In this document: one piece after another, positions 1 to 39,974 of the stretch
How the letters are laid out: each line of letters starts with the position of its first letter
Position numbering within the stretch: the stretch's first letter is position 1
IMG/VR virus record: IMGVR_UViG_3300046796_000521
Span: 1 to 39,974 of that record
Strand: one strand, 5' to 3'
Length of the DNA: 39,974 nucleotides
Source: a virus
The notes under the pieces: model-generated
What the model was told of the DNA's origin: nothing
The model's database searches: none
What the model saw: only the letters and a program-made list of their open reading frames with translations
Made by a program: the position numbers and the translations under genes

Positions 1-17
1 AGGGCACCTCCTGCCCT
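1..17. terminator. Hairpin at the window edge, end of early operon
   Basis: A perfect 6-bp inverted repeat (AGGGCA, loop CCTCC, TGCCCT) occupies positions 1-17 and overlaps the TAG stop of the minus-strand gene at 16-381. It could be a weak terminator of the leftward early operon or part of the cos/packaging site, since the terminase genes begin at the other end of the window. There is no T-run. Confidence 0.35.
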
Positions 18-381
18 AGACAGATGGGATGCAAAGGACATAGTTCGTGCGCTCCTTATCGGCGATTGCGGCGGCCTGACTAGGGCGGCCACGCTTGACC
101 CAGCCCATCTCCTCGGCCGAGTTCAGGTGCGTCATGACGGCCCGGCGCGACATGCCCGCGAGCCCGGCGATCTTCGTCAGCGAGGGACTGAACTCCTCGG
201 GGATGCGACCGCCGGGCCAGTCGGCCTTCGCGGCGAGCGTGTGTAGGACCAGCTTCGTAAGCCCTGGGAGCTGTGCTGCCAGGAGCGCGCGGTCGAATTG
301 CCATCGCTTCATGCACCACCCGCATGGGCGATCGTGGCGAATTGCACAGCGTGGGTTCTTGCGCACAGAGGACGCGCCCAT
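16..381 (-). CDS. Winged-helix / HTH DNA-binding protein, last early gene
   Basis: 121 aa, ATG at 381, TAG at 16-18. The middle and C-terminal part (about residues 40-105) reads as a helix-turn-helix domain: a helix ending LTKLVLHTLAAKAD, then SLTKIAGLAGMSRRAVMTHL and a wing with GWVKRGRP. This resembles HTH_36 or replisome-organizer N-terminal domains, so a role in replication initiation or regulation is possible but inferred. The N-terminus holds Cys residues (CAIRHDRPCGWC) that might bind metal. A shorter start at Met24 (position 312) would remove them. It begins 7 nt after the stop of the upstream gene. Confidence 0.7.
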   Translation of the reverse strand: MGASSVRKNPRCAIRHDRPCGWCMKRWQFDRALLAAQLPGLTKLVLHTLAAKADWPGGRIPEEFSPSLTKIAGLAGMSRRAVMTHLNSAEEMGWVKRGRPSQAAAIADKERTNYVLCIPSV

Positions 382-388
382 GCGATAG

Positions 389-673
389 TCACCGCACGGC
401 CCCTTCCGGTTGTAGCGACTGGGGATGAGGGCCTAGACCGGATGGGTGTTGGTAGCACTCGTCCGGTCGCCCTATTTCTGAGCCCCATTCTCCCAGCTCA
501 GCGGGCGCGTGAATACCATTCATCCACTCCGACACGCCGATGCCCTCTGTATTCCTGCCCACAACTCGCCCTCGTGCTTCTATCGCGCCGTGCAATTCGC
601 CGGGGATGGCCGAATAGGCCGGGCATGACACGCCCGGCCACAATCGCCGAATGGTGCAGCCGGTGTCAGGCAT
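389..673 (-). CDS. Hypothetical early protein
   Basis: 94 aa. ATG at 673 chosen because a GAGGG Shine-Dalgarno lies just upstream; a longer GTG start at 688 exists. It overlaps the end of the upstream gene by 8 nt. No recognised domain: the product is rich in Gly, Pro and Glu with three Cys. Base composition here is less GC-rich and codon use less typical than in neighbouring genes, so this may be recently acquired or weakly selected. Supported mainly by gene packing. Confidence 0.5.
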   Translation of the reverse strand: MPDTGCTIRRLWPGVSCPAYSAIPGELHGAIEARGRVVGRNTEGIGVSEWMNGIHAPAELGEWGSEIGRPDECYQHPSGLGPHPQSLQPEGAVR

Positions 674-932
674 CACCCTCTTCGGCATTGGTCAATAGCT
701 CGACAACGGCTCGAATAACGTCCGGCGGAAGATTTCGGCGCATGGCCTTGGCAAGCACGCTGGGGTCGTAGCCGTGGAGGCTGAAGCGGGGCGCGCACAT
801 CCCGGCCTCGCATCCGGCGCGATAGACGCTCATCTCGCCGGTCTCGACGCGCAGGGCCAGCTCGGGACGTTCCGCGCGGAGGCGGGACAGCAAGTACGGC
901 CGCGATGTGCCGCGCTGGATTTCGGCGCTCAC
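666..932 (-). CDS. Conserved actinophage small protein
   Basis: 88 aa, GTG start at 932 overlapping the previous stop as GTGA. The central segment (RPYLLSRLRAERPELALRV followed by GEMSVYRAGCEAG) resembles a short family often seen in actinobacterial phages and genomic islands, in which the reading '(G)RPYLLxRLxxxxP.LaxrVexGExSxxxAaxeAG' is typical. That pattern resembles the recognition helix of a small DNA-binding protein. The function is not established. Confidence 0.7.
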   Translation of the reverse strand: MSAEIQRGTSRPYLLSRLRAERPELALRVETGEMSVYRAGCEAGMCAPRFSLHGYDPSVLAKAMRRNLPPDVIRAVVELLTNAEEGDA

Positions 933-1123
933 GCCTCGCCTCCGTTCTCGCCGGCGCGTAGCTGCTGCACGTCGAGCCCGGCCGGTGCGGTCTCGGGGTG
1001 GTGGGCGTCGCCTGCCTCACCGACCAGCCCGCAGCAGCACGTCAGGCGGCCGTTGTGGTCGGGTGGCAGGCCGGGGTCGGCGCGGAAGATGCCGCCGCAG
1101 ACACGGTGGGCGGCGGGCTTCAC
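929..1123 (-). CDS. Small Cys/His-containing hypothetical protein
   Basis: 64 aa from GTG at 1123, which overlaps the upstream stop as GTGA. It contains VCGG near the N-terminus, a CCCG cluster around residue 33 and a DAHHPE stretch, so a zinc site is conceivable. It overlaps the next gene by 4 nt at 929-932. The start is set by translational coupling. No family recognised. Confidence 0.6.
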
Positions 1124-1425
1124 GACGGGCCCTTGCAGGTCACGGCGTGTGGGTCGAGCGTCCAGCGGTGACCGCGTGGCAGGTCGATCAGCTCGATGCC
1201 GCAGCAGTGCACGTGCGAGTCGTTCTTTACGGCCTGGTGCACGATGCGTAGCCCGACAACCGTTCGCGGACGCACCACGTAGTCCCGCTCGACGATGGCG
1301 AGGACGGCGGCCAGGACCTCGTTCACGGCCTCCGCGACCCTGCCATCCGGGCTGTGTGCGCGACCGGCCAAGCGGTCCACCACGGCCATCGCCACGGCCT
1401 TCATCTCGTCGGTCGGTTCGATCAC
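1120..1425 (-). CDS. Hypothetical early protein
   Basis: 101 aa from GTG 1425 (GTGA overlap with the LuxR-type gene upstream). The N-terminal half is a likely amphipathic helix pair ([31 protein letters not shown]). The C-terminal half contains [17 protein letters not shown]. No recognised domain. It sits inside a chain of co-translated small genes. Confidence 0.65.
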
Positions 1426-1676
1426 CGGGCACCTCCGGCGAGCGCATCGGCGCCCAGCAGCCCGTACCGGTAGCCGAGCGACACGGCATGGGCCGCGTTG
1501 CGGGCGCCGAGCTTGGCGTACAGCCGGGCCTTGTCGGCCTTGACCGTGCCCAGCGACGTGCCCCAGCCGGTGCCGAGCCGGCGGGCGATGTCCGGGCCGT
1601 CGTAGCCGTCGGCGAGCAGGCGCAGGATCTGCTGTTCGCGGTCGGTGAGTCGCGCCAGCCATGCGGGTGCGGTCAC
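1422..1676 (-). CDS. LuxR/GerE-type HTH protein
   Basis: 84 aa from GTG 1676. Almost the whole protein is a LuxR C-terminal-like domain: [25 protein letters not shown], then [21 protein letters not shown], which matches the GerE helix pattern ending in 'VKxHxxxIxxKLGVxNR'. There is no sensor domain. It probably acts as a stand-alone transcription factor on phage or host promoters. The 4-nt overlaps on both sides place it in the early operon. Confidence 0.75.
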
Positions 1677-1939
1677 CGGGCCGCCCTCCCCGCGCGCCAC
1701 TTGGCCACGGACTGCGCCTTCGCCAGGCGGCACGCGAAGCATCGGCAGTAGTGCCTCTGGTAGCCGTAAAGGCCGTGCTTGATCCCGGTGGCCACGTAGC
1801 GCTCGCCGTTCGCCTGTGCCGCGTCGCGGCGAGCCTTGGCGCAGGCCCTCGCCTCGCGCTGGTAGGTGGCGCTCGCGGTACGGCAGATGTCGCACCGGCA
1901 GCCCTGCACGTACCGGCTGTACCCGTGCTCGGTGGTCAC
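1673..1939 (-). CDS. Twin CRCxxCR zinc-finger-like protein
   Basis: 88 aa from GTG 1939. It carries two copies of one motif: [16 protein letters not shown] near the N-terminus and [17 protein letters not shown] in the second half, each followed by a basic helix. The motif HG.xxY..GCRCxxCR is widespread in actinobacterial phage proteins and probably binds zinc. The duplication inside one small protein suggests a two-finger nucleic-acid-binding protein. Function inferred only. Confidence 0.7.
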
Positions 1940-2421
1940 CGCTTCACCTCCGGCAGGCCGCGGGCGCGCCCCTCGTCCATCTCGGCGCGCATTGCGGCGA
2001 TGGCGTCGTCGAGCTGGGCGCGGGCGTAGGCGCGTTCCCGCATGGCGGTGACGGCGAGGGTTCGCCAGGCGCATCCGTGGTCGCGTTTCATCAGCTCGGC
2101 GCGGGCCTCGTCCCGCTCGCACTCGGCCTTCATGCGGTCGCTCTCGGCGCAGGCCAGCTGGTGGTGGACGTGGGTCAGGTCCTGCTGGGATGCGGCGAGG
2201 TCCCGCTGGACCTGCCGTAGCCGCGCCGAGGTGGACTGGTCGACGGCCTCACGCCAGGTCTCGGTCGACGGGTCACGGCGGGGCTCAGGCTTGGGTTGCC
2301 GATCTATCCACGCCTCCACAAAAGCCTGATAAGCCGGGCAGTCGAGGGAGTGCAGGCCGTTGGGGTCGCCGAAGCCGGGCTCACCGACGCAGCAGCCCAG
2401 GGCGGAGTCACCGGTCGTCAT
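1936..2421 (-). CDS. Coiled-coil hypothetical protein
   Basis: 161 aa, ATG at 2421, overlapping the 28-aa gene upstream by 14 nt. The N-terminus has a Cys-rich patch (LGCCVGEPGFGDPNG, then SLDCPAY). Residues about 60-150 form a long charged helix (QVQRDLAASQQDLTHVHHQL and ECERDEARAELMKR) typical of a coiled coil. No enzymatic motif seen. Confidence 0.7.
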   Translation of the reverse strand: MTTGDSALGCCVGEPGFGDPNGLHSLDCPAYQAFVEAWIDRQPKPEPRRDPSTETWREAVDQSTSARLRQVQRDLAASQQDLTHVHHQLACAESDRMKAECERDEARAELMKRDHGCAWRTLAVTAMRERAYARAQLDDAIAAMRAEMDEGRARGLPEVKR

Positions 2422-2494
2422 TGCGGCCCCCGAGCAGGAACAGGAGCGCGACGACGGACAGACAGAGCAGCAGGACGACCTGCCCGGGGCTCAT
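2408..2494 (-). CDS. 28-aa single-TM peptide
   Basis: A very short gene from ATG 2494 to TGA at 2408-2410. The product is one hydrophobic helix (VVLLLCLSVVALLFLLGG) with a charged tail RNDDR. The start overlaps the stop of the upstream gene as ATGA, and the stop lies inside the next gene, exactly as in the rest of the operon. A small membrane peptide in the early operon could modulate membrane or superinfection functions. That is inference. Confidence 0.6.
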   Translation of the reverse strand: MSPGQVVLLLCLSVVALLFLLGGRNDDR

Positions 2495-2757
2495 CGCTCC
2501 ACCTCGCAGGTTCCCTGTCGGCAGAGCCTGGCGCTGCGGTAGTTGAGCCATGCGCCGCAGGCCTGGCACGTCGGCTTGCCGTTGACATGCCAGATCAGGT
2601 GGGCCATGCCGCCGAGCAGTGCGGGTCGCTCGCCACGGAAGCCGATGATGCTGGCGCTGCAGTCCTCCTCGTGGCAGAGGACGCCCCACGACGCGCCGAT
2701 CCACGAGGCGGTCACGCGCAGGCCGTCGATCGCGACGGTGTGCGACTTGCTCACCAT
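2491..2757 (-). CDS. Zinc-ribbon-like hypothetical protein
   Basis: 88 aa from ATG 2757, overlapping the upstream gene by 7 nt. Cys pairs occur as CHEEDC near residue 28 and as CQACGAW..., ending with LCRQGTC, a pattern compatible with a zinc ribbon. The rest is a small mixed alpha/beta fold with VAIDGLRVTASWIGASWGV. No precise family recognised. Confidence 0.65.
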   Translation of the reverse strand: MVSKSHTVAIDGLRVTASWIGASWGVLCHEEDCSASIIGFRGERPALLGGMAHLIWHVNGKPTCQACGAWLNYRSARLCRQGTCEVER

Positions 2758-3032
2758 GGGTTCTCCCCATATCTGTCGATGATCGAGTCGACGCGGCCCG
2801 GCACCACCGGCACCGCAGGGCGGACGGTCAGCCGCGCACGCCGGTCGAGCAGGCGGTCCAGCTCGTCCCACTGCTCCTCCGTGCGCTCCCACGGCGGGAT
2901 GCCGGCCAGTTCGGACAGGCGGATGTCGACGCCCATGAGCGCCGCCAGCTTGGACACGCCGGGTGACTCCTGCGGCGCGACGGTGTAGGTGACGCGGCCT
3001 TTACCGCGCAGCCAGGCGAACAGTGATGCCAT
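2751..3032 (-). CDS. Hypothetical early protein
   Basis: 93 aa, ATG at 3032 directly overlapping the previous stop (TGATG). Basic N-terminus (FAWLRGKGRVTYTV) and an acidic/Trp-containing segment (PPWERTEEQWDELDRLLDRR). No known domain. Coding is supported by the overlap at both ends and by typical codon bias. Confidence 0.65.
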   Translation of the reverse strand: MASLFAWLRGKGRVTYTVAPQESPGVSKLAALMGVDIRLSELAGIPPWERTEEQWDELDRLLDRRARLTVRPAVPVVPGRVDSIIDRYGENPW

Positions 3033-3253
3033 CAGCGGCCACCGCCCCTGCGGTGCATTCGGACCGCGAGCGCAGCGATGGCCATCGCCAGCTCATTGCG
3101 GCCCATCTCCTCGGCCTCGAGGATTCGCCGCTGAAGCGCCAGGATTGCTGTCGTCTCGTCGAGTGCGTCGAACTCGGCGGCGACTTCACACGTTTCGTCG
3201 ATGGCCTGCTCGGTGAGCTGCTCGAACTCGGCGAGAAACGCAGCGTCGGTCAT
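3032..3253 (-). CDS. Small helical hypothetical protein
   Basis: 73 aa from ATG 3253 (ATGA overlap with the zinc-finger gene upstream). Predominantly helical and acidic (FLAEFEQLTEQAID, ALDETTAILALQRRI) with a basic tail HRRGGGR. No recognised function. A longer reading frame upstream exists but would cover the real gene at 3250-3411. Confidence 0.65.
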   Translation of the reverse strand: MTDAAFLAEFEQLTEQAIDETCEVAAEFDALDETTAILALQRRILEAEEMGRNELAMAIAALAVRMHRRGGGR

Positions 3254-3411
3254 CGGCCGTACCCCGCTCTCAGCTTGCGGCGGGAGTGCGGACGGTCGCG
3301 GGGCTCGTTGGTCACGACCACGCGCCCGGTCACCCCGGACAGCGACACGCACGGCGAACCGATCGCGGCGCCGCACACCGGGCACTTCTGAAACGACTCC
3401 CAGTCGGTCAC
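3250..3411 (-). CDS. 53-aa zinc-finger protein (CPxCGxxxGxPC)
   Basis: GTG at 3411 overlaps the stop of the ArsR-like gene (GTGA); TGA at 3250-3252. The product contains CPVCGAAIGSPCVSLSG followed by a basic tail rich in Arg/His (RPHSRRKLRAGYGR). The motif CPxCGAxxGxPC...RxHxxR is a common actinobacterial and actinophage zinc-binding unit. It is likely a nucleic-acid-binding accessory protein; the target is unknown. Confidence 0.75.
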   Translation of the reverse strand: MTDWESFQKCPVCGAAIGSPCVSLSGVTGRVVVTNEPRDRPHSRRKLRAGYGR

Positions 3412-3707
3412 CGGAACACCCCCAGCGCCCCGGCCAGCCGCTCCAGGACGCCCGGCACCAGGCAGTACGGCGCCGTCCTGGACGACCGGGCGATCAGACC
3501 CGCCTCGGCCAGCACCCGCAGGTGATAGCTCACGGTCGCCTGGTTCAGCGGCGTCTGTTCGACGATCTCCATCACGCGCATGCCGCCGTAGATGGCCAGC
3601 ATCGACAGGATCCGCAGCCGGACCGGCTGGCCGAGCGCATCGAACACGGCGGCCAGGTCTTCGACGTCGGCGTCGGACGGCAGCTCGTGCAGCAGGTCAC
3701 GCCGCAT
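3408..3707 (-). CDS. ArsR-family HTH regulator
   Basis: 99 aa, ATG at 3707 overlapping the previous stop (TGATG). Winged-helix ArsR fold: AVFDALGQPVRLRILSMLA (helix 1-2), then LNQATVSYHLRVLAEAGLI (recognition helix) and a wing SSRTAPYCLVPG. No metal-binding CxC motif is visible, so it is probably not a metal sensor. It may silence or activate early phage genes or reprogramme host promoters. Confidence 0.8.
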   Translation of the reverse strand: MRRDLLHELPSDADVEDLAAVFDALGQPVRLRILSMLAIYGGMRVMEIVEQTPLNQATVSYHLRVLAEAGLIARSSRTAPYCLVPGVLERLAGALGVFR

Positions 3708-4204
3708 CAGGACTCACCGCCCTGGGCGATCGCGAGCCCGTCGAGGATCTGGCCGGCCAACTTGGCGGCCACCTGATCGGCTACGGCCAGCGCATCCCCG
3801 TTCGGCTTGAACCGGAGCGTCAGCGGACGCCCTCCGGGCCGAACGCCGAGCCCTGGCACGATCTCGCCGGTGCGCTCGTCGACCACGACCTCGCCATCCG
3901 GCGACAGTCGGGCGAGAAGGAGTCTCTGAAACGCCGGATTGACCACCTGCATGACCTCGGACGGCCAGCGGCCCTTCACCCACTCTGCGAAAACGGCCGG
4001 GTCCTCGACCGCGGGGGCCTTCTTCGAGACGCCCTGCGACCAGGTGCCGATGTCGAAGCGCCAGGTCTGCGCCGAGCCCTGCTCCTCGTACTCGGCGACC
4101 GCGTCGGCGTTCAGGTCCGCGCGTAGCGCCTGCGCCTGTGCGTTGATCTGGGCAGCGGCGGCCTCGAGGAGGAGGACCTGCCGGGTTGCTTCAGCGCGGT
4201 TCAC
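3707..4204 (-). CDS. Hypothetical protein coupled to RecA-like ATPase
   Basis: 165 aa, GTG at 4204 overlapping the ATPase stop. The N-terminal 40 residues form a helix (RQVLLLEAAAAQINAQAQAL). The C-terminal part has a beta-like segment with LTLRFKPNGDALAVADQVAA. Such proteins often sit next to Sak4-type ATPases in actinophages and may be recombination partners or nuclease inhibitors. That role is inference from neighbourhood; no active-site motif is seen. Confidence 0.65.
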   Translation of the reverse strand: MNRAEATRQVLLLEAAAAQINAQAQALRADLNADAVAEYEEQGSAQTWRFDIGTWSQGVSKKAPAVEDPAVFAEWVKGRWPSEVMQVVNPAFQRLLLARLSPDGEVVVDERTGEIVPGLGVRPGGRPLTLRFKPNGDALAVADQVAAKLAGQILDGLAIAQGGES

Positions 4205-5094
4205 GATTGCTCTCCTTGGGGTTCGGCGGGCGCGACCTCATCGCGCCGTTCCTTCCACGCCATGGCCAGCGCCTCGCCCTGCACGTCGGACACCTGGCCC
4301 GTCTTGCGGGCCAGCGCGATCGCGTGCCACGCGGCGGTCAGCGTGGGCTTGTCGGCGGCGTCGAGGATCGTGTCGTTGAGCCGGTCGTAGGTGGACGGCC
4401 CGGCAGTCTCGCCCGCGTCGAGCCAGGCCTTGAACGTCTCGGCGAACGCCACGCCGGGCCGGGCCACGATCTCGCCGGAAAGCGACGGGCAGCGCGACTT
4501 GATGACGGTCAGCTCGTTGCCCAGATCCATGGACGCGACCAGGTCGAACTCGTATTCCAGGCCCTCGCGCTGCTCGGCCTTGGTGCCGACCTTCAACATC
4601 GCCTTGCGGCCGTTGCGCTCGCCTTCCACCCAGTCCGACTTGACGCGCAGTGTGCAGATCACGTGGCCCGGATAGGCCAGCAGCGACTCGACCATCTGCC
4701 GCTCGACCGGGCGCATCGCCTTCCAGCCGGACATGCCGTGGCCGCCCTCGCGCTTACCGGCCTTGTCGACCTGCTCCAACATGCCGTCGGTGCCCATCCA
4801 GAAGTGGCTGAGCGAGTCGACGACCACGACCTCGTACCCGGCGCTACCGGCGGCGGCGAGGGCGTCGATGAGGATCTGGGGGCTGTACCGGTGGAGGTGC
4901 AGGGTGTCGAAGCTGAACAGGTCGGCGTACTTGCTGGCCGAGCCGTGCTCGGTGTCGATGACCGCGATCCGGTCGCCGAGCACCTGGGCGATGGTCAGCG
5001 CGGTGTAGGTCTTGCCGGAGCCGGACGGCCCGTCGAGGGCGATGCGGCCCTTGGCGGCCTTCTTGGTGGCCTTGGCGAAGGCGAACTCGGCCAT
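4201..5094 (-). CDS. RecA-like phage ATPase (Sak4/AAA_24 type)
   Basis: 297 aa from ATG 5094 (TGATG with the previous stop; a start 15 nt upstream is less likely). Walker A GPSGSGKT at residues 22-29 after the strand GRIALD. Walker B YEVVVVDSLSHFW around 87-99. A third strand with DRIAVIDTEHGSAS follows Walker A. This is the pattern of phage nucleotide-binding proteins grouped with RecA/Sak4, which support single-strand annealing or recombination-dependent replication. It is the only clear DNA-metabolism enzyme of the early operon, so it probably takes part in replication/recombination with host machinery. Confidence 0.85.
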   Translation of the reverse strand: MAEFAFAKATKKAAKGRIALDGPSGSGKTYTALTIAQVLGDRIAVIDTEHGSASKYADLFSFDTLHLHRYSPQILIDALAAAGSAGYEVVVVDSLSHFWMGTDGMLEQVDKAGKREGGHGMSGWKAMRPVERQMVESLLAYPGHVICTLRVKSDWVEGERNGRKAMLKVGTKAEQREGLEYEFDLVASMDLGNELTVIKSRCPSLSGEIVARPGVAFAETFKAWLDAGETAGPSTYDRLNDTILDAADKPTLTAAWHAIALARKTGQVSDVQGEALAMAWKERRDEVAPAEPQGEQS

Positions 5095-5495
5095 CACAGC
5101 CTCGCCCACGTGCAGTCGCCCAGCAGCTTCAGCAGCCGGTCACCGGAGCCGACCGTGAACCGGTCGAAGCCGCCACGGTTCACCACGCCCTCGTCGATCA
5201 CGGACTTCGGCTTGTCGTCGTCGGCCTTCAACCGGATCCACGAGCAGCCGAACGTGCTGCTGGTGCCTGCCGCGACGATGTACGCGCCCGGCGTGACCTC
5301 GGCCGGAACCGTGAACGTGCCGCTACCGACCCAGTTGATTCGGGCGCCGGGGAACGCACGCTCGGCGATCGCGGCCGGGGCCGGCTGCTCGAACTGGCCG
5401 GCGGCGGGGGTGGGCTTGACTGCCCATCCGACGATGCCGCCGATGGGCAGCCACAGGGCGGCGGCCAGCCAGTAGACCCACTTTGCGACCCTCAT
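5094..5495 (-). CDS. Membrane-anchored or secreted hypothetical protein
   Basis: 133 aa, ATG 5495. The N-terminus has one hydrophobic segment (VYWLAAALWLPIGGIVGWAV). The rest resembles actinobacterial secreted proteins with the pattern PGxY...CxWxRL...GDC.W (here TPGAYIVAAG, CSWIRLKAD and LLGDCTW), in which the two Cys may pair. It is exported or membrane-anchored facing outward. A cell-envelope role such as superinfection control is possible but not shown. Confidence 0.7.
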   Translation of the reverse strand: MRVAKWVYWLAAALWLPIGGIVGWAVKPTPAAGQFEQPAPAAIAERAFPGARINWVGSGTFTVPAEVTPGAYIVAAGTSSTFGCSWIRLKADDDKPKSVIDEGVVNRGGFDRFTVGSGDRLLKLLGDCTWARL

Positions 5496-5818
5496 CGGGC
5501 ACCTGCCGCGTGCATCCGTTCCAGCAGCTCAGCGGTCTCGACAGTCCTCGGCCCGTCGTAGCCCGTACCCTCTCGCTCGGCGCAGTGCGCCTTGAACTCG
5601 GCGAGGCCACCGCGCTTGCGCAGGACGATCAGACCCTCGATGCCCGTCTGCTCGAACGGCGACGGACAGGAGCAGCCGGAGTCCTCGGCGTAGACGAACC
5701 GGCCGTCGGAGATGCGCTTCCAGACCACGGTGTAGTCGAACTCGTATGCACCGCTCGACCAGTCGATCTCGCCGATGGTCTCCAGCCCGAACTTCTCCGG
5801 GTCGTAGTAGATGTTCAC
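5492..5818 (-). CDS. Conserved actinophage protein with SGCSCPSPFE motif
   Basis: 108 aa from GTG 5818 (GTGA overlap). Begins NIYYDPEKFGLETIGEIDWS and contains YEFDYTVVWKR and DSGCSCPSPFEQ. These features match a family common in actinophage early regions (recalled as DUF7574-like). The function of that family is unknown. A much longer GTG-started frame to 6079 would overlap two neighbouring genes and is rejected. Confidence 0.75.
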   Translation of the reverse strand: MNIYYDPEKFGLETIGEIDWSSGAYEFDYTVVWKRISDGRFVYAEDSGCSCPSPFEQTGIEGLIVLRKRGGLAEFKAHCAEREGTGYDGPRTVETAELLERMHAAGAR

Positions 5819-6072
5819 GACGTCACCACCGCGCGCCGGGCCTGCTCGTCGGTGACGATGTTCAGCAGCAGCGTGTTCAGCTCCGACGTGGGCTGGCCGT
5901 GCAGCCGCCGGATCTCGTACACCAGTTCGGCGTCGGTGGCTTTCGCCCACCCGGCGGCGATGCGGGGGACGAGGTAGTCGCCGATGAACTCGGCGGCGGC
6001 ATGGCGGTCGTCGGCGGTGAGCTGGTGGGCGATGACGTCGTGGTCGTGGTGGTGCTCGATCAGGGTGATCAC
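5815..6072 (-). CDS. Small His-rich hypothetical protein
   Basis: 85 aa from GTG 6072 (GTGA overlap). The N-terminus is His/Asp-rich (IEHHHDHDVIAHQLT), followed by helices AAAEFIGDYLVPRIAAGWAK and YEIRRLHGQPTSELNTLLL. No recognised fold. Coupled at both ends by 4-nt overlaps. Confidence 0.65.
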   Translation of the reverse strand: MITLIEHHHDHDVIAHQLTADDRHAAAEFIGDYLVPRIAAGWAKATDAELVYEIRRLHGQPTSELNTLLLNIVTDEQARRAVVTS

Positions 6073-6533
6073 GAGGCACGCTCCTCGGTCACGCCGGGGC
6101 AGTGAGCAGGCTGGTCGTCCGGGTGCTCGTCGTTGGCGAGCCGGGTCCAGCCGTGCGCCGGGTGGGCCAGCGCGTAGCCGCAGCGTTCCGGACGCGGGCC
6201 GAAGATCTCGGCGACCAGTTCGCCGAGCTTCTCGCGGTCGTTCTCGATGTCGAAGAGCCAGGTCCGCTCCGGATTGCCGTAGCTAGCGCCTACCTCGTCG
6301 ATTCCGAGGGCCTTGTAAGCCGCGAATTCGATGCGGAGGTTCTCCAACTCGACGGGTCCGCTGGAAACGTGCACGCCGTCTACGCTGCTTCCGCCGGACA
6401 GGCGCACGGCCCAACCTGCAAAGCAGGCCGTAGTGCCGCAGTCCCAGGTAAGCTGGTCCCAGCTCTCCGGGTGGGCGTCAATCTGGTCCAGGACGGCGTA
6501 CGCCAGCTCGGCGTTCGGGGTCGGCGCGGTCAC
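6069..6533 (-). CDS. Conserved actinophage protein (CGTxACFAGWA)
   Basis: 154 aa from GTG 6533, whose GTGA overlaps the upstream stop; a longer start at 6641 would intrude into that gene. Contains LAYAVLDQIDAHPESWDQ and WDCGTTACFAGWAVRLSGG, a signature often found in actinophage early proteins of unknown function. The C-terminal third has many His and Trp. No catalytic motif recognised. Confidence 0.75.
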   Translation of the reverse strand: MTAPTPNAELAYAVLDQIDAHPESWDQLTWDCGTTACFAGWAVRLSGGSSVDGVHVSSGPVELENLRIEFAAYKALGIDEVGASYGNPERTWLFDIENDREKLGELVAEIFGPRPERCGYALAHPAHGWTRLANDEHPDDQPAHCPGVTEERAS

Positions 6534-7075
6534 CAGATCACCGCCAGCATCGCGGCGGACCAGATCACGGCCAGCGTGCCCACGCCAATCGCCCACCGCG
6601 TCCACGCCGGAGCAGGCCGACGGTGACGCGCACCGAACCACGGCTCGGCGTCAACGGGGATCACGTACGTCACCGAGCGGCGCAGGATCAGGCGCTCGGT
6701 GACCTCCCCCGGTCCGGCCGGGACCAACTCGCCGTCGACCGTCGCGGTCATGTCGTAGCGCGGCGGCACCGACGGGCGCGGCGGCTTGGGCGCGGGCGCA
6801 GGACCCTGCGGGCCGGCCAGGCCGAACGTCACCGTGTCGTCGATCTCGATGACGCGGGCCATGTCGTGGTGGTTCAGGCCCAGCGCGGGCTCGATGAGGC
6901 GCATCCGGACGGTCTCGTCGGCGGCGGGGCGGCGGCGGGGCGGGAGTCCGGCGATCTCGTGGGCGAGGTTGCGGGTGTCCTCGCTGGTCGTGTCGCGGCG
7001 GAGGATGACGGTGCGGTCCTCGCCGATGGGGCGGCGGATGTCGCCGGAGTCGGCGCGGTCGATCAGGTCGGTCAT
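6530..7075 (-). CDS. Hypothetical protein with C-terminal TM
   Basis: 181 aa, ATG 7075. A soluble N-terminal part with a Pro-rich linker (GPAPAPKPPRPSVPPRYD) leads to one C-terminal hydrophobic segment (WAIGVGTLAVIWSAAMLAVI), so it is a tail-anchored membrane protein. Family unknown. It lies downstream of an intergenic hairpin (7172-7195), which may lower its expression relative to the upstream genes. Confidence 0.65.
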   Translation of the reverse strand: MTDLIDRADSGDIRRPIGEDRTVILRRDTTSEDTRNLAHEIAGLPPRRRPAADETVRMRLIEPALGLNHHDMARVIEIDDTVTFGLAGPQGPAPAPKPPRPSVPPRYDMTATVDGELVPAGPGEVTERLILRRSVTYVIPVDAEPWFGARHRRPAPAWTRWAIGVGTLAVIWSAAMLAVIW

Positions 7076-7171
7076 GGCTCTATGTCTCCTGGCTGGAATT
7101 CACTGAAGTGGGCTGGAAGTCGGGGGGCCCGGGACGCGATACGGGGGGCTCGCGCCCCGGGCCGGTCATGC

Positions 7172-7195
7172 GGTGCGGCGGGGAAGTGCCGCACC
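7172..7195 (-). terminator. Intergenic hairpin in early operon
   Basis: An 8-bp perfect inverted repeat (GGTGCGGC with GCCGCACC, 8-nt loop) lies just after the 36-aa gene. No T-run follows, so it may be an attenuator or RNA-stability element rather than a full terminator. Confidence 0.35.
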
Positions 7196-7198
7196 GGG

Positions 7199-7309
7199 TC
7201 AGCGGAGGTGGAGCAGGCGTCTCCACCAGGGGCGATGCGCGGGCCGGTAGTTGTGGCAGTGCGGGAAGCCGCAGACGCACAGCGGGGCACAGGGGTCGAG
7301 GTCGGCCAT
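7199..7309 (-). CDS. 36-aa Cys-rich peptide
   Basis: ATG at 7309, TGA at 7199-7201. It starts 11 nt after the stop of the ParB-like gene, with AGGTGG as a plausible ribosome site at that junction. The peptide reads MADLDPCAPLCVCGFPHC and continues with a Trp/Arg-rich tail. The C-x3-C-x-CG-x3-C pattern suggests a tiny zinc knuckle. Two longer overlapping frames here lack sensible composition. Confidence 0.5.
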   Translation of the reverse strand: MADLDPCAPLCVCGFPHCHNYRPAHRPWWRRLLHLR

Positions 7310-7320
7310 CACGCGTCCAC

Positions 7321-8130
7321 CTACTTCGGCTGCGGGAAGTTGAGATTGGTCAGCTCGCCGCTCCGCGTGATCAACATGCGATCCATCGGCCGCGCCTCAC
7401 GGAACGCGTTCCACGACCGCACGAACAGCGCGAGCTGCTCCGCCCGCGTCAGCCGATCGATCCGGAGGCGGGCCATCTTGTTGCGCAGTGCCAGGACGGC
7501 CGACCGGTCCGGCAGATTCGCGCCGGAGATGTACTGGTCGAAGAACTGGTGCGTCAGCTCGACATCGATCCGCGAGAACAGGAAGTGAGCGACACCCGAA
7601 GGAGTGCCTGCGCCGAGACCCCTCTGCTGGCAGTCCCCGGCCCGCTTGGCTGCGGCGTCGAACGGGCCCGCTTCCAGCCGGTACCGGTCGAGGATCTCCG
7701 TATTCGTGGGCTTGAGCGTCGAGGACTGACCGACGAAGAACTTCGCGTCCCACATGATGATCCACCGCACGATGCCGGACGTGCGCGCACGATCGGTCGC
7801 GTTCGCGATCTTCAAGACGTCCATGCCGGTCCGTGCCGCGCCGGAGTCGAGGACCTGCATCGCCGCTCGGGGCAAGCCGCGAGCCACGTCGAACTCGATC
7901 GGCACCCCGGCCTTCATGACGGCCAGAAGGCGGTTCTGACCGTCGACCAGGACCCCGTCCTCGTCGAACTTGATCGTCTCCCCGGTGTCGCTGTTCCACC
8001 GGCCGGAGAGCATGTCCCGCGCGTAAGACGGGATCTTCCCCGTCTTCGGCGACCGGTTGTTCTCGGCGTTCATCGCGAGCCACTGCTTCGCCAGGCTCGG
8101 CGTGACCGTCACCCTGTCGTAGGTGATCAC
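7321..8130 (-). CDS. ParB-like nuclease-domain protein
   Basis: 269 aa, GTG 8130 (GTGA overlap). The N-terminal 90 residues match phage ParB/Srx-like domains: a helix with AKQWLAMNAENNR, then SYARDMLSGRW, IKFDEDGVLVDGQNRLLAV (DGQNR at 63-67) and a strand VPIEFDVARGL. DGQxR is the characteristic loop. The C-terminal two-thirds are helical and may bind DNA. Many actinophages carry one; roles proposed include DNA or nucleotide binding and partition. Catalysis is not shown here. Confidence 0.75.
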   Translation of the reverse strand: MITYDRVTVTPSLAKQWLAMNAENNRSPKTGKIPSYARDMLSGRWNSDTGETIKFDEDGVLVDGQNRLLAVMKAGVPIEFDVARGLPRAAMQVLDSGAARTGMDVLKIANATDRARTSGIVRWIIMWDAKFFVGQSSTLKPTNTEILDRYRLEAGPFDAAAKRAGDCQQRGLGAGTPSGVAHFLFSRIDVELTHQFFDQYISGANLPDRSAVLALRNKMARLRIDRLTRAEQLALFVRSWNAFREARPMDRMLITRSGELTNLNFPQPK

Positions 8131-8483
8131 CGCGCCACCTCGCTTGTGCTCTCGTCGACCAGGCCGCCCTCGGTCATCGCGCCGGTGTGCAGCGGCTCGC
8201 GGACGCCGATCGCCTGGGTGGTCTCACCGTCGTCGGCCCGGGAGTAGTCCAGCCCCGGCACGGCGGGCGCGGGCCAGATCTCCAGCGCCGACTCGGACAG
8301 CACCGTCGTGCTGTCGTGCTGGCCGTTCGGGTAGCGGAACGCGAAGAACGTGTGCTCCTCGCCGTCGTCCGCCACGAACCGCACCTCGGCCGGGCCCTTG
8401 TTGAAGCGGTGCGGCAGGAACTGGTCGGGCACGAGGTCGCCGACGGAAAGCTGGTCAGCGCGCATCCGCACCGGCTCGGTCAT
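8127..8483 (-). CDS. Hypothetical early protein
   Basis: 118 aa, ATG 8483 with ATGA overlap. The N-terminal half looks like a small beta-barrel (RADQLSVGDLVPDQFL, then EVRFVADDGEEHTFFAFRYP), reminiscent of Hint-like or SH3-like folds in phage proteins. The C-terminus is polar. Function unknown. Confidence 0.65.
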   Translation of the reverse strand: MTEPVRMRADQLSVGDLVPDQFLPHRFNKGPAEVRFVADDGEEHTFFAFRYPNGQHDSTTVLSESALEIWPAPAVPGLDYSRADDGETTQAIGVREPLHTGAMTEGGLVDESTSEVAR

Positions 8484-9034
8484 CGCCCGGCCTCCGTGCG
8501 CTCGGTACGCGCCTTGTCCTCGCGGTGCGCCAGGAACCTGGCCAGGTTGGGGTTCGCGACCCGGGCGAACTCGCCGGAGCGCAGGCCCGCAATCACGTTC
8601 GCCTTGGCGCGCTGGTTGTCCTCGTCGAGCGCCCCGGCATGCGCGCGGTCCAGGTCCTCCTCCAACTCGGCAACGCGGGCGCGCAGGCGCTCGATCTCAG
8701 CCTCACGCTCGGCCGCCTCCGGACCGGTGATGCGGTCGTAGACGTCGATCTCAATGGCCCCGACATGCCCGCGAACCTTGTAGTGCCAGGTGTTTCCGCC
8801 CATGTCCTTCGGCTCGCCCGGCTTTCCGAACAGCGCGTTGCCGATCACATCGGTCCGCGACTTGATCTGCTCGTCGGTGCCGCCCGGCTGAATGCCGAAG
8901 GTGACGTAGGGGTTCACCTCCAACTCAAGGTCGGCGACCTTCTCGAACGCGCTGGCGAGGTGCTGGAGGTCCGCGGCGATGTCGCCGCATGTGACGCGCA
9001 TCGTCGCGCGCTCGGGTACCGTCTTGTCGTCCAC
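8480..9034 (-). CDS. Coiled-coil early protein
   Basis: 184 aa, GTG 9034 with AAAGG upstream; a start at Met12 is possible. The N-terminal domain has alternating strands (YVTFGIQPGGT, WHYKVRGHVGAIEIDVYDRI). Residues about 108-140 form a coiled coil (EREAEIERLRARVAELEEDL). The C-terminus is basic and helical. Not recognised. It is preceded by a hairpin at 9069-9103. Confidence 0.7.
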   Translation of the reverse strand: MDDKTVPERATMRVTCGDIAADLQHLASAFEKVADLELEVNPYVTFGIQPGGTDEQIKSRTDVIGNALFGKPGEPKDMGGNTWHYKVRGHVGAIEIDVYDRITGPEAAEREAEIERLRARVAELEEDLDRAHAGALDEDNQRAKANVIAGLRSGEFARVANPNLARFLAHREDKARTERTEAGR

Positions 9035-9068
9035 GGGATTGCCTTTCTGGTAGAGATCCGGTGGTCAA

Positions 9069-9103
9069 GCGGGCCGACCCGAGGGGCATTCGGGCTGGCC
9101 CGC
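9069..9103 (-). terminator. Hairpin between two early genes
   Basis: Outer stem GCGGGCC/GGCCCGC (7 bp) and inner stem CCCGA/TCGGG (5 bp), separated by a short 2-nt/2-nt internal loop. It lies in the 84-bp gap between the Pro-rich membrane protein gene and the coiled-coil gene. There is no T-run, so it may be an attenuator. Confidence 0.4.
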
Positions 9104-9118
9104 ATCTGTGTCAGGGGG

Positions 9119-9391
9119 TCAGAACCACCACGCGCACCAGGCCGTGTAGTCGATCGCCGCGAGCAGCAGCAGCGACGGCAACGCCAGCGCGGGAAGCCAC
9201 GCCAGGCCCGGCGGCGGCGGAAACGGGGTCGGCTTCGGCGGCCCCGGATGACCCGGACGCGGCGGCCCGTCACCCGCCTCCGGCGGACCGGGGTCAGGCG
9301 GCGGGCCCGGCGGAGAGCCAGGCATCGGCGGCTCCCACACCTGGCCGACCAGGCGGTGCTCGCCCGCGGTGAAGCCGACGTTGGCGGTCAT
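9119..9391 (-). CDS. Proline-rich tail-anchored membrane protein
   Basis: 90 aa, ATG 9391 overlapping the excisionase stop (ATGA). Residues 21-65 are a Pro/Gly-rich stretch (PPMPGSPPGPPPDPGPPEAG and similar). The C-terminus is a hydrophobic helix (LPALALPSLLLLAAIDY) ending CAWWF. It is probably a small inner-membrane protein. Its position directly after the excisionase suggests immediate-early expression. Function unknown. Confidence 0.65.
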   Translation of the reverse strand: MTANVGFTAGEHRLVGQVWEPPMPGSPPGPPPDPGPPEAGDGPPRPGHPGPPKPTPFPPPPGLAWLPALALPSLLLLAAIDYTAWCAWWF

Positions 9392-9681
9392 GCCGCGTAC
9401 CCCGCCTTCGGGCCGGGCGGCGGGGGCGGGCTGGACGGGCCGGCCGGAGGGTGCGTTGCCTCCTGGTGGCGCTCAATGAAGTCGAGCAACGCCGCGCGGC
9501 GGATGCGCCTGGCGTTGCCGATCTTGAAGGATTCGATCTCGCCCTTTGCGACCAGGTCCCACACGGTCCGGACGCCGAGGTCGAGGACCTTCGCGGCGGT
9601 TCGGACGCTGTAGGCCATCTGCTCGCCGGGGGGAGTCGCGTTCCCATCTACGGGAGTGCGAGGCGCTGCGTCTGCGTGCAT
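9388..9681 (-). CDS. xis: Excisionase-like MerR/HTH_17 protein
   Basis: 97 aa from ATG 9681, which has CAGGAG 12 nt upstream; a GTG start at 9717 is less likely. The core MAYSVRTAAKVLDLGVRTVW, then LVAKGEIESFKIGNARRIRRAALLDFIERH, is a classic excisionase-family winged-helix ('xxxxAAxxLxVsxxTVxxLvxxGxixxxxIGxxxRIrrxxL'). It is the first gene of the leftward early operon, divergent from the repressor and integrase, as expected for a recombination directionality factor. Its Pro-rich C-terminal tail is unusual. ATGCAG boxes near its start and CTGCAT boxes at attP may be its binding sites. Confidence 0.75.
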   Translation of the reverse strand: MHADAAPRTPVDGNATPPGEQMAYSVRTAAKVLDLGVRTVWDLVAKGEIESFKIGNARRIRRAALLDFIERHQEATHPPAGPSSPPPPPGPKAGYAA

Positions 9682-9770
9682 GCAGTCACGGTACTCCTGA
9701 CTGCGCAGATGGCGCACCTCATACTTTCGGTCAGTTCCTAACGGGTGAACGGCGAGTCAGTATGTAAACC
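9682..9770. promoter_or_regulatory. Divergent control region, early operon vs repressor
   Basis: This gap between the excisionase (minus) and the repressor leader (plus) must hold the early promoter. A TATGAG hexamer on the minus strand (complement of 9719-9724) is a possible -10; no convincing -35 is seen. GTTC...GAAC (9735-9738 and 9747-9750) is an inverted repeat that might be an operator. ATGCAG boxes occur at 9680, 9771 and 9781. Confidence 0.45.
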
Positions 9771-9845
9771 ATGCAGCGCTATGCAGTAGAGCGGATCAAA
9801 CGGATGAGGAGGCTCGACTCCTCCCGTCCCCTACGACTGCACATA

Positions 9846-9896
9846 CGGGACTGTTCCCGCCCACGGGACAACAGGCCCGCAAACGGGACTTACTGT
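9846..9896 (+). promoter_or_regulatory. Repressor promoter with ACGGGAC repeats
   Basis: Three direct copies of ACGGGAC lie at 9845-9851, 9863-9869 and 9883-9889 (spacing 18 and 20 bp). An inverted partner TTCCCG at 9854-9859 makes CGGGA-CTGT-TCCCG. A -10-like TACTGT (9891-9896) stands 6 nt before the GTG start at 9903, suggesting a leaderless transcript. The repeats are likely autoregulatory operators. Confidence 0.5.
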
Positions 9897-9902
9897 GACC
9901 GC

Positions 9903-10343
9903 GTGGCCGCAGCTCGTCTAGACCCCGCCGTAGCGCGCGCCCGGTTCGCCGTGTTCGTCGACCGGGCGCTCAAAGACGCCCGTGCCAGGGGAATGACCGA
10001 CCGCGAGATCGCGCGCCGCAGCAAGGTCGCCACCTCGACGTTCCACCGCTGGCGGCAAGCCGACGGGCGCGGCCTGCCCGAGCTCGACCGCGTACGCGCC
10101 TTCTGCGACGCCGTCGACGCCAGCATCGAAGACGCCATGCAGGCCCTCGGCATGACCAACGCCGACCCCGAGCCCACACCCGGACTCCCCATGCCCGACG
10201 ACGTCCGCAAGATCCTGCGGGTACTCGCCGACCCCAACGCCTCCGACGAGACGAAGCAGTTCCTCCGGATGAGCCTCAACCTGCTCGCCGGCCGGGCCGT
10301 AGACTCGCGCCCTTCCGACCAGCCAGGCGAAGCCGCCGGCTGA
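9903..10343 (+). CDS. Phage immunity repressor candidate (HTH)
   Basis: 146 aa from GTG 9903. An in-frame ATG at 9771 would add an Arg-rich peptide coded by the operator repeats, so the GTG start is preferred; a -10-like hexamer sits 6 nt upstream. An HTH lies at about residues 30-55: MTDREIARRSKVATSTFHRW, followed by LPELDRVRAFCDAVDASIEDAM as in XRE-like phage regulators. The C-terminal part is a short helical oligomerisation-like region. Next to the integrase and divergent from the excisionase, it is the best candidate for the lysogeny repressor. No LexA-type cleavage domain is visible. Confidence 0.75.
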   Translation: MAAARLDPAVARARFAVFVDRALKDARARGMTDREIARRSKVATSTFHRWRQADGRGLPELDRVRAFCDAVDASIEDAMQALGMTNADPEPTPGLPMPDDVRKILRVLADPNASDETKQFLRMSLNLLAGRAVDSRPSDQPGEAAG

Positions 10344-10387
10344 CACCAGCACCTCGGCCCTACCTTCCCGCGGGAGGTTCCTCAGCC

Positions 10388-11659
10388 ATGCCCCGAAACC
10401 GCTACCCGAGCCTGAAGAAGGGCGACGACGGCCTCTGGCACGCCTGGATCACCGTCGGCACCAAGGCGAACGGCCGCCCCGACCAGCGTCACGTCAAACG
10501 CGCAACAAAGAGCGACGCCGAGGACCGGATCGACGAGCTGCTCAGCCAGGTCCGCACCGGCGCCGTCGTGAAGTCCGGGCACCTGACCGTCGAGCAGTGG
10601 CTGACCACCTACCTGGACACCGTGCTCCCGTCCACCGGCCGCTGCGACCCGGGCACCGTCAAGGACTACCGGTCGAAGATCGGGCACTGGGCGCTGCCCG
10701 TCATCGGCTCGACCCGGCTCGACCGGCTGCAGCCCGAGCAACTCGAGGCGGTCTACCTCGGCATGCAGCGCGCCGGCCGGGCCGCTAGTTCGGCGCTGAA
10801 GCTGCACCGGATCCTGTCCCGGTCCCTCGAGGTGGCGCTGCGCCGCAACCTGGTCGGCCGCAACGTCGCCAAGCTGATCGACGCCCCGAAGACCCGCCTC
10901 GTCGAGGAGGGGGCACTGACCCAGGAGGACGCGCTTGCCGTGCTCGCCGCGGCCGCCGGCCGGCGGAACTCCGCCCGCTGGTCGATCGGGCTGGCGCTCG
11001 GCCTGCGTCAGGGCGAGGCGCTCGGCCTGCGCTGGGCGTACGTCGACCTGGAGCGCGGCGAGATGCGCGTCTACTGGCAGTTGCGCCGGCGCGCGTTCGA
11101 CCATGGATGCGGCGGGACGTGCGGCCGCCGGCGTGGGGGTAACTGCCCGGCCCGGACCCTGGAGCTGCGCGACGGCGAGAGTGCGGTGCTGGATCTGTCG
11201 AAGCCCGTGACGTCGGACCGGCGGACGGGGCTGGTGCTGAAGGAGCCGAAGGGCAAGAGCAAGCGGACGGTGCCGCTGCCCGACGAGCTGGTCGCCCAGC
11301 TGCGTGCACAGCGCGACGTCCAGGACCTCGAGCGCATCATGGCCGGCCCGGCGTGGCAGCCGCACGACTTCGTGTTCGCCCGCGCCGACGGGCAGCCGGT
11401 CGACCCGAAGCGCGACTACGCCGAATGGCGGGATCTACTGACGGCCGCCGGCGTGCCGGAGAGCCGGCTGCACGACGCCCGGCACACGGCGGGCACGGTG
11501 ATGACGGCGCTGGGTGTGCCGATCCAGGTGGTGCAGGAGATCTTGGGTCACTCGGATCTGAGGGTCACCCGGCGGTACGTTCACGTTGCTTCGGAGATGG
11601 CCCGGGCGGCTACGGACCGCATGGGTTCGATCTTGCTTAAGAAGCCAAGTACACCCTGA
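10388..11659 (+). CDS. int: Tyrosine-family phage integrase
   Basis: 423 aa, ATG 10388 preceded by GGGAGG. Domains in order: arm-binding N-terminus (1-60), SAM-like core-binding domain (about 65-165), catalytic domain (175-410). Active-site residues are visible: R207 in GLRQGE, H362-x-x-R365 in LHDARHT, H388 in LGHSD and nucleophile Y397 in RRYVHV. Residues 239-253 carry a Cys cluster (HGCGGTCGRRRGGNCP), an insertion known in actinobacterial integrases. It catalyses site-specific recombination between attP (core at 11719-11764) and a host tRNA-Thr gene. The last codons overlap the first 32-bp arm repeat, so the gene and attP are one unit. Confidence 0.95.
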   Translation: MPRNRYPSLKKGDDGLWHAWITVGTKANGRPDQRHVKRATKSDAEDRIDELLSQVRTGAVVKSGHLTVEQWLTTYLDTVLPSTGRCDPGTVKDYRSKIGHWALPVIGSTRLDRLQPEQLEAVYLGMQRAGRAASSALKLHRILSRSLEVALRRNLVGRNVAKLIDAPKTRLVEEGALTQEDALAVLAAAAGRRNSARWSIGLALGLRQGEALGLRWAYVDLERGEMRVYWQLRRRAFDHGCGGTCGRRRGGNCPARTLELRDGESAVLDLSKPVTSDRRTGLVLKEPKGKSKRTVPLPDELVAQLRAQRDVQDLERIMAGPAWQPHDFVFARADGQPVDPKRDYAEWRDLLTAAGVPESRLHDARHTAGTVMTALGVPIQVVQEILGHSDLRVTRRYVHVASEMARAATDRMGSILLKKPSTP

Positions 11660-11680
11660 CGTACACCCTTGACCTTGAAC
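11649..11680 (+). repeat. Left 32-bp integrase arm-type repeat
   Basis: Begins GTACACCCTGAC and continues with a second GTACACC. It matches the copy at 11840-11871 at 30 of 32 positions (differences at the 20th and 25th bases, both C to T). It overlaps the integrase stop codon (11657-11659). The two copies flank the tRNA-derived core in direct orientation, as expected for integrase arm-binding sites. Confidence 0.7.
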
Positions 11681-11686
11681 AGCAAG

Positions 11687-11714
11687 AAGGCCCAGGTCGT
11701 GTGACCTGGGCCTT
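11687..11714. terminator. Bidirectional terminator after integrase
   Basis: A perfect 12-bp stem (AAGGCCCAGGTC with GACCTGGGCCTT) and a GTGT loop, with A-rich and T-rich flanks. It ends 4 nt before the tRNA core, so it stops integrase transcription before attP. After integration it would lie next to the 3' end of the tRNA. Confidence 0.8.
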
Positions 11715-11718
11715 TGCG

Positions 11719-11764
11719 TGGAGCCGCCTGACGGAATCGAACCGTCGACCTACGCATTACGAGT
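11719..11764 (-). other. attP: attP core: 3' half of tRNA-Thr(CGU)
   Basis: Read on the minus strand, this 46-bp segment is the 3' part of a tRNA: anticodon loop CTCGTAA (anticodon CGU at 11760-11758), 3' anticodon stem TGCGT, T-arm GACGG-TTCGATT-CCGTC, acceptor strand AGGCGGC, discriminator and CCA (11721-11719). The 5' side of the anticodon stem does not pair (ACAGA instead of ACGCA), so the tRNA is incomplete and identity ends at the anticodon loop. This is the typical attP core of a phage that integrates into a tRNA-Thr gene and restores its 3' end. Confidence 0.85.
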
Positions 11765-11777
11765 CTGTAGGTAGTTA

Positions 11778-11802
11778 CTGCATGGTGCTGCATGGCCTGC
11801 AT
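11778..11802 (+). repeat. Helically phased CTGCAT boxes at attP
   Basis: CTGCAT occurs at 11778, 11788 and 11797 (steps of 10 and 9 bp), between the core and the right arm repeat. GTGCAG and CTGCA variants follow at 11814-11840. The same hexamer (as ATGCAG) is phased at 9771 and 9781 and lies at 9680, in the excisionase control region. This pattern suggests cooperative binding sites of the excisionase. Confidence 0.5.
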
Positions 11803-11839
11803 TTATGTACGCGGTGCAGGGGGTCTGCAACGTAGTGCA

Positions 11840-11871
11840 GTACACCCTGACGTACACCTTTGATCTTGAAC
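11840..11871 (+). repeat. Right 32-bp integrase arm-type repeat
   Basis: Second copy of the 32-bp repeat, beginning GTACACCCTGAC, 30/32 identical to 11649-11680 and in the same orientation, 191 bp away. With the first copy it brackets the core. Confidence 0.7.
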
Positions 11872-11884
11872 GCTGCGTGACGGG

Positions 11885-12178
11885 TCAGCGGTTCCAGCGC
11901 CGGGCGAGATACCGGGCGATGCGCCGCGCCGCCGCCACCGACTCCTGATCCAAGCCCGGGGGGATGGGGTCATTGCCGTCGACGATCTCCCGCACCCGAT
12001 CCTTCGACCAGTTAACAGTGCCCGGCCGGGCCGCCTTGTCGGGGGCCTCCACCGCGGGCCGGTTCTTCATGGCGCGCCAGCGTTCAAGGATCGCGACGGT
12101 CGGCGTCTCGTCAGCCGGCCCCTGCTTCGGCGGCGACTGAAGTGGCTGCGTTACTTCGCCGGCCGGGTCGCCCCGCAT
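11885..12178 (-). CDS. Hypothetical protein next to attP
   Basis: 97 aa from ATG 12178, chosen for the strong AGGAG six nt upstream; a longer frame to 12352 lacks this. Contains TPTVAILERWRAMKNRPAVE and a C-terminal helical basic part (VAAARRIARYLARRWNR) that could bind nucleic acid. No family recognised. It reads toward the right arm of attP and may be expressed in the lysogen. Confidence 0.6.
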   Translation of the reverse strand: MRGDPAGEVTQPLQSPPKQGPADETPTVAILERWRAMKNRPAVEAPDKAARPGTVNWSKDRVREIVDGNDPIPPGLDQESVAAARRIARYLARRWNR

Positions 12179-12409
12179 ATTGATCTCCTGGGTCACGAGC
12201 TTTCCCCCTACCTCGGTTCTTCCTCGCGGCGGAGCGTCCGCGAGGAGATCCACGTTGCTCCCCTGCCTCGAAGAATATCTATCCCCGTAACGTCCCGGTA
12301 ACGATGCATGATGTATCGACTCTGCTAACCGAACGTACGATGACGCTCGCACCCCGCCAACCCCTGTCCCGCAGCACAGCCCCCGAGCACAGCTCTACCG
12401 TGCAGACCC
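12179..12409. promoter_or_regulatory. Divergent intergenic region with leaderless promoter
   Basis: A 231-bp gap between divergent genes. TACCGT (12396-12401) lies 8 nt before the ATG at 12410, a likely -10 for a leaderless transcript. Two direct GTAACG copies (12287 and 12298, 11 bp apart) and an imperfect palindrome CGATGCATGATGTATCG (12302-12318) are operator candidates. No ORF is evident. Confidence 0.4.
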
Positions 12410-12607
12410 ATGGTCAAGTTGGATCTCATGGGCACGGTTGAGATCCGCGAGCGCCTGGGTGTCGGCAAGTCCCGCGTCTACCAGATCGTCAACTCGAAAG
12501 GCTTCCCCGAGCCGGTCGCCCACGTCTCCGGCGTCACCATCTGGCTCGCCAAGGACGTCGAAGCCTGGATCGCCAAGCATCGGCCGCCGAAGGATCCGCA
12601 CGCCTAG
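12410..12607 (+). CDS. AlpA/MerR-like HTH protein, copy 1
   Basis: 65 aa, ATG 12410. Pattern MGTVEIRERLGVGKSRVYQI then KGFPEPVAHVSGVTIWLAKDVEAWI is that of AlpA/excisionase-type small regulators of mobile elements. It is a paralogue of the protein at 13408-13611: both have 12 residues before the shared EI..RLGV helix and end with DVEAWI..HRP. Probably a DNA-binding regulator of integration or transfer genes. Its TAG stop lies inside CTAG, which also gives the stop of the convergent gene at 12604. Confidence 0.8.
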   Translation: MVKLDLMGTVEIRERLGVGKSRVYQIVNSKGFPEPVAHVSGVTIWLAKDVEAWIAKHRPPKDPHA

Positions 12608-12951
12608 GACCGCCACATCCGCGCCCGACAGAAGTCGCACCCGCGTTTGCTGAAGTCGTGCTCCGGCACCTCGATCAGCAAGGGCTCCAACTCCTCAGCC
12701 GTCGGCGCGAATGCCTTCAGCTCCTTCACCGCATGCGACCCGCCCGGATGCGACGCCGAGAAGCCCGCCGGCCGCTCCCACTCGGGCGTGACGTTCTCGT
12801 TCATCCATGAGACGTACCAGCCGGGATGCCGGTCCTCGAGGTCGGCGCACGCCTCGAGCGCGCCTTCGGGCCAGCGCTGCGCCTCGGCGATGATCCGCTG
12901 GTTGTTGCGCATGCGGGCCAGGTCGGACGGCCACTTCGGGTAGGACGTCAT
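12604..12951 (-). CDS. Hypothetical protein
   Basis: 115 aa, ATG 12951 overlapping the upstream stop (ATGA). Contains WYVSWMNENVTPEWERPAGF and a C-terminal CDFCRARM pair of Cys. Distal gene of a two-gene minus-strand operon. Convergent with 12410-12607, sharing CTAG (12604-12607) as the two stop codons. Function unknown. Confidence 0.65.
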   Translation of the reverse strand: MTSYPKWPSDLARMRNNQRIIAEAQRWPEGALEACADLEDRHPGWYVSWMNENVTPEWERPAGFSASHPGGSHAVKELKAFAPTAEELEPLLIEVPEHDFSKRGCDFCRARMWRS

Positions 12952-13247
12952 GGCCGCACCCAATCCGCCACGTCGACCTCGCCATGCGTACCCGAGCAGT
13001 GTCTGCACAGCGGCCGGGTCGCGTCTGGGGGTCGGGTAGCCGACGGCTCGTACAGGTGGTCCCGCCCGTCGCCCGGCTCGGCGACGACCTCGCGGTCGTG
13101 CTGCACGGTGGCGTAACTGACGCAGGTGTGCGCTCGAGCGTTCGGGTGCACGGCCGGAATGAGATGGGCCCGGAAGGTGAGCAGCCCGGCCGGGGCTTCC
13201 TCACAGCGGGCTTCGTGGATGACGTGCGCTGCCGGGTATTCCCGCAT
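12948..13247 (-). CDS. Hypothetical protein with C-terminal Cys/His pair
   Basis: 99 aa from ATG 13247, which has AAGGAGG at good spacing. An in-frame ATG at 13337 would add a Cys-containing N-terminus (CNLP... and CTAC) and cannot be excluded. The protein has paired Cys/His near the C-terminus (LCRHCSGTHG). Upstream gene of the pair with 12604-12951. Not recognised. Confidence 0.6.
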   Translation of the reverse strand: MREYPAAHVIHEARCEEAPAGLLTFRAHLIPAVHPNARAHTCVSYATVQHDREVVAEPGDGRDHLYEPSATRPPDATRPLCRHCSGTHGEVDVADWVRP

Positions 13248-13394
13248 GGCCGCCTCCTTCGCCGCATCGAAGGGGGAAGCCCGAGCCGGGCATGCGGTGC
13301 ACCGACCCGGACCTCCTTCAGGCGGGAGGTTACACATGCCAACTGCACCTGTCAGCAGACGCGGCTATTTCGCATCGTAATGTCCGTGTGCACA

Positions 13395-13400
13395 TAGCGT
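13395..13400 (+). promoter_or_regulatory. -10-like box of a leaderless gene
   Basis: TAGCGT lies 7 nt before GTG 13408, in line with the same arrangement at 9891, 12396 and 28745 and, on the other strand, at 18538. This supports the GTG at 13408 as the start rather than the in-frame GTG at 13399. Confidence 0.4.
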
Positions 13401-13407
13401 GATCAAC

Positions 13408-13611
13408 GTGAGTAAGGGTCGCCTCTACGGCACGTCAGAGATCGCCGACAGACTCGGCGTGACCCGGCAGCGCGGCCACGTCATCACGCGCCAAAAGGGA
13501 TTCCCCGAGCCCTACGACGAACTGATCATGGGCTCGGTATGGCTCGTCGAGGACGTCGAGGCGTGGATCCGCGAGCACCGGCCTGAGCTGGCCGAGGACC
13601 CAGAGAGCTAG
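13408..13611 (+). CDS. AlpA/MerR-like HTH protein, copy 2
   Basis: 67 aa from GTG 13408; this start makes the N-terminus the same length as the paralogue at 12410. LYGTSEIADRLGVTRQRGHV, then QKGFPEPYDELIMGSVWLVEDVEAWI, is the same small HTH fold as in copy 1. Two paralogous regulators 1 kb apart suggest a duplicated or mosaic regulatory block. Confidence 0.8.
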   Translation: MSKGRLYGTSEIADRLGVTRQRGHVITRQKGFPEPYDELIMGSVWLVEDVEAWIREHRPELAEDPES

Positions 13612-13617
13612 ACCCGC

Positions 13618-13866
13618 TCACTCATCGGCGTCTCGCCTCGGCCCGACCTTCCGGTTGATCGTGGCGCGGCCGATCTCCGTCTTCCGTGCGATCACCGGGT
13701 CAGAGATGCCGGCCCGCCGCGCCTCCTGGATCAGGGGCCAGATCTTGTCTTCCTCCTGGCGGGATTTCTCGACCTGCCGCAGGAGCCGGGCCATGACGCG
13801 TTCCTGCTCTTCCGTGCCACGCCAAGGTCCCCTGATCACGGGGCTGACGCTACCAGACTGTCTCAT
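13618..13866 (-). CDS. HTH regulator of the transfer-like operon (candidate)
   Basis: 82 aa, ATG 13866. The C-terminal half has a Hin/resolvase-like HTH: IQEARRAGISDPVIARKTEI, then GRATINRKVGPRR. The N-terminal helix (ERVMARLLRQVEKSRQEED) may dimerise. Its start codon lies inside the palindrome GTCTCA-TTC-TGAGAC (13860-13874), and further GTCTCA copies cover the promoter of the divergent operon. It is the obvious candidate for a KorA-like autorepressor controlling the translocase operon. Confidence 0.7.
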   Translation of the reverse strand: MRQSGSVSPVIRGPWRGTEEQERVMARLLRQVEKSRQEEDKIWPLIQEARRAGISDPVIARKTEIGRATINRKVGPRRDADE

Positions 13867-13951
13867 TCTGAGACATCTCCTCTTGCCTGTTCGGATCGGA
13901 CAGGGCTATGGTGTCTCACATGTTGTCTCATTGCAAGACAACTTCCGAGAC
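13860..13951. promoter_or_regulatory. Promoter and GTCTCA operators of the transfer-like operon
   Basis: Plus-strand promoter: TTGCCT (13883-13888), 18-bp spacer, TATGGT (13907-13912). Operators: palindrome GTCTCA-TTC-TGAGAC at 13860-13874, GTCTCA at 13913 and 13925, the inverted pair GTTGTCT...AGACAAC (13922-13942), and GAGAC at 13947. These flank the start codon of the divergent regulator and the likely +1 of the operon. Confidence 0.65.
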
Positions 13952-13970
13952 AAGATTCAAAGGAACCCGC

Positions 13971-14166
13971 ATGAGCCTCGGCAACACGATCCTCTGGCTC
14001 ATCGGCGCGCTCGTCGAAGGCGTCGTCTTCTGCGTCGTCATCCTCTCGGTCCGCCGCATCACCAAACCCCCGCCGCCACCGGCTCGACGACCGGGCGCTG
14101 CGCGGCGAGCTGATCGTCCGCAGGCCCGAGCTGCCCGCCCCGCCCCAGAAGGAGTTGACCCGATGA
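13971..14166 (+). CDS. Small membrane protein with apparent +1 frame break
   Basis: From ATG 13971 the frame codes for a membrane helix (LGNTILWLIGALVEGVVFCV) and a basic end, then runs in frame into the next gene. However, the sensible continuation is in the +1 frame: after AAACCCCC (14064-14071) it gives RRHRLDDRALRGELIV and LPAPPQKELTR, and stops at TGA 14164-14166, overlapping the ATG of the DUF2637-like gene (ATGA) as nearly everywhere in this genome. The +1 frame has no start codon of its own. Either a one-base C insertion (real or sequencing) or a programmed +1 frameshift at CCC-C is needed. The unbroken product would be about 64 aa. Confidence 0.5.
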
Positions 14167-15023
14167 CCGAGCCGATCGTGTCCTGGCGCAGCAAGGGCCT
14201 GCTCATCGGCATCCTGCTGCTGGTCAACTCCGCCGCCATCTGGGGGCAGGCCGGGTGGGCGCTCGACCACATCGTCCCGGCCGGATGGGACTGGCGGGCC
14301 GGCCTCGCCCTCGCCCTCGGCTTCGCGGCCGCGCTCGAGCTGATCGGCGTGTTCCTGGCGACCATGGCCGACGAGGCGGAGGCGCGCCGTCAGCCCGCGG
14401 GCGGTATCCGGCTGGGCTCCTACGCGGTCGGCCTCGTCTCCGGCGGGCTGAACGTGTCGCACTGGGGTGTGTTGACCTCAGCCGCGTTCGCGTTCGGGTT
14501 CCTGTCGGCCGTGTCGCCGTTCCTGTGGGGCATCTACAGCCGGGTGCGGCGCGGTGAGCCGATCGCCCCGTCGCGCCGCTTCTGGCACCCGATCGCCGCT
14601 GTCCGGCTGATCCGGTTCATGGCGTGGCGCGGGCTGACCGACGAGCTGGCCGCGATCGACGCGATAGCGGCGGCCGACGCAGCCGTGGCGCAGTCCGCGC
14701 CCGAGCCCGTCCGGGTGCTGTTGCCAGCGGCGCCGGTGTTCCTGCCGCCGGTGAGTGCGCCACCGGCCGATGCCGACGAGCCGGAGTTTGGCGCAGCCGA
14801 GCCCGACGATCGCGCTGGTCTGAAGGTGCGTCAGGACGGCCGGGCGACGCAGGAAATCGAGACGGCGGTCCGCGCCATGCGCGCGGCCGATCCGGGCGCG
14901 TCTCAGCGAAAGATCGCGGCGGCGGTGCTGGTGTCGCCGTCCACCGTGCGGCGCATCCTCGCGCCGCCGGAGAAGGTCAACGGCAAGGTGCCGGACCTGG
15001 AAGGAGTCGGCGCCGGTGGCTGA
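14163..15023 (+). CDS. DUF2637-like membrane protein with C-terminal HTH (Spd-like)
   Basis: 286 aa from ATG 14163. About four membrane segments: GLLIGILLLVNSAAIWGQAG, GLALALGFAAALELIGVFLA, SYAVGLVSGGLNVSHWGVL and AAFAFGFLSAVSPFLWGIYS. A Pro/Ala linker follows, then a C-terminal HTH (ASQRKIAAAVLVSPSTVRRIL). This matches DUF2637-type proteins of actinomycete plasmids and integrative elements, encoded next to TraB/FtsK and associated with plasmid spread. It overlaps the translocase gene by 8 nt, so the two are coupled. Role in a phage: unknown. Confidence 0.75.
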   Translation: MTEPIVSWRSKGLLIGILLLVNSAAIWGQAGWALDHIVPAGWDWRAGLALALGFAAALELIGVFLATMADEAEARRQPAGGIRLGSYAVGLVSGGLNVSHWGVLTSAAFAFGFLSAVSPFLWGIYSRVRRGEPIAPSRRFWHPIAAVRLIRFMAWRGLTDELAAIDAIAAADAAVAQSAPEPVRVLLPAAPVFLPPVSAPPADADEPEFGAAEPDDRAGLKVRQDGRATQEIETAVRAMRAADPGASQRKIAAAVLVSPSTVRRILAPPEKVNGKVPDLEGVGAGG

Positions 15024-16626
15024 TCTGTTCAGGGTGTGGCTTCCCGTGTCGTCGGCGGTCGCTGTCGTGGCCGCCGACGAAGGGCACGCGGCCGCCACGG
15101 CGATCGCCGCCGTGGCGCTCTACCGCAGCCGCCAATACCTGCGCGAGCGGCGATTCCGGCGCGAGTACATCGAGCCGACCCTGGCCGCGATGTCCCCGGC
15201 ACTCGGCCTCGAGGCATCACAGGTGCGCCTGCACGTCGACCCGTCCCTGGGCAACCTGACGCCCAGGCTGGCCAAGCCGCTGTCACCTGCAGAGAAGTGG
15301 GTCCGGCTGCGGTACGGCGAGCACGTCGAGCCGGTACTGCGGTGGCTGCCCGAGCGGGCACAGCGCGGCATGTGGGCGGTCCAGCGCAGGGCGCGGCCGG
15401 TCACCGGGAAGGCCGTGCTGCTGCGCCGGCCCCGCGAGGACGCCGGGCCGCGGATCGAGTTGGTGGCGCGGACCCCGTACCTGACGAGCGAGCAGCGGCA
15501 GCTCGTCAACGCGATCGTCAAGGCGAAGATTCCAGCTGGAGATCTTGTGGAAGCGTGGCATCAGGTAGGAGCGCGGGTCCGGGCCGTGTGGACCGTACGG
15601 AAGCGGCCACCGTCGGCCGTCGGCCTCGAGCACGTCCTCGCGCACCTGCCGAAGCTGAAGGAGTGGGAGTACTACCTCGGCCAGGCCGCCGGCGACGTGC
15701 CGGTGGTGGTGTCGCTACGGGACGACTCGCCGCACATCTCGGAGTCCGCCGGGTCGGGCGCGGGCAAGAGCGTGCTGGCCATGCTCATCGCCGTGCAGGT
15801 GCTGGCTCGCGGCGGCCGGGTGCTGCTGCTGGACCGGAAGGGCTCGCACCGGTGGGCGCTGGGCATGCCGGGCGTCGACTACTGCACCAAGGCCCCGCAG
15901 ATGCACGACGCGCTGCTGCGGGTCTCGGGCATGGCCAACGAGCGCAACGACCTGGCGCTGCACGAGGAGGAGGACTGGGATCCGGGCCCGCGCACGCTGG
16001 TGATCGCCGAGGAGTTGAACGCGACGATCGCGCAGCTGGCGAACTACTGGGCCGACGTGCGGGAGAAGGGTGAGCCGAAGAAGTCCCCGGCGATCGCGGC
16101 GCTGGCGGATCTGCTTTTCATGGGCCGGTCGGCGAAGGTGAACGTTCTGGCCATTGCCCAAATGCTCACCGCGCGGGCTATCGGCGGTCCGGAGGCTCGG
16201 GAGAATTTCGGCATTCGCTGCCTCGCGCGCTATACGGCGAACAACTGGAAGATGCTCGTTCCCGAGGCTGCGATGCCTCGCGCGTCGCGGACGCTGGGCC
16301 GGTGGCAGGTCGTCATCGGAGGAACGGCCACAGAGGTACAAGTCGCCTACCTCACCACAAAACAGGCTCGTGCCCTCGCGAATCCGGGCGCGGGGCTTGT
16401 AGGCGGGCTGAGCAGCGTTGTTACCGGTGACGGTAACAAGGTCACCTTGCGGGAAGCCGCTGACGGCGGGCTGATCCCCTGGTCGTACGAGGCAGCGAAG
16501 CAGCGGCTGTACCGGCGCGTCGGGAACCTGCCCGAATCGCGCGGCACGAAAGGCAAGTCGTTCCTCTATGAGGAAGCCGATTTGGTGCGCTGGGTGGAGA
16601 GCGTGAACTCGGAGTCGGTGCCATGA
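15016..16626 (+). CDS. FtsK/SpoIIIE (TraB-like) DNA translocase
   Basis: 536 aa, GTG 15016. The N-terminal 45 residues are hydrophobic (membrane anchoring). An FtsK-type ATPase core follows: Walker A AGSGAGKS (245-252), LLLDRKGSHRW after it, Walker B TLVIAEELN (327-335), then a conserved stretch LLFMGRSAKVNVLAIAQM. The C-terminus (about 472-530) has an AlpA-like HTH (LREAADGGLIPW and FLYEEADLVRWVES) where TraB proteins carry a winged helix that reads 8-bp repeats. In Streptomyces plasmids this enzyme alone moves double-stranded DNA between mycelial cells. Here it is in a phage lysogeny region under its own regulated promoter. Confidence 0.85.
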   Translation: MADLFRVWLPVSSAVAVVAADEGHAAATAIAAVALYRSRQYLRERRFRREYIEPTLAAMSPALGLEASQVRLHVDPSLGNLTPRLAKPLSPAEKWVRLRYGEHVEPVLRWLPERAQRGMWAVQRRARPVTGKAVLLRRPREDAGPRIELVARTPYLTSEQRQLVNAIVKAKIPAGDLVEAWHQVGARVRAVWTVRKRPPSAVGLEHVLAHLPKLKEWEYYLGQAAGDVPVVVSLRDDSPHISESAGSGAGKSVLAMLIAVQVLARGGRVLLLDRKGSHRWALGMPGVDYCTKAPQMHDALLRVSGMANERNDLALHEEEDWDPGPRTLVIAEELNATIAQLANYWADVREKGEPKKSPAIAALADLLFMGRSAKVNVLAIAQMLTARAIGGPEARENFGIRCLARYTANNWKMLVPEAAMPRASRTLGRWQVVIGGTATEVQVAYLTTKQARALANPGAGLVGGLSSVVTGDGNKVTLREAADGGLIPWSYEAAKQRLYRRVGNLPESRGTKGKSFLYEEADLVRWVESVNSESVP

Positions 16627-16859
16627 CAACCGCGTTCGTGTTCGGATTCGCTGTCGGCGGCTTCGTGTTCTGGAACGTGTCGGCGGCCGTCGAGCGATTC
16701 CGCCGTGCCCGCTGGGATTTCAACGCCACCCGGCGCGGCTTGCGTTCCCTGATCGAGATGATGTGGGCCCGCGGCATGCAGGCGGTCAAGGGCTGCCTGC
16801 TCGCGGCCGGCGTCATCGCCGCCGTGGTCCTGGTCTGGCACGGGCACAACTACCGGTGA
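16623..16859 (+). CDS. Small two-TM protein of the transfer-like operon
   Basis: 78 aa, ATG 16623 overlapping the translocase stop (ATGA). Hydrophobic segments FVFGFAVGGFVFWNVSA near the N-terminus and GCLLAAGVIAAVVLVWHG at the C-terminus flank a basic middle part (RFRRARWDFNATRRGLR). Small membrane proteins in this place in actinomycete plasmids are called Spd proteins; similarity here is of layout only. Confidence 0.65.
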   Translation: MTTAFVFGFAVGGFVFWNVSAAVERFRRARWDFNATRRGLRSLIEMMWARGMQAVKGCLLAAGVIAAVVLVWHGHNYR

Positions 16860-16869
16860 AGGAGTGGAG

Positions 16870-16995
16870 ATGACCAAGGAGCCGTACCGGCTGCCGGATC
16901 GGCCGAGGCGCGATACGCGGCCGACGACTCAGGAACTGAGGGACCGGCTCGCGGCGATGAGGCTGCTGCAGGCCGGGCGCGAGGGCAAGAACTAG
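16870..16995 (+). CDS. 41-aa basic protein, last gene of transfer-like operon
   Basis: ATG 16870 with GGAG upstream, TAG at 16993-16995. The product is Arg/Asp-rich (LPDRPRRDTRPTTQELRDRL) and ends AGREGKN. It lies 10 nt after the previous stop and directly before a strong terminator. Not recognised. Confidence 0.55.
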   Translation: MTKEPYRLPDRPRRDTRPTTQELRDRLAAMRLLQAGREGKN

Positions 16996-17008
16996 GGGAA
17001 CGACGAAG

Positions 17009-17048
17009 AGCGCCCCGCCTCCCTCGTGATGAGGGGAGGCGGGGCGCT
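17009..17048. terminator. Terminator of the transfer-like operon
   Basis: A perfect 15-bp stem (AGCGCCCCGCCTCCC with its complement at 17034-17048), a 10-nt loop, then TTT. It separates the rightward transfer-like operon from the leftward holin gene and probably acts in both directions. The 65 bp from 17049 to 17113 hold nothing else visible. Confidence 0.85.
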
Positions 17049-17113
17049 TTGACGTGGCTTTACGGTCTCAGCTCAACGCAGAGCCAAGATCTGGTGCGGT
17101 CTGGGGTGGCGGG

Positions 17114-17470
17114 CTACGCCTTCGCGTTACTCGCCGTGCCGTTGACCGTCGAGACCGCCGGCGCGACGGCGATGCCGAGGAAGCTGGCCACGGCGAAGGC
17201 GATGAGCAGCCAGTCGTTGGAGTCGACGCCGCCGACGATGACCGTGGTGGCGACCTGGAGACCGGCGAGGACAGCGCCGACGGCGGTCTTGGCCCAGCGG
17301 GCGCCGGGCACCAGCGGGACCAGGTAGGTCAACAGGGCGGTGCATACGGCGATGCCGATGGCGACGCCCTCGCTGGGGTCGATGTGGCCGTCGCCGGAGA
17401 ACAGGGGAACCGCGACGACGGCGACCGCGTAGACCGCGGCCACGATGCTCTTGCCGTAGGTCTGGAACAT
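17114..17470 (-). CDS. Holin-like membrane protein
   Basis: 118 aa, ATG 17470. Three hydrophobic segments: IVAAVYAVAVVAVPLFSG, GIAVCTALLTYLVPLVPG and LLIAFAVASFLGIAVAPA, with a short polar C-terminus. This is the form of an actinophage holin: HIDPSEGVAIG and PLVPGARWAKTAVGAVLAGL are common elements. It would permeabilise the membrane for the endolysin at 19449-20213. It is separated from the rest of the lysis block by the nuclease/RHH insert and reads leftward from just beside an SOS-like box. Confidence 0.7.
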   Translation of the reverse strand: MFQTYGKSIVAAVYAVAVVAVPLFSGDGHIDPSEGVAIGIAVCTALLTYLVPLVPGARWAKTAVGAVLAGLQVATTVIVGGVDSNDWLLIAFAVASFLGIAVAPAVSTVNGTASNAKA

Positions 17471-17481
17471 GGAGATTCCCT

Positions 17482-17497
17482 TCGAACGCGTGTTCTA
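17482..17497. promoter_or_regulatory. SOS (LexA) box-like site
   Basis: TCGAAC-GCGT-GTTCTA matches the actinobacterial/mycobacterial LexA consensus TCGAAC-N4-GTTCGA except for one outer base pair. It lies between the holin start (17470, minus) and the gene at 17506 (plus), so host LexA could control one or both. Confidence 0.55.
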
Positions 17498-17505
17498 CTG
17501 GGGGA

Positions 17506-17757
17506 GTGGAACGGATCGACCTGGACGCCGTGCATTCGGCGGCGCGGCAGTGTTGGCGCGGCGGAGACCTGTGGGATGAGCGCGCCGTGAAGGTGATCGT
17601 CGGCGAGGTCGCGGACGGGCGCTGGTACGTGCGGCGCTACGCCGGCGGACCTGAGAGGGTGATCGCGTACGCCGGGCCGAACGCCGAGCACTACGCGCGG
17701 GCCACGGCCAGGCGGTGGATGCGGACCGTCGGCGGCGACTGGGCCGAGGCGGGCTAG
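17506..17757 (+). CDS. Hypothetical protein next to the SOS-like box
   Basis: 83 aa, GTG 17506. Compact alpha/beta protein with VIVGEVADGRWYVRRYAGG, VIAYAGPNAEHYARATARRW and a Trp-rich end. A G-rich run touches the start, so the mRNA may be leaderless. The TAG stop is within CTAG (17754-17757) shared with the convergent nuclease gene. No family recognised. Plus-strand orientation inside the late/lysis block suggests independent expression. Confidence 0.65.
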   Translation: MERIDLDAVHSAARQCWRGGDLWDERAVKVIVGEVADGRWYVRRYAGGPERVIAYAGPNAEHYARATARRWMRTVGGDWAEAG

Positions 17758-18323
17758 TCCTCGGTAGTGCGGCCGGCGGCGAGGCGCTCGATGACCACCC
17801 GGCGGAAGACCGGCGCATCCTGATGCCCGCCGTAGATGAGGCGGCCAGTGGCCACCATGTCGGCGATGCCTGCTCTGTCGAAACCCAGTATTGCTGCGGC
17901 AGCGCTCGGGCCGATCAACTCGGTGACCGGCGTACGGCTAGTGATCCGTTGATCGCGGCATGGCGAGGGGTGAAGCGTCCACCTGTGCCTAATCGGCCGA
18001 AGGCCGGGATGGGCGGCCGGGATCATCGCGTGAAACGGGTTGGCCAGGTAAGAGCGCGTCAAGTCATCGAGGTCACGGTCGCCGCGCTCGCTGGCCGAGA
18101 TGACCATGTTGCACCGGTGGCAGGCCAGCCCTCGCACCGACCAGATGCCTACCGTGTGGTCATGCTCGATCATCAACTTCTTGCCCACCTCGCCACACCG
18201 CTCGCAGCGGCCCTCGGCGCGCGCGACCAGCAGGGCGAACTCGTCGCAGGTGAGCTGGTAGAGGAAGTGGCGAGGGTTGTGGCCGTTGCAGTGGGCTGCG
18301 CGTCCGCGCCGCTTGGGCGTCAA
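17754..18323 (-). CDS. Endonuclease VII-like HNH nuclease
   Basis: 189 aa from TTG 18323, whose TTGA overlaps the stop of the RHH gene; a longer GTG/ATG frame would run through that gene. Motifs: CERCG, then IEHDHTVGIWSVRGLACHRC and N, the zinc-bound HNH/endonuclease VII pattern (CxxC...DHDHxxGxxRGLxCxxCN). Here the first Asp is Glu and an extra WSV lies before RGL. The C-terminal 50 residues resemble a MerR/excisionase HTH (AAAILGFDRAGIADMVATGR). Such nucleases cut branched DNA during packaging or act as homing-type elements. The arrangement with an autoregulated RHH gene suggests a mobile cassette. Confidence 0.7.
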   Translation of the reverse strand: MTPKRRGRAAHCNGHNPRHFLYQLTCDEFALLVARAEGRCERCGEVGKKLMIEHDHTVGIWSVRGLACHRCNMVISASERGDRDLDDLTRSYLANPFHAMIPAAHPGLRPIRHRWTLHPSPCRDQRITSRTPVTELIGPSAAAAILGFDRAGIADMVATGRLIYGGHQDAPVFRRVVIERLAAGRTTED

Positions 18324-18526
18324 GGCTGCCCATCCCGGCGCTGGTCGCGCTCGACCTTGGCGTTGTGGCGGCGCACGGCCTCCTCGACGTATGCGGTCAT
18401 CGACATGCCGACCGTCTTGGCTAGCTCCTCGCCGCGCTCCCAGGTCTCGCCGATGCGGACGTTGCGCTTGGGGGTGACGCCGGTCGCCGGTCGTCCGCGC
18501 CGCTTCGGTGCACTGTCTTCCACCAT
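18320..18526 (-). CDS. Ribbon-helix-helix repressor
   Basis: 68 aa, ATG 18526. VTPKRNVRIGETWERGEELA, then MSMTAYVEEAVRRHNAKVER, is a CopG/Arc-type RHH fold with an N-terminal basic arm (PKRRGRPAT). The start lies 6 nt after a TACAGT box inside the operator at 18529-18544, so it is probably leaderless and autorepressed. It controls the divergent gene at 18641 through the mirror operator. Coupled to the nuclease by TTGA overlap. Could be an antitoxin-type regulator, but no toxin partner is clear. Confidence 0.75.
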   Translation of the reverse strand: MVEDSAPKRRGRPATGVTPKRNVRIGETWERGEELAKTVGMSMTAYVEEAVRRHNAKVERDQRRDGQP

Positions 18527-18528
18527 GC

Positions 18529-18608
18529 ATTTACTGTACCACAGGCGCGCTCAAAAAACGTACCACAGAATCCCTTGCGTCCTTCTGGTTTTCTGTGGTA
18601 CAGTAAAT
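18529..18608. promoter_or_regulatory. Divergent promoter with 16-bp inverted operators
   Basis: ATTTACTGTACCACAG (18529-18544) and its exact reverse complement (18593-18608) mark the two ends. A third GTACCACAG half site lies at 18560-18568. Plus-strand promoter: TTGCGT (18575-18580), 18-bp spacer, TACAGT (18599-18604) inside the right operator. Minus-strand -10 TACAGT lies in the left operator. The RHH protein is the likely ligand. Confidence 0.75.
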
Positions 18609-18640
18609 ACATAAGGGAGAGCGAGACAGGGGAGACGGAA

Positions 18641-18853
18641 ATGACCACCACGAAGATCGAGAAGCGGATCGCCAAGGCGCAGGGCCTGACGGACGAGCAG
18701 CTGGAGATCATGGGCCAGGTCGACGAGAGCGAGGGCATCCGGAACGCGCTCCGCGAGGCCGCCGTGGCGGACGTACTGGCCGAGCTGCTGGAAAGCCTGA
18801 AGGCCGGCGAGAGCCTGGAGGACGCCATCGCCACCATCCAGGAGAACTTCTGA
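18641..18853 (+). CDS. Small acidic helical protein
   Basis: 70 aa, ATG 18641 with AGGGGAG upstream; the upstream in-frame TTG is the promoter. Sequence is helical and charged (IEKRIAKAQGLTDEQLEIMG, LAELLESLKAGESLEDAIAT). It is divergent from the RHH repressor and controlled by the shared operators. Could be an antitoxin-like or anti-repressor-like protein. Not recognised. Followed at once by a terminator. Confidence 0.65.
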   Translation: MTTTKIEKRIAKAQGLTDEQLEIMGQVDESEGIRNALREAAVADVLAELLESLKAGESLEDAIATIQENF

Positions 18854-18881
18854 AGGGCGGGGCTGCGGCCCCTTCCCTTTT
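18853..18881. terminator. Bidirectional terminator
   Basis: AAGGG-c-GGGGC-TGCG-GCCCC-tt-CCCTT forms a 10-bp stem with a bulge, followed by TTTT. It ends the plus-strand gene at 18641 and could also end the late operon, whose last gene stops at 18905. Confidence 0.75.
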
Positions 18882-18904
18882 AGATCCTTTTGATACGTTT
18901 CAGG

Positions 18905-19180
18905 TCACTCCGGGCAGCCGAACTCCCGCCGCAGCTTGTCGATCTCCGCTGCGAACCGCACGCCCGACGGCGTCTTCGGCGGCACCGCCCGCTGCGAGTT
19001 ACCGATGTCGACCAGCAGTGAGCACCAGCGCCGGTCGGACTCGATCCGGACCAGTTCAGCGCGCTGCTCGGCCTGTTTCTGCACATGGTTGGTGTAGCCC
19101 ACACCGGCACCGGCGATGCCGACCACGGCGATGAACGCCACGGCGATCGCGTACCAGAACCGCACGTACGGCGTGGTCAC
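18905..19180 (-). CDS. Membrane-anchored protein of the lysis block
   Basis: 91 aa, GTG 19180 (GTGA overlap). N-terminal membrane helix (FWYAIAVAFIAVVGIAGAGVG), then a polar helical domain (QKQAEQRAELVRIESDRRWC) with two Cys (WCSLLVD and FGCPE). Such short one-TM proteins commonly follow endolysins in actinophages and may assist lysis, but that role is not established. Last gene of the late operon. Confidence 0.7.
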   Translation of the reverse strand: MTTPYVRFWYAIAVAFIAVVGIAGAGVGYTNHVQKQAEQRAELVRIESDRRWCSLLVDIGNSQRAVPPKTPSGVRFAAEIDKLRREFGCPE

Positions 19181-19443
19181 GGCTCACCGTCCGCTGAGGA
19201 GGAGGACGACCGCGAGTGTGATCCCGACGAGTGCGACGGCGACGACCGCCCGCGACCAGCCGAGTTCGAACCGGGCCGCAGCTGCCACACCCGGATCCCT
19301 CCCGCGATGCCCAGCAGGCCCATGCAGGTGGTGAGCAGCTGCCCGTTCACGTTCCCGGAGACGATCTGATACGTGATCCCGCCCAGTCCCACCAGCACGC
19401 ACCCCGCGTCCCGGATGTAGCCGATCAGCTTCTCGGGGCTCAC
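19177..19443 (-). CDS. Small membrane protein of the lysis block
   Basis: 88 aa, GTG 19443, 5 nt after the endolysin stop. Two hydrophobic segments (AGCVLVGLGGITYQIVSG and LLTTCMGLLGIAGGIRVW) and a Ser/Arg-rich C-terminal tail (SSPSHSSGSHSRSSSSS). It is a second holin-like or antiholin-like candidate beside the protein at 17114. A longer overlapping frame (to 19660) is antisense-like and Arg/Pro-rich. Confidence 0.65.
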   Translation of the reverse strand: MSPEKLIGYIRDAGCVLVGLGGITYQIVSGNVNGQLLTTCMGLLGIAGGIRVWQLRPGSNSAGRGRSSPSHSSGSHSRSSSSSADGEP

Positions 19444-19448
19444 TCACG

Positions 19449-20213
19449 TCACGCGGTCGGCTTCGCCGGCGCCGCGGCGATCGCCAGCTTGGCCGCGGCG
19501 GTCTGCAGGGCGACCGGGGCGGTCGCCGGGATGGCCGCGTTCGCGGTGTCCTTCGAGTCGCCGACGAGGTAGCCGCGCAGCTTCGCCGCGTCGCGCAGGA
19601 CGTCGCCGACGGTCCTGTTCGGGTTGGCGACGTCACCGATCTTGGCGGTGAGAAGGTCATCGGCGGTCGCGACGTCGCTGGCCTTCAGTGTGGTCACGGC
19701 GTTGGTGATCATCGCCTGGATCTTCGTCAGGTCGTTGGCGGTCAGGGCCACGGGGATCTCCTCCAGGCGGTAGTTGAACGTCGTGTTGTTGTCGGCGGCC
19801 TGCGAGTACGCGCCGGAGAAGTGGATGTGCTCGGTGTGCGCGCTCGCGCCGGTGTAGGTCTCTGGGTACCAGTCGTTGCTGGCCTTGTAGATCTTCCGGT
19901 TGTAGATCATGTAGCGCAGCACGGCACTTACGCCCGGCAGGTGCCGGATGTGGTCGACGACCTGCTGAGCCGTGGCCGGCGCGGCGCGCAGGTCGGAGTC
20001 CATGTCCCAGGCGCGTACCTCGGGCGTCGAGTCCGGGTCGCCATCCCACTCCGGCTTCGAGCCGGGGGTGTCGTCCCTGTTGTGCCCGCTGGTCTCGGCC
20101 TGGTGGGCGGTGTCGCCGATCGTGCCGTCGCTGGTCTTGTCCCGGTCGGGGAAGGCCGCATCGACCTGGCGGCGCAGGTTCTGCAGACCGAGCGTGAGGA
20201 TCCAGCTCGCCAT
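19449..20213 (-). CDS. Endolysin, LAS/M15-type peptidase
   Basis: 254 aa, ATG 20213. N-terminal 155 residues form a metallopeptidase of the M15/LAS type common in actinophage lysins: SGHNRDD (His44), VRAWDMD (Asp70), EHIHF (His129, His131), and the fold signature DKTSDGTIGDTAH. The C-terminal 100 residues (ANDLTKIQAMITNAVTTL and an Ala-rich end) probably bind the cell wall or oligomerise. It would cleave peptide bonds of peptidoglycan. It lacks a signal peptide, so export needs the holin. Confidence 0.85.
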   Translation of the reverse strand: MASWILTLGLQNLRRQVDAAFPDRDKTSDGTIGDTAHQAETSGHNRDDTPGSKPEWDGDPDSTPEVRAWDMDSDLRAAPATAQQVVDHIRHLPGVSAVLRYMIYNRKIYKASNDWYPETYTGASAHTEHIHFSGAYSQAADNNTTFNYRLEEIPVALTANDLTKIQAMITNAVTTLKASDVATADDLLTAKIGDVANPNRTVGDVLRDAAKLRGYLVGDSKDTANAAIPATAPVALQTAAAKLAIAAAPAKPTA

Positions 20214-20222
20214 GGTGCCCCC

Positions 20223-20486
20223 CTAGGTCGGGTCGGTCTGGTTGAGGATCCAGGCGGGCCATGGGCCGTCCAGCGCGGCGTCGAGCCGGGTCAGCCACTC
20301 GGCGTCGGGGACGACGCCCTTGTCGTTGAGCGCCTTCATGATCACGCCGAGCATGACCAGCAGCGTCAGATCGACCTTGTACAGCTCCGGGCCGACCAGC
20401 AGCAGCGAGACACCCAACTGCCCGGTCGTGGTCGCCTGCTGCCGGCGCAGCAACTCCTCGACGTACGTCTCGACGAACTGGGCCAT
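20223..20486 (-). CDS. Small structural-region protein
   Basis: 87 aa, ATG 20486. Mostly helical (FVETYVEELLRRQQATT, ELYKVDLTLLVMLGVIMKAL) with a Trp-rich end (PWPAWILNQ). Typical of small unnamed genes between the minor tail proteins and the endolysin of actinophages. Function unknown. Confidence 0.65.
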   Translation of the reverse strand: MAQFVETYVEELLRRQQATTTGQLGVSLLLVGPELYKVDLTLLVMLGVIMKALNDKGVVPDAEWLTRLDAALDGPWPAWILNQTDPT

Positions 20487-20497
20487 GACGCCTCCGA

Positions 20498-21043
20498 TCA
20501 GAACGGAACGCAGTTGAGCCGCCGGGTCGCGAACGTGCCCGTGCCGCCGGAGACCCGGTAGGACATCGCGAACGTGTTAGTCCCCGCGGTCAGGCCCGTC
20601 TCGACGTAGGCCAGACCGTGGAACAGCTGCCCGGTCTGGTCGTACGAGATCGCCCAGCTGTCCGACGCTGCGATCGTGCTGGCGCCGGAAACTGCAACGC
20701 TCGTCCACACGTTGGTGCCCGCGACGCTGGTCGACTGGCGGCAGTGAAAGGAGAGCAGCGCCTTTGTCCCGGTCCCGATCGGGAACGACGGACCGGCCGT
20801 GCCGCCGCCGCCGGAGAGCGTCGACGTGTACGTGGTCGACGTCGTTGTTTCGCCGCTGAGTTGGGCGAACTGGCCCGGCGCGCGCTGAACGATCGAGTTG
20901 CTGCCGTTGCCCGCGAAGATGCTGCTCACCTGGCTGGATAGTGCCGGGGCGGTCATCAGCAGGTTGTCGCGCACGGAGGCGTTCCACTGTGCGGCGGTCA
21001 ACGCGGTGCTGGCCACCGCGGTGAGCGGCGTTGTCCAAGCCAA
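20498..21043 (-). CDS. Minor tail / tail-tip fibre protein
   Basis: 181 aa, ATG 21043. The N-terminus, TPLTAVASTALTAAQWNASV followed by RDNLL, is the common start of actinophage fibre proteins (cf. 'TAAxWNxxVRDNL'). The rest is Ser/Thr/Gly-rich beta structure (GGGGTAGPSFPIGTGTKAL and TNTFAMSYRVSGG), probably a receptor-binding or decorating jelly-roll. Confidence 0.75.
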   Translation of the reverse strand: MAWTTPLTAVASTALTAAQWNASVRDNLLMTAPALSSQVSSIFAGNGSNSIVQRAPGQFAQLSGETTTSTTYTSTLSGGGGTAGPSFPIGTGTKALLSFHCRQSTSVAGTNVWTSVAVSGASTIAASDSWAISYDQTGQLFHGLAYVETGLTAGTNTFAMSYRVSGGTGTFATRRLNCVPF

Positions 21044-21046
21044 GAA

Positions 21047-21586
21047 TCAGCCCTCCAGTTCGGGGTGCGGCGAAAACGAGAGGGTGCCGTCAGGCTCGAC
21101 GAACGGCAGGTCGTGGTCGTGCGCGAGGGCACGCGCGGCGCGCAGCTGGCGGCGCGGATCGGCGGCGGGCAGTACGTCCAGCAGCAGGCCGTCCACGGCC
21201 ACGCCCTCGACCTCGTGCAGGATCAGGGTCCGCTCGGTCAGCGCCTTCCACTCCGGCGGCAGGCAGTCGTGCGCGGCGTTCTCGGCCAGCAGGTCCTCGA
21301 GGTGCTCGCCGGGCAGCCAGTTCTGGGTGCGCCGGACAGGCCGCATGCCGAGGATCGCTTCGATGGCCTGCGGGTCGGGCGGCCAGATCACGACGGTGTT
21401 GAAGCCGCAGGCGTCCGGGCCGCCGAGGCACAGGAACTCGACCTGCCCGGGCTCGAGCGCGATCGCATTGGTGCACCACGGGCGGACGCAACGGGCGACC
21501 CAGCGGCCCCAGTTCGCCTCGGCGTACGCGACGCCCGCGATGGCCACCTCGGCGGGCGTCTCGATCACGAAGCTCGGGCCGGACAT
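21047..21586 (-). CDS. Minor tail-associated protein with zinc-ribbon-like Cys pairs
   Basis: 179 aa, ATG 21586. Two Cys pairs (CVRPWC and CLGGPDAC) about 18 residues apart suggest a zinc ribbon. The C-terminal part (LDVLPAADPRRQLRAARALA) is helical. Its place between the distal tail protein and the fibre suggests a minor tail or assembly protein. Confidence 0.65.
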   Translation of the reverse strand: MSGPSFVIETPAEVAIAGVAYAEANWGRWVARCVRPWCTNAIALEPGQVEFLCLGGPDACGFNTVVIWPPDPQAIEAILGMRPVRRTQNWLPGEHLEDLLAENAAHDCLPPEWKALTERTLILHEVEGVAVDGLLLDVLPAADPRRQLRAARALAHDHDLPFVEPDGTLSFSPHPELEG

Positions 21587-21598
21587 GCGACGCCCCTT

Positions 21599-23143
21599 TC
21601 AGTACGAGAACTGGGCATCGTTGAAGCCCTGGCCGCCAACGTCGAAGCGGAACATGGTCGGCGGGTTATCGAGGCCGCCACCCTGGAAGGCGCCCTGGTC
21701 GAAGCCCTGGCCGGACACGTCAAACGTGAACGGGAGGGTCACCACGGCCGGGATCTTCTCCACGCCGAACGTCGTCACGTGCTCGGCGCCGCCCTGGCCG
21801 ATCGTGTGCTGGATCTGCTCGATGTAGCAGTCCGCATCCAAGCCGGTCAGCGACTCGGTCAGATGCACCCGGTCCGACAGGTTCCGGCTGATGCACTCGG
21901 CCAGCCGCGCCGCGCTGCCGGCGCCGCGCATCGTCACCTGCAGCGTCGGCAGCCGCTCGGCGCGCTTCGCGACGATCAGCTGCAGGATCGCCTGCGCGTC
22001 GTAGATACCCGCCCACACCGGCAGCCGGCCGTCCGCCAGGGATTTGCGGCCGTGCCGGTAGATGCTGACCGCGTCCTCGACGGTGACGGTGATGCTGGTC
22101 GCCTGGATCGCCTGCGCCCGCAGCGCGAGGTCCTGCACGATCGAGTCGCCCGTGGCGGTGATCGAGATGACCGTCGACTGGCCCGACGTGCGCGACAGGC
22201 TCATCGAGACGCTGCCGGACACGAGGGTGTAGTCGGTGTCCTGCACGGGTGCGATCGCATTGATGAACGGCTGCGACGCCCGCGCGGTGACGTTGAACGT
22301 GGTCCCGTTCGCGATGGTGATCTGCCCCTGGCTGGACCACACCTGGGACGCTGCCGCGTCGATGGTGTGCAGCGGCACCTCGGTGGAGATCGAGTTGACG
22401 ACCTCTTTCCAGCCGGCGTTGTAGGTCACCGGGTCGGAGATGCAGGGCTCGGTGCCCGACGACCGCCAGGTCGCCTGCGAGGTCAGCGACGCGGACCGGG
22501 TCAGCCGGTGGTGCCGGTCGCGGAACACGATCTGGCCCAGCGAGTTCACCGTGATCAGCGCCGACGGCCCGTCCGAGTCGACAAGCTCCAGCAGCGCGTC
22601 GAACGCGTCGGCCTCGCTCAGCCACCAGTACGGCAGGTAGGAGACGCCCGGGTCGATGTCGCGGGCGGTCGCCGACCAGCCGATCGCGTCGAGGATGTAG
22701 CCGATCGCGTCGCCGGTGCGGATGCCCTGGTAGAGCGGCGTGCTGATGGTGACGCCACGGAAGGAGCCGAGCGCGTCGATGCAGGTCGCCGGCACGGACT
22801 GGTCGTTGATGCCGGGCCGGATGTCGAGGTCGTCGAGGTAGCCGGAGTACAGCACCGTCGAGGTCGCGCCGACGGTCGCCTGCAGCTGCAGGTGCTTGCC
22901 GGGCGTGACGAACCCTGCGATCGGCGAGCTCGTGTTCTCCGGGCTGTAGTCGCGGGAGACGTTGTTCAGCTCGAACTGCATCTCGCCCGGGTCGATCGGC
23001 GCGAACTGGCGGGCCTGGCTGCGGCCGTACTTCACGACGACCGGGGTGCGCTGGTCGAGGGTCCGGGCGGTGACGTCGTCGTTGGTGACGTCGGAGAAGC
23101 CGTTGCCCTGCCAGTCGATCTGCAGCGTGTACCGGGCAGCCAT
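21599..23143 (-). CDS. Distal/minor tail protein
   Basis: 514 aa, ATG 23143 overlapping the tape-measure stop (TGATG). The N-terminus (RYTLQIDWQGNGFSDVTNDD) and the phrase EMQFELNNVSRDYSPENTSS are typical of siphophage minor tail proteins following the tape measure. Mixed beta domains with Ser/Thr-rich stretches. The last 42 residues contain a tandem repeat (FTFDVSGQGFDQGAFQ and FRFDVGGQGFNDAQF). It is likely part of the tail-tip baseplate. Confidence 0.85.
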   Translation of the reverse strand: MAARYTLQIDWQGNGFSDVTNDDVTARTLDQRTPVVVKYGRSQARQFAPIDPGEMQFELNNVSRDYSPENTSSPIAGFVTPGKHLQLQATVGATSTVLYSGYLDDLDIRPGINDQSVPATCIDALGSFRGVTISTPLYQGIRTGDAIGYILDAIGWSATARDIDPGVSYLPYWWLSEADAFDALLELVDSDGPSALITVNSLGQIVFRDRHHRLTRSASLTSQATWRSSGTEPCISDPVTYNAGWKEVVNSISTEVPLHTIDAAASQVWSSQGQITIANGTTFNVTARASQPFINAIAPVQDTDYTLVSGSVSMSLSRTSGQSTVISITATGDSIVQDLALRAQAIQATSITVTVEDAVSIYRHGRKSLADGRLPVWAGIYDAQAILQLIVAKRAERLPTLQVTMRGAGSAARLAECISRNLSDRVHLTESLTGLDADCYIEQIQHTIGQGGAEHVTTFGVEKIPAVVTLPFTFDVSGQGFDQGAFQGGGLDNPPTMFRFDVGGQGFNDAQFSY

Positions 23144-26100
23144 CAGATCTTCCCCTTGCGGCGGAGATCATCGATGGACGCGGCCAGCCAGCCCTGGACC
23201 TCCATGCGCGAGCCGATCACGCCGTGGTTCTCCAGCACCACGGTCACGCCACCCCCGCCGCTGCCCGCGTTCTGCCACATCGGGGTGACCCGTTCGGGCT
23301 GGTAGTTCTCGCCGAAGGAGTAGGTGCGACCGGACGCGCCGACACCGAAGATCGGCTCGGTGATCGTGCCGCCGTTCTTCATCGCCCAGTGGTCGTGGGC
23401 GTTGCCGCCGGCGAAGTTGTGCTGGTTCTCGATCAGCGCCGAGTAGCGGTGACGTGAGCCGTTGTGGATGTTCAGCGACTGCCACGGCGTGATCAGTTCC
23501 TTCGTGGCCCGCATGAAGTGCAGATTGATCCACTCGGCCAGCGGCTTCGACGGGGCGAAGTCGACCGCGCGGCCGAAGCCGTGGTAGCTCTTGTTGCCCG
23601 TCAGGGTGATCGCGCCGGGCCGGTAGTCCGAGTAGATCGGCATGCCTGGGAAAGCCATGCGGACGGCGGCTTCCATCCATTTGTAGCCTGGGCCGCCGCT
23701 ACCGCCGGGAGCCGAGAAGAACGGCGACGGCACCTTCGTCTTGCTCGCGTTCACCGGGTACGGCCAGACCATGCCGCCGCCGGCGTAACCGGGCCACTGG
23801 CCGGTCGCGTTCATGTAGTCCAGCGCGCCCGGCTTGGCGCTCTCCAGCGGAGCCCGTGCGCTCTTGTTCACCACGAACTCGTCGGCGTGCACGACGCCGG
23901 CCGGCTGATACTTCGCTCCGGGTCCGGTCCAGCCGCCGCCGGCGAAACCCGGCCCGTCGCCAGCGCCGTTGAGCCGGCCGATGGTGTTGGCGCTCTTCAG
24001 CGCCTGCTGCATCGCCGACAGCTTCCGCAGCTCCGCTTCGACCTTGCCCTGCCCGGTGACGTTCAGGTTCGCCGCGTACGGGCCCGCGAAGTGGTTCGCC
24101 GCGGTGTACGCGTCGTCGAGCTGCTTCTTCGCGGCCACCGCGCCCGGCGCCGTCGCCTTCGCCTCATACGTCCCGTCGTACTGGTCGGCAGCCTTCTTCG
24201 CCGACTTGAACTGGCCCTCGAGGTTCTTAATCTCGGTCTTGGACAGCCCGGCCGCGCGCAGTGTCGCGTACAGCGACGGCGTCATCTTCCCGTTGAACGT
24301 CTGTCCCAGCGACCCGACCGCGCCCTGCAGACCGATCGCCGCCACCGCCAGATCGCGGGTCGCCTGCTTGGCTTCCTTGCTGCTGGCCCCGTGTTCCTTG
24401 GTCGCCTTGGTCGCGGCCTTCTGCGCGTCGGCGAGACCCTCCTGGGCCTTAAGCAGCCCGAAGACTGGGTCGGTCTCCTGCTTCATCATGTCGCTGAGCT
24501 GGGACAGGGCGTCCCGCTGGCCGTTCGTGGCCGCGGTCGCCGCCTCGGTGGCGGTCTTGTACTTCTTCTGATCCTGCGCGCCAGCGCTGAGCTGGCCGTT
24601 CAGGTCGCCAGTGGCTGTCGCGGCGGCCATCGTCGAGGCCTTCGACGTCTCGAGGGCTGCCGCGTAGGCGGGGAACTGCTTGCGGACCTCCTCGAGGCTG
24701 ACGCCGTTGGTGGCCAACTCCTTGGACAGCGCCTCGAACGCGGCCTGTGCACCGGAGGTGTTGCCGCCGGACACCATCTGCGCCAGGGCGGTATCGACCG
24801 CCCCGATGCGCTCCTGCGTCTTCGCTAGCGACTCGTTCGTGCCCTTGAGTCCCGGGATGATCGCCTCGAGGCCGCCCTCGAGATTGCGGGCCCAGTCCTT
24901 GCGGTTGTTGCTCGTGTCGGCGACCAGGTCGAAGGTCTTCTTCAGGTCGCCCATGTTGTCGCCGAGGACCCGGGACGCCTCGCCGGCGGTCTTCCCGGAT
25001 TTCGCGTATTGCTCCAGGCCGACACTGAGTGCGTCGAGCTGCGGATTCAGGTCCTTCTGGAAGTGGCTGACAACCTCGCCCGCGATCTGCAGGGCGGCGA
25101 AGACGAGACCGATCTTGCCTGCTGCGGCCGAGAGCCGTCCCATTCCCGCTGCAGCGTTTGCGGCGGCCGGGCCCATCGCCTCCAGCTCGAGGCGGACAGC
25201 GGCCGTCGTCTTGCGCAGCTTGATCCAGCCCGCGCCGAGCACCAGCGCCGCACCGCCGAGCGCGGCCATCACCGTGATGGTGCTGCCGATCCACGGGGGA
25301 AGTTCGGAGAACGCGTTGACCAGCCCGTTGACGGCCTTGACCAGGACGCGCAGGCCACCGTTCGCGCCGGAGCCCGCCTGGATCGCCAGGGTTTCGATTG
25401 AGCCTTTCAGGCGTTCTATGTCGCCGGCGAGGTTGTCGGTCTGGATCCGGGCGGTCTCGGCCGCGTAGCCTTGGTCGTTGACCTTGTCGATCCATGTCTG
25501 GATGCCGGCCGCGCCCTGCTGGTAGAGGACGTTCGCGGTACGGATCGCGTCGGAGCCGAAGATCTGCGCCAGCGCGGCGTCGCGCTGCGCCTGGGTCAGG
25601 CCGCCGAGCTTGGTCTTGAGCTGCTCGGCCAGGTTGGTGATGCCGACGAACTTGCCCTGGGCGTCGTAGGCGGCGATGCCCAGGTCGTCCATCAAGGCCT
25701 TGGTCTTGTCCGCCGGGTTCGCCAGCGACAGCAGCATCTGCTTGAACGACGTACCCGCATCGGAGCCAGTAAGGCCCGCCGAGGCGAAGGCGGCGAGCGT
25801 GCCCGTGGTGTCCTCCACCGACAGGCCGAACTGGTGCGCGACCAGGCCGCTCTGATTGAGCGCGTAGCCCAGGTCGTGCACGGAACCCTGGGCCTTGCCG
25901 GCGCCGGCGGCCAGCAGATCCGCGATGTGCGGGATGTCCTTGCCCGACAGCTTGAACTGCGTCATGGCGCTCGCCGCGGTCTCGGCGGCCTCGCCGACGG
26001 ACAGCTGACCGGCCGCTGCGAGCGACAGCGCGCCCTTCAGTCCTCCGTTGAGCACATCGGCGGTAGATACGCCTGCCTTGGACAGCTCGGTGATGGCGTC

Positions 26101-26436
26101 GGCGGCCTGGGTGGCCGAGTACTGGGTGTCCTTGCCCGCCTGTAGTGCCGCCTCGCGCAGCATGCTGATGTCTTTCGCGCCCGCGTGGGTGGCGGCCTGG
26201 ACGCCGGACATGGCCTTGTCGAAGTCGGCGGCGGCTTTGATCGCGTAGCCTGCCATGCCCGCGAGGGAGAGGCCGACGACGCCCGCTCGGTCGGCCACCT
26301 TGTCCAGGTGCCCGGCCTTGGACGCCTTGTCTATTCCGGTGGCGAAGTCTTTGGTTGCCGCGCCGGCCCGGCCGATGGCAGACATGTACTGCGAGACGTC
26401 CGCGGTGAGCTTGACTCCGACTGTGCGCAGCGCCAC
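23143..26436 (-). CDS. Tape measure protein with embedded M15 peptidase
   Basis: 1097 aa, GTG 26436 with GAGGTG upstream. The first 350 residues match phage tape-measure (TP901/PhageMin_Tail) regions: LREAALQAGKDTQYSATQAA and ELSKAGVSTADVLNGGLKGA. Hydrophobic segments lie around residues 380-420 (WIGSTITVMAALGGAALVLG) and long Ala/Lys helices follow. The C-terminal part has a VanY/M15 signature: S950-x-H952-x-x-G-x-A-x-D959 and H1014-x-H1016, all zinc ligands present. It sets tail length and probably opens peptidoglycan during DNA entry. Confidence 0.95.
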   Translation of the reverse strand: MALRTVGVKLTADVSQYMSAIGRAGAATKDFATGIDKASKAGHLDKVADRAGVVGLSLAGMAGYAIKAAADFDKAMSGVQAATHAGAKDISMLREAALQAGKDTQYSATQAADAITELSKAGVSTADVLNGGLKGALSLAAAGQLSVGEAAETAASAMTQFKLSGKDIPHIADLLAAGAGKAQGSVHDLGYALNQSGLVAHQFGLSVEDTTGTLAAFASAGLTGSDAGTSFKQMLLSLANPADKTKALMDDLGIAAYDAQGKFVGITNLAEQLKTKLGGLTQAQRDAALAQIFGSDAIRTANVLYQQGAAGIQTWIDKVNDQGYAAETARIQTDNLAGDIERLKGSIETLAIQAGSGANGGLRVLVKAVNGLVNAFSELPPWIGSTITVMAALGGAALVLGAGWIKLRKTTAAVRLELEAMGPAAANAAAGMGRLSAAAGKIGLVFAALQIAGEVVSHFQKDLNPQLDALSVGLEQYAKSGKTAGEASRVLGDNMGDLKKTFDLVADTSNNRKDWARNLEGGLEAIIPGLKGTNESLAKTQERIGAVDTALAQMVSGGNTSGAQAAFEALSKELATNGVSLEEVRKQFPAYAAALETSKASTMAAATATGDLNGQLSAGAQDQKKYKTATEAATAATNGQRDALSQLSDMMKQETDPVFGLLKAQEGLADAQKAATKATKEHGASSKEAKQATRDLAVAAIGLQGAVGSLGQTFNGKMTPSLYATLRAAGLSKTEIKNLEGQFKSAKKAADQYDGTYEAKATAPGAVAAKKQLDDAYTAANHFAGPYAANLNVTGQGKVEAELRKLSAMQQALKSANTIGRLNGAGDGPGFAGGGWTGPGAKYQPAGVVHADEFVVNKSARAPLESAKPGALDYMNATGQWPGYAGGGMVWPYPVNASKTKVPSPFFSAPGGSGGPGYKWMEAAVRMAFPGMPIYSDYRPGAITLTGNKSYHGFGRAVDFAPSKPLAEWINLHFMRATKELITPWQSLNIHNGSRHRYSALIENQHNFAGGNAHDHWAMKNGGTITEPIFGVGASGRTYSFGENYQPERVTPMWQNAGSGGGGVTVVLENHGVIGSRMEVQGWLAASIDDLRRKGKI

Positions 26437-26440
26437 GGCG

Positions 26441-27378
26441 TCACCTCTTCCGGATCGTGGTGCCCCAGAGGCGGGCTTCGGCGTTGCGGAGCGGCTTCTT
26501 GCCGGCGTCGGTCAGGCCGCTGATGGTCTCGGCGATCGCCCGCGTGGCGCGGCACAGGGACTGGTTGACCTCGAACTGGGGCGCTCCGGGCTTGCCCTCG
26601 TCGGACGTGCAGACGTCGAGCGGCCGCCCGCACTTCGGGCACAGGCCGTCGCGGTAGAGCGCCAGCGCGATCAGTTCGGCCCGGTCCTGCTCGGTCCAGA
26701 GCGGCTCCCGGGTCGTCACCGACCGGACCAGGCGCCCGCGTTCGTACTCGTACTCGGTGACCTCGACCGGCTCCCGGCCATCGAACTGTGACGGCGGAAT
26801 GCCGAGGCGTTCGGCCGCCTCTACTCGGCGGCGATACCCCGCTTCGCTTTCGAAGCGGCGAGCGAGAAAGGGATGTCGATATCCGCCCGGTTCAGCAGGA
26901 AGGCGCCCATGCCGAGCAGCTCGAACTGCCGGTCGGTGATCGCGTCGAACAGGGCCGCCCAGTCCTCTTCGTCCAGCTCAGGATCTACGACGGATTGGCG
27001 GATGAGGCCCTCGTAGAAGGTGTCTACGTTAAGCTGCATACCCCTGTCCCGCTCGACGATCTCGTCGTTGTCACCGCGGCGGGGCGGGTGACTAAGGGCC
27101 AGAGCCCGGTACTTCGGCTTGGACAATGCGCGCAGGGTGAACGTCACCGTGCTCTCGCGCATCTCGGCCTCGAGGGCTTCAATCCGCTCGACGATCTCAC
27201 CGACGCCGCTGCCCGCGAGGCTGTCGCCCTGCTTCTGCTGCGCCTGCTCAAGGTCGCGTTCGGCCTGCTCATGGTCGGCGACCAGGTCTCCGCGTAGGCA
27301 GATTTCGACGGTGCGCTCGGGCAGCTTCGCCTCGGCGAGCATCGCCTTGAAGTTCTTCAGGGTGGCCTTGCCGCTCAT
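26441..27378 (-). CDS. Tail assembly chaperone, -1 frameshift product (gpGT-like)
   Basis: About 312 aa made by joining 27378-26866 to 26866-26441 after a -1 slip at CCCTTTC (26872-26866). The extension has typical phage chaperone features: AERLGIPPSQFDGREPVEV, EYEYERGRLVRSVTTREPLW, a Cys pair in GLCPKCGRPLDVC, and ends at the TGA (26441-26443) 5 nt before the tape-measure start. The extension alone has a GTG at 26719, but its 5' part is open and coding well beyond it, which fits frameshifting. These chaperones coat the tape measure during tail assembly. Confidence 0.85.
26821..27378 (-). CDS. Tail assembly chaperone, short form (gpG-like)
   Basis: 185 aa, ATG 27378 preceded by a GGGAG-type site and a structured 5' region (27398-27443). 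Features: KNFKAMLAEAKLPERTVEIC, an internal coiled-coil segment with LEQAQQKQG, then DPELDEEDWAALFDAI. Stop is TAG at 26821-26823. Its last part carries the slippery heptamer and stem-loop that divert some ribosomes into the gpGT-like frame. Confidence 0.85.
   Translation of the reverse strand: MSGKATLKNFKAMLAEAKLPERTVEICLRGDLVADHEQAERDLEQAQQKQGDSLAGSGVGEIVERIEALEAEMRESTVTFTLRALSKPKYRALALSHPPRRGDNDEIVERDRGMQLNVDTFYEGLIRQSVVDPELDEEDWAALFDAITDRQFELLGMGAFLLNRADIDIPFSLAASKAKRGIAAE
26839..26872 (-). promoter_or_regulatory. Programmed -1 frameshift signal
   Basis: Slippery heptamer C-CCT-TTC (26872-26866) in the correct zero frame (AT)C CCT TTC. A 7-nt spacer follows (26865-26859), then an 8-bp perfect stem CCGCTTCG/CGAAGCGG with an AAAG loop (26858-26839). 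All three parts of a canonical X-XXY-YYZ signal are present, and the -1 frame is open to 26441. Confidence 0.9.
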
Positions 27379-27397
27379 GGTTCTCCCGCTCCCGATT

Positions 27398-27443
27398 CCT
27401 CCCGAGGAAGCGCCCGGCCAGCTCGGGAGGAGACTGGCCGGGC
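27398..27443 (-). promoter_or_regulatory. Interleaved hairpins before tail chaperone
   Basis: Two perfect inverted repeats interlock: 27398-27406 with 27422-27430 (9 bp) and 27412-27421 with 27434-27443 (10 bp). They can form either two alternative hairpins or a pseudoknot in the 5' untranslated RNA of the tail chaperone gene. The 9-bp arm nearest the gene contains GGGAGG. Possibly a translation or attenuation control. Confidence 0.55.
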
Positions 27444-27446
27444 ACG

Positions 27447-27480
27447 AAAAAACCCCGCGAAACCATGGGGGCTTCCGGGG
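27447..27480 (-). terminator. Rho-independent terminator after major tail gene
   Basis: On the minus strand AAGCCCC (27474-27468) pairs with GGGGTTT (27456-27450); the stem is followed by a run of T ending at 27447. An alternative 5-bp CCCCG/CGGGG pairing exists. Its place between the major tail and chaperone genes matches many actinophages, where it lowers expression of the later genes. Confidence 0.75.
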
Positions 27481-27507
27481 CGTCTTGTACTTACGAAGCA
27501 GGTAGAA

Positions 27508-28002
27508 CTAGGCGACAGCGGCGCGGAGCGACGGGCCGGTGCCCGCAGCGCCGGCGGTGATCTTCATCGGGATCTCGTACCGCTCGACCGAGTTCGGCTC
27601 CGGGTCCATGCGCGCGACCTCGCCACACAGCGCCGGGTAGACCTCGACGCCCTGCGTCGACGTCCACGCGGTCGCCTGGGCGACCGACCGGCGGATCACA
27701 ATGAACCCGGCGGTATCGCGGATCAGCGTGGTGAAGATCGTGTCGCCCGACGCCTGCTTCTTCAGCCGCAGCCGGGTATTGGAGAAGGACGCCCGGCCAT
27801 TGACGTTGGAGGTGAACACCGACGCCAGCGAGGACGTGTCGACATCGGCGGTGTCCGGCTGGAACCCGGACAGGCCATCGGCGGTCAGCGTCGACGTCAG
27901 GTCGATGCCCGCGTTCAGTTCGGTCGTGGTCGGGGCGTTCTGGTTGCTGATGCTCGTGACCCAGTAGACCCTGGTCTTGCCATCAGCGGGGACGTCGGCC
28001 AT
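27508..28002 (-). CDS. Major tail protein
   Basis: 164 aa, ATG 28002. Begins ADVPADGKTRVYWVTSI, followed by a Thr/Ser-rich beta protein (ELNAGIDLTSTLTADGLSGF). Length, composition and place directly before a terminator and the tail chaperones identify it as the tail tube protein. Further motifs: SNTRLRLKKQASGDTIFTTL and MKITAGAAGTGP. Confidence 0.85.
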   Translation of the reverse strand: MADVPADGKTRVYWVTSISNQNAPTTTELNAGIDLTSTLTADGLSGFQPDTADVDTSSLASVFTSNVNGRASFSNTRLRLKKQASGDTIFTTLIRDTAGFIVIRRSVAQATAWTSTQGVEVYPALCGEVARMDPEPNSVERYEIPMKITAGAAGTGPSLRAAVA

Positions 28003-28014
28003 TCACCTACTCCT

Positions 28015-28323
28015 TTACTTGTCGCCGCTGGTGGCGGACTTGGCGGGAGAACTCTTGGGCGCCGGCCCGTCGACCGGCTCGTCGTAGCCGTCGGGTCCGG
28101 ACGGGAACCAGCCGAGGCCCGCGTGCAGCAGGACGGCCTCGTGGTTCATGACGCCCTTGCCGCCGTGCACCTCGTGGCGGACCCACTGGAACTCCTGGCC
28201 GGTCGGCTCGGTCGTCTCCGACCAGCCGCGGACCTTCGTCCACTCGTCGCGCGCCTCGGCGCCGACGACGCGGGCCTTCACGCCCTCCACATCGGCGATC
28301 CAGTACTCGGTCTTGTCGGTCAT
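28015..28323 (-). CDS. Hypothetical tail-region protein
   Basis: 102 aa from ATG 28323 (GAGGAG upstream). Contains EYWIADVEGVKARVVGAEAR and VHGGKGVMNHEAVLLHAGLG with a Ser/Lys-rich C-terminus. Not recognised. Its position just before the major tail gene suggests a head-tail or tail accessory protein. Confidence 0.7.
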   Translation of the reverse strand: MTDKTEYWIADVEGVKARVVGAEARDEWTKVRGWSETTEPTGQEFQWVRHEVHGGKGVMNHEAVLLHAGLGWFPSGPDGYDEPVDGPAPKSSPAKSATSGDK

Positions 28324-28336
28324 CGCGAAGCGCTCC

Positions 28337-28669
28337 TCAGGCGGTGTAGAGCTCGTAGGTGACTCCGGTGAGCGCACCGGAGAAGGTCACGGTCGCGACG
28401 TTGGAGCTGTTGATCGCCCCCCGGGGGACGAGGATCATCCGCACGCCGGTGGCCGGCGCGGCGACGGCGGTGACCGTGCCCGGGTTGCTGATGCTCGTGA
28501 AGCCCGGGTCCTGGATCGCGACGTTGGTGGCCGTGCCCGTGGTGATCACGCGCAGGAACCAGCCGTTCGGGCCGGCAGTGCCGCCGGAGATCGTGTCCGA
28601 CGCCGACGGCGTGATCGCCGAGGGGGTCGTGCCGGTCGTCACGACCGACTGAGGCGAAACGAGCGCCAT
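28337..28669 (-). CDS. Ig-like or tail-tube-associated protein
   Basis: 110 aa from ATG 28669 preceded by AAGGAGG. Gly/Thr/Ser-rich beta protein (SASDTISGGTAGPNGWFLRV and NSSNVATVTFSGALTGVTYE). Possibly a small capsid or tail decoration domain. Not assigned to a family. Confidence 0.7.
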   Translation of the reverse strand: MALVSPQSVVTTGTTPSAITPSASDTISGGTAGPNGWFLRVITTGTATNVAIQDPGFTSISNPGTVTAVAAPATGVRMILVPRGAINSSNVATVTFSGALTGVTYELYTA

Positions 28670-28757
28670 TCGGCGCCTCCTTCGGGGAGAAATCGGACAG
28701 GGCATCCGCCGAACAGCGGACAGTGATCTCGTGCATGCGGGCCGTACCCTGCGAGGC

Positions 28758-28934
28758 ATGGCATCGACGAGACCCGAATCCCGCTGGACGCTGAACAGCG
28801 TCGGCAACCGAGTGATGTGGGCGGTCGTGGCCGCGTTCCTGACCTGGCTGGTCTTCCACGGCGCGGTCCTGCCGATCGCCGTCGGCCTCGTCGTGCTCGC
28901 GATCCTCACCGCCGTGGCGGCCTCACGCCGTTAG
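28758..28934 (+). CDS. Two-TM protein on opposite strand (moron-like)
   Basis: 58 aa, ATG 28758; TAG at 28932-28934 lies in TTAG shared with the stop of the convergent gene at 28931. Two hydrophobic stretches (VMWAVVAAFLTWLVFHG and VLPIAVGLVVLAILTAVAAS) with a basic end. TACCCT (28745-28750) sits 7 nt before the start, so expression may be leaderless and independent of the late operon. Such isolated plus-strand genes inside the late block look like morons expressed in the lysogen. Confidence 0.65.
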   Translation: MASTRPESRWTLNSVGNRVMWAVVAAFLTWLVFHGAVLPIAVGLVVLAILTAVAASRR

Positions 28935-29371
28935 CCCGGAACGCTCCGCCAGCCGTACACGTCGGTCTGGTCATAGACCGTCGTCCCTGGGATCTCTTCG
29001 TTGCGCTGCGGCGGCTGGCCGTCGATCCACTCGATGGGGAAACAGGACCGGCCAGAAATCAGGAGCACCTTGTCGAGCACCGCAGCACGCACCCGGCCGG
29101 ACACCGCCCGGGCCGCGCGAGCGGCCTGCGGGTCGCCGCCGATGGAGTGCACAACCGCGACCGCGTCAATCGCCGCCGAGTCTCCGGCCAGCGAGATCGC
29201 GTCGGGGGCGACGAGTCCATTCGGTGTCTGGATGTAGAACTCGACCTTCGCGTATGGCGGTGCCGCGCCATCGTCGACCTTGCTGTCGTATGCGACGAGC
29301 GTCGGCGAGCCCGGCGCAGCGAGCAGGAGAGCCCAGAAGCCGTCGAAGAGATCCTGTACCGGCCAGCTCAT
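28931..29371 (-). CDS. Tail completion / terminator protein
   Basis: 146 aa, ATG 29371 with ATGA overlap. Contains VQDLFDGFWALLLAAPGS, VEFYIQTPNGLVAPDAIS and VYDQTDVYGWRSVPG, similar in length and position to siphophage tail-terminator proteins. The assignment rests on gene order (after the HK97 gp10-like gene, before the tail tube) more than on motifs. Confidence 0.7.
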   Translation of the reverse strand: MSWPVQDLFDGFWALLLAAPGSPTLVAYDSKVDDGAAPPYAKVEFYIQTPNGLVAPDAISLAGDSAAIDAVAVVHSIGGDPQAARAARAVSGRVRAAVLDKVLLISGRSCFPIEWIDGQPPQRNEEIPGTTVYDQTDVYGWRSVPG

Positions 29372-29757
29372 CCCAGGCCCAGCGCTTTCACGGCTAGGTC
29401 CTCCATCGCCTTCTCGAACCGCGGCTGCTCGGCGTCGGCGGCCGGGCGCATGAACGGCATCGCCGCGTTCTTGATCGTCCCGAACTCGGCGATGTTGCCC
29501 AGCGGGCCCTGGGGCTTCGAGTGGTTGGGGCCAATTTCAGCGGCCGGGCCTTTGAGGCTGCGGTACATGTCGAAGTCGATCGAGGCGGGTAGCCGGCGCA
29601 GACGTGGGTGACCGGAGATCCGGCGGGCGCCGTCCCGCTTGATGTTCAGTGCGCCCTTGAAGACGACGGCCTCGGTGTCCTTCTCCGCCACGGCGGACGC
29701 CTTCGTGATCGCGTCTGCGAAAGCGGTGACCTCATGAGCGTCGAAACCCCAGCTCAT
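29368..29757 (-). CDS. HK97 gp10-like neck protein
   Basis: 129 aa from ATG 29757 (ATGA overlap; a GTG start at 29778 is less likely). Helical N-terminus (EVTAFADAITKASAVAEKD), then a segment with KRDGARRISGHPRLRRLPAS and a C-terminus rich in Glu/Lys. This matches the HK97 gp10 family of head-tail neck proteins. Typical neighbours on both sides. Confidence 0.75.
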   Translation of the reverse strand: MSWGFDAHEVTAFADAITKASAVAEKDTEAVVFKGALNIKRDGARRISGHPRLRRLPASIDFDMYRSLKGPAAEIGPNHSKPQGPLGNIAEFGTIKNAAMPFMRPAADAEQPRFEKAMEDLAVKALGLG

Positions 29758-30158
29758 GAGCCCGTCACCTCCGTGCAAGACACCCGGCGGGCCGTCGGCT
29801 CGCTCTTGTGAGCCAGGTCGTGCACCAGGAACGTGCGGCCCACGAGATCCTGATCGTTGACCGACGCCGTGATCAGCACCTGGTCGCCGACCTTCAGGCC
29901 CTCGGTCCCGGCGACGGGGAGCTGGACGTCGATGCGCTGCTCGAGGATGTAGTCCTGGCCGACGTCATGCGGGCGCCCGATACCGGTGATCTGCTGCACG
30001 CGGCACTTCCCCGCGTAGAGCTGGGTGTAGGACTGCGTCGGGTACCCGGTGACCGGGTCCGTTGTCCCGCCGGCGTTTGCGCGCCGGATCGTGCAGGTGT
30101 CGACCATGCCGGCTTCGGCGGCGGCCTGACCGCGGGCGAGGACGGAGGCGCGGGACAT
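29754..30158 (-). CDS. Head-tail connector (DUF6093-like)
   Basis: 134 aa, ATG 30158. Begins SRASVLARGQAAAEAGMVDT and CTIRRANAGG, the start of DUF6093-like actinophage proteins. Further beta segments GDQVLITASVNDQDLVGRTF. In the gene order it occupies the place of the head-closure protein. Confidence 0.8.
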   Translation of the reverse strand: MSRASVLARGQAAAEAGMVDTCTIRRANAGGTTDPVTGYPTQSYTQLYAGKCRVQQITGIGRPHDVGQDYILEQRIDVQLPVAGTEGLKVGDQVLITASVNDQDLVGRTFLVHDLAHKSEPTARRVSCTEVTGS

Positions 30159-30167
30159 CGGGCCTCC

Positions 30168-31655
30168 TCAGTCGTTGCAGCTGCAGGGCCGGACGGTGGT
30201 GCCGCCGTCCGGGCGGGCGGTCATCCCCGATCCGGGCCGGGTCGTGGTGCCCAGGTTCGGGCGGTGTGTTGTGCAGTCGCAGACCTCGGCGGCGGGCGTG
30301 ACAGCCTGGCCCCGGAACAGGCCGGCGATGCGACGTTTGAACCTGGCGAGGACCGGCACGTACGCCGGCGGCACGATGACCACCTGCGGCGGGACGGGCA
30401 TCGCCGCGCGCGGGCGGGCCAGCCGCAGGCCCTTCAGACGCGAGCGGACCGGACGCGGCGGGTAGGCAGGCGGCGTCACCACGATCTGCGGCGGCGGCGG
30501 CATCGCAGCGCGGCCGCGCCGTGGCGCCATCGGGTGGGGACGGAGGTGCGGCGCTGTCGGGACGGCGGCCTGACTGTTGACCGGCGCGGCGGTGCGGGGC
30601 CGGAACAGACGCAGCCACTTCAGCCGCGGCCGTACAGATGCCGGGACGTACGCGGCCGGGGTGACCGCGACCTGGCCGGGCGCCGGCGTGGCCGCTCGGC
30701 CACGGAAGATCCGCAGGCCACGCAGCCGGGTACGGACCGGGCGCACCGGATACGCGGGAGCGTTGACCACTACCTGCGCCGGCACCGGGGTGAACATCTC
30801 ACCGCGGCGAGCCAACAGGCCACGCAGGCGCCGCGGCTGCTTGATGCCGGTGAACGGGAACGGCGGGTTGACCTGGGCGCGGACCGGCGTCGAGGCGCGC
30901 GCCCGGCGTGGTGGCGGCTGGGTCCGCCGGCGGGCCTGCTGCATCGGCGGATATGTTGCCGCTGCGGCCGACGCCACCTTGATGACGATCGCCGCAGCCG
31001 CGTAGTTGAACAGCGCGCCGCCGCCCGGGCGCAGGTCTACCCAGTCGACCGTGGTGGAGGTCGACCCGGTACGGATCTCCGATTCGAGCGAGCCCCAGTT
31101 GGTGTTGTTGAGGTCGTCGATCTCGGTGAACGCCGAGCCGGGGCTGATGTTCGCCGTGACCTTGTCGGCAAAGACGAACCCGAACGCCTCGTCGCCGGAG
31201 GCCGGGGCAGCCGACAGCGTGATGCTGGCCGGGTCGGGCGGGCCGGTGAAGCCACCGCCCTGCGTGTTCGTGCCGGTCCCGCCGACGGGCGTGCCGGCGT
31301 TGTAGCCGGTGTAGCAGACGACCGAGACGCCGTAGAGGCCCGCCGCGCGGCCGGACGTCGAGAGCGTGACCGTCATCGACGAGCCCGTGGTGACAGGCGC
31401 CGTCCAGATCTTCACCAGCGACGAGAACGCCGTCGGTGCGACCACGGCGGTCGCCTGCTGCGTCCAGGTCAGCGACCCGCCGGAGATCGTCAGCGCGCTC
31501 GTCGGATCGGTTGTCGAACCGCTGTTCTCGACGAACGCAGCACCCACGACCAGCAGGGAACTGCTGGACGGGGTGAAGCTGCTGGACGTGAAGTTGCCGG
31601 TGCCGAAGTTCCCGGAGGTGATCTGGCCGAGAAGGTTGGTGCGCGACAGCGCCAT
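30168..31655 (-). CDS. Virion protein with Arg/Pro-rich tandem repeats
   Basis: 495 aa, ATG 31655. The first 230 residues are a beta-rich Ser/Thr/Gly domain (e.g. LTWTQQATAVVAPTAFSSLV and GSSMTVTLSTSGRAAGLYGV), like a jelly-roll decoration domain. From about 235 the protein is made of roughly 34-residue repeats with the consensus TPVPxQVVVxPPAYPPRPVR, then xRLRGLRLFRxRA; four clear copies, two divergent copies and one short one. The repeat region is very basic. The end has CDC...CSC around small RPG/RPD repeats. Place between connectors suggests a head or neck fibre. Function unknown. Confidence 0.75.
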   Translation of the reverse strand: MALSRTNLLGQITSGNFGTGNFTSSSFTPSSSSLLVVGAAFVENSGSTTDPTSALTISGGSLTWTQQATAVVAPTAFSSLVKIWTAPVTTGSSMTVTLSTSGRAAGLYGVSVVCYTGYNAGTPVGGTGTNTQGGGFTGPPDPASITLSAAPASGDEAFGFVFADKVTANISPGSAFTEIDDLNNTNWGSLESEIRTGSTSTTVDWVDLRPGGGALFNYAAAAIVIKVASAAAATYPPMQQARRRTQPPPRRARASTPVRAQVNPPFPFTGIKQPRRLRGLLARRGEMFTPVPAQVVVNAPAYPVRPVRTRLRGLRIFRGRAATPAPGQVAVTPAAYVPASVRPRLKWLRLFRPRTAAPVNSQAAVPTAPHLRPHPMAPRRGRAAMPPPPQIVVTPPAYPPRPVRSRLKGLRLARPRAAMPVPPQVVIVPPAYVPVLARFKRRIAGLFRGQAVTPAAEVCDCTTHRPNLGTTTRPGSGMTARPDGGTTVRPCSCND

Positions 31656-31699
31656 GCCGTGCCCCGCCCCTCAGCTACCGACCGACCGCAGGGGGCGAA

Positions 31700-32218
31700 T
31701 CAGACCTCGATCTCGACGTTGATCCGGATCTGGTGCGACGCCGGCAGCGTGTTGCCGATGTTCACGAACGCGATCCCGTTGGCCGTGCCGATGCCCACGA
31801 CGAGCTCCTCGATGAACTCGTACGGAAGATCTAGCGTGGACTGGGTGTTCAGCGGGATCACGGCGATCGGGTTCGTCGCCAGCGTCGGGCCGGTCGTGCC
31901 GATCGTGGTCGCGGTGATCGCGAACAGGCCCGCGGTCGGGTCGGTCTGCGGCGTCCACGTCTCGTACGGCTGACCCGGGATGGCCGCGGCGATGCCGGTG
32001 CCCGACGGTGCCACCGTCTGCCGGTACACGCCGACCGAGATCTGCTGCGACGTCGGCACCGACGCGCCGGCGATCACGCCGAGCTGCAGGCGCCGCATCC
32101 GGAAACCGGAGGTGGCCGAACCGCCCCAGTAGCCCATGTAGCCGTTGACGGTCGTGGTCGAGTTGACGCCGCTCAGCTGCGCGGCCTGGGACAGGATCGA
32201 GGCGCCGTAGCGGGCCAT
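31700..32218 (-). CDS. Hypothetical virion protein
   Basis: 172 aa from ATG 32218, with GAGAGGA upstream. Hydrophobic/Thr-Gly-rich beta composition (TTTVNGYMGYWGGSATSGF, TATTIGTTGPTLATNPIAVI). Probably a capsid-associated or fibre subunit, placed between the connector and the repeat protein. No family recognised. The 44-bp gap upstream shows no promoter. Confidence 0.7.
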   Translation of the reverse strand: MARYGASILSQAAQLSGVNSTTTVNGYMGYWGGSATSGFRMRRLQLGVIAGASVPTSQQISVGVYRQTVAPSGTGIAAAIPGQPYETWTPQTDPTAGLFAITATTIGTTGPTLATNPIAVIPLNTQSTLDLPYEFIEELVVGIGTANGIAFVNIGNTLPASHQIRINVEIEV

Positions 32219-32262
32219 GAATGTGTTCCTCTCAGAATGCTCGGACCATGCGGTGACGCAGA

Positions 32263-32835
32263 TCAGTCGCGGGAGCCGATCACGTAGACCGGCGTGCCGT
32301 AGGTTGAGCGCAGCCGGTCGCGCATGCCGTCGGTGACCTGCATCCGACCGTCGGCCTCTGCGTACGTGATGCTGTAGTCGTCGATCTTCTCGGCCGACGC
32401 GGTCCCGCCGGGGTTGCCGTAGCCGGCGCCGGCTAGGGCGAGCGTCATGTCCCGGGCGAGTTGAAGGCCCTGCTCGCCCGCGAGGTAGCCGTAGGTGTAG
32501 GTGACCGTGACCAGCGTCGGGGCCGTCCAGTTGCGGTTCCACGCCGCGAGCCGCCACAGCTGCTGGTTGCGCAGCAGCCACTCGGTATCGGCCACGCCGT
32601 CGATCAACACGGTGGCGACCGAGCGGACCGGCAGCTGCGGCAGCGGAAGCCACGGGTCGCCGTCGAAGATGTCGACGGTCAGCCCGATCGTGGCGGTGCC
32701 GCTGATCAGCCGTTGCCCGCAGGCTGCCTGAACCTTGCCGGTCGCCATCTCGATCAGCAGGTCCGCCGTGGCGTTGTCGACGTCCTGTTTCAGGAAGGCG
32801 GCGAGCTCCGTTCGCGTCACCAGTTGGTCAGCCAC
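32263..32835 (-). CDS. Head-tail connector protein (gp6-like)
   Basis: 190 aa, GTG 32835. N-terminal helices (VTRTELAAFLKQDVDNATAD and LLIEMATGKVQAACGQRL), then a beta region with VRSVATVLIDGVADTEWLL and VTVTYTYGYLAGEQGLQLAR. This is the shape of HK97 gp6-type adaptor proteins that join portal and neck. Confidence 0.8.
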   Translation of the reverse strand: MADQLVTRTELAAFLKQDVDNATADLLIEMATGKVQAACGQRLISGTATIGLTVDIFDGDPWLPLPQLPVRSVATVLIDGVADTEWLLRNQQLWRLAAWNRNWTAPTLVTVTYTYGYLAGEQGLQLARDMTLALAGAGYGNPGGTASAEKIDDYSITYAEADGRMQVTDGMRDRLRSTYGTPVYVIGSRD

Positions 32836-32850
32836 GGAGCTCGCCCCCGA

Positions 32851-33159
32851 TCACTTGGCGCCGTACTTCTCGATGAGGTCGTTCTTGGTCATCGCGTCCG
32901 CGTCGTCGACCGTCAGGTCCGGGTCCACGGCGACCGCGTACCCGACCCACTCGTTCTTCGTCGCGTTCACTGGCGGCCGGCCCGGGCCGGCCGGCTCGGC
33001 CGCCTTGGCCGGCTCCGGCTCGTACGGGCCACCGTTCTCGTCGACCCGGACGAGCTGGCCGCGGATGCGCTGGTTTTCGAAGTTCTCCGACAACGGCAGG
33101 GACAACTCGAAGATGCCGCCGCCCGCACCGCGGAAGAACCCGGTCTCCTGCTCGTCCAT
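32851..33159 (-). CDS. Hypothetical head-region protein
   Basis: 102 aa from ATG 33159 (TGATG overlap). Contains FELSLPLSENFENQRIRGQL and a Pro/Ala linker, then a C-terminal VDDADAMTKNDLIEKYG helix reminiscent of small HeH/Rho-N domains. A longer frame upstream is antisense-like to the capsid gene. Likely a head accessory protein. Confidence 0.7.
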   Translation of the reverse strand: MDEQETGFFRGAGGGIFELSLPLSENFENQRIRGQLVRVDENGGPYEPEPAKAAEPAGPGRPPVNATKNEWVGYAVAVDPDLTVDDADAMTKNDLIEKYGAK

Positions 33160-33545
33160 CACGCGTACGCCGGGACCTTGAAGGCCGTCACAGTCATGAC
33201 CACCGAGGTCTCCAGGATCAGAGAACCATCGGACTGGATGAACCGGTTCGACTCGAACGGGCCCACCCACTGCGTGGTCGTGTTCGCCACGGTGACCGTC
33301 AGGTTGCCCTGACCCGCGGCGACGTTCGGCGGGTTGGTGCCCGCCAGAACCGAGATGGTGCCGGAACCGCCGGAAGCGTTCGCCACGCGAAGCAGCGTCA
33401 GCTCCGGCACCGACTGACGCCGGTTCGGCGAGATGTCCGGGGTCTGCAGACCGTTGCCGGCGCCCGCCACGGTGGCGACGCCGGTCGGGTCGAGCAGGTT
33501 CCCGTTCGACACCAGGGTGCTGTAGGGCAGTGCGACTCGTGCCAT
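33159..33545 (-). CDS. Capsid-associated beta protein
   Basis: 128 aa, ATG 33545. Beta-rich with Thr/Asn/Gly (VSNGNLLDPTGVATVAGAGN and AGQGNLTVTVANTTTQWVGP). Position directly after the coat gene and composition suggest a capsid decoration or stabilising protein. No exact family. Confidence 0.75.
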   Translation of the reverse strand: MARVALPYSTLVSNGNLLDPTGVATVAGAGNGLQTPDISPNRRQSVPELTLLRVANASGGSGTISVLAGTNPPNVAAGQGNLTVTVANTTTQWVGPFESNRFIQSDGSLILETSVVMTVTAFKVPAYA

Positions 33546-33560
33546 GTTCGATCAGCCCTC

Positions 33561-34439
33561 TCAGATGCCGGTCGGGCGGGTGATGTCGGCGTAGGCCAGC
33601 GCGTCCGGGCGGATCAGCTTGCCGCCGTACAGGTACAGGCCCTTGATGGCGTCGGCGAACTTCGCCTCCGGCCGGTACGCCTCGGTCTTGTTGACCTGCT
33701 CGGCGAACGACAGCGCGTCGCTCGAGCCGGCCGTGGCGATGTTTCGGCCGCCCGACGGGATCGGCGTGTTGTTCGACACGAGGATGTCGAATCCGGCCGC
33801 CCGGCCGACCATGCCGTTGCGGGAGACGTCGCTGGTGCCCTGGCCGTCGAAGCGGGAGAACAGCGACGACAGCAGCAGCATCGCGTGGCCCCACGGCGGG
33901 ATGATGCAGTAGCGGCCCTCGGTCGGCACGTTGGCCTCGTCGAGCTTCACCTTCAGTGGCACGAGGACCTTGTTGTAGAACTCCTCGGTCGCGGTCGTGC
34001 CGATCGCGGTGAAGGTGATCGTCGAGCCGCCGTTGACGGCGTTGCCCGACTGGATGCCGGTGTACAGGCCGGCCACGTACTGGTCGGCCTGGTCGGCCAG
34101 CTTGTACGCGGCGCGCTGCATCGCCGTGGGGATCACGTCGCCCTTGGCCTGCCGCTGGTCGACGTCATCGACGAAGAACGCGAAGTACTTCGCCTGGTCG
34201 ACCACGAGCGTGCGCTGCGCGTCGGTGAGTTCCTCGGGGACGACCGAGGTCACGTTCGGCGTGTACGTGCCGATCGTCGGGTCGGAGATGGAGGTGATCC
34301 GGACGGTGTCGCCGGCCTGCGTGATCTCACCCTCGTAGTCACGGTTCACGACGCCGGGGCCGGCGTACACGAGCCGCTTCTGGAGGGCGACCAGCAGCGC
34401 GGCAGACCAGATCTCCGGGACGAACCTGCGGATCGCCAT
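33561..34439 (-). CDS. Major capsid protein (P22-type coat family)
   Basis: 292 aa, ATG 34439. Typical features of the P22 gp5-like coat group in actinophages: RFVPEIWSAALLVALQKRLV near the start, YEGEITQAGDTVRITSISDP, AFFVDDVDQRQAKGDV, YCIIPPWGHAMLLLSS and GKLIRPDALAYADITRPTG at the end. Placed after the scaffold gene. It forms the capsid shell. Confidence 0.9.
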   Translation of the reverse strand: MAIRRFVPEIWSAALLVALQKRLVYAGPGVVNRDYEGEITQAGDTVRITSISDPTIGTYTPNVTSVVPEELTDAQRTLVVDQAKYFAFFVDDVDQRQAKGDVIPTAMQRAAYKLADQADQYVAGLYTGIQSGNAVNGGSTITFTAIGTTATEEFYNKVLVPLKVKLDEANVPTEGRYCIIPPWGHAMLLLSSLFSRFDGQGTSDVSRNGMVGRAAGFDILVSNNTPIPSGGRNIATAGSSDALSFAEQVNKTEAYRPEAKFADAIKGLYLYGGKLIRPDALAYADITRPTGI

Positions 34440-34458
34440 CGGGGTTTGCCTTTCTGGG

Positions 34459-35064
34459 TCAGGAGACGCCGAGCAGGTCGTTCAGCTGGCCCGAGAGCCG
34501 CGCCTTGTCGATCTGCTGCGGGGTCATGCGCGAGAGGTCCTGCTCGGTGAGCTGCGCGACCTGGGACCCCTTGCGGGCACCGCCGTCGGCTCCGCCCTGG
34601 AACCTCTTGGCCGTTGCGGCGGCGAGGTGGGGCTTCTTGCTCAGCAGGTCGGCCAGCGCCTCGTTGATGGCGTCGGTGTCGACCTGCCCGTCGTCGACGA
34701 AGTCCTCGACCCGGGCGGCCAGCAGTGCGCGGGCGTCTTCCGGGTCGGCGAACAGCTTCGCCGCCTTGGCTTCCACCCTGTCCAGGGCCCGCTCGCGCAG
34801 CACTTCGGCGCGGGCCTCGGCCTGCAGTTGCTTGCGCAGCTCGGCCGGGTCCTGGTCGGGGTCGTCGTTCTTGCCCGCGTTCTGCTGGGCCTTGAGGGCT
34901 TTCAGCTCGTCGCGGGCCGTGCGCCACTTCGCCTTCATGGCGTCGAGCGCTTTCTTGCCGGCGTCGCCGAGTTGGCCGGCGTCGGGCTCACCGTCGCCTG
35001 AATCGTCGGCCGGATCCGGGTCGACGTCGTCAGGCTCGATGATCGGTTCGTCCTGGTCGGACAT
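34459..35064 (-). CDS. Scaffolding protein
   Basis: 201 aa, ATG 35064. Acidic N-terminus (EPDDVDPDPADDSGDGEPDA), then a long charged helix (LRKQLQAEARAEVLRERALD) and a C-terminal helix-loop-helix with LTEQDLSRMTPQQIDKARLS. This composition and the place between portal/MuF and coat are diagnostic of scaffold proteins, which guide capsid assembly and then leave. Confidence 0.85.
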   Translation of the reverse strand: MSDQDEPIIEPDDVDPDPADDSGDGEPDAGQLGDAGKKALDAMKAKWRTARDELKALKAQQNAGKNDDPDQDPAELRKQLQAEARAEVLRERALDRVEAKAAKLFADPEDARALLAARVEDFVDDGQVDTDAINEALADLLSKKPHLAAATAKRFQGGADGGARKGSQVAQLTEQDLSRMTPQQIDKARLSGQLNDLLGVS

Positions 35065-35151
35065 GGGTGACTCCGTTGCGGGGTCGTCCCTGCGCCTTGC
35101 GCGCCGGGGAGATCGGGGTTCCGCCCGCGCCGCACCGGGTATTACCGGGGC

Positions 35152-35307
35152 ATGGGCGTTCTCGTACTGGTCCTGCTACTCGCGGCGGCCGTGTCCTTCG
35201 GCCTCGCCGCGGCGAACGTGGCGACCCGGGTCAACCTCGTCGCGCTCGGCCTGCTGTTCTGGGTCATCACCGCGTTGGTCCCGGCACTCGGGGCAGCGGC
35301 GACCTAG
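35152..35307 (+). CDS. Two-TM protein on opposite strand (moron-like)
   Basis: 51 aa, ATG 35152. Almost entirely hydrophobic: VLVLVLLLAAAVSFGLAAAN and NLVALGLLFWVITALVPALG. TATTAC (35140-35145) lies 6 nt before the start, suggesting a leaderless mRNA. The TAG stop lies in CTAG (35304-35307) shared with the convergent MuF-like gene. Like the gene at 28758, it interrupts the late operon on the opposite strand. A lysogenic conversion or immunity role is possible but unproven. Confidence 0.65.
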   Translation: MGVLVLVLLLAAAVSFGLAAANVATRVNLVALGLLFWVITALVPALGAAAT

Positions 35308-36194
35308 AGGATGTAGCCGTGCAGCTTGAGCAGCCGGATCGCGTCGTCGCGGTCCTTGGCGTCGCGGAAGATCTGCTCGGGCATAAGGCGAGGGCGTTTC
35401 CCGGCGGCCTCGGTCGTGTACAGCCGGCCATCGGCTGCGGTCTGCATGCCGCGGCGGGCGTTCACGACCCGGGCCATGTCGGAGCCCTCGCGGATCGCCT
35501 GCGCGCCCGCCTTGCCGAACGTCTGGTCCTGCTCGGCGGCGGACATTGACGCGAACAGCTTGTTCGGGTCGGTCCGCAGGTCCTCGGCGTTCTCCGCTGC
35601 GGGGATGCCGATGCAGTCGCACTTCGGATGCCGGCTGAAACCCGCGTTGTACCGGTACCAGCGGCCGGCCAGGATGATGCACCGCGAGCACGAGTCCCCG
35701 ACGACCATGCGGACATAGCCGGTTGCGTGCCGCCTCGAGGTGAGCGCCACCTGATCGGCGACCCGGCCGGCGTCGGCAACCTGGGTATGCGCGATCAGCT
35801 GCGCCAGTCCGTCGCCCGCGGCCATCGCCCGGTCGAGCTGCACCCCGCGCGACAGCGCCCACTTCGCAGTGATGCCGGGTTGCGCGAGAAGCGACTCGAG
35901 CGGCCGCCCGTCGGAGGCGACGCCGGCCAGTGACAAGGCATCCAGGCGGCCTTCGGTGGCCGGGCTGATGTCCTGCTCAACCAGCACCTCGGCCACGTAT
36001 CGGTCGGCGGCCGCCGCCGCGGCGTGCTGGCCGCCGGTTAGCAGCATCAGGAGCCGCGGGATCTGCCTCAGCCAGGATTCGCTGATCCGTGCCGGATCGA
36101 CCTGGGCCCACGCGGCGCGGGCCTCGAAGCGGAGCTTCCCGGCGAGGCGGGCACGGGACCGGGCGTGGTCGGCGGCCACCTCGAGCGCCGACAT
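35304..36194 (-). CDS. MuF-like minor capsid protein
   Basis: 296 aa, ATG 36194. The central segment VVGDSCSRCIILAGRWYRYN, then FSRHPKCDCIGIP, is the Cys-containing signature of actinophage MuF/VG15-type minor head proteins. N-terminal helices (ARSRARLAGKLRFEARAAWA) and a C-terminal part with LLKLHGYIL. It probably enters the capsid with the portal. The typical place is directly downstream of the portal gene. Confidence 0.85.
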   Translation of the reverse strand: MSALEVAADHARSRARLAGKLRFEARAAWAQVDPARISESWLRQIPRLLMLLTGGQHAAAAAADRYVAEVLVEQDISPATEGRLDALSLAGVASDGRPLESLLAQPGITAKWALSRGVQLDRAMAAGDGLAQLIAHTQVADAGRVADQVALTSRRHATGYVRMVVGDSCSRCIILAGRWYRYNAGFSRHPKCDCIGIPAAENAEDLRTDPNKLFASMSAAEQDQTFGKAGAQAIREGSDMARVVNARRGMQTAADGRLYTTEAAGKRPRLMPEQIFRDAKDRDDAIRLLKLHGYIL

Positions 36195-36197
36195 CGG

Positions 36198-37709
36198 CTA
36201 CGCCGGCGGCGGGGCAGCGGGCGTTTGCCGCGGCGGCGGTTGGCCGCCCTGGCGGACGAGCGCGGCCAGCGGGTCCTGCTGCTGCTGGGTCTCGCGCATC
36301 GCCATCACCCGCTCCACCTCGGTCTGCGACAGCCCGTAGCGTTCGGCGATCCAGGCGAACGGGAAGCCGATCGTCTGCAGCTTCAGCAGCGCGTCGACCA
36401 GCTGGGCCTCGGAGTGGTTCGCGGCATCCTTCCACTCGACGACTCCAAACCGGGCCTTGTCGGCCAGGCCGGCGTTGCCGCGCACCAGCGCGTACCGCTG
36501 GAAGACGCCACGGACCGGCGGGGTCAGGAACAGCTGCATCTCCTCGACCTTTTTGACCAGCCCCGTCTCGGCCGCCTGAATACCGTCGGCGGAGACGTTG
36601 ACCAGGCCCTTCCCGAGCACCATGTAGTGCGGCGGCGTCCGGGTCTGCGCGGCCACGTGCGTCACCGCGGTCTCGATGACGTTCGTGAAGACGTCCAGCT
36701 TCGCCGCGTCCCACTGGCCGATCTTCGCGTTCTCGCCGGTCAGCCACAGGATGCGATCCTGGGCGATCTTCTTGAGGTCCACGGCCTGCTCGCCGACCTT
36801 CTGACCCTGATCGTCCAGGATCGGGATCTTCGGCGGGTCCTGGCCCATCACCACCCGGGCAGGCATCGACGCGAAGTCGGCCGCCGCGAACAGGTACGCC
36901 CACAGCAGGTTGATCGCGTCCTGCATCGCCATCGTCCCGGCAATGTCCGACAGCGGCTCGCTGCCGAGCATCGGCCGGTTCGGCATCTCGACGATCGGCA
37001 CAGCACCCATCGGGTTGACCAGCGGCCACGTGTCGTCGCCCGCGGGCTGCCGCGGCGCCCAGCCGCCCGCATCGACGGCGGGGATCAGGATGCCGGCCGG
37101 GGTGTAGAAGAACTCGCCGGCGCGGGTCGGCATGCCGAAGATCGGCTCTTTGCGGTCGACGTACGGGCGCTCGAACTTCCACACCTGATCGGCGGTGTAC
37201 AGCGTCGCGTACTCGTCGTCGCCGTCGTTCCAGGTCTTCAGCGCGGCCGTCGGCTGGCCAGGCTGCTCCGGGTCGTAGGCGACCGTCACCTGGTCGGCGC
37301 GTTCCCACGTCGAAACCGGGTCATCGTCGGGAGTGCCCCAGACCAGCACATACGAACGGCCCGTGATGATCGACGACAGCAGGCCCTGACTGCTCTGGGC
37401 CTCCATGTCGTTGGCCTGCCAGTCGCGCCACAGGCCCTTCTCCTCATCCGAGAGGGCCGGATCGTCATCGAGCCGGAACCCGGTCACCCGCAGCCGCTCG
37501 TTCGGGCTGTTCGCGACCGGCGAGCACCAGTTGTCGGAGAAATCCTTGTACCGCTGCGCGTTGTACTCCGACCACTTGTCGGAGGCGAACCGCAGCGGCT
37601 GCTTACCGCGGTAGTAGCCCTCGGCCTGGTGGATGAACCGGCGCCGCTGACCGATCTGCTCGTAGAGCTTCTTCGTCTGCTCGAGGGCCGCCTGGGCAGT
37701 GATGGCCAC
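36198..37709 (-). CDS. Portal protein
   Basis: 503 aa, GTG 37709. SPP1 gp6-like portal fold: HQAEGYYRGKQPLRFASDKW and KDFSDNWCSPVANSPNERL near the start, DAINLLWAYLFAAADFASMP, then KVGEQAVDLKKIAQDRILWL and the long helix with ADGIQAAETGLVKKVEEMQL. The C-terminus is Gln/Pro-rich. The portal forms the dodecameric vertex for DNA packaging. Confidence 0.9.
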   Translation of the reverse strand: MAITAQAALEQTKKLYEQIGQRRRFIHQAEGYYRGKQPLRFASDKWSEYNAQRYKDFSDNWCSPVANSPNERLRVTGFRLDDDPALSDEEKGLWRDWQANDMEAQSSQGLLSSIITGRSYVLVWGTPDDDPVSTWERADQVTVAYDPEQPGQPTAALKTWNDGDDEYATLYTADQVWKFERPYVDRKEPIFGMPTRAGEFFYTPAGILIPAVDAGGWAPRQPAGDDTWPLVNPMGAVPIVEMPNRPMLGSEPLSDIAGTMAMQDAINLLWAYLFAAADFASMPARVVMGQDPPKIPILDDQGQKVGEQAVDLKKIAQDRILWLTGENAKIGQWDAAKLDVFTNVIETAVTHVAAQTRTPPHYMVLGKGLVNVSADGIQAAETGLVKKVEEMQLFLTPPVRGVFQRYALVRGNAGLADKARFGVVEWKDAANHSEAQLVDALLKLQTIGFPFAWIAERYGLSQTEVERVMAMRETQQQQDPLAALVRQGGQPPPRQTPAAPPPA

Positions 37710-37721
37710 GCGGCCCTCCTT

Positions 37722-39347
37722 TCAAGCGCTGTAGGCGTAGGCCTCGGCCGTCGTTGTCCAGCCGCCGGCCGCCGTGACGTCGCCGGCGGCTTCGTGGGCG
37801 AGGATCGAGCAGATCGCCAGGTCGATCTTCTGGGTCTGTGACGGCTTGCCCAGCACGTACCGCAGGTTCGGGCGGGCCAGCTTGCGGGCGTTACGGATGT
37901 GCGTGGCGACCATGGCGTTGCCGTCGTGGGCGAAGCCGGTGTCAGCCTTCACCACGTCGGTGTGCAGCCGGACCGCCGCCGCGTGCATCTGGTTGAGCCG
38001 GTAGGTCTCCCAGCGCAGCACGACCTTCTCGCCGTACCGCTCGGCCCACTCGTCGAGCTCGGTTTTCCAGCCCGGCGGGTCCGCGTACATCCTGACCACC
38101 GAGTACCGGGCGAAGATCTCCTCGACCGCCGCCGCGACCTCGAGGCGGGGCACCTGCCCGGAGAACTCGGCCGGATTCCAGACCGCCGGCCGCCGGTCGG
38201 GGCCGTACGTCGGGGTGAACTGGTAGCCGTCGCCGGTCTCGGCGCGGATCCCGGTCCAGTCGTCGACGTCCGAGCCGTCGAAGCCGAGCACGATCATGGT
38301 CCCGGGCGGCACTGCGCGCGACGCCGCCCGGGCGTCCCACGAATTACCCTCCAGCCACGATCCGGCGCCGTAGACGATCCGGTTGCCGAAGAACCGCTCG
38401 GCCTGCCCGATGTCCCGGTGCGCCAGGTCGGCGGCCTCGGCCTCGATCGAGTCGAGGTCGATGTGCCCGCCGCGGGACTTCAGGCTGTCGCCGTAGACGA
38501 TTCGGTGGATCTTCCGCCGCTCGACCTTGTTGCCGTACGACAAGTTCGCCGGAGCCTGCACGAAGTCCCGGTTGATGTCCGTGGCCGGCGACTCGAAGGC
38601 GAGTTGCGCCACCGACGCCTCCGCCGGGTCCCAGCCGTTCGTCGTCAACGCCGCTCGGCCACCCATGCCGGCGAGGCCGCGGTACTGGGTGTCGGCGACC
38701 TTGAGCATCTTGTTGGTCGCGTTCCACAGCCCGACCTCGTCCTGCGGGACGAACGTGACGCGCTGGCCGAGGCGGGACTGGGCGCTCGAGGTGACCGTGT
38801 CGACCCGCCCGCCGCCCGGCAGCCGGATGAACTCCTCACCGGTGCGCGGGATCAGCTCGGCCAGCGGCCCGTACTCGATCATCGGCCGGAGCGCGCCGTA
38901 GATGTTGTCGGTCTGCTCCTCGGACAGCGCCGTGATCTGGATCAGCGGCGTCGACCAGGCTCGGCCCATCGGCTCGCCCGGCTCGTACTCGTAGATGAAG
39001 CCGCAGCCGCAGCCGTGATCGCGGCAGTCGTAGACCTCGCCGCCCTCGGCCCAGCCGTCGAACAGCACCGGCCCGACGCCCTCGGCGCAGACCTGAGCTG
39101 CCGTGAGCGGGCCTTTGCCCCACTTCTGCGGGCGGACCAGCAGCGAGCGCCGGAAACGGAACGCAGGGGCGAGCTGACCGATCCGAGCGGTCGGCTTCAG
39201 CTCGTAGTGCCGGTCGAAGTACGTGAGTTGCTCGTCGTAGAGCCGGAACGGCTTCCCGCGGTCGTCCCGGTCCGGGATGACGCAGTGCGCTTCGATCCAG
39301 CAGGCGATGAGCGGGCCGAGAGACTGCCTACTGGCCGGCGGCGGCAC
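37722..39347 (-). CDS. terL: Terminase large subunit
   Basis: 541 aa, GTG 39347, overlapping terS by 20 nt. The ATPase domain has an unusual Walker A, RPQKWGKGP (72-80), where Gly replaces the usual Ser/Thr, and Walker B VTFVPQDE (D203, E204). Residues 104-124 insert a Cys/His patch (YDCRDHGCGCGF). The nuclease domain has GFDGSDVDDWTGI, YADPPGWKTELDEW and a final Asp in KIDLAICSIL. It powers DNA packaging and cuts the genome. Confidence 0.92.
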   Translation of the reverse strand: MPPPASRQSLGPLIACWIEAHCVIPDRDDRGKPFRLYDEQLTYFDRHYELKPTARIGQLAPAFRFRRSLLVRPQKWGKGPLTAAQVCAEGVGPVLFDGWAEGGEVYDCRDHGCGCGFIYEYEPGEPMGRAWSTPLIQITALSEEQTDNIYGALRPMIEYGPLAELIPRTGEEFIRLPGGGRVDTVTSSAQSRLGQRVTFVPQDEVGLWNATNKMLKVADTQYRGLAGMGGRAALTTNGWDPAEASVAQLAFESPATDINRDFVQAPANLSYGNKVERRKIHRIVYGDSLKSRGGHIDLDSIEAEAADLAHRDIGQAERFFGNRIVYGAGSWLEGNSWDARAASRAVPPGTMIVLGFDGSDVDDWTGIRAETGDGYQFTPTYGPDRRPAVWNPAEFSGQVPRLEVAAAVEEIFARYSVVRMYADPPGWKTELDEWAERYGEKVVLRWETYRLNQMHAAAVRLHTDVVKADTGFAHDGNAMVATHIRNARKLARPNLRYVLGKPSQTQKIDLAICSILAHEAAGDVTAAGGWTTTAEAYAYSA

Positions 39348-39867
39348 TGCGGACCGCCTTCATCCGGTCCCTCGCGGTCGGCGCGTTCGGTTCGGTCTTC
39401 TCGGCGCGCTTCTCGGCCAGCTGGTCGGCGACGATCCGCCAGCCGTTCTCCTTCAGCCCGGCCGGCGTCAGCCCGATCTGGTCGGCGAAGCGGTGCAGCG
39501 AGTTCTTATCGGCCGCAGTGGCGTCACCGGCCTCGCAGACGGCGTGTGTGCGTACCCAGAGCGCGATGGCCTGCCAGCGCCAGGACTCGGCGGCCCAGGC
39601 AGCGGCCTGCGGGGTGCTCCAAGCCCACGCCCACAGCTCGACCTCACGCTCGCGGCGCGCCTCGGTGGCCTCGGTGTCGAGGATCTTGTGACGGCCATCG
39701 TCGTCGAACCAGATGTCGTAGACCCTGGCGTCAGGCAACGGGAAGGCGGGAACGGCGCCGTTGTGACCCTCGGCCGGGAGGGCGGTGAAGGTGAGCCCGC
39801 GCTTCGCTGAGGTCAGAGAGTTCGGGTCGGGCGGCGGTCCGGACCGCGCGTGTCCGCCACTGGGCAT
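39328..39867 (-). CDS. terS: Terminase small subunit (P27-like)
   Basis: 179 aa, ATG 39867 with GGAG upstream. TFTALPAEGHNGAVPAFPL near the N-terminus, LWAWAWSTPQAAAWAAESW in the middle, and FADQIGLTPAGLKENGWRIV, all typical of P27-type small terminases of actinophages. It recognises the packaging site, probably in the adjoining 107 bp at the right edge of the window. Confidence 0.85.
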   Translation of the reverse strand: MPSGGHARSGPPPDPNSLTSAKRGLTFTALPAEGHNGAVPAFPLPDARVYDIWFDDDGRHKILDTEATEARREREVELWAWAWSTPQAAAWAAESWRWQAIALWVRTHAVCEAGDATAADKNSLHRFADQIGLTPAGLKENGWRIVADQLAEKRAEKTEPNAPTARDRMKAVRSAAAGQ

Positions 39868-39906
39868 TACGGATCATCTCCTCAACCGCCTTGCGCGGCA
39901 TCGGCT

Positions 39907-39929
39907 GGCCATCACGTTGCGTGATGGCC
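39907..39929. other. Perfect hairpin near genome end (cos/pac candidate)
   Basis: GGCCATCACG-TTG-CGTGATGGCC is a 10-bp perfect inverted repeat, 40 bp upstream of terS and 45 bp from the right window end. The surrounding 107 bp (39868-39974) carry no convincing gene. Place and symmetry suggest a terminase-binding (cos) element or a 5' UTR structure. Confidence 0.5.
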
Positions 39930-39974
39930 CTCGCGTGCGTGGGACGTTTTGACCCCACTGACCAGGGAGAGCCC

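Follow-up and report, generated by a model that had tools for sequence, protein, structure and literature searches.

A candidate dsDNA-transfer operon of the actinomycete plasmid and AICE kind in a temperate siphophage

The temperate siphophage contig IMGVR_UViG_3300046796_000521, from a virus of soil actinomycete bacteria, contains an operon that, judging from its sequence, is probably a module for dsDNA transfer such as AICE-like elements and plasmids of actinomycetes possess, kept intact by selection in this phage lineage and used by the prophage. The whole stretch of 39,974 nucleotides was analysed and is called the window below. This reading is based on the computed gene order, operators, motor class and predicted fold, on the sharing of genes with AICE-like loci and plasmids, on purifying selection and on one apparent prophage. 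Since the genes of the operon are otherwise found on integrated elements and plasmids that apparently pass DNA from cell to cell, the integrated virus may spread through the mycelium without virus particles. The transfer may be cell-to-cell or intramycelial.

The temperate-siphophage set is completely present on the contig (terminase, portal, major head protein, tape measure, tyrosine integrase, repressor), together with protease and holin-like genes. Thus the earlier note was right in placing virion, packaging and lysis genes alongside the operon. Classification of the contig as an AICE was rejected because of the virion genes. The operon lies on the plus strand with the repressor and integrase, and the late genes are on the opposite strand. 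The features are as follows.

10388-11659, plus strand: tyrosine integrase of the phage (context; phrog_1, E 3e-57)
13618-13866, minus strand: small HTH protein, divergent from the operon and its candidate repressor (match to phrog_686, an HTH DNA-binding protein, E 3e-4)
13859-13952, no strand: putative palindromic operator sites flanking a weak candidate promoter (repeat search and layout)
13971-14162, plus strand: small protein with one TM segment, frameshifted in the window and reading into the next ORF (TM prediction, frames, alignment to L003-L005 and L066)
14163-15023, plus strand: membrane protein of four helices; its C-terminus carries an HTH and the tail VNGKVPDLEGV (weak HTH matches, TM prediction, AF2 model)
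15016-16626, plus strand: motor ATPase of the pRL2-11 family, FtsK/TcpA/HerA class (alignment, AF2, Foldseek, dN/dS)
16623-16859, plus strand: small protein with two TM segments; L003-L005 and L007 also have it downstream of the motor (homology, TM prediction)
16864-16995, plus strand: ORF of 43 aa, the last of the operon (codon-position G+C typical of neighbouring genes)
17009-17048, no strand: terminator-like hairpin, a perfect 15-bp stem followed by TTT (repeat search and layout)
37722-39347, minus strand: terminase large subunit (context; phrog_19179, E 5e-135)

The operon is a real unit. It occupies positions 13971-16995 of the plus strand; palindromic operators and the divergent HTH gene border it on one side, and a strong terminator hairpin on the other. 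The candidate operators are TGTCTCATTCTGAGACA at 13859-13875 and, at 13912-13952, sites of the TGTCTCA/GAGACA and TTGTCT/AGACAA types. The heptamer TGTCTCA occurs three times in the 40 kb, each time within 13859-13930 and inside the palindromes that lie between the operon and the divergent HTH gene. The consensus scan found no sigma-70 promoter, and a weak TTGCCT-18-TATGGT pair is situated between the candidate operators. The hairpin at 17009-17048 is not among the terminators listed by the same kind of scan. Hence, of the promoter, operators and terminator ascribed to the operon from the first reading, the palindromes and the hairpin uphold the latter two, whereas the promoter is reduced to a weak candidate. 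The divergent HTH protein, which is not GntR-like, has a homologue (40%) in L007.

The first gene is disrupted. The frame starting at ATG 13971 is free of stops into the following membrane protein, and alignment with L004 reveals one additional G near 14092-14094 that breaks the gene; it may be a natural fusion, a mutation or an assembly error. In the sister phages L003-L005 and L066 the small membrane protein is an intact separate gene. Therefore the separate small membrane protein proposed earlier exists in the sister phages but not in the window. At the other end of the operon, both further small proteins expected there are present: the two-TM protein is 78-86% identical in L003-L005 and 50% identical in L007, and it is followed by the 43-aa ORF.

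In the AF2 model of the membrane protein upstream of the motor, four long helices are followed by a disordered linker and an HTH of three helices (mean pLDDT 63). The DUF2637 model (PF10935) does not match this protein even at E 0.1, and the DUF2637 identity was rejected for the window; the HTH, in contrast, is retained as predicted by weak matches and the AF2 model. A DUF2637 protein does occupy the same slot in the sister phages L003 (40.7 bits) and L005 (50.8 bits; cut-off 22.8). Thus DUF2637 beside the motor in phage genomes, one of the checks suggested earlier, is observed. The membrane domain varies between close phages, and neither the window's membrane protein nor that of L003 had a match among isolated phages.

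The motor has an FtsK-class RecA-like core with Walker A (approximately residues 246-252) and Walker B (approximately 327-333, with an invariant EE in the alignment). Its C-terminus, approximately residues 475-533, is predicted to be a DNA-binding domain, as the order of secondary-structure elements in the AF2 model (helix-helix-strand-strand-helix) is that of a winged HTH. Confidence in this model is moderate (mean pLDDT 70). There is no clear TM segment, only short hydrophobic stretches; two TM segments are predicted in several distant relatives. The structural comparison proposed in the earlier note gave as best solved structures TcpA (E 9e-12) and then FtsK (E 6e-8). No match to Pfam FtsK_SpoIIIE (PF01580) was observed at E 0.1, the sole Pfam hints being DUF87/HerA and AAA_10, both under the cut-off, and a PF01580 search of host genomes listed none of the motors L012-L022. 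Matches on 70 plasmid records (best E 7e-69) and the tree place the motor in a separate family, that of the plasmid gene pRL2-11, and not in TraB. Of the FtsK/TraB-like ATPase described at first, the Walker motifs, the C-terminal HTH and the FtsK/TcpA-type fold stand, but not the filing under TraB. Two other assignments were rejected: a packaging ATPase, because the terminase is separate and the fold match is to TcpA and FtsK, and a host FtsK, because the nearest proteins are pRL2-11-type and AICE-like and PF01580 missed the motor. The motor is under purifying selection (dN/dS 0.13-0.32). The clt-like 8-bp repeats suggested as possible binding sites did not appear, as no cluster of 8-mers exceeds the shuffled background; sites unlike known clt could escape such a search.

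The motor was found on 27 other IMG/VR contigs, 16 of which have a terminase. This answers the question, left by the first reading, of whether phages have relatives of the operon: in addition to these 16 contigs, the phage Dagobah has a motor-only relative, and pZL12 and P1312 have a different motor of the Tra type. In Micromonosporaceae the motor is encoded in 25 of 355 genomes, mostly in AICE-like loci, with at least one apparent prophage (G184). The window motor is 51-71% identical to the AICE-like chromosomal copies, with most of the AICE-like loci found in this genome set at about 65-70%; no other FtsK/TraB-like motor was detected near eleven chromosomal copies in the 13-21 kb examined around them. 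The pair formed by a membrane protein and a pRL2-11-family ATPase is common to AICE-like chromosomal loci and actinomycete plasmids, and it is equally common on AICE-like loci, which have no recognised phage genes. Plasmids pRL2 and pFRL6 have a pRL2-11-family motor with the membrane partner upstream, and the motor of pFRL6 is annotated as Tra. Hence the transfer gene set of actinomycete plasmids and integrative elements, as the operon had been described, is recovered as a pair on AICE-like loci and plasmids, but without the TraB, DUF2637 (in the window) and clt labels. In L003-L005 the operon is in the same slot, between the integration and lysis genes. L066 has kept the partner genes, and its motor has been swapped for an FtsK/SpoIIIE-type protein. 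In the tree the window motor groups with AICE-like and plasmid copies; the branching does not fix how many times phages and AICE-like elements have exchanged it. The literature on DUF2637 and pRL2 yielded nothing on transfer and no transfer data for any member of the pRL2-11 motor family, and no paper was found on phage/conjugative-element hybrids.

We infer the following scheme of divergent-gene control, localisation, DNA loading, transfer and re-integration. In the lysogen, the small repressor would hold the operon off by binding to the operators, like kor genes acting on tra genes of plasmids. On its release, the membrane protein would insert at a septum or where hyphae touch and, through its HTH tail, keep phage DNA that is excised or replicating at that place. 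SpdB2, a membrane protein of pSVH1, forms oligomers, binds DNA and contacts TraB (PMC4170104). The FtsK/TcpA-like motor, set on DNA by its C-terminal winged helix, would then drive dsDNA into the adjoining compartment or recipient, where the phage integrase would re-integrate it. The prophage could thus spread within or between mycelia without lysis, besides producing virions.

One alternative, which we consider unlikely, is that the membrane-anchored translocase acts inside the mycelium, partitioning excised or replicating genomes among hyphal compartments or resolving multimers, with no inter-mycelium transfer. In its favour, the motor class includes FtsK, the membrane partner has a predicted DNA-binding tail, and a function in DNA segregation has been put forward for ORF63 of P1312 (PMC4569894). 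However, partition is less needed because the phage has an integrase and integrates, and the same pair is found on AICE-like elements and plasmids annotated as transferable. A membrane complex that protects the lysogen by keeping out incoming phage or element DNA, as in superinfection or entry exclusion, could do without a conserved dsDNA motor that carries a winged helix, nor does it fit the equal abundance of the pair on AICE-like loci. Such exclusion is quite unlikely, although the siting with the repressor and integrase, on the strand opposed to the late genes, points to a function in the lysogen and the differences in the membrane domain between close phages resemble an arms race. Purifying selection on the motor, the identical slot in L003-L005 and the retained operators, hairpin and downstream small protein make it very unlikely that the operon is a passenger, that is, an AICE fragment caught in the phage with no role for it, even though close kinship to AICE-like copies and the frameshift in the first small gene agree with this. 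Finally, a role of the motor in DNA entry or packaging is highly improbable: the location in a phage genome speaks for it, but a terminase is separately encoded by the phage, the late genes are on the other strand, and the same pair occurs on elements without virion genes.

The dsDNA-transfer module is thus the preferred reading. It is supported by the match of the motor fold to TcpA, a coupling protein of conjugation, and to FtsK; the pair shared with AICE-like loci and plasmids, DUF2637 in sister phages, the 16 of 27 contigs with terminase, G184, the dN/dS values and the swap in L066 also count for it. Against it count the lack of a clt-like cluster above the shuffled background and of a clear TM segment in the motor, the frameshifted first gene and the moderate AF2 confidence. 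A broader suggestion is more tentative: a lineage of integrating siphophages of Micromonosporaceae may disperse both via virions and by a regulated conjugation of dsDNA in the mycelium; the motor family at work would be one unseen by FtsK_SpoIIIE-based AICE surveys, and motor and membrane parts would have passed repeatedly between phages and AICE-like elements. If this is true, the strategy is one for mycelial bacteria, in which it would be an advantage to cross septa without lysis. As this candidate transfer-motor family would not be counted by a PF01580-based survey of AICEs (PMC3218068), conjugative elements of actinomycetes are probably undercounted. The operon is small and self-contained, and thus the question is open to single-gene deletion in a lysogen.

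Among known systems, the TraB/SpdB2 systems of pSVH1, pIJ101 and pJV1 similarly have a single dsDNA motor with a C-terminal winged helix, a DNA-binding membrane partner and a repressor-controlled operon (PMC4170104, PMC3583192). However, their sequences are distant, FtsK_SpoIIIE missed the window motor, no clt-like repeats were found, and the candidate repressor is not GntR-like. TcpA, the coupling protein of the clostridial plasmid pCW3, is the best fold and sequence match to the motor among solved structures, but it is a part of another conjugation system, whose companion genes were not seen here. Linear Streptomyces plasmids such as pRL2 and pFRL6 share the pRL2-11 motor family, with a DUF2637 gene upstream on plasmids; they have no recognised virion genes in the part seen, and their motors are 36-47% identical over the core. 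The AICE-like loci of Micromonospora, Plantactinospora and Salinispora have the same motor, an HTH membrane partner and an integrase or serine recombinase nearby, whereas recognised phage structural genes are absent from the stretches read and the replication genes differ.

Among phages, the isolated Streptomyces phage Dagobah has a related motor of 309 aa (36% identity over 48% of the query) without the operon, and the isolated Thermobifida phage P1312 has an analogous motor of the pZL12 type and no DUF2637 match. In the Streptomyces plasmid-phage pZL12 (phage ZL12, GQ919031), a tra gene of the FtsK/SpoIIIE kind and the genes beside it are part of a phage genome, and conjugal transfer of pZL12 using these genes has been reported (PMC3583192; Zhong et al. 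2010, by the title cited in PMC4487206). It differs from the window phage in being a 90-kb plasmid-phage with ParA/ParB. The window has an integrase and only a weak ParB-like match, at 7324-8130 (E 0.005). The product of pZL12.71c does not belong to the motor family of the window (hhalign probability 9%). Thus a phage with both abilities is already known, and the window may be another case, with a different motor family. If the motor does move the prophage, the line between viruses and conjugative elements would be blurred by a recurring strategy rather than by the single plasmid-phage pZL12.

The window (a whole IMG/VR contig of 39,974 bases, whose ends share no exact repeat 11-200 bases long) encodes, judging by its genes, a temperate siphophage. 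The portal, protease, scaffold, major head and major tail proteins were recognised by profile matches, and an endonuclease VII is also present. Late and most early genes are on the minus strand; the repressor, the integrase and the operon are on the plus strand.

Features of the window (coordinates, strand, product)
9771-10343, plus, repressor
10388-11659, plus, tyrosine integrase
12410-12607 and 13399-13611, two small excisionase/AlpA-like HTH genes
13618-13866, minus, small divergent HTH gene
from 13971, plus, gene 1, small one-TM protein (separate intact gene in sister phages L003-L005 and related phage locus L066)
14163-15023, plus, gene 2, four-helix membrane protein with HTH tail (TM prediction, AF2 model)
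15016-16626, plus, gene 3, motor
16623-16859, plus, gene 4, two-TM protein
last in operon, plus, gene 5, 43-aa ORF
17114-17470, minus, holin-like protein
23143-26436, minus, tape measure
37722-39347, minus, terminase (profile matches)

Homologues of the excisionase/AlpA-like HTH genes are found close to the motor in phages and AICE-like loci (e.g. L012, L013, L016).

The operon is a plus-strand unit with putative operators and a terminator, as the earlier note described. Palindromic sites based on TGTCTCA/TGAGACA separate it from the divergent HTH gene, and all three TGTCTCA copies of the contig lie there. It ends in a hairpin with a perfect 15-bp stem (17009-17048), which is not among the predictions of a consensus terminator scan. 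The first small membrane gene, listed separately in that note, is not a separate ORF in the window: relative to L004, one extra G at 14092-14094 shifts its frame, so that it reads on into the membrane-protein ORF in one shared frame. This may be a fusion, a mutation or an assembly error. Since L003 has the same layout with another divergent gene and another palindrome (GGTGTCATGACACC), the operon probably stays under repression in both, with the repressor swapped between phages.

The membrane partner is more variable across loci than the motor. The membrane protein with HTH of the earlier note was confirmed. DUF2637 proteins serve as partner in L003 and L005, whereas the window has a different four-helix domain, common to L020, L064 and L065, retaining the L003-like HTH tail and C-terminal VNGKVPDLEGV stretch. 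Conversely, L066:501-3312 retains the L003-type small protein (63%) and a DUF2637-like partner (76%) with the motor replaced by a seemingly unrelated 688-aa protein of FtsK/SpoIIIE type, which has weak FtsK_SpoIIIE similarity (E 0.006) and whose plasmid relatives are annotated FtsK. As the membrane domain is swapped in the window and the motor in L066, what these loci have in common is probably the pairing of a dsDNA motor with a DNA-binding partner anchored in the membrane.

A short NG-containing tail (for example VNGKVPDLEGV or VNGTRPEL) follows the HTH despite differing membrane domains in the window, L003-L005, L015, L020, L045, L047, L049, L066 and L105; possibly it is a docking peptide for the motor. 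In L003:9057-9785, L005:8759-9541 and L015:9135-9830, the first third of the DUF2637 profile aligns with the latter half of the membrane region; on inspection of the profile coordinates by eye, the halves appear swapped relative to L012:9075-9845 (circular permutation). In L013, L014 and L022 the soluble part apparently precedes the membrane part, again by eye.

By sequence, the motor belongs to the pRL2-11 family. Pfam gave DUF87/HerA and AAA_10 alone, both sub-threshold, with no match to PF01580, and NCBIfam gave weak hints of TraD, TraC and CedD. TcpA is the top PDB match of the motor profile (E 1e-4). In the structure comparison proposed earlier, the AF2 model (mean pLDDT 70) matched TcpA best (E 9e-12), with FtsK (E 6e-8) and EccC next. 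Its C terminus is modelled as helix-helix-strand-strand-helix, the order of a winged HTH. The claimed FtsK-like ATPase with C-terminal HTH agrees with the predicted fold; its assignment to TraB was rejected. Profile comparison over the core cannot tell host FtsK from pIJ101 TraB (91% and 90% probability); individual plasmid proteins of the pRL2-11 type score about 40-45 bits against pIJ101 TraB. No clear TM segment was predicted in the window's motor, several distant relatives score two, and the partner may supply the membrane function. Compared pair by pair, motor genes give dN/dS values of 0.13-0.32, a sign of purifying selection.

Among isolated phages, a motor relative occurs in the Streptomyces phage Dagobah only, without the rest of the operon. 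Seventy plasmid records, mostly Streptomyces, contain relatives; in pRL2 and pFRL6 a DUF2637 gene lies upstream. In IMG/VR, the motor was found on 27 further contigs, 16 with terminase. It occurs at 11 loci of Micromonospora, Plantactinospora and Salinispora. Of 355 Micromonosporaceae genomes, 25 contain it, though in a few of these the matches are limited to fragments or distant members. Where neighbouring genes were inspected, the chromosomal copies appear to lie in AICE-like surroundings: several have an integrase or serine recombinase close by, and no phage structural genes were recognised beside them; phmmer found no second FtsK/TraB-like motor on the eleven loci. Terminase and motor share a contig within about 20 kb in genomes G184 and G177, and at least 178 kb apart in G072 and G310. 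In G184 (L113 and L105, G184:C34:258000-297900), the operon forms one continuous stretch with terminase, portal and tail-like genes, and a host-type ABC-transporter gene follows beyond it; this stretch therefore looks like a prophage. In the motor tree, the window clusters with L003-L005; the further motor-bearing sequences L006 and L007 pair with support 89/96, under the strict threshold. Chromosomal copies fall between phage ones, and phage/chromosome exchanges are not countable from this tree. These neighbours suggest that the window's host is one of the Micromonosporaceae.

What the analysis shows is anatomy, kinship, predicted fold and selection; prophage transfer or intramycelial spread is, on balance, the probable best explanation of the operon. 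Segregation without transfer and exclusion are weaker explanations, as are passenger DNA and a role in the virion. An AICE was rejected, as the element encodes a siphophage.

Prophage transfer or spread would liken the operon to TraB and SpdB2 of the actinomycete one-motor dsDNA transfer system, where SpdB2 is an oligomeric, DNA-binding membrane protein interacting with TraB (PMC4170104). The AICE survey that recognised Tra by PF01580 (PMC3218068) would miss the pRL2-11 family, since its motor gives no match to this model. Earlier reports of phages with such an operon may exist, our search having covered the open-licence literature. The general combination, a phage genome with a transfer gene, has a precedent: pZL12, whose sequence record is that of Streptomyces phage ZL12 (GQ919031), is called a plasmid-phage in the title of Zhong et al., which also names its transfer as studied. 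The FtsK-like protein of pZL12, pZL12.71c, has a homologue in ORF63 of the Thermobifida phage P1312 (PMC4569894; E 9e-28 in a small search set). These Tra-type motors (GQ919031 58658-60835 and KT021004 40484-42526; 26% over 517 aa) form, by sequence, a second family of motors among actinophage isolates, and the window's motor is unlike both.

Follow-up and report, generated by a model that had tools for sequence, protein, structure and literature searches.

Among the described ways of attaching fibres to a phage head, that of Agrobacterium phage 7-7-1 has been resolved at the base of the capsid fibre, where the linker proteins LP1 and LP2 meet a decoration protein on an HK97-fold capsid; a chain-like linker runs under the beta-rich decoration protein, one of the linkers bears an Ig-type domain that is believed to reach into the fibre, and the partners are joined by disulphides (PMC12796354). 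This is the nearest described arrangement to the one proposed for the gene pair reported here, which was found in the 39,974-base IMG/VR virus record IMGVR_UViG_3300046796_000521, analysed as a whole and referred to below as the window. The pair consists of a 495-aa protein with Arg/Pro-rich tandem repeats and a neighbouring 172-aa protein, designated JR172. Our preferred reading, to which we give a probability of about one half, is that the former is a modular surface fibre of the head or neck whose repeat region mounts on JR172, with its swappable ends directed outward.

The repeat protein and its gene neighbourhood

The window is from a soil actinobacterial phage, the closest terminases being those of the Streptomyces phages Kromp, phiSASD1 and Dubu. 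Genes on the minus strand run in the order terminase large subunit, portal, head maturation protease, scaffold and major capsid protein, followed by a 128-aa protein, a head-tail adaptor, JR172, the 495-aa repeat protein and a DUF6093 head-tail stopper, and then by a neck protein, a terminator-like gene and further tail genes, including the major tail protein (27508-28002) and the tape measure. The matches of the capsid protein to phrog_267 and Phage_capsid_4 identify it as having the HK97 fold. The relevant features are listed below, where labels such as L004 denote loci collected for comparison.

30168..31655, minus strand: Arg/Pro-repeat fibre-like protein, 495 aa (open reading frame; coding by dN/dS; conserved in IMG/VR relatives)
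30951..31655, minus strand: N-terminal beta-sandwich domain, residues 1-235 (AlphaFold2 strands; homologues in L004, L006, L007, L028, L034 and L039)
30306..30941, minus strand: Arg/Pro 34-residue repeat region, residues 239-450 (repeat analysis; no predicted fold as a lone chain)
30168..30305, minus strand: C-terminal tail with RPxSG-type repeats, Cys-bounded (CDC...CSC) (sequence; similar tails at many loci)
31700..32218, minus strand: JR172, 172 aa, beta-rich, jelly-roll-like, linked to Arg/Pro-repeat proteins
29754..30158, minus strand: DUF6093 head-tail stopper, directly downstream of the repeat gene (Pfam PF19586, E 7.6e-32; Arthrobacter homologues annotated as head-to-tail stopper)
32263..32835, minus strand: head-tail adaptor (phrog_442, E 8e-22)
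33561..34439, minus strand: major capsid protein (phrog_267, E 6.7e-70; also Pfam Phage_capsid_4)

In the Streptomyces (Kromp, phiSASD1, Dubu), Arthrobacter and Brevibacterium phages examined, no comparable protein is annotated between adaptor and stopper. The Brevibacterium phages AGM are known for tandem repeats and were considered as carriers, and were rejected: in these, DUF6093 directly follows the adaptor, with no insertion.

The open reading frame noted at 30168-31655 by an earlier, sequence-only reading is present on the minus strand with an ATG start and 495 codons for amino acids, and the polycationic, Arg- and Pro-rich character attributed to it was borne out (20% Pro, 17% Arg, and 39 Lys + Arg against a single Asp or Glu in residues 239-440). 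The net charge of the repeat region (residues 239-440) at pH 7 is about +38, compared with -6.5 for the acidic N-terminal domain. Its Gly content is 4%, and the tandem Gly-X-Y triplets that define collagen-like fibres are absent from it, the period being 34. This 34-residue periodicity was evident in the self-similarity of the sequence (mean BLOSUM62 score 0.58 at lag 34 and 0.96 at lag 96), and over lags 5 to 109 none of 500 composition-preserving shuffles rose above 0.03. P-x-x-Q motifs occur at residues 257, 290, 324, 358, 386 and 420, with spacings of 28-34. The earlier estimate of about seven units is reasonable when degenerate units at the ends are included, but only six carry the motif and four are full by profile. 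The Cys-bounded end is present as described (CDC...RPCSC). Unit number varies among relatives; L005, for example, has extra units in the middle, and its first unit, its last unit and its CDC...CSC tail are conserved.

The sequence-only reading had also held that it would fail if the repeat frame proved untranslated, which did not turn out to be so. Differences between the window and L005 at the first, second and third codon positions number 49, 36 and 89 (dN/dS 0.31), and dN/dS was 0.19 for the repeats of the window and L003 (few changes), 0.24 for L005 and L010, and 0.49 for the window and L040. With a third-position excess and dN/dS of 0.19-0.49, the repeat frame is under purifying selection and is therefore translated. 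Antisense to it lies a 721-codon open frame (window 29808-31973, plus strand). Because selection in the relatives acts on the minus-strand frame, this one is in all likelihood a shadow frame arising from the GC-rich composition. Gene position and conservation lend good support to the description of the product as a virion protein with a beta domain and polycationic repeats, gene order suggesting that it belongs to the virion.

AlphaFold2 predicts a beta-sandwich for the N-terminal domain (pLDDT mostly 65-88 in residues 1-130, lower beyond) and no fold for the repeats as a single chain (pLDDT about 32-44). The predicted protein is thus a chain largely without its own fold and with an appended beta domain, a feature expected of a linker of the 7-7-1 type. 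A Foldseek search of the PDB with the full model gave a best E of 0.03 at very low TM, the unfolded half spoiling the search.

A mosaic slot beside the stopper gene

With the DUF6093 stopper as bait, 80 loci were collected, 64 of them non-redundant. In about 40 of the 80, the gene for a protein ending in RPx(S/T)GxT repeats abuts the stopper upstream or is found at a distance of one or a few genes; a raw list of 54 includes some matches that are out of frame. The N-termini of these proteins are various beta-type domains, or none, and the stalks in the slot are GAGALTA-like, Asp/Ala-rich, neutral Pro-rich, of a 'RDPGE...REVPAQ' type, or Arg/Pro. The N-terminal domain of the window protein is fused to an Arg/Pro stalk in the window and L003 and to a GAG stalk in L006, and is a stand-alone gene in L004, L007, L028, L034 and L039. 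Since this domain occurs with different stalks or alone, the Arg/Pro repeat is one of several stalks that can replace each other, and comparison of the loci shows a slot for mosaic fibre-like proteins in which phages swap N-domain, stalk and tail. The Arg/Pro repeats (n = 24 proteins) have net charges of +14 to +21 per 100 aa, against a mean of -0.4 (range -10.7 to +12) for the other stalks of the slot (n = 36), L151 and L155 being left out of these figures.

Several other features of the slot were noted. The tail of 8-residue RPx(S/T)GxT repeats is widespread, closing fibre-like proteins whose domains and stalks differ greatly and whose genes neighbour DUF6093 at many of the loci L026-L105 (e.g., L094:4249-5991, L037:2858-5992 and window 30168-30305), and no family was found for it. 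At loci with non-Arg/Pro stalks the position of JR172 is taken by family f5, a different beta-type protein of about 156-166 aa (L043:3986-4486, L028:4038-4538, L036:3821-4321), which may be its functional counterpart. A common fold was suspected and f5 was tried as a JR172 homologue, but the profile comparison was negative (with shallow alignments). At many GAG-stalk loci, stalk gene and DUF6093 are separated by a gene for a conserved protein of 142 aa (MAGIPQSMASN...; L028:5576-6004, L042:5576-6004, L109:5570-5998), for which there is no PHROG family. The gene directly upstream of the stopper at L085:3911-5398 encodes a protein of 495 aa that starts like a signal peptide and whose C-terminal half looks glycoside-hydrolase-like by eye.

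Linkage of JR172 and the Arg/Pro repeats

All 23 contigs on which the repeat HMM detected a repeat protein also carry JR172, and among the loci surveyed it detected none where JR172 was lacking. The stopper-bait sample was gathered irrespective of either gene, and its 64 non-redundant loci divide into five with both, one with JR172 alone, none with the repeat protein alone and 58 with neither (Fisher p 8e-7, a descriptive value that ignores ancestry). The sole exception, L039, has an Arg/Pro-rich 255-aa gene that falls below the profile cut-off and was found by reading the translation. This link to the neighbouring 172-aa gene, overlooked by the sequence-only reading, is the strongest clue to the repeats. 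The search for the repeat in other phages, which that reading had advised, succeeded at JR172 loci (the 23 contigs found by HMM) and gave no relatives by tblastn among cultured phages.

A scan with JR172 as the only bait returned 40 loci, nearly all of which, where the flank was long enough, have an Arg/Pro-rich protein nearby. Most were recognised by profile, and others by reading the translation (L128, L129, L135, L139, L140, L145, L150 and L152; L144 weakly; L146 and L148 about 5 kb away); such by-eye calls are softer than profile matches because GC-rich shadow frames are also Arg/Pro-rich. L119, L122-L124, L127 and L149 end too early to judge, and L147 has only 3.7 kb downstream. An out-of-sample test used JR172 alone as query against 394 genomes from a single bacterial class, the one to which Actinoplanes italicus belongs. 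The single match was a remote JR172 homologue, followed downstream by an Arg/Pro repeat ORF of 601 aa that has units such as RRGRFTEPPWPQGPQGQAWPSLMEPAGSRPRWAPKL. At this locus (L155; G177:C29:70000-88000, in a bacterial genome), a stand-alone N-domain-like gene lies upstream of the JR172 homologue, and tblastn found none of the other structural genes of the window in the stretch.

Across the Arg/Pro proteins the N-domain varies freely, and the C-termini also differ in L128, L135, L139, L142 and L143. Where the JR172 homologue is most remote (38-45%), the accompanying Arg/Pro protein is short and lacks an N-domain, its length being 82 aa in L150, 144 aa in L152, 213 aa in L151 and 255 aa in L039. 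Common to the repeats is a skeleton of roughly R-R-G-x-x-x-x-(V)P-x-(P/A)-Q. The repeat, and not either end, is the constant part travelling with JR172.

The linkage could reflect shared ancestry of a cassette. The tail proteins of the window and L028 are 93-100% identical and yet the JR172/repeat cassette differs, while the window and L027/L003 have JR172 (99%) and repeats in common but capsid proteins without similarity (the L027 capsid gene being assigned by position and length). Two neighbouring genes of L018 and L044 are 81% and 88% identical, L018 having JR172 and Arg/Pro repeats and L044 a family f5 protein and a neutral stalk. JR172 and the repeat gene are in reversed order in L040, and are separated by several genes in L018. 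Cassette swaps, unrelated capsids and reversed order together favour a functional linkage over mere descent.

JR172 is predicted to be beta-rich, with a beta sandwich or jelly roll, in a model whose confidence is modest (mean pLDDT 58.6). Conserved stretches of its sequence include PTSQQ, NTQS and LPASH. Among the structural neighbours of the model are phage cement or decoration proteins (KHP30, KHP40, 7-7-1, Milano) and exosporium proteins, at Z 4.5-5.8. Because any jelly roll may reach such Z values, these matches are leads only, and may reflect a common fold and nothing more. Against viral structure models the best match was weak (E 0.009), the matches being unnamed phage proteins.

Database searches gave no Pfam or PHROG match at E 0.1 or better for the 495-aa protein, and no PHROG match for the JR172 relatives L018 and L152. 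Profiles of both proteins found no PDB chain below E 0.4, and showed no sequence homology to the solved 7-7-1 components. By tblastn, JR172 was absent from 50,697 cultured-phage records, where filtering is a small concern, and the 495-aa protein and its C-terminal tail had no relatives among cultured phages, although BLAST filtering of the low-complexity repeats and tail may conceal some. The repeat profile gave no confirmed match in GTDB species genomes.

A proposed mount, its alternatives and known systems

On the preferred reading, JR172 would sit on the particle, and the Arg/Pro repeat would be an extended, Pro-rich, cationic chain laid on JR172 copies by repeated contacts, perhaps with one repeat per JR172 binding site, so fixing the fibre protein to the particle. 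The N-terminal beta-sandwich and C-terminal RPxSG tail would be exchangeable and face outward, where they would probably touch host or environmental surfaces. The slot lies where head and tail join, and the mount could be on the capsid or on the neck; because the pair occurs with unrelated major capsid proteins, the capsid protein is not an obvious site of direct attachment. A more tentative extension is a portable, capsid-independent display mount, with the unstructured cationic repeat serving as a multivalent JR172 ligand that could bear arbitrary N-domains and tails, and repeat number tuning its reach.

Host wall polymers or membranes, as suggested by the sequence-only reading, are possible targets of the repeat. 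The polycationic stalk would then be the sticky part, binding anionic wall polymers (e.g., teichoic acids) or actinobacterial membranes, with JR172 as a base or assembly helper. The charge is strong and conserved, and the fibre-like slot and beta domains suggest surface exposure, but the same slot is also served by neutral and acidic stalks. Parts of a phage that contact the host are usually variable, whereas the Arg/Pro part is the conserved one and is tied to JR172, and we consider this explanation unlikely. We are equally doubtful that the repeat is a mere stiff or extended Pro-rich spacer, with JR172 co-inherited in the cassette without contact. The repeats have no predicted fold, other Pro-rich stalks exist (L044, L088) and cassettes move as blocks; against this, JR172 and the repeats stay together despite the intervening genes of L018, the inverted arrangement of L040 and JR172 identity down to 38%.

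DNA binding inside the head, also suggested by the sequence-only reading, found no support; the repeat would in that case act on the packaged genome much as a small core protein does. The repeat is Arg-rich with nearly no acidic residues and is encoded in the head-tail region, but its fusion partners are an acidic beta-sandwich and a Cys-bounded tail, and close relatives fill the slot with neutral or acidic stalks. The near-neutral average charge of those other stalks argues against a general DNA-binding role, and we regard binding inside the head as very improbable. GC-rich DNA does give long shadow frames that are Arg/Pro-rich by composition, one of them here reaching 721 aa on the opposite strand. 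Even so, there is next to no chance that the reading frame is an artefact, given the third-position excess, a dN/dS well below 1 in the repeats, and homologues that keep the frame with differing unit numbers.

If the preferred reading is right, the pair would be an undescribed two-part mount for phage surface proteins, recurrent in soil viromes and unseen in cultured-phage records. It would explain why a strongly cationic, Pro-rich chain is the constant part of a highly exchangeable fibre, predicts that JR172 binds the Arg/Pro repeats, and would offer a compact peptide-protein pair to study. The part of the literature covered yielded no account of a repeat-JR172 pair.

Like 7-7-1, the window encodes an HK97-fold capsid protein and a chain-like protein bearing a beta domain; JR172, predicted to be beta-rich, may correspond to the decoration protein. 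The disulphides of 7-7-1 have no parallel, JR172 of the window being without Cys, and no Arg/Pro tandem repeat is described in 7-7-1. We know of no repeat-protein partner for the cement proteins of KHP30 and KHP40. These proteins (7dn2, 7dou) have a mid-scoring likeness to the JR172 model (Z 5.0-5.3), within the common beta-sandwich range, and no sequence relation to JR172 was detected. ExsF of the Bacillus exosporium, in complex with the F-Anchor fibre peptide (PDB 9h3d; Z 4.5 to the JR172 model), is described as a jelly-roll-like protein holding a fibre-anchor peptide; it belongs to the spore surface and not to a phage, and would be an analogy of mechanism only. Collagen-like or Gly/Ser/Thr-rich phage stalks are also repetitive and join domains, but the window repeats differ in being without Gly-X-Y, Arg/Pro-rich and strongly cationic. 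An accessory virion fibre with an anchor protein is a known kind of system, while this pairing and its cationic, Pro-rich mount appear to be new.
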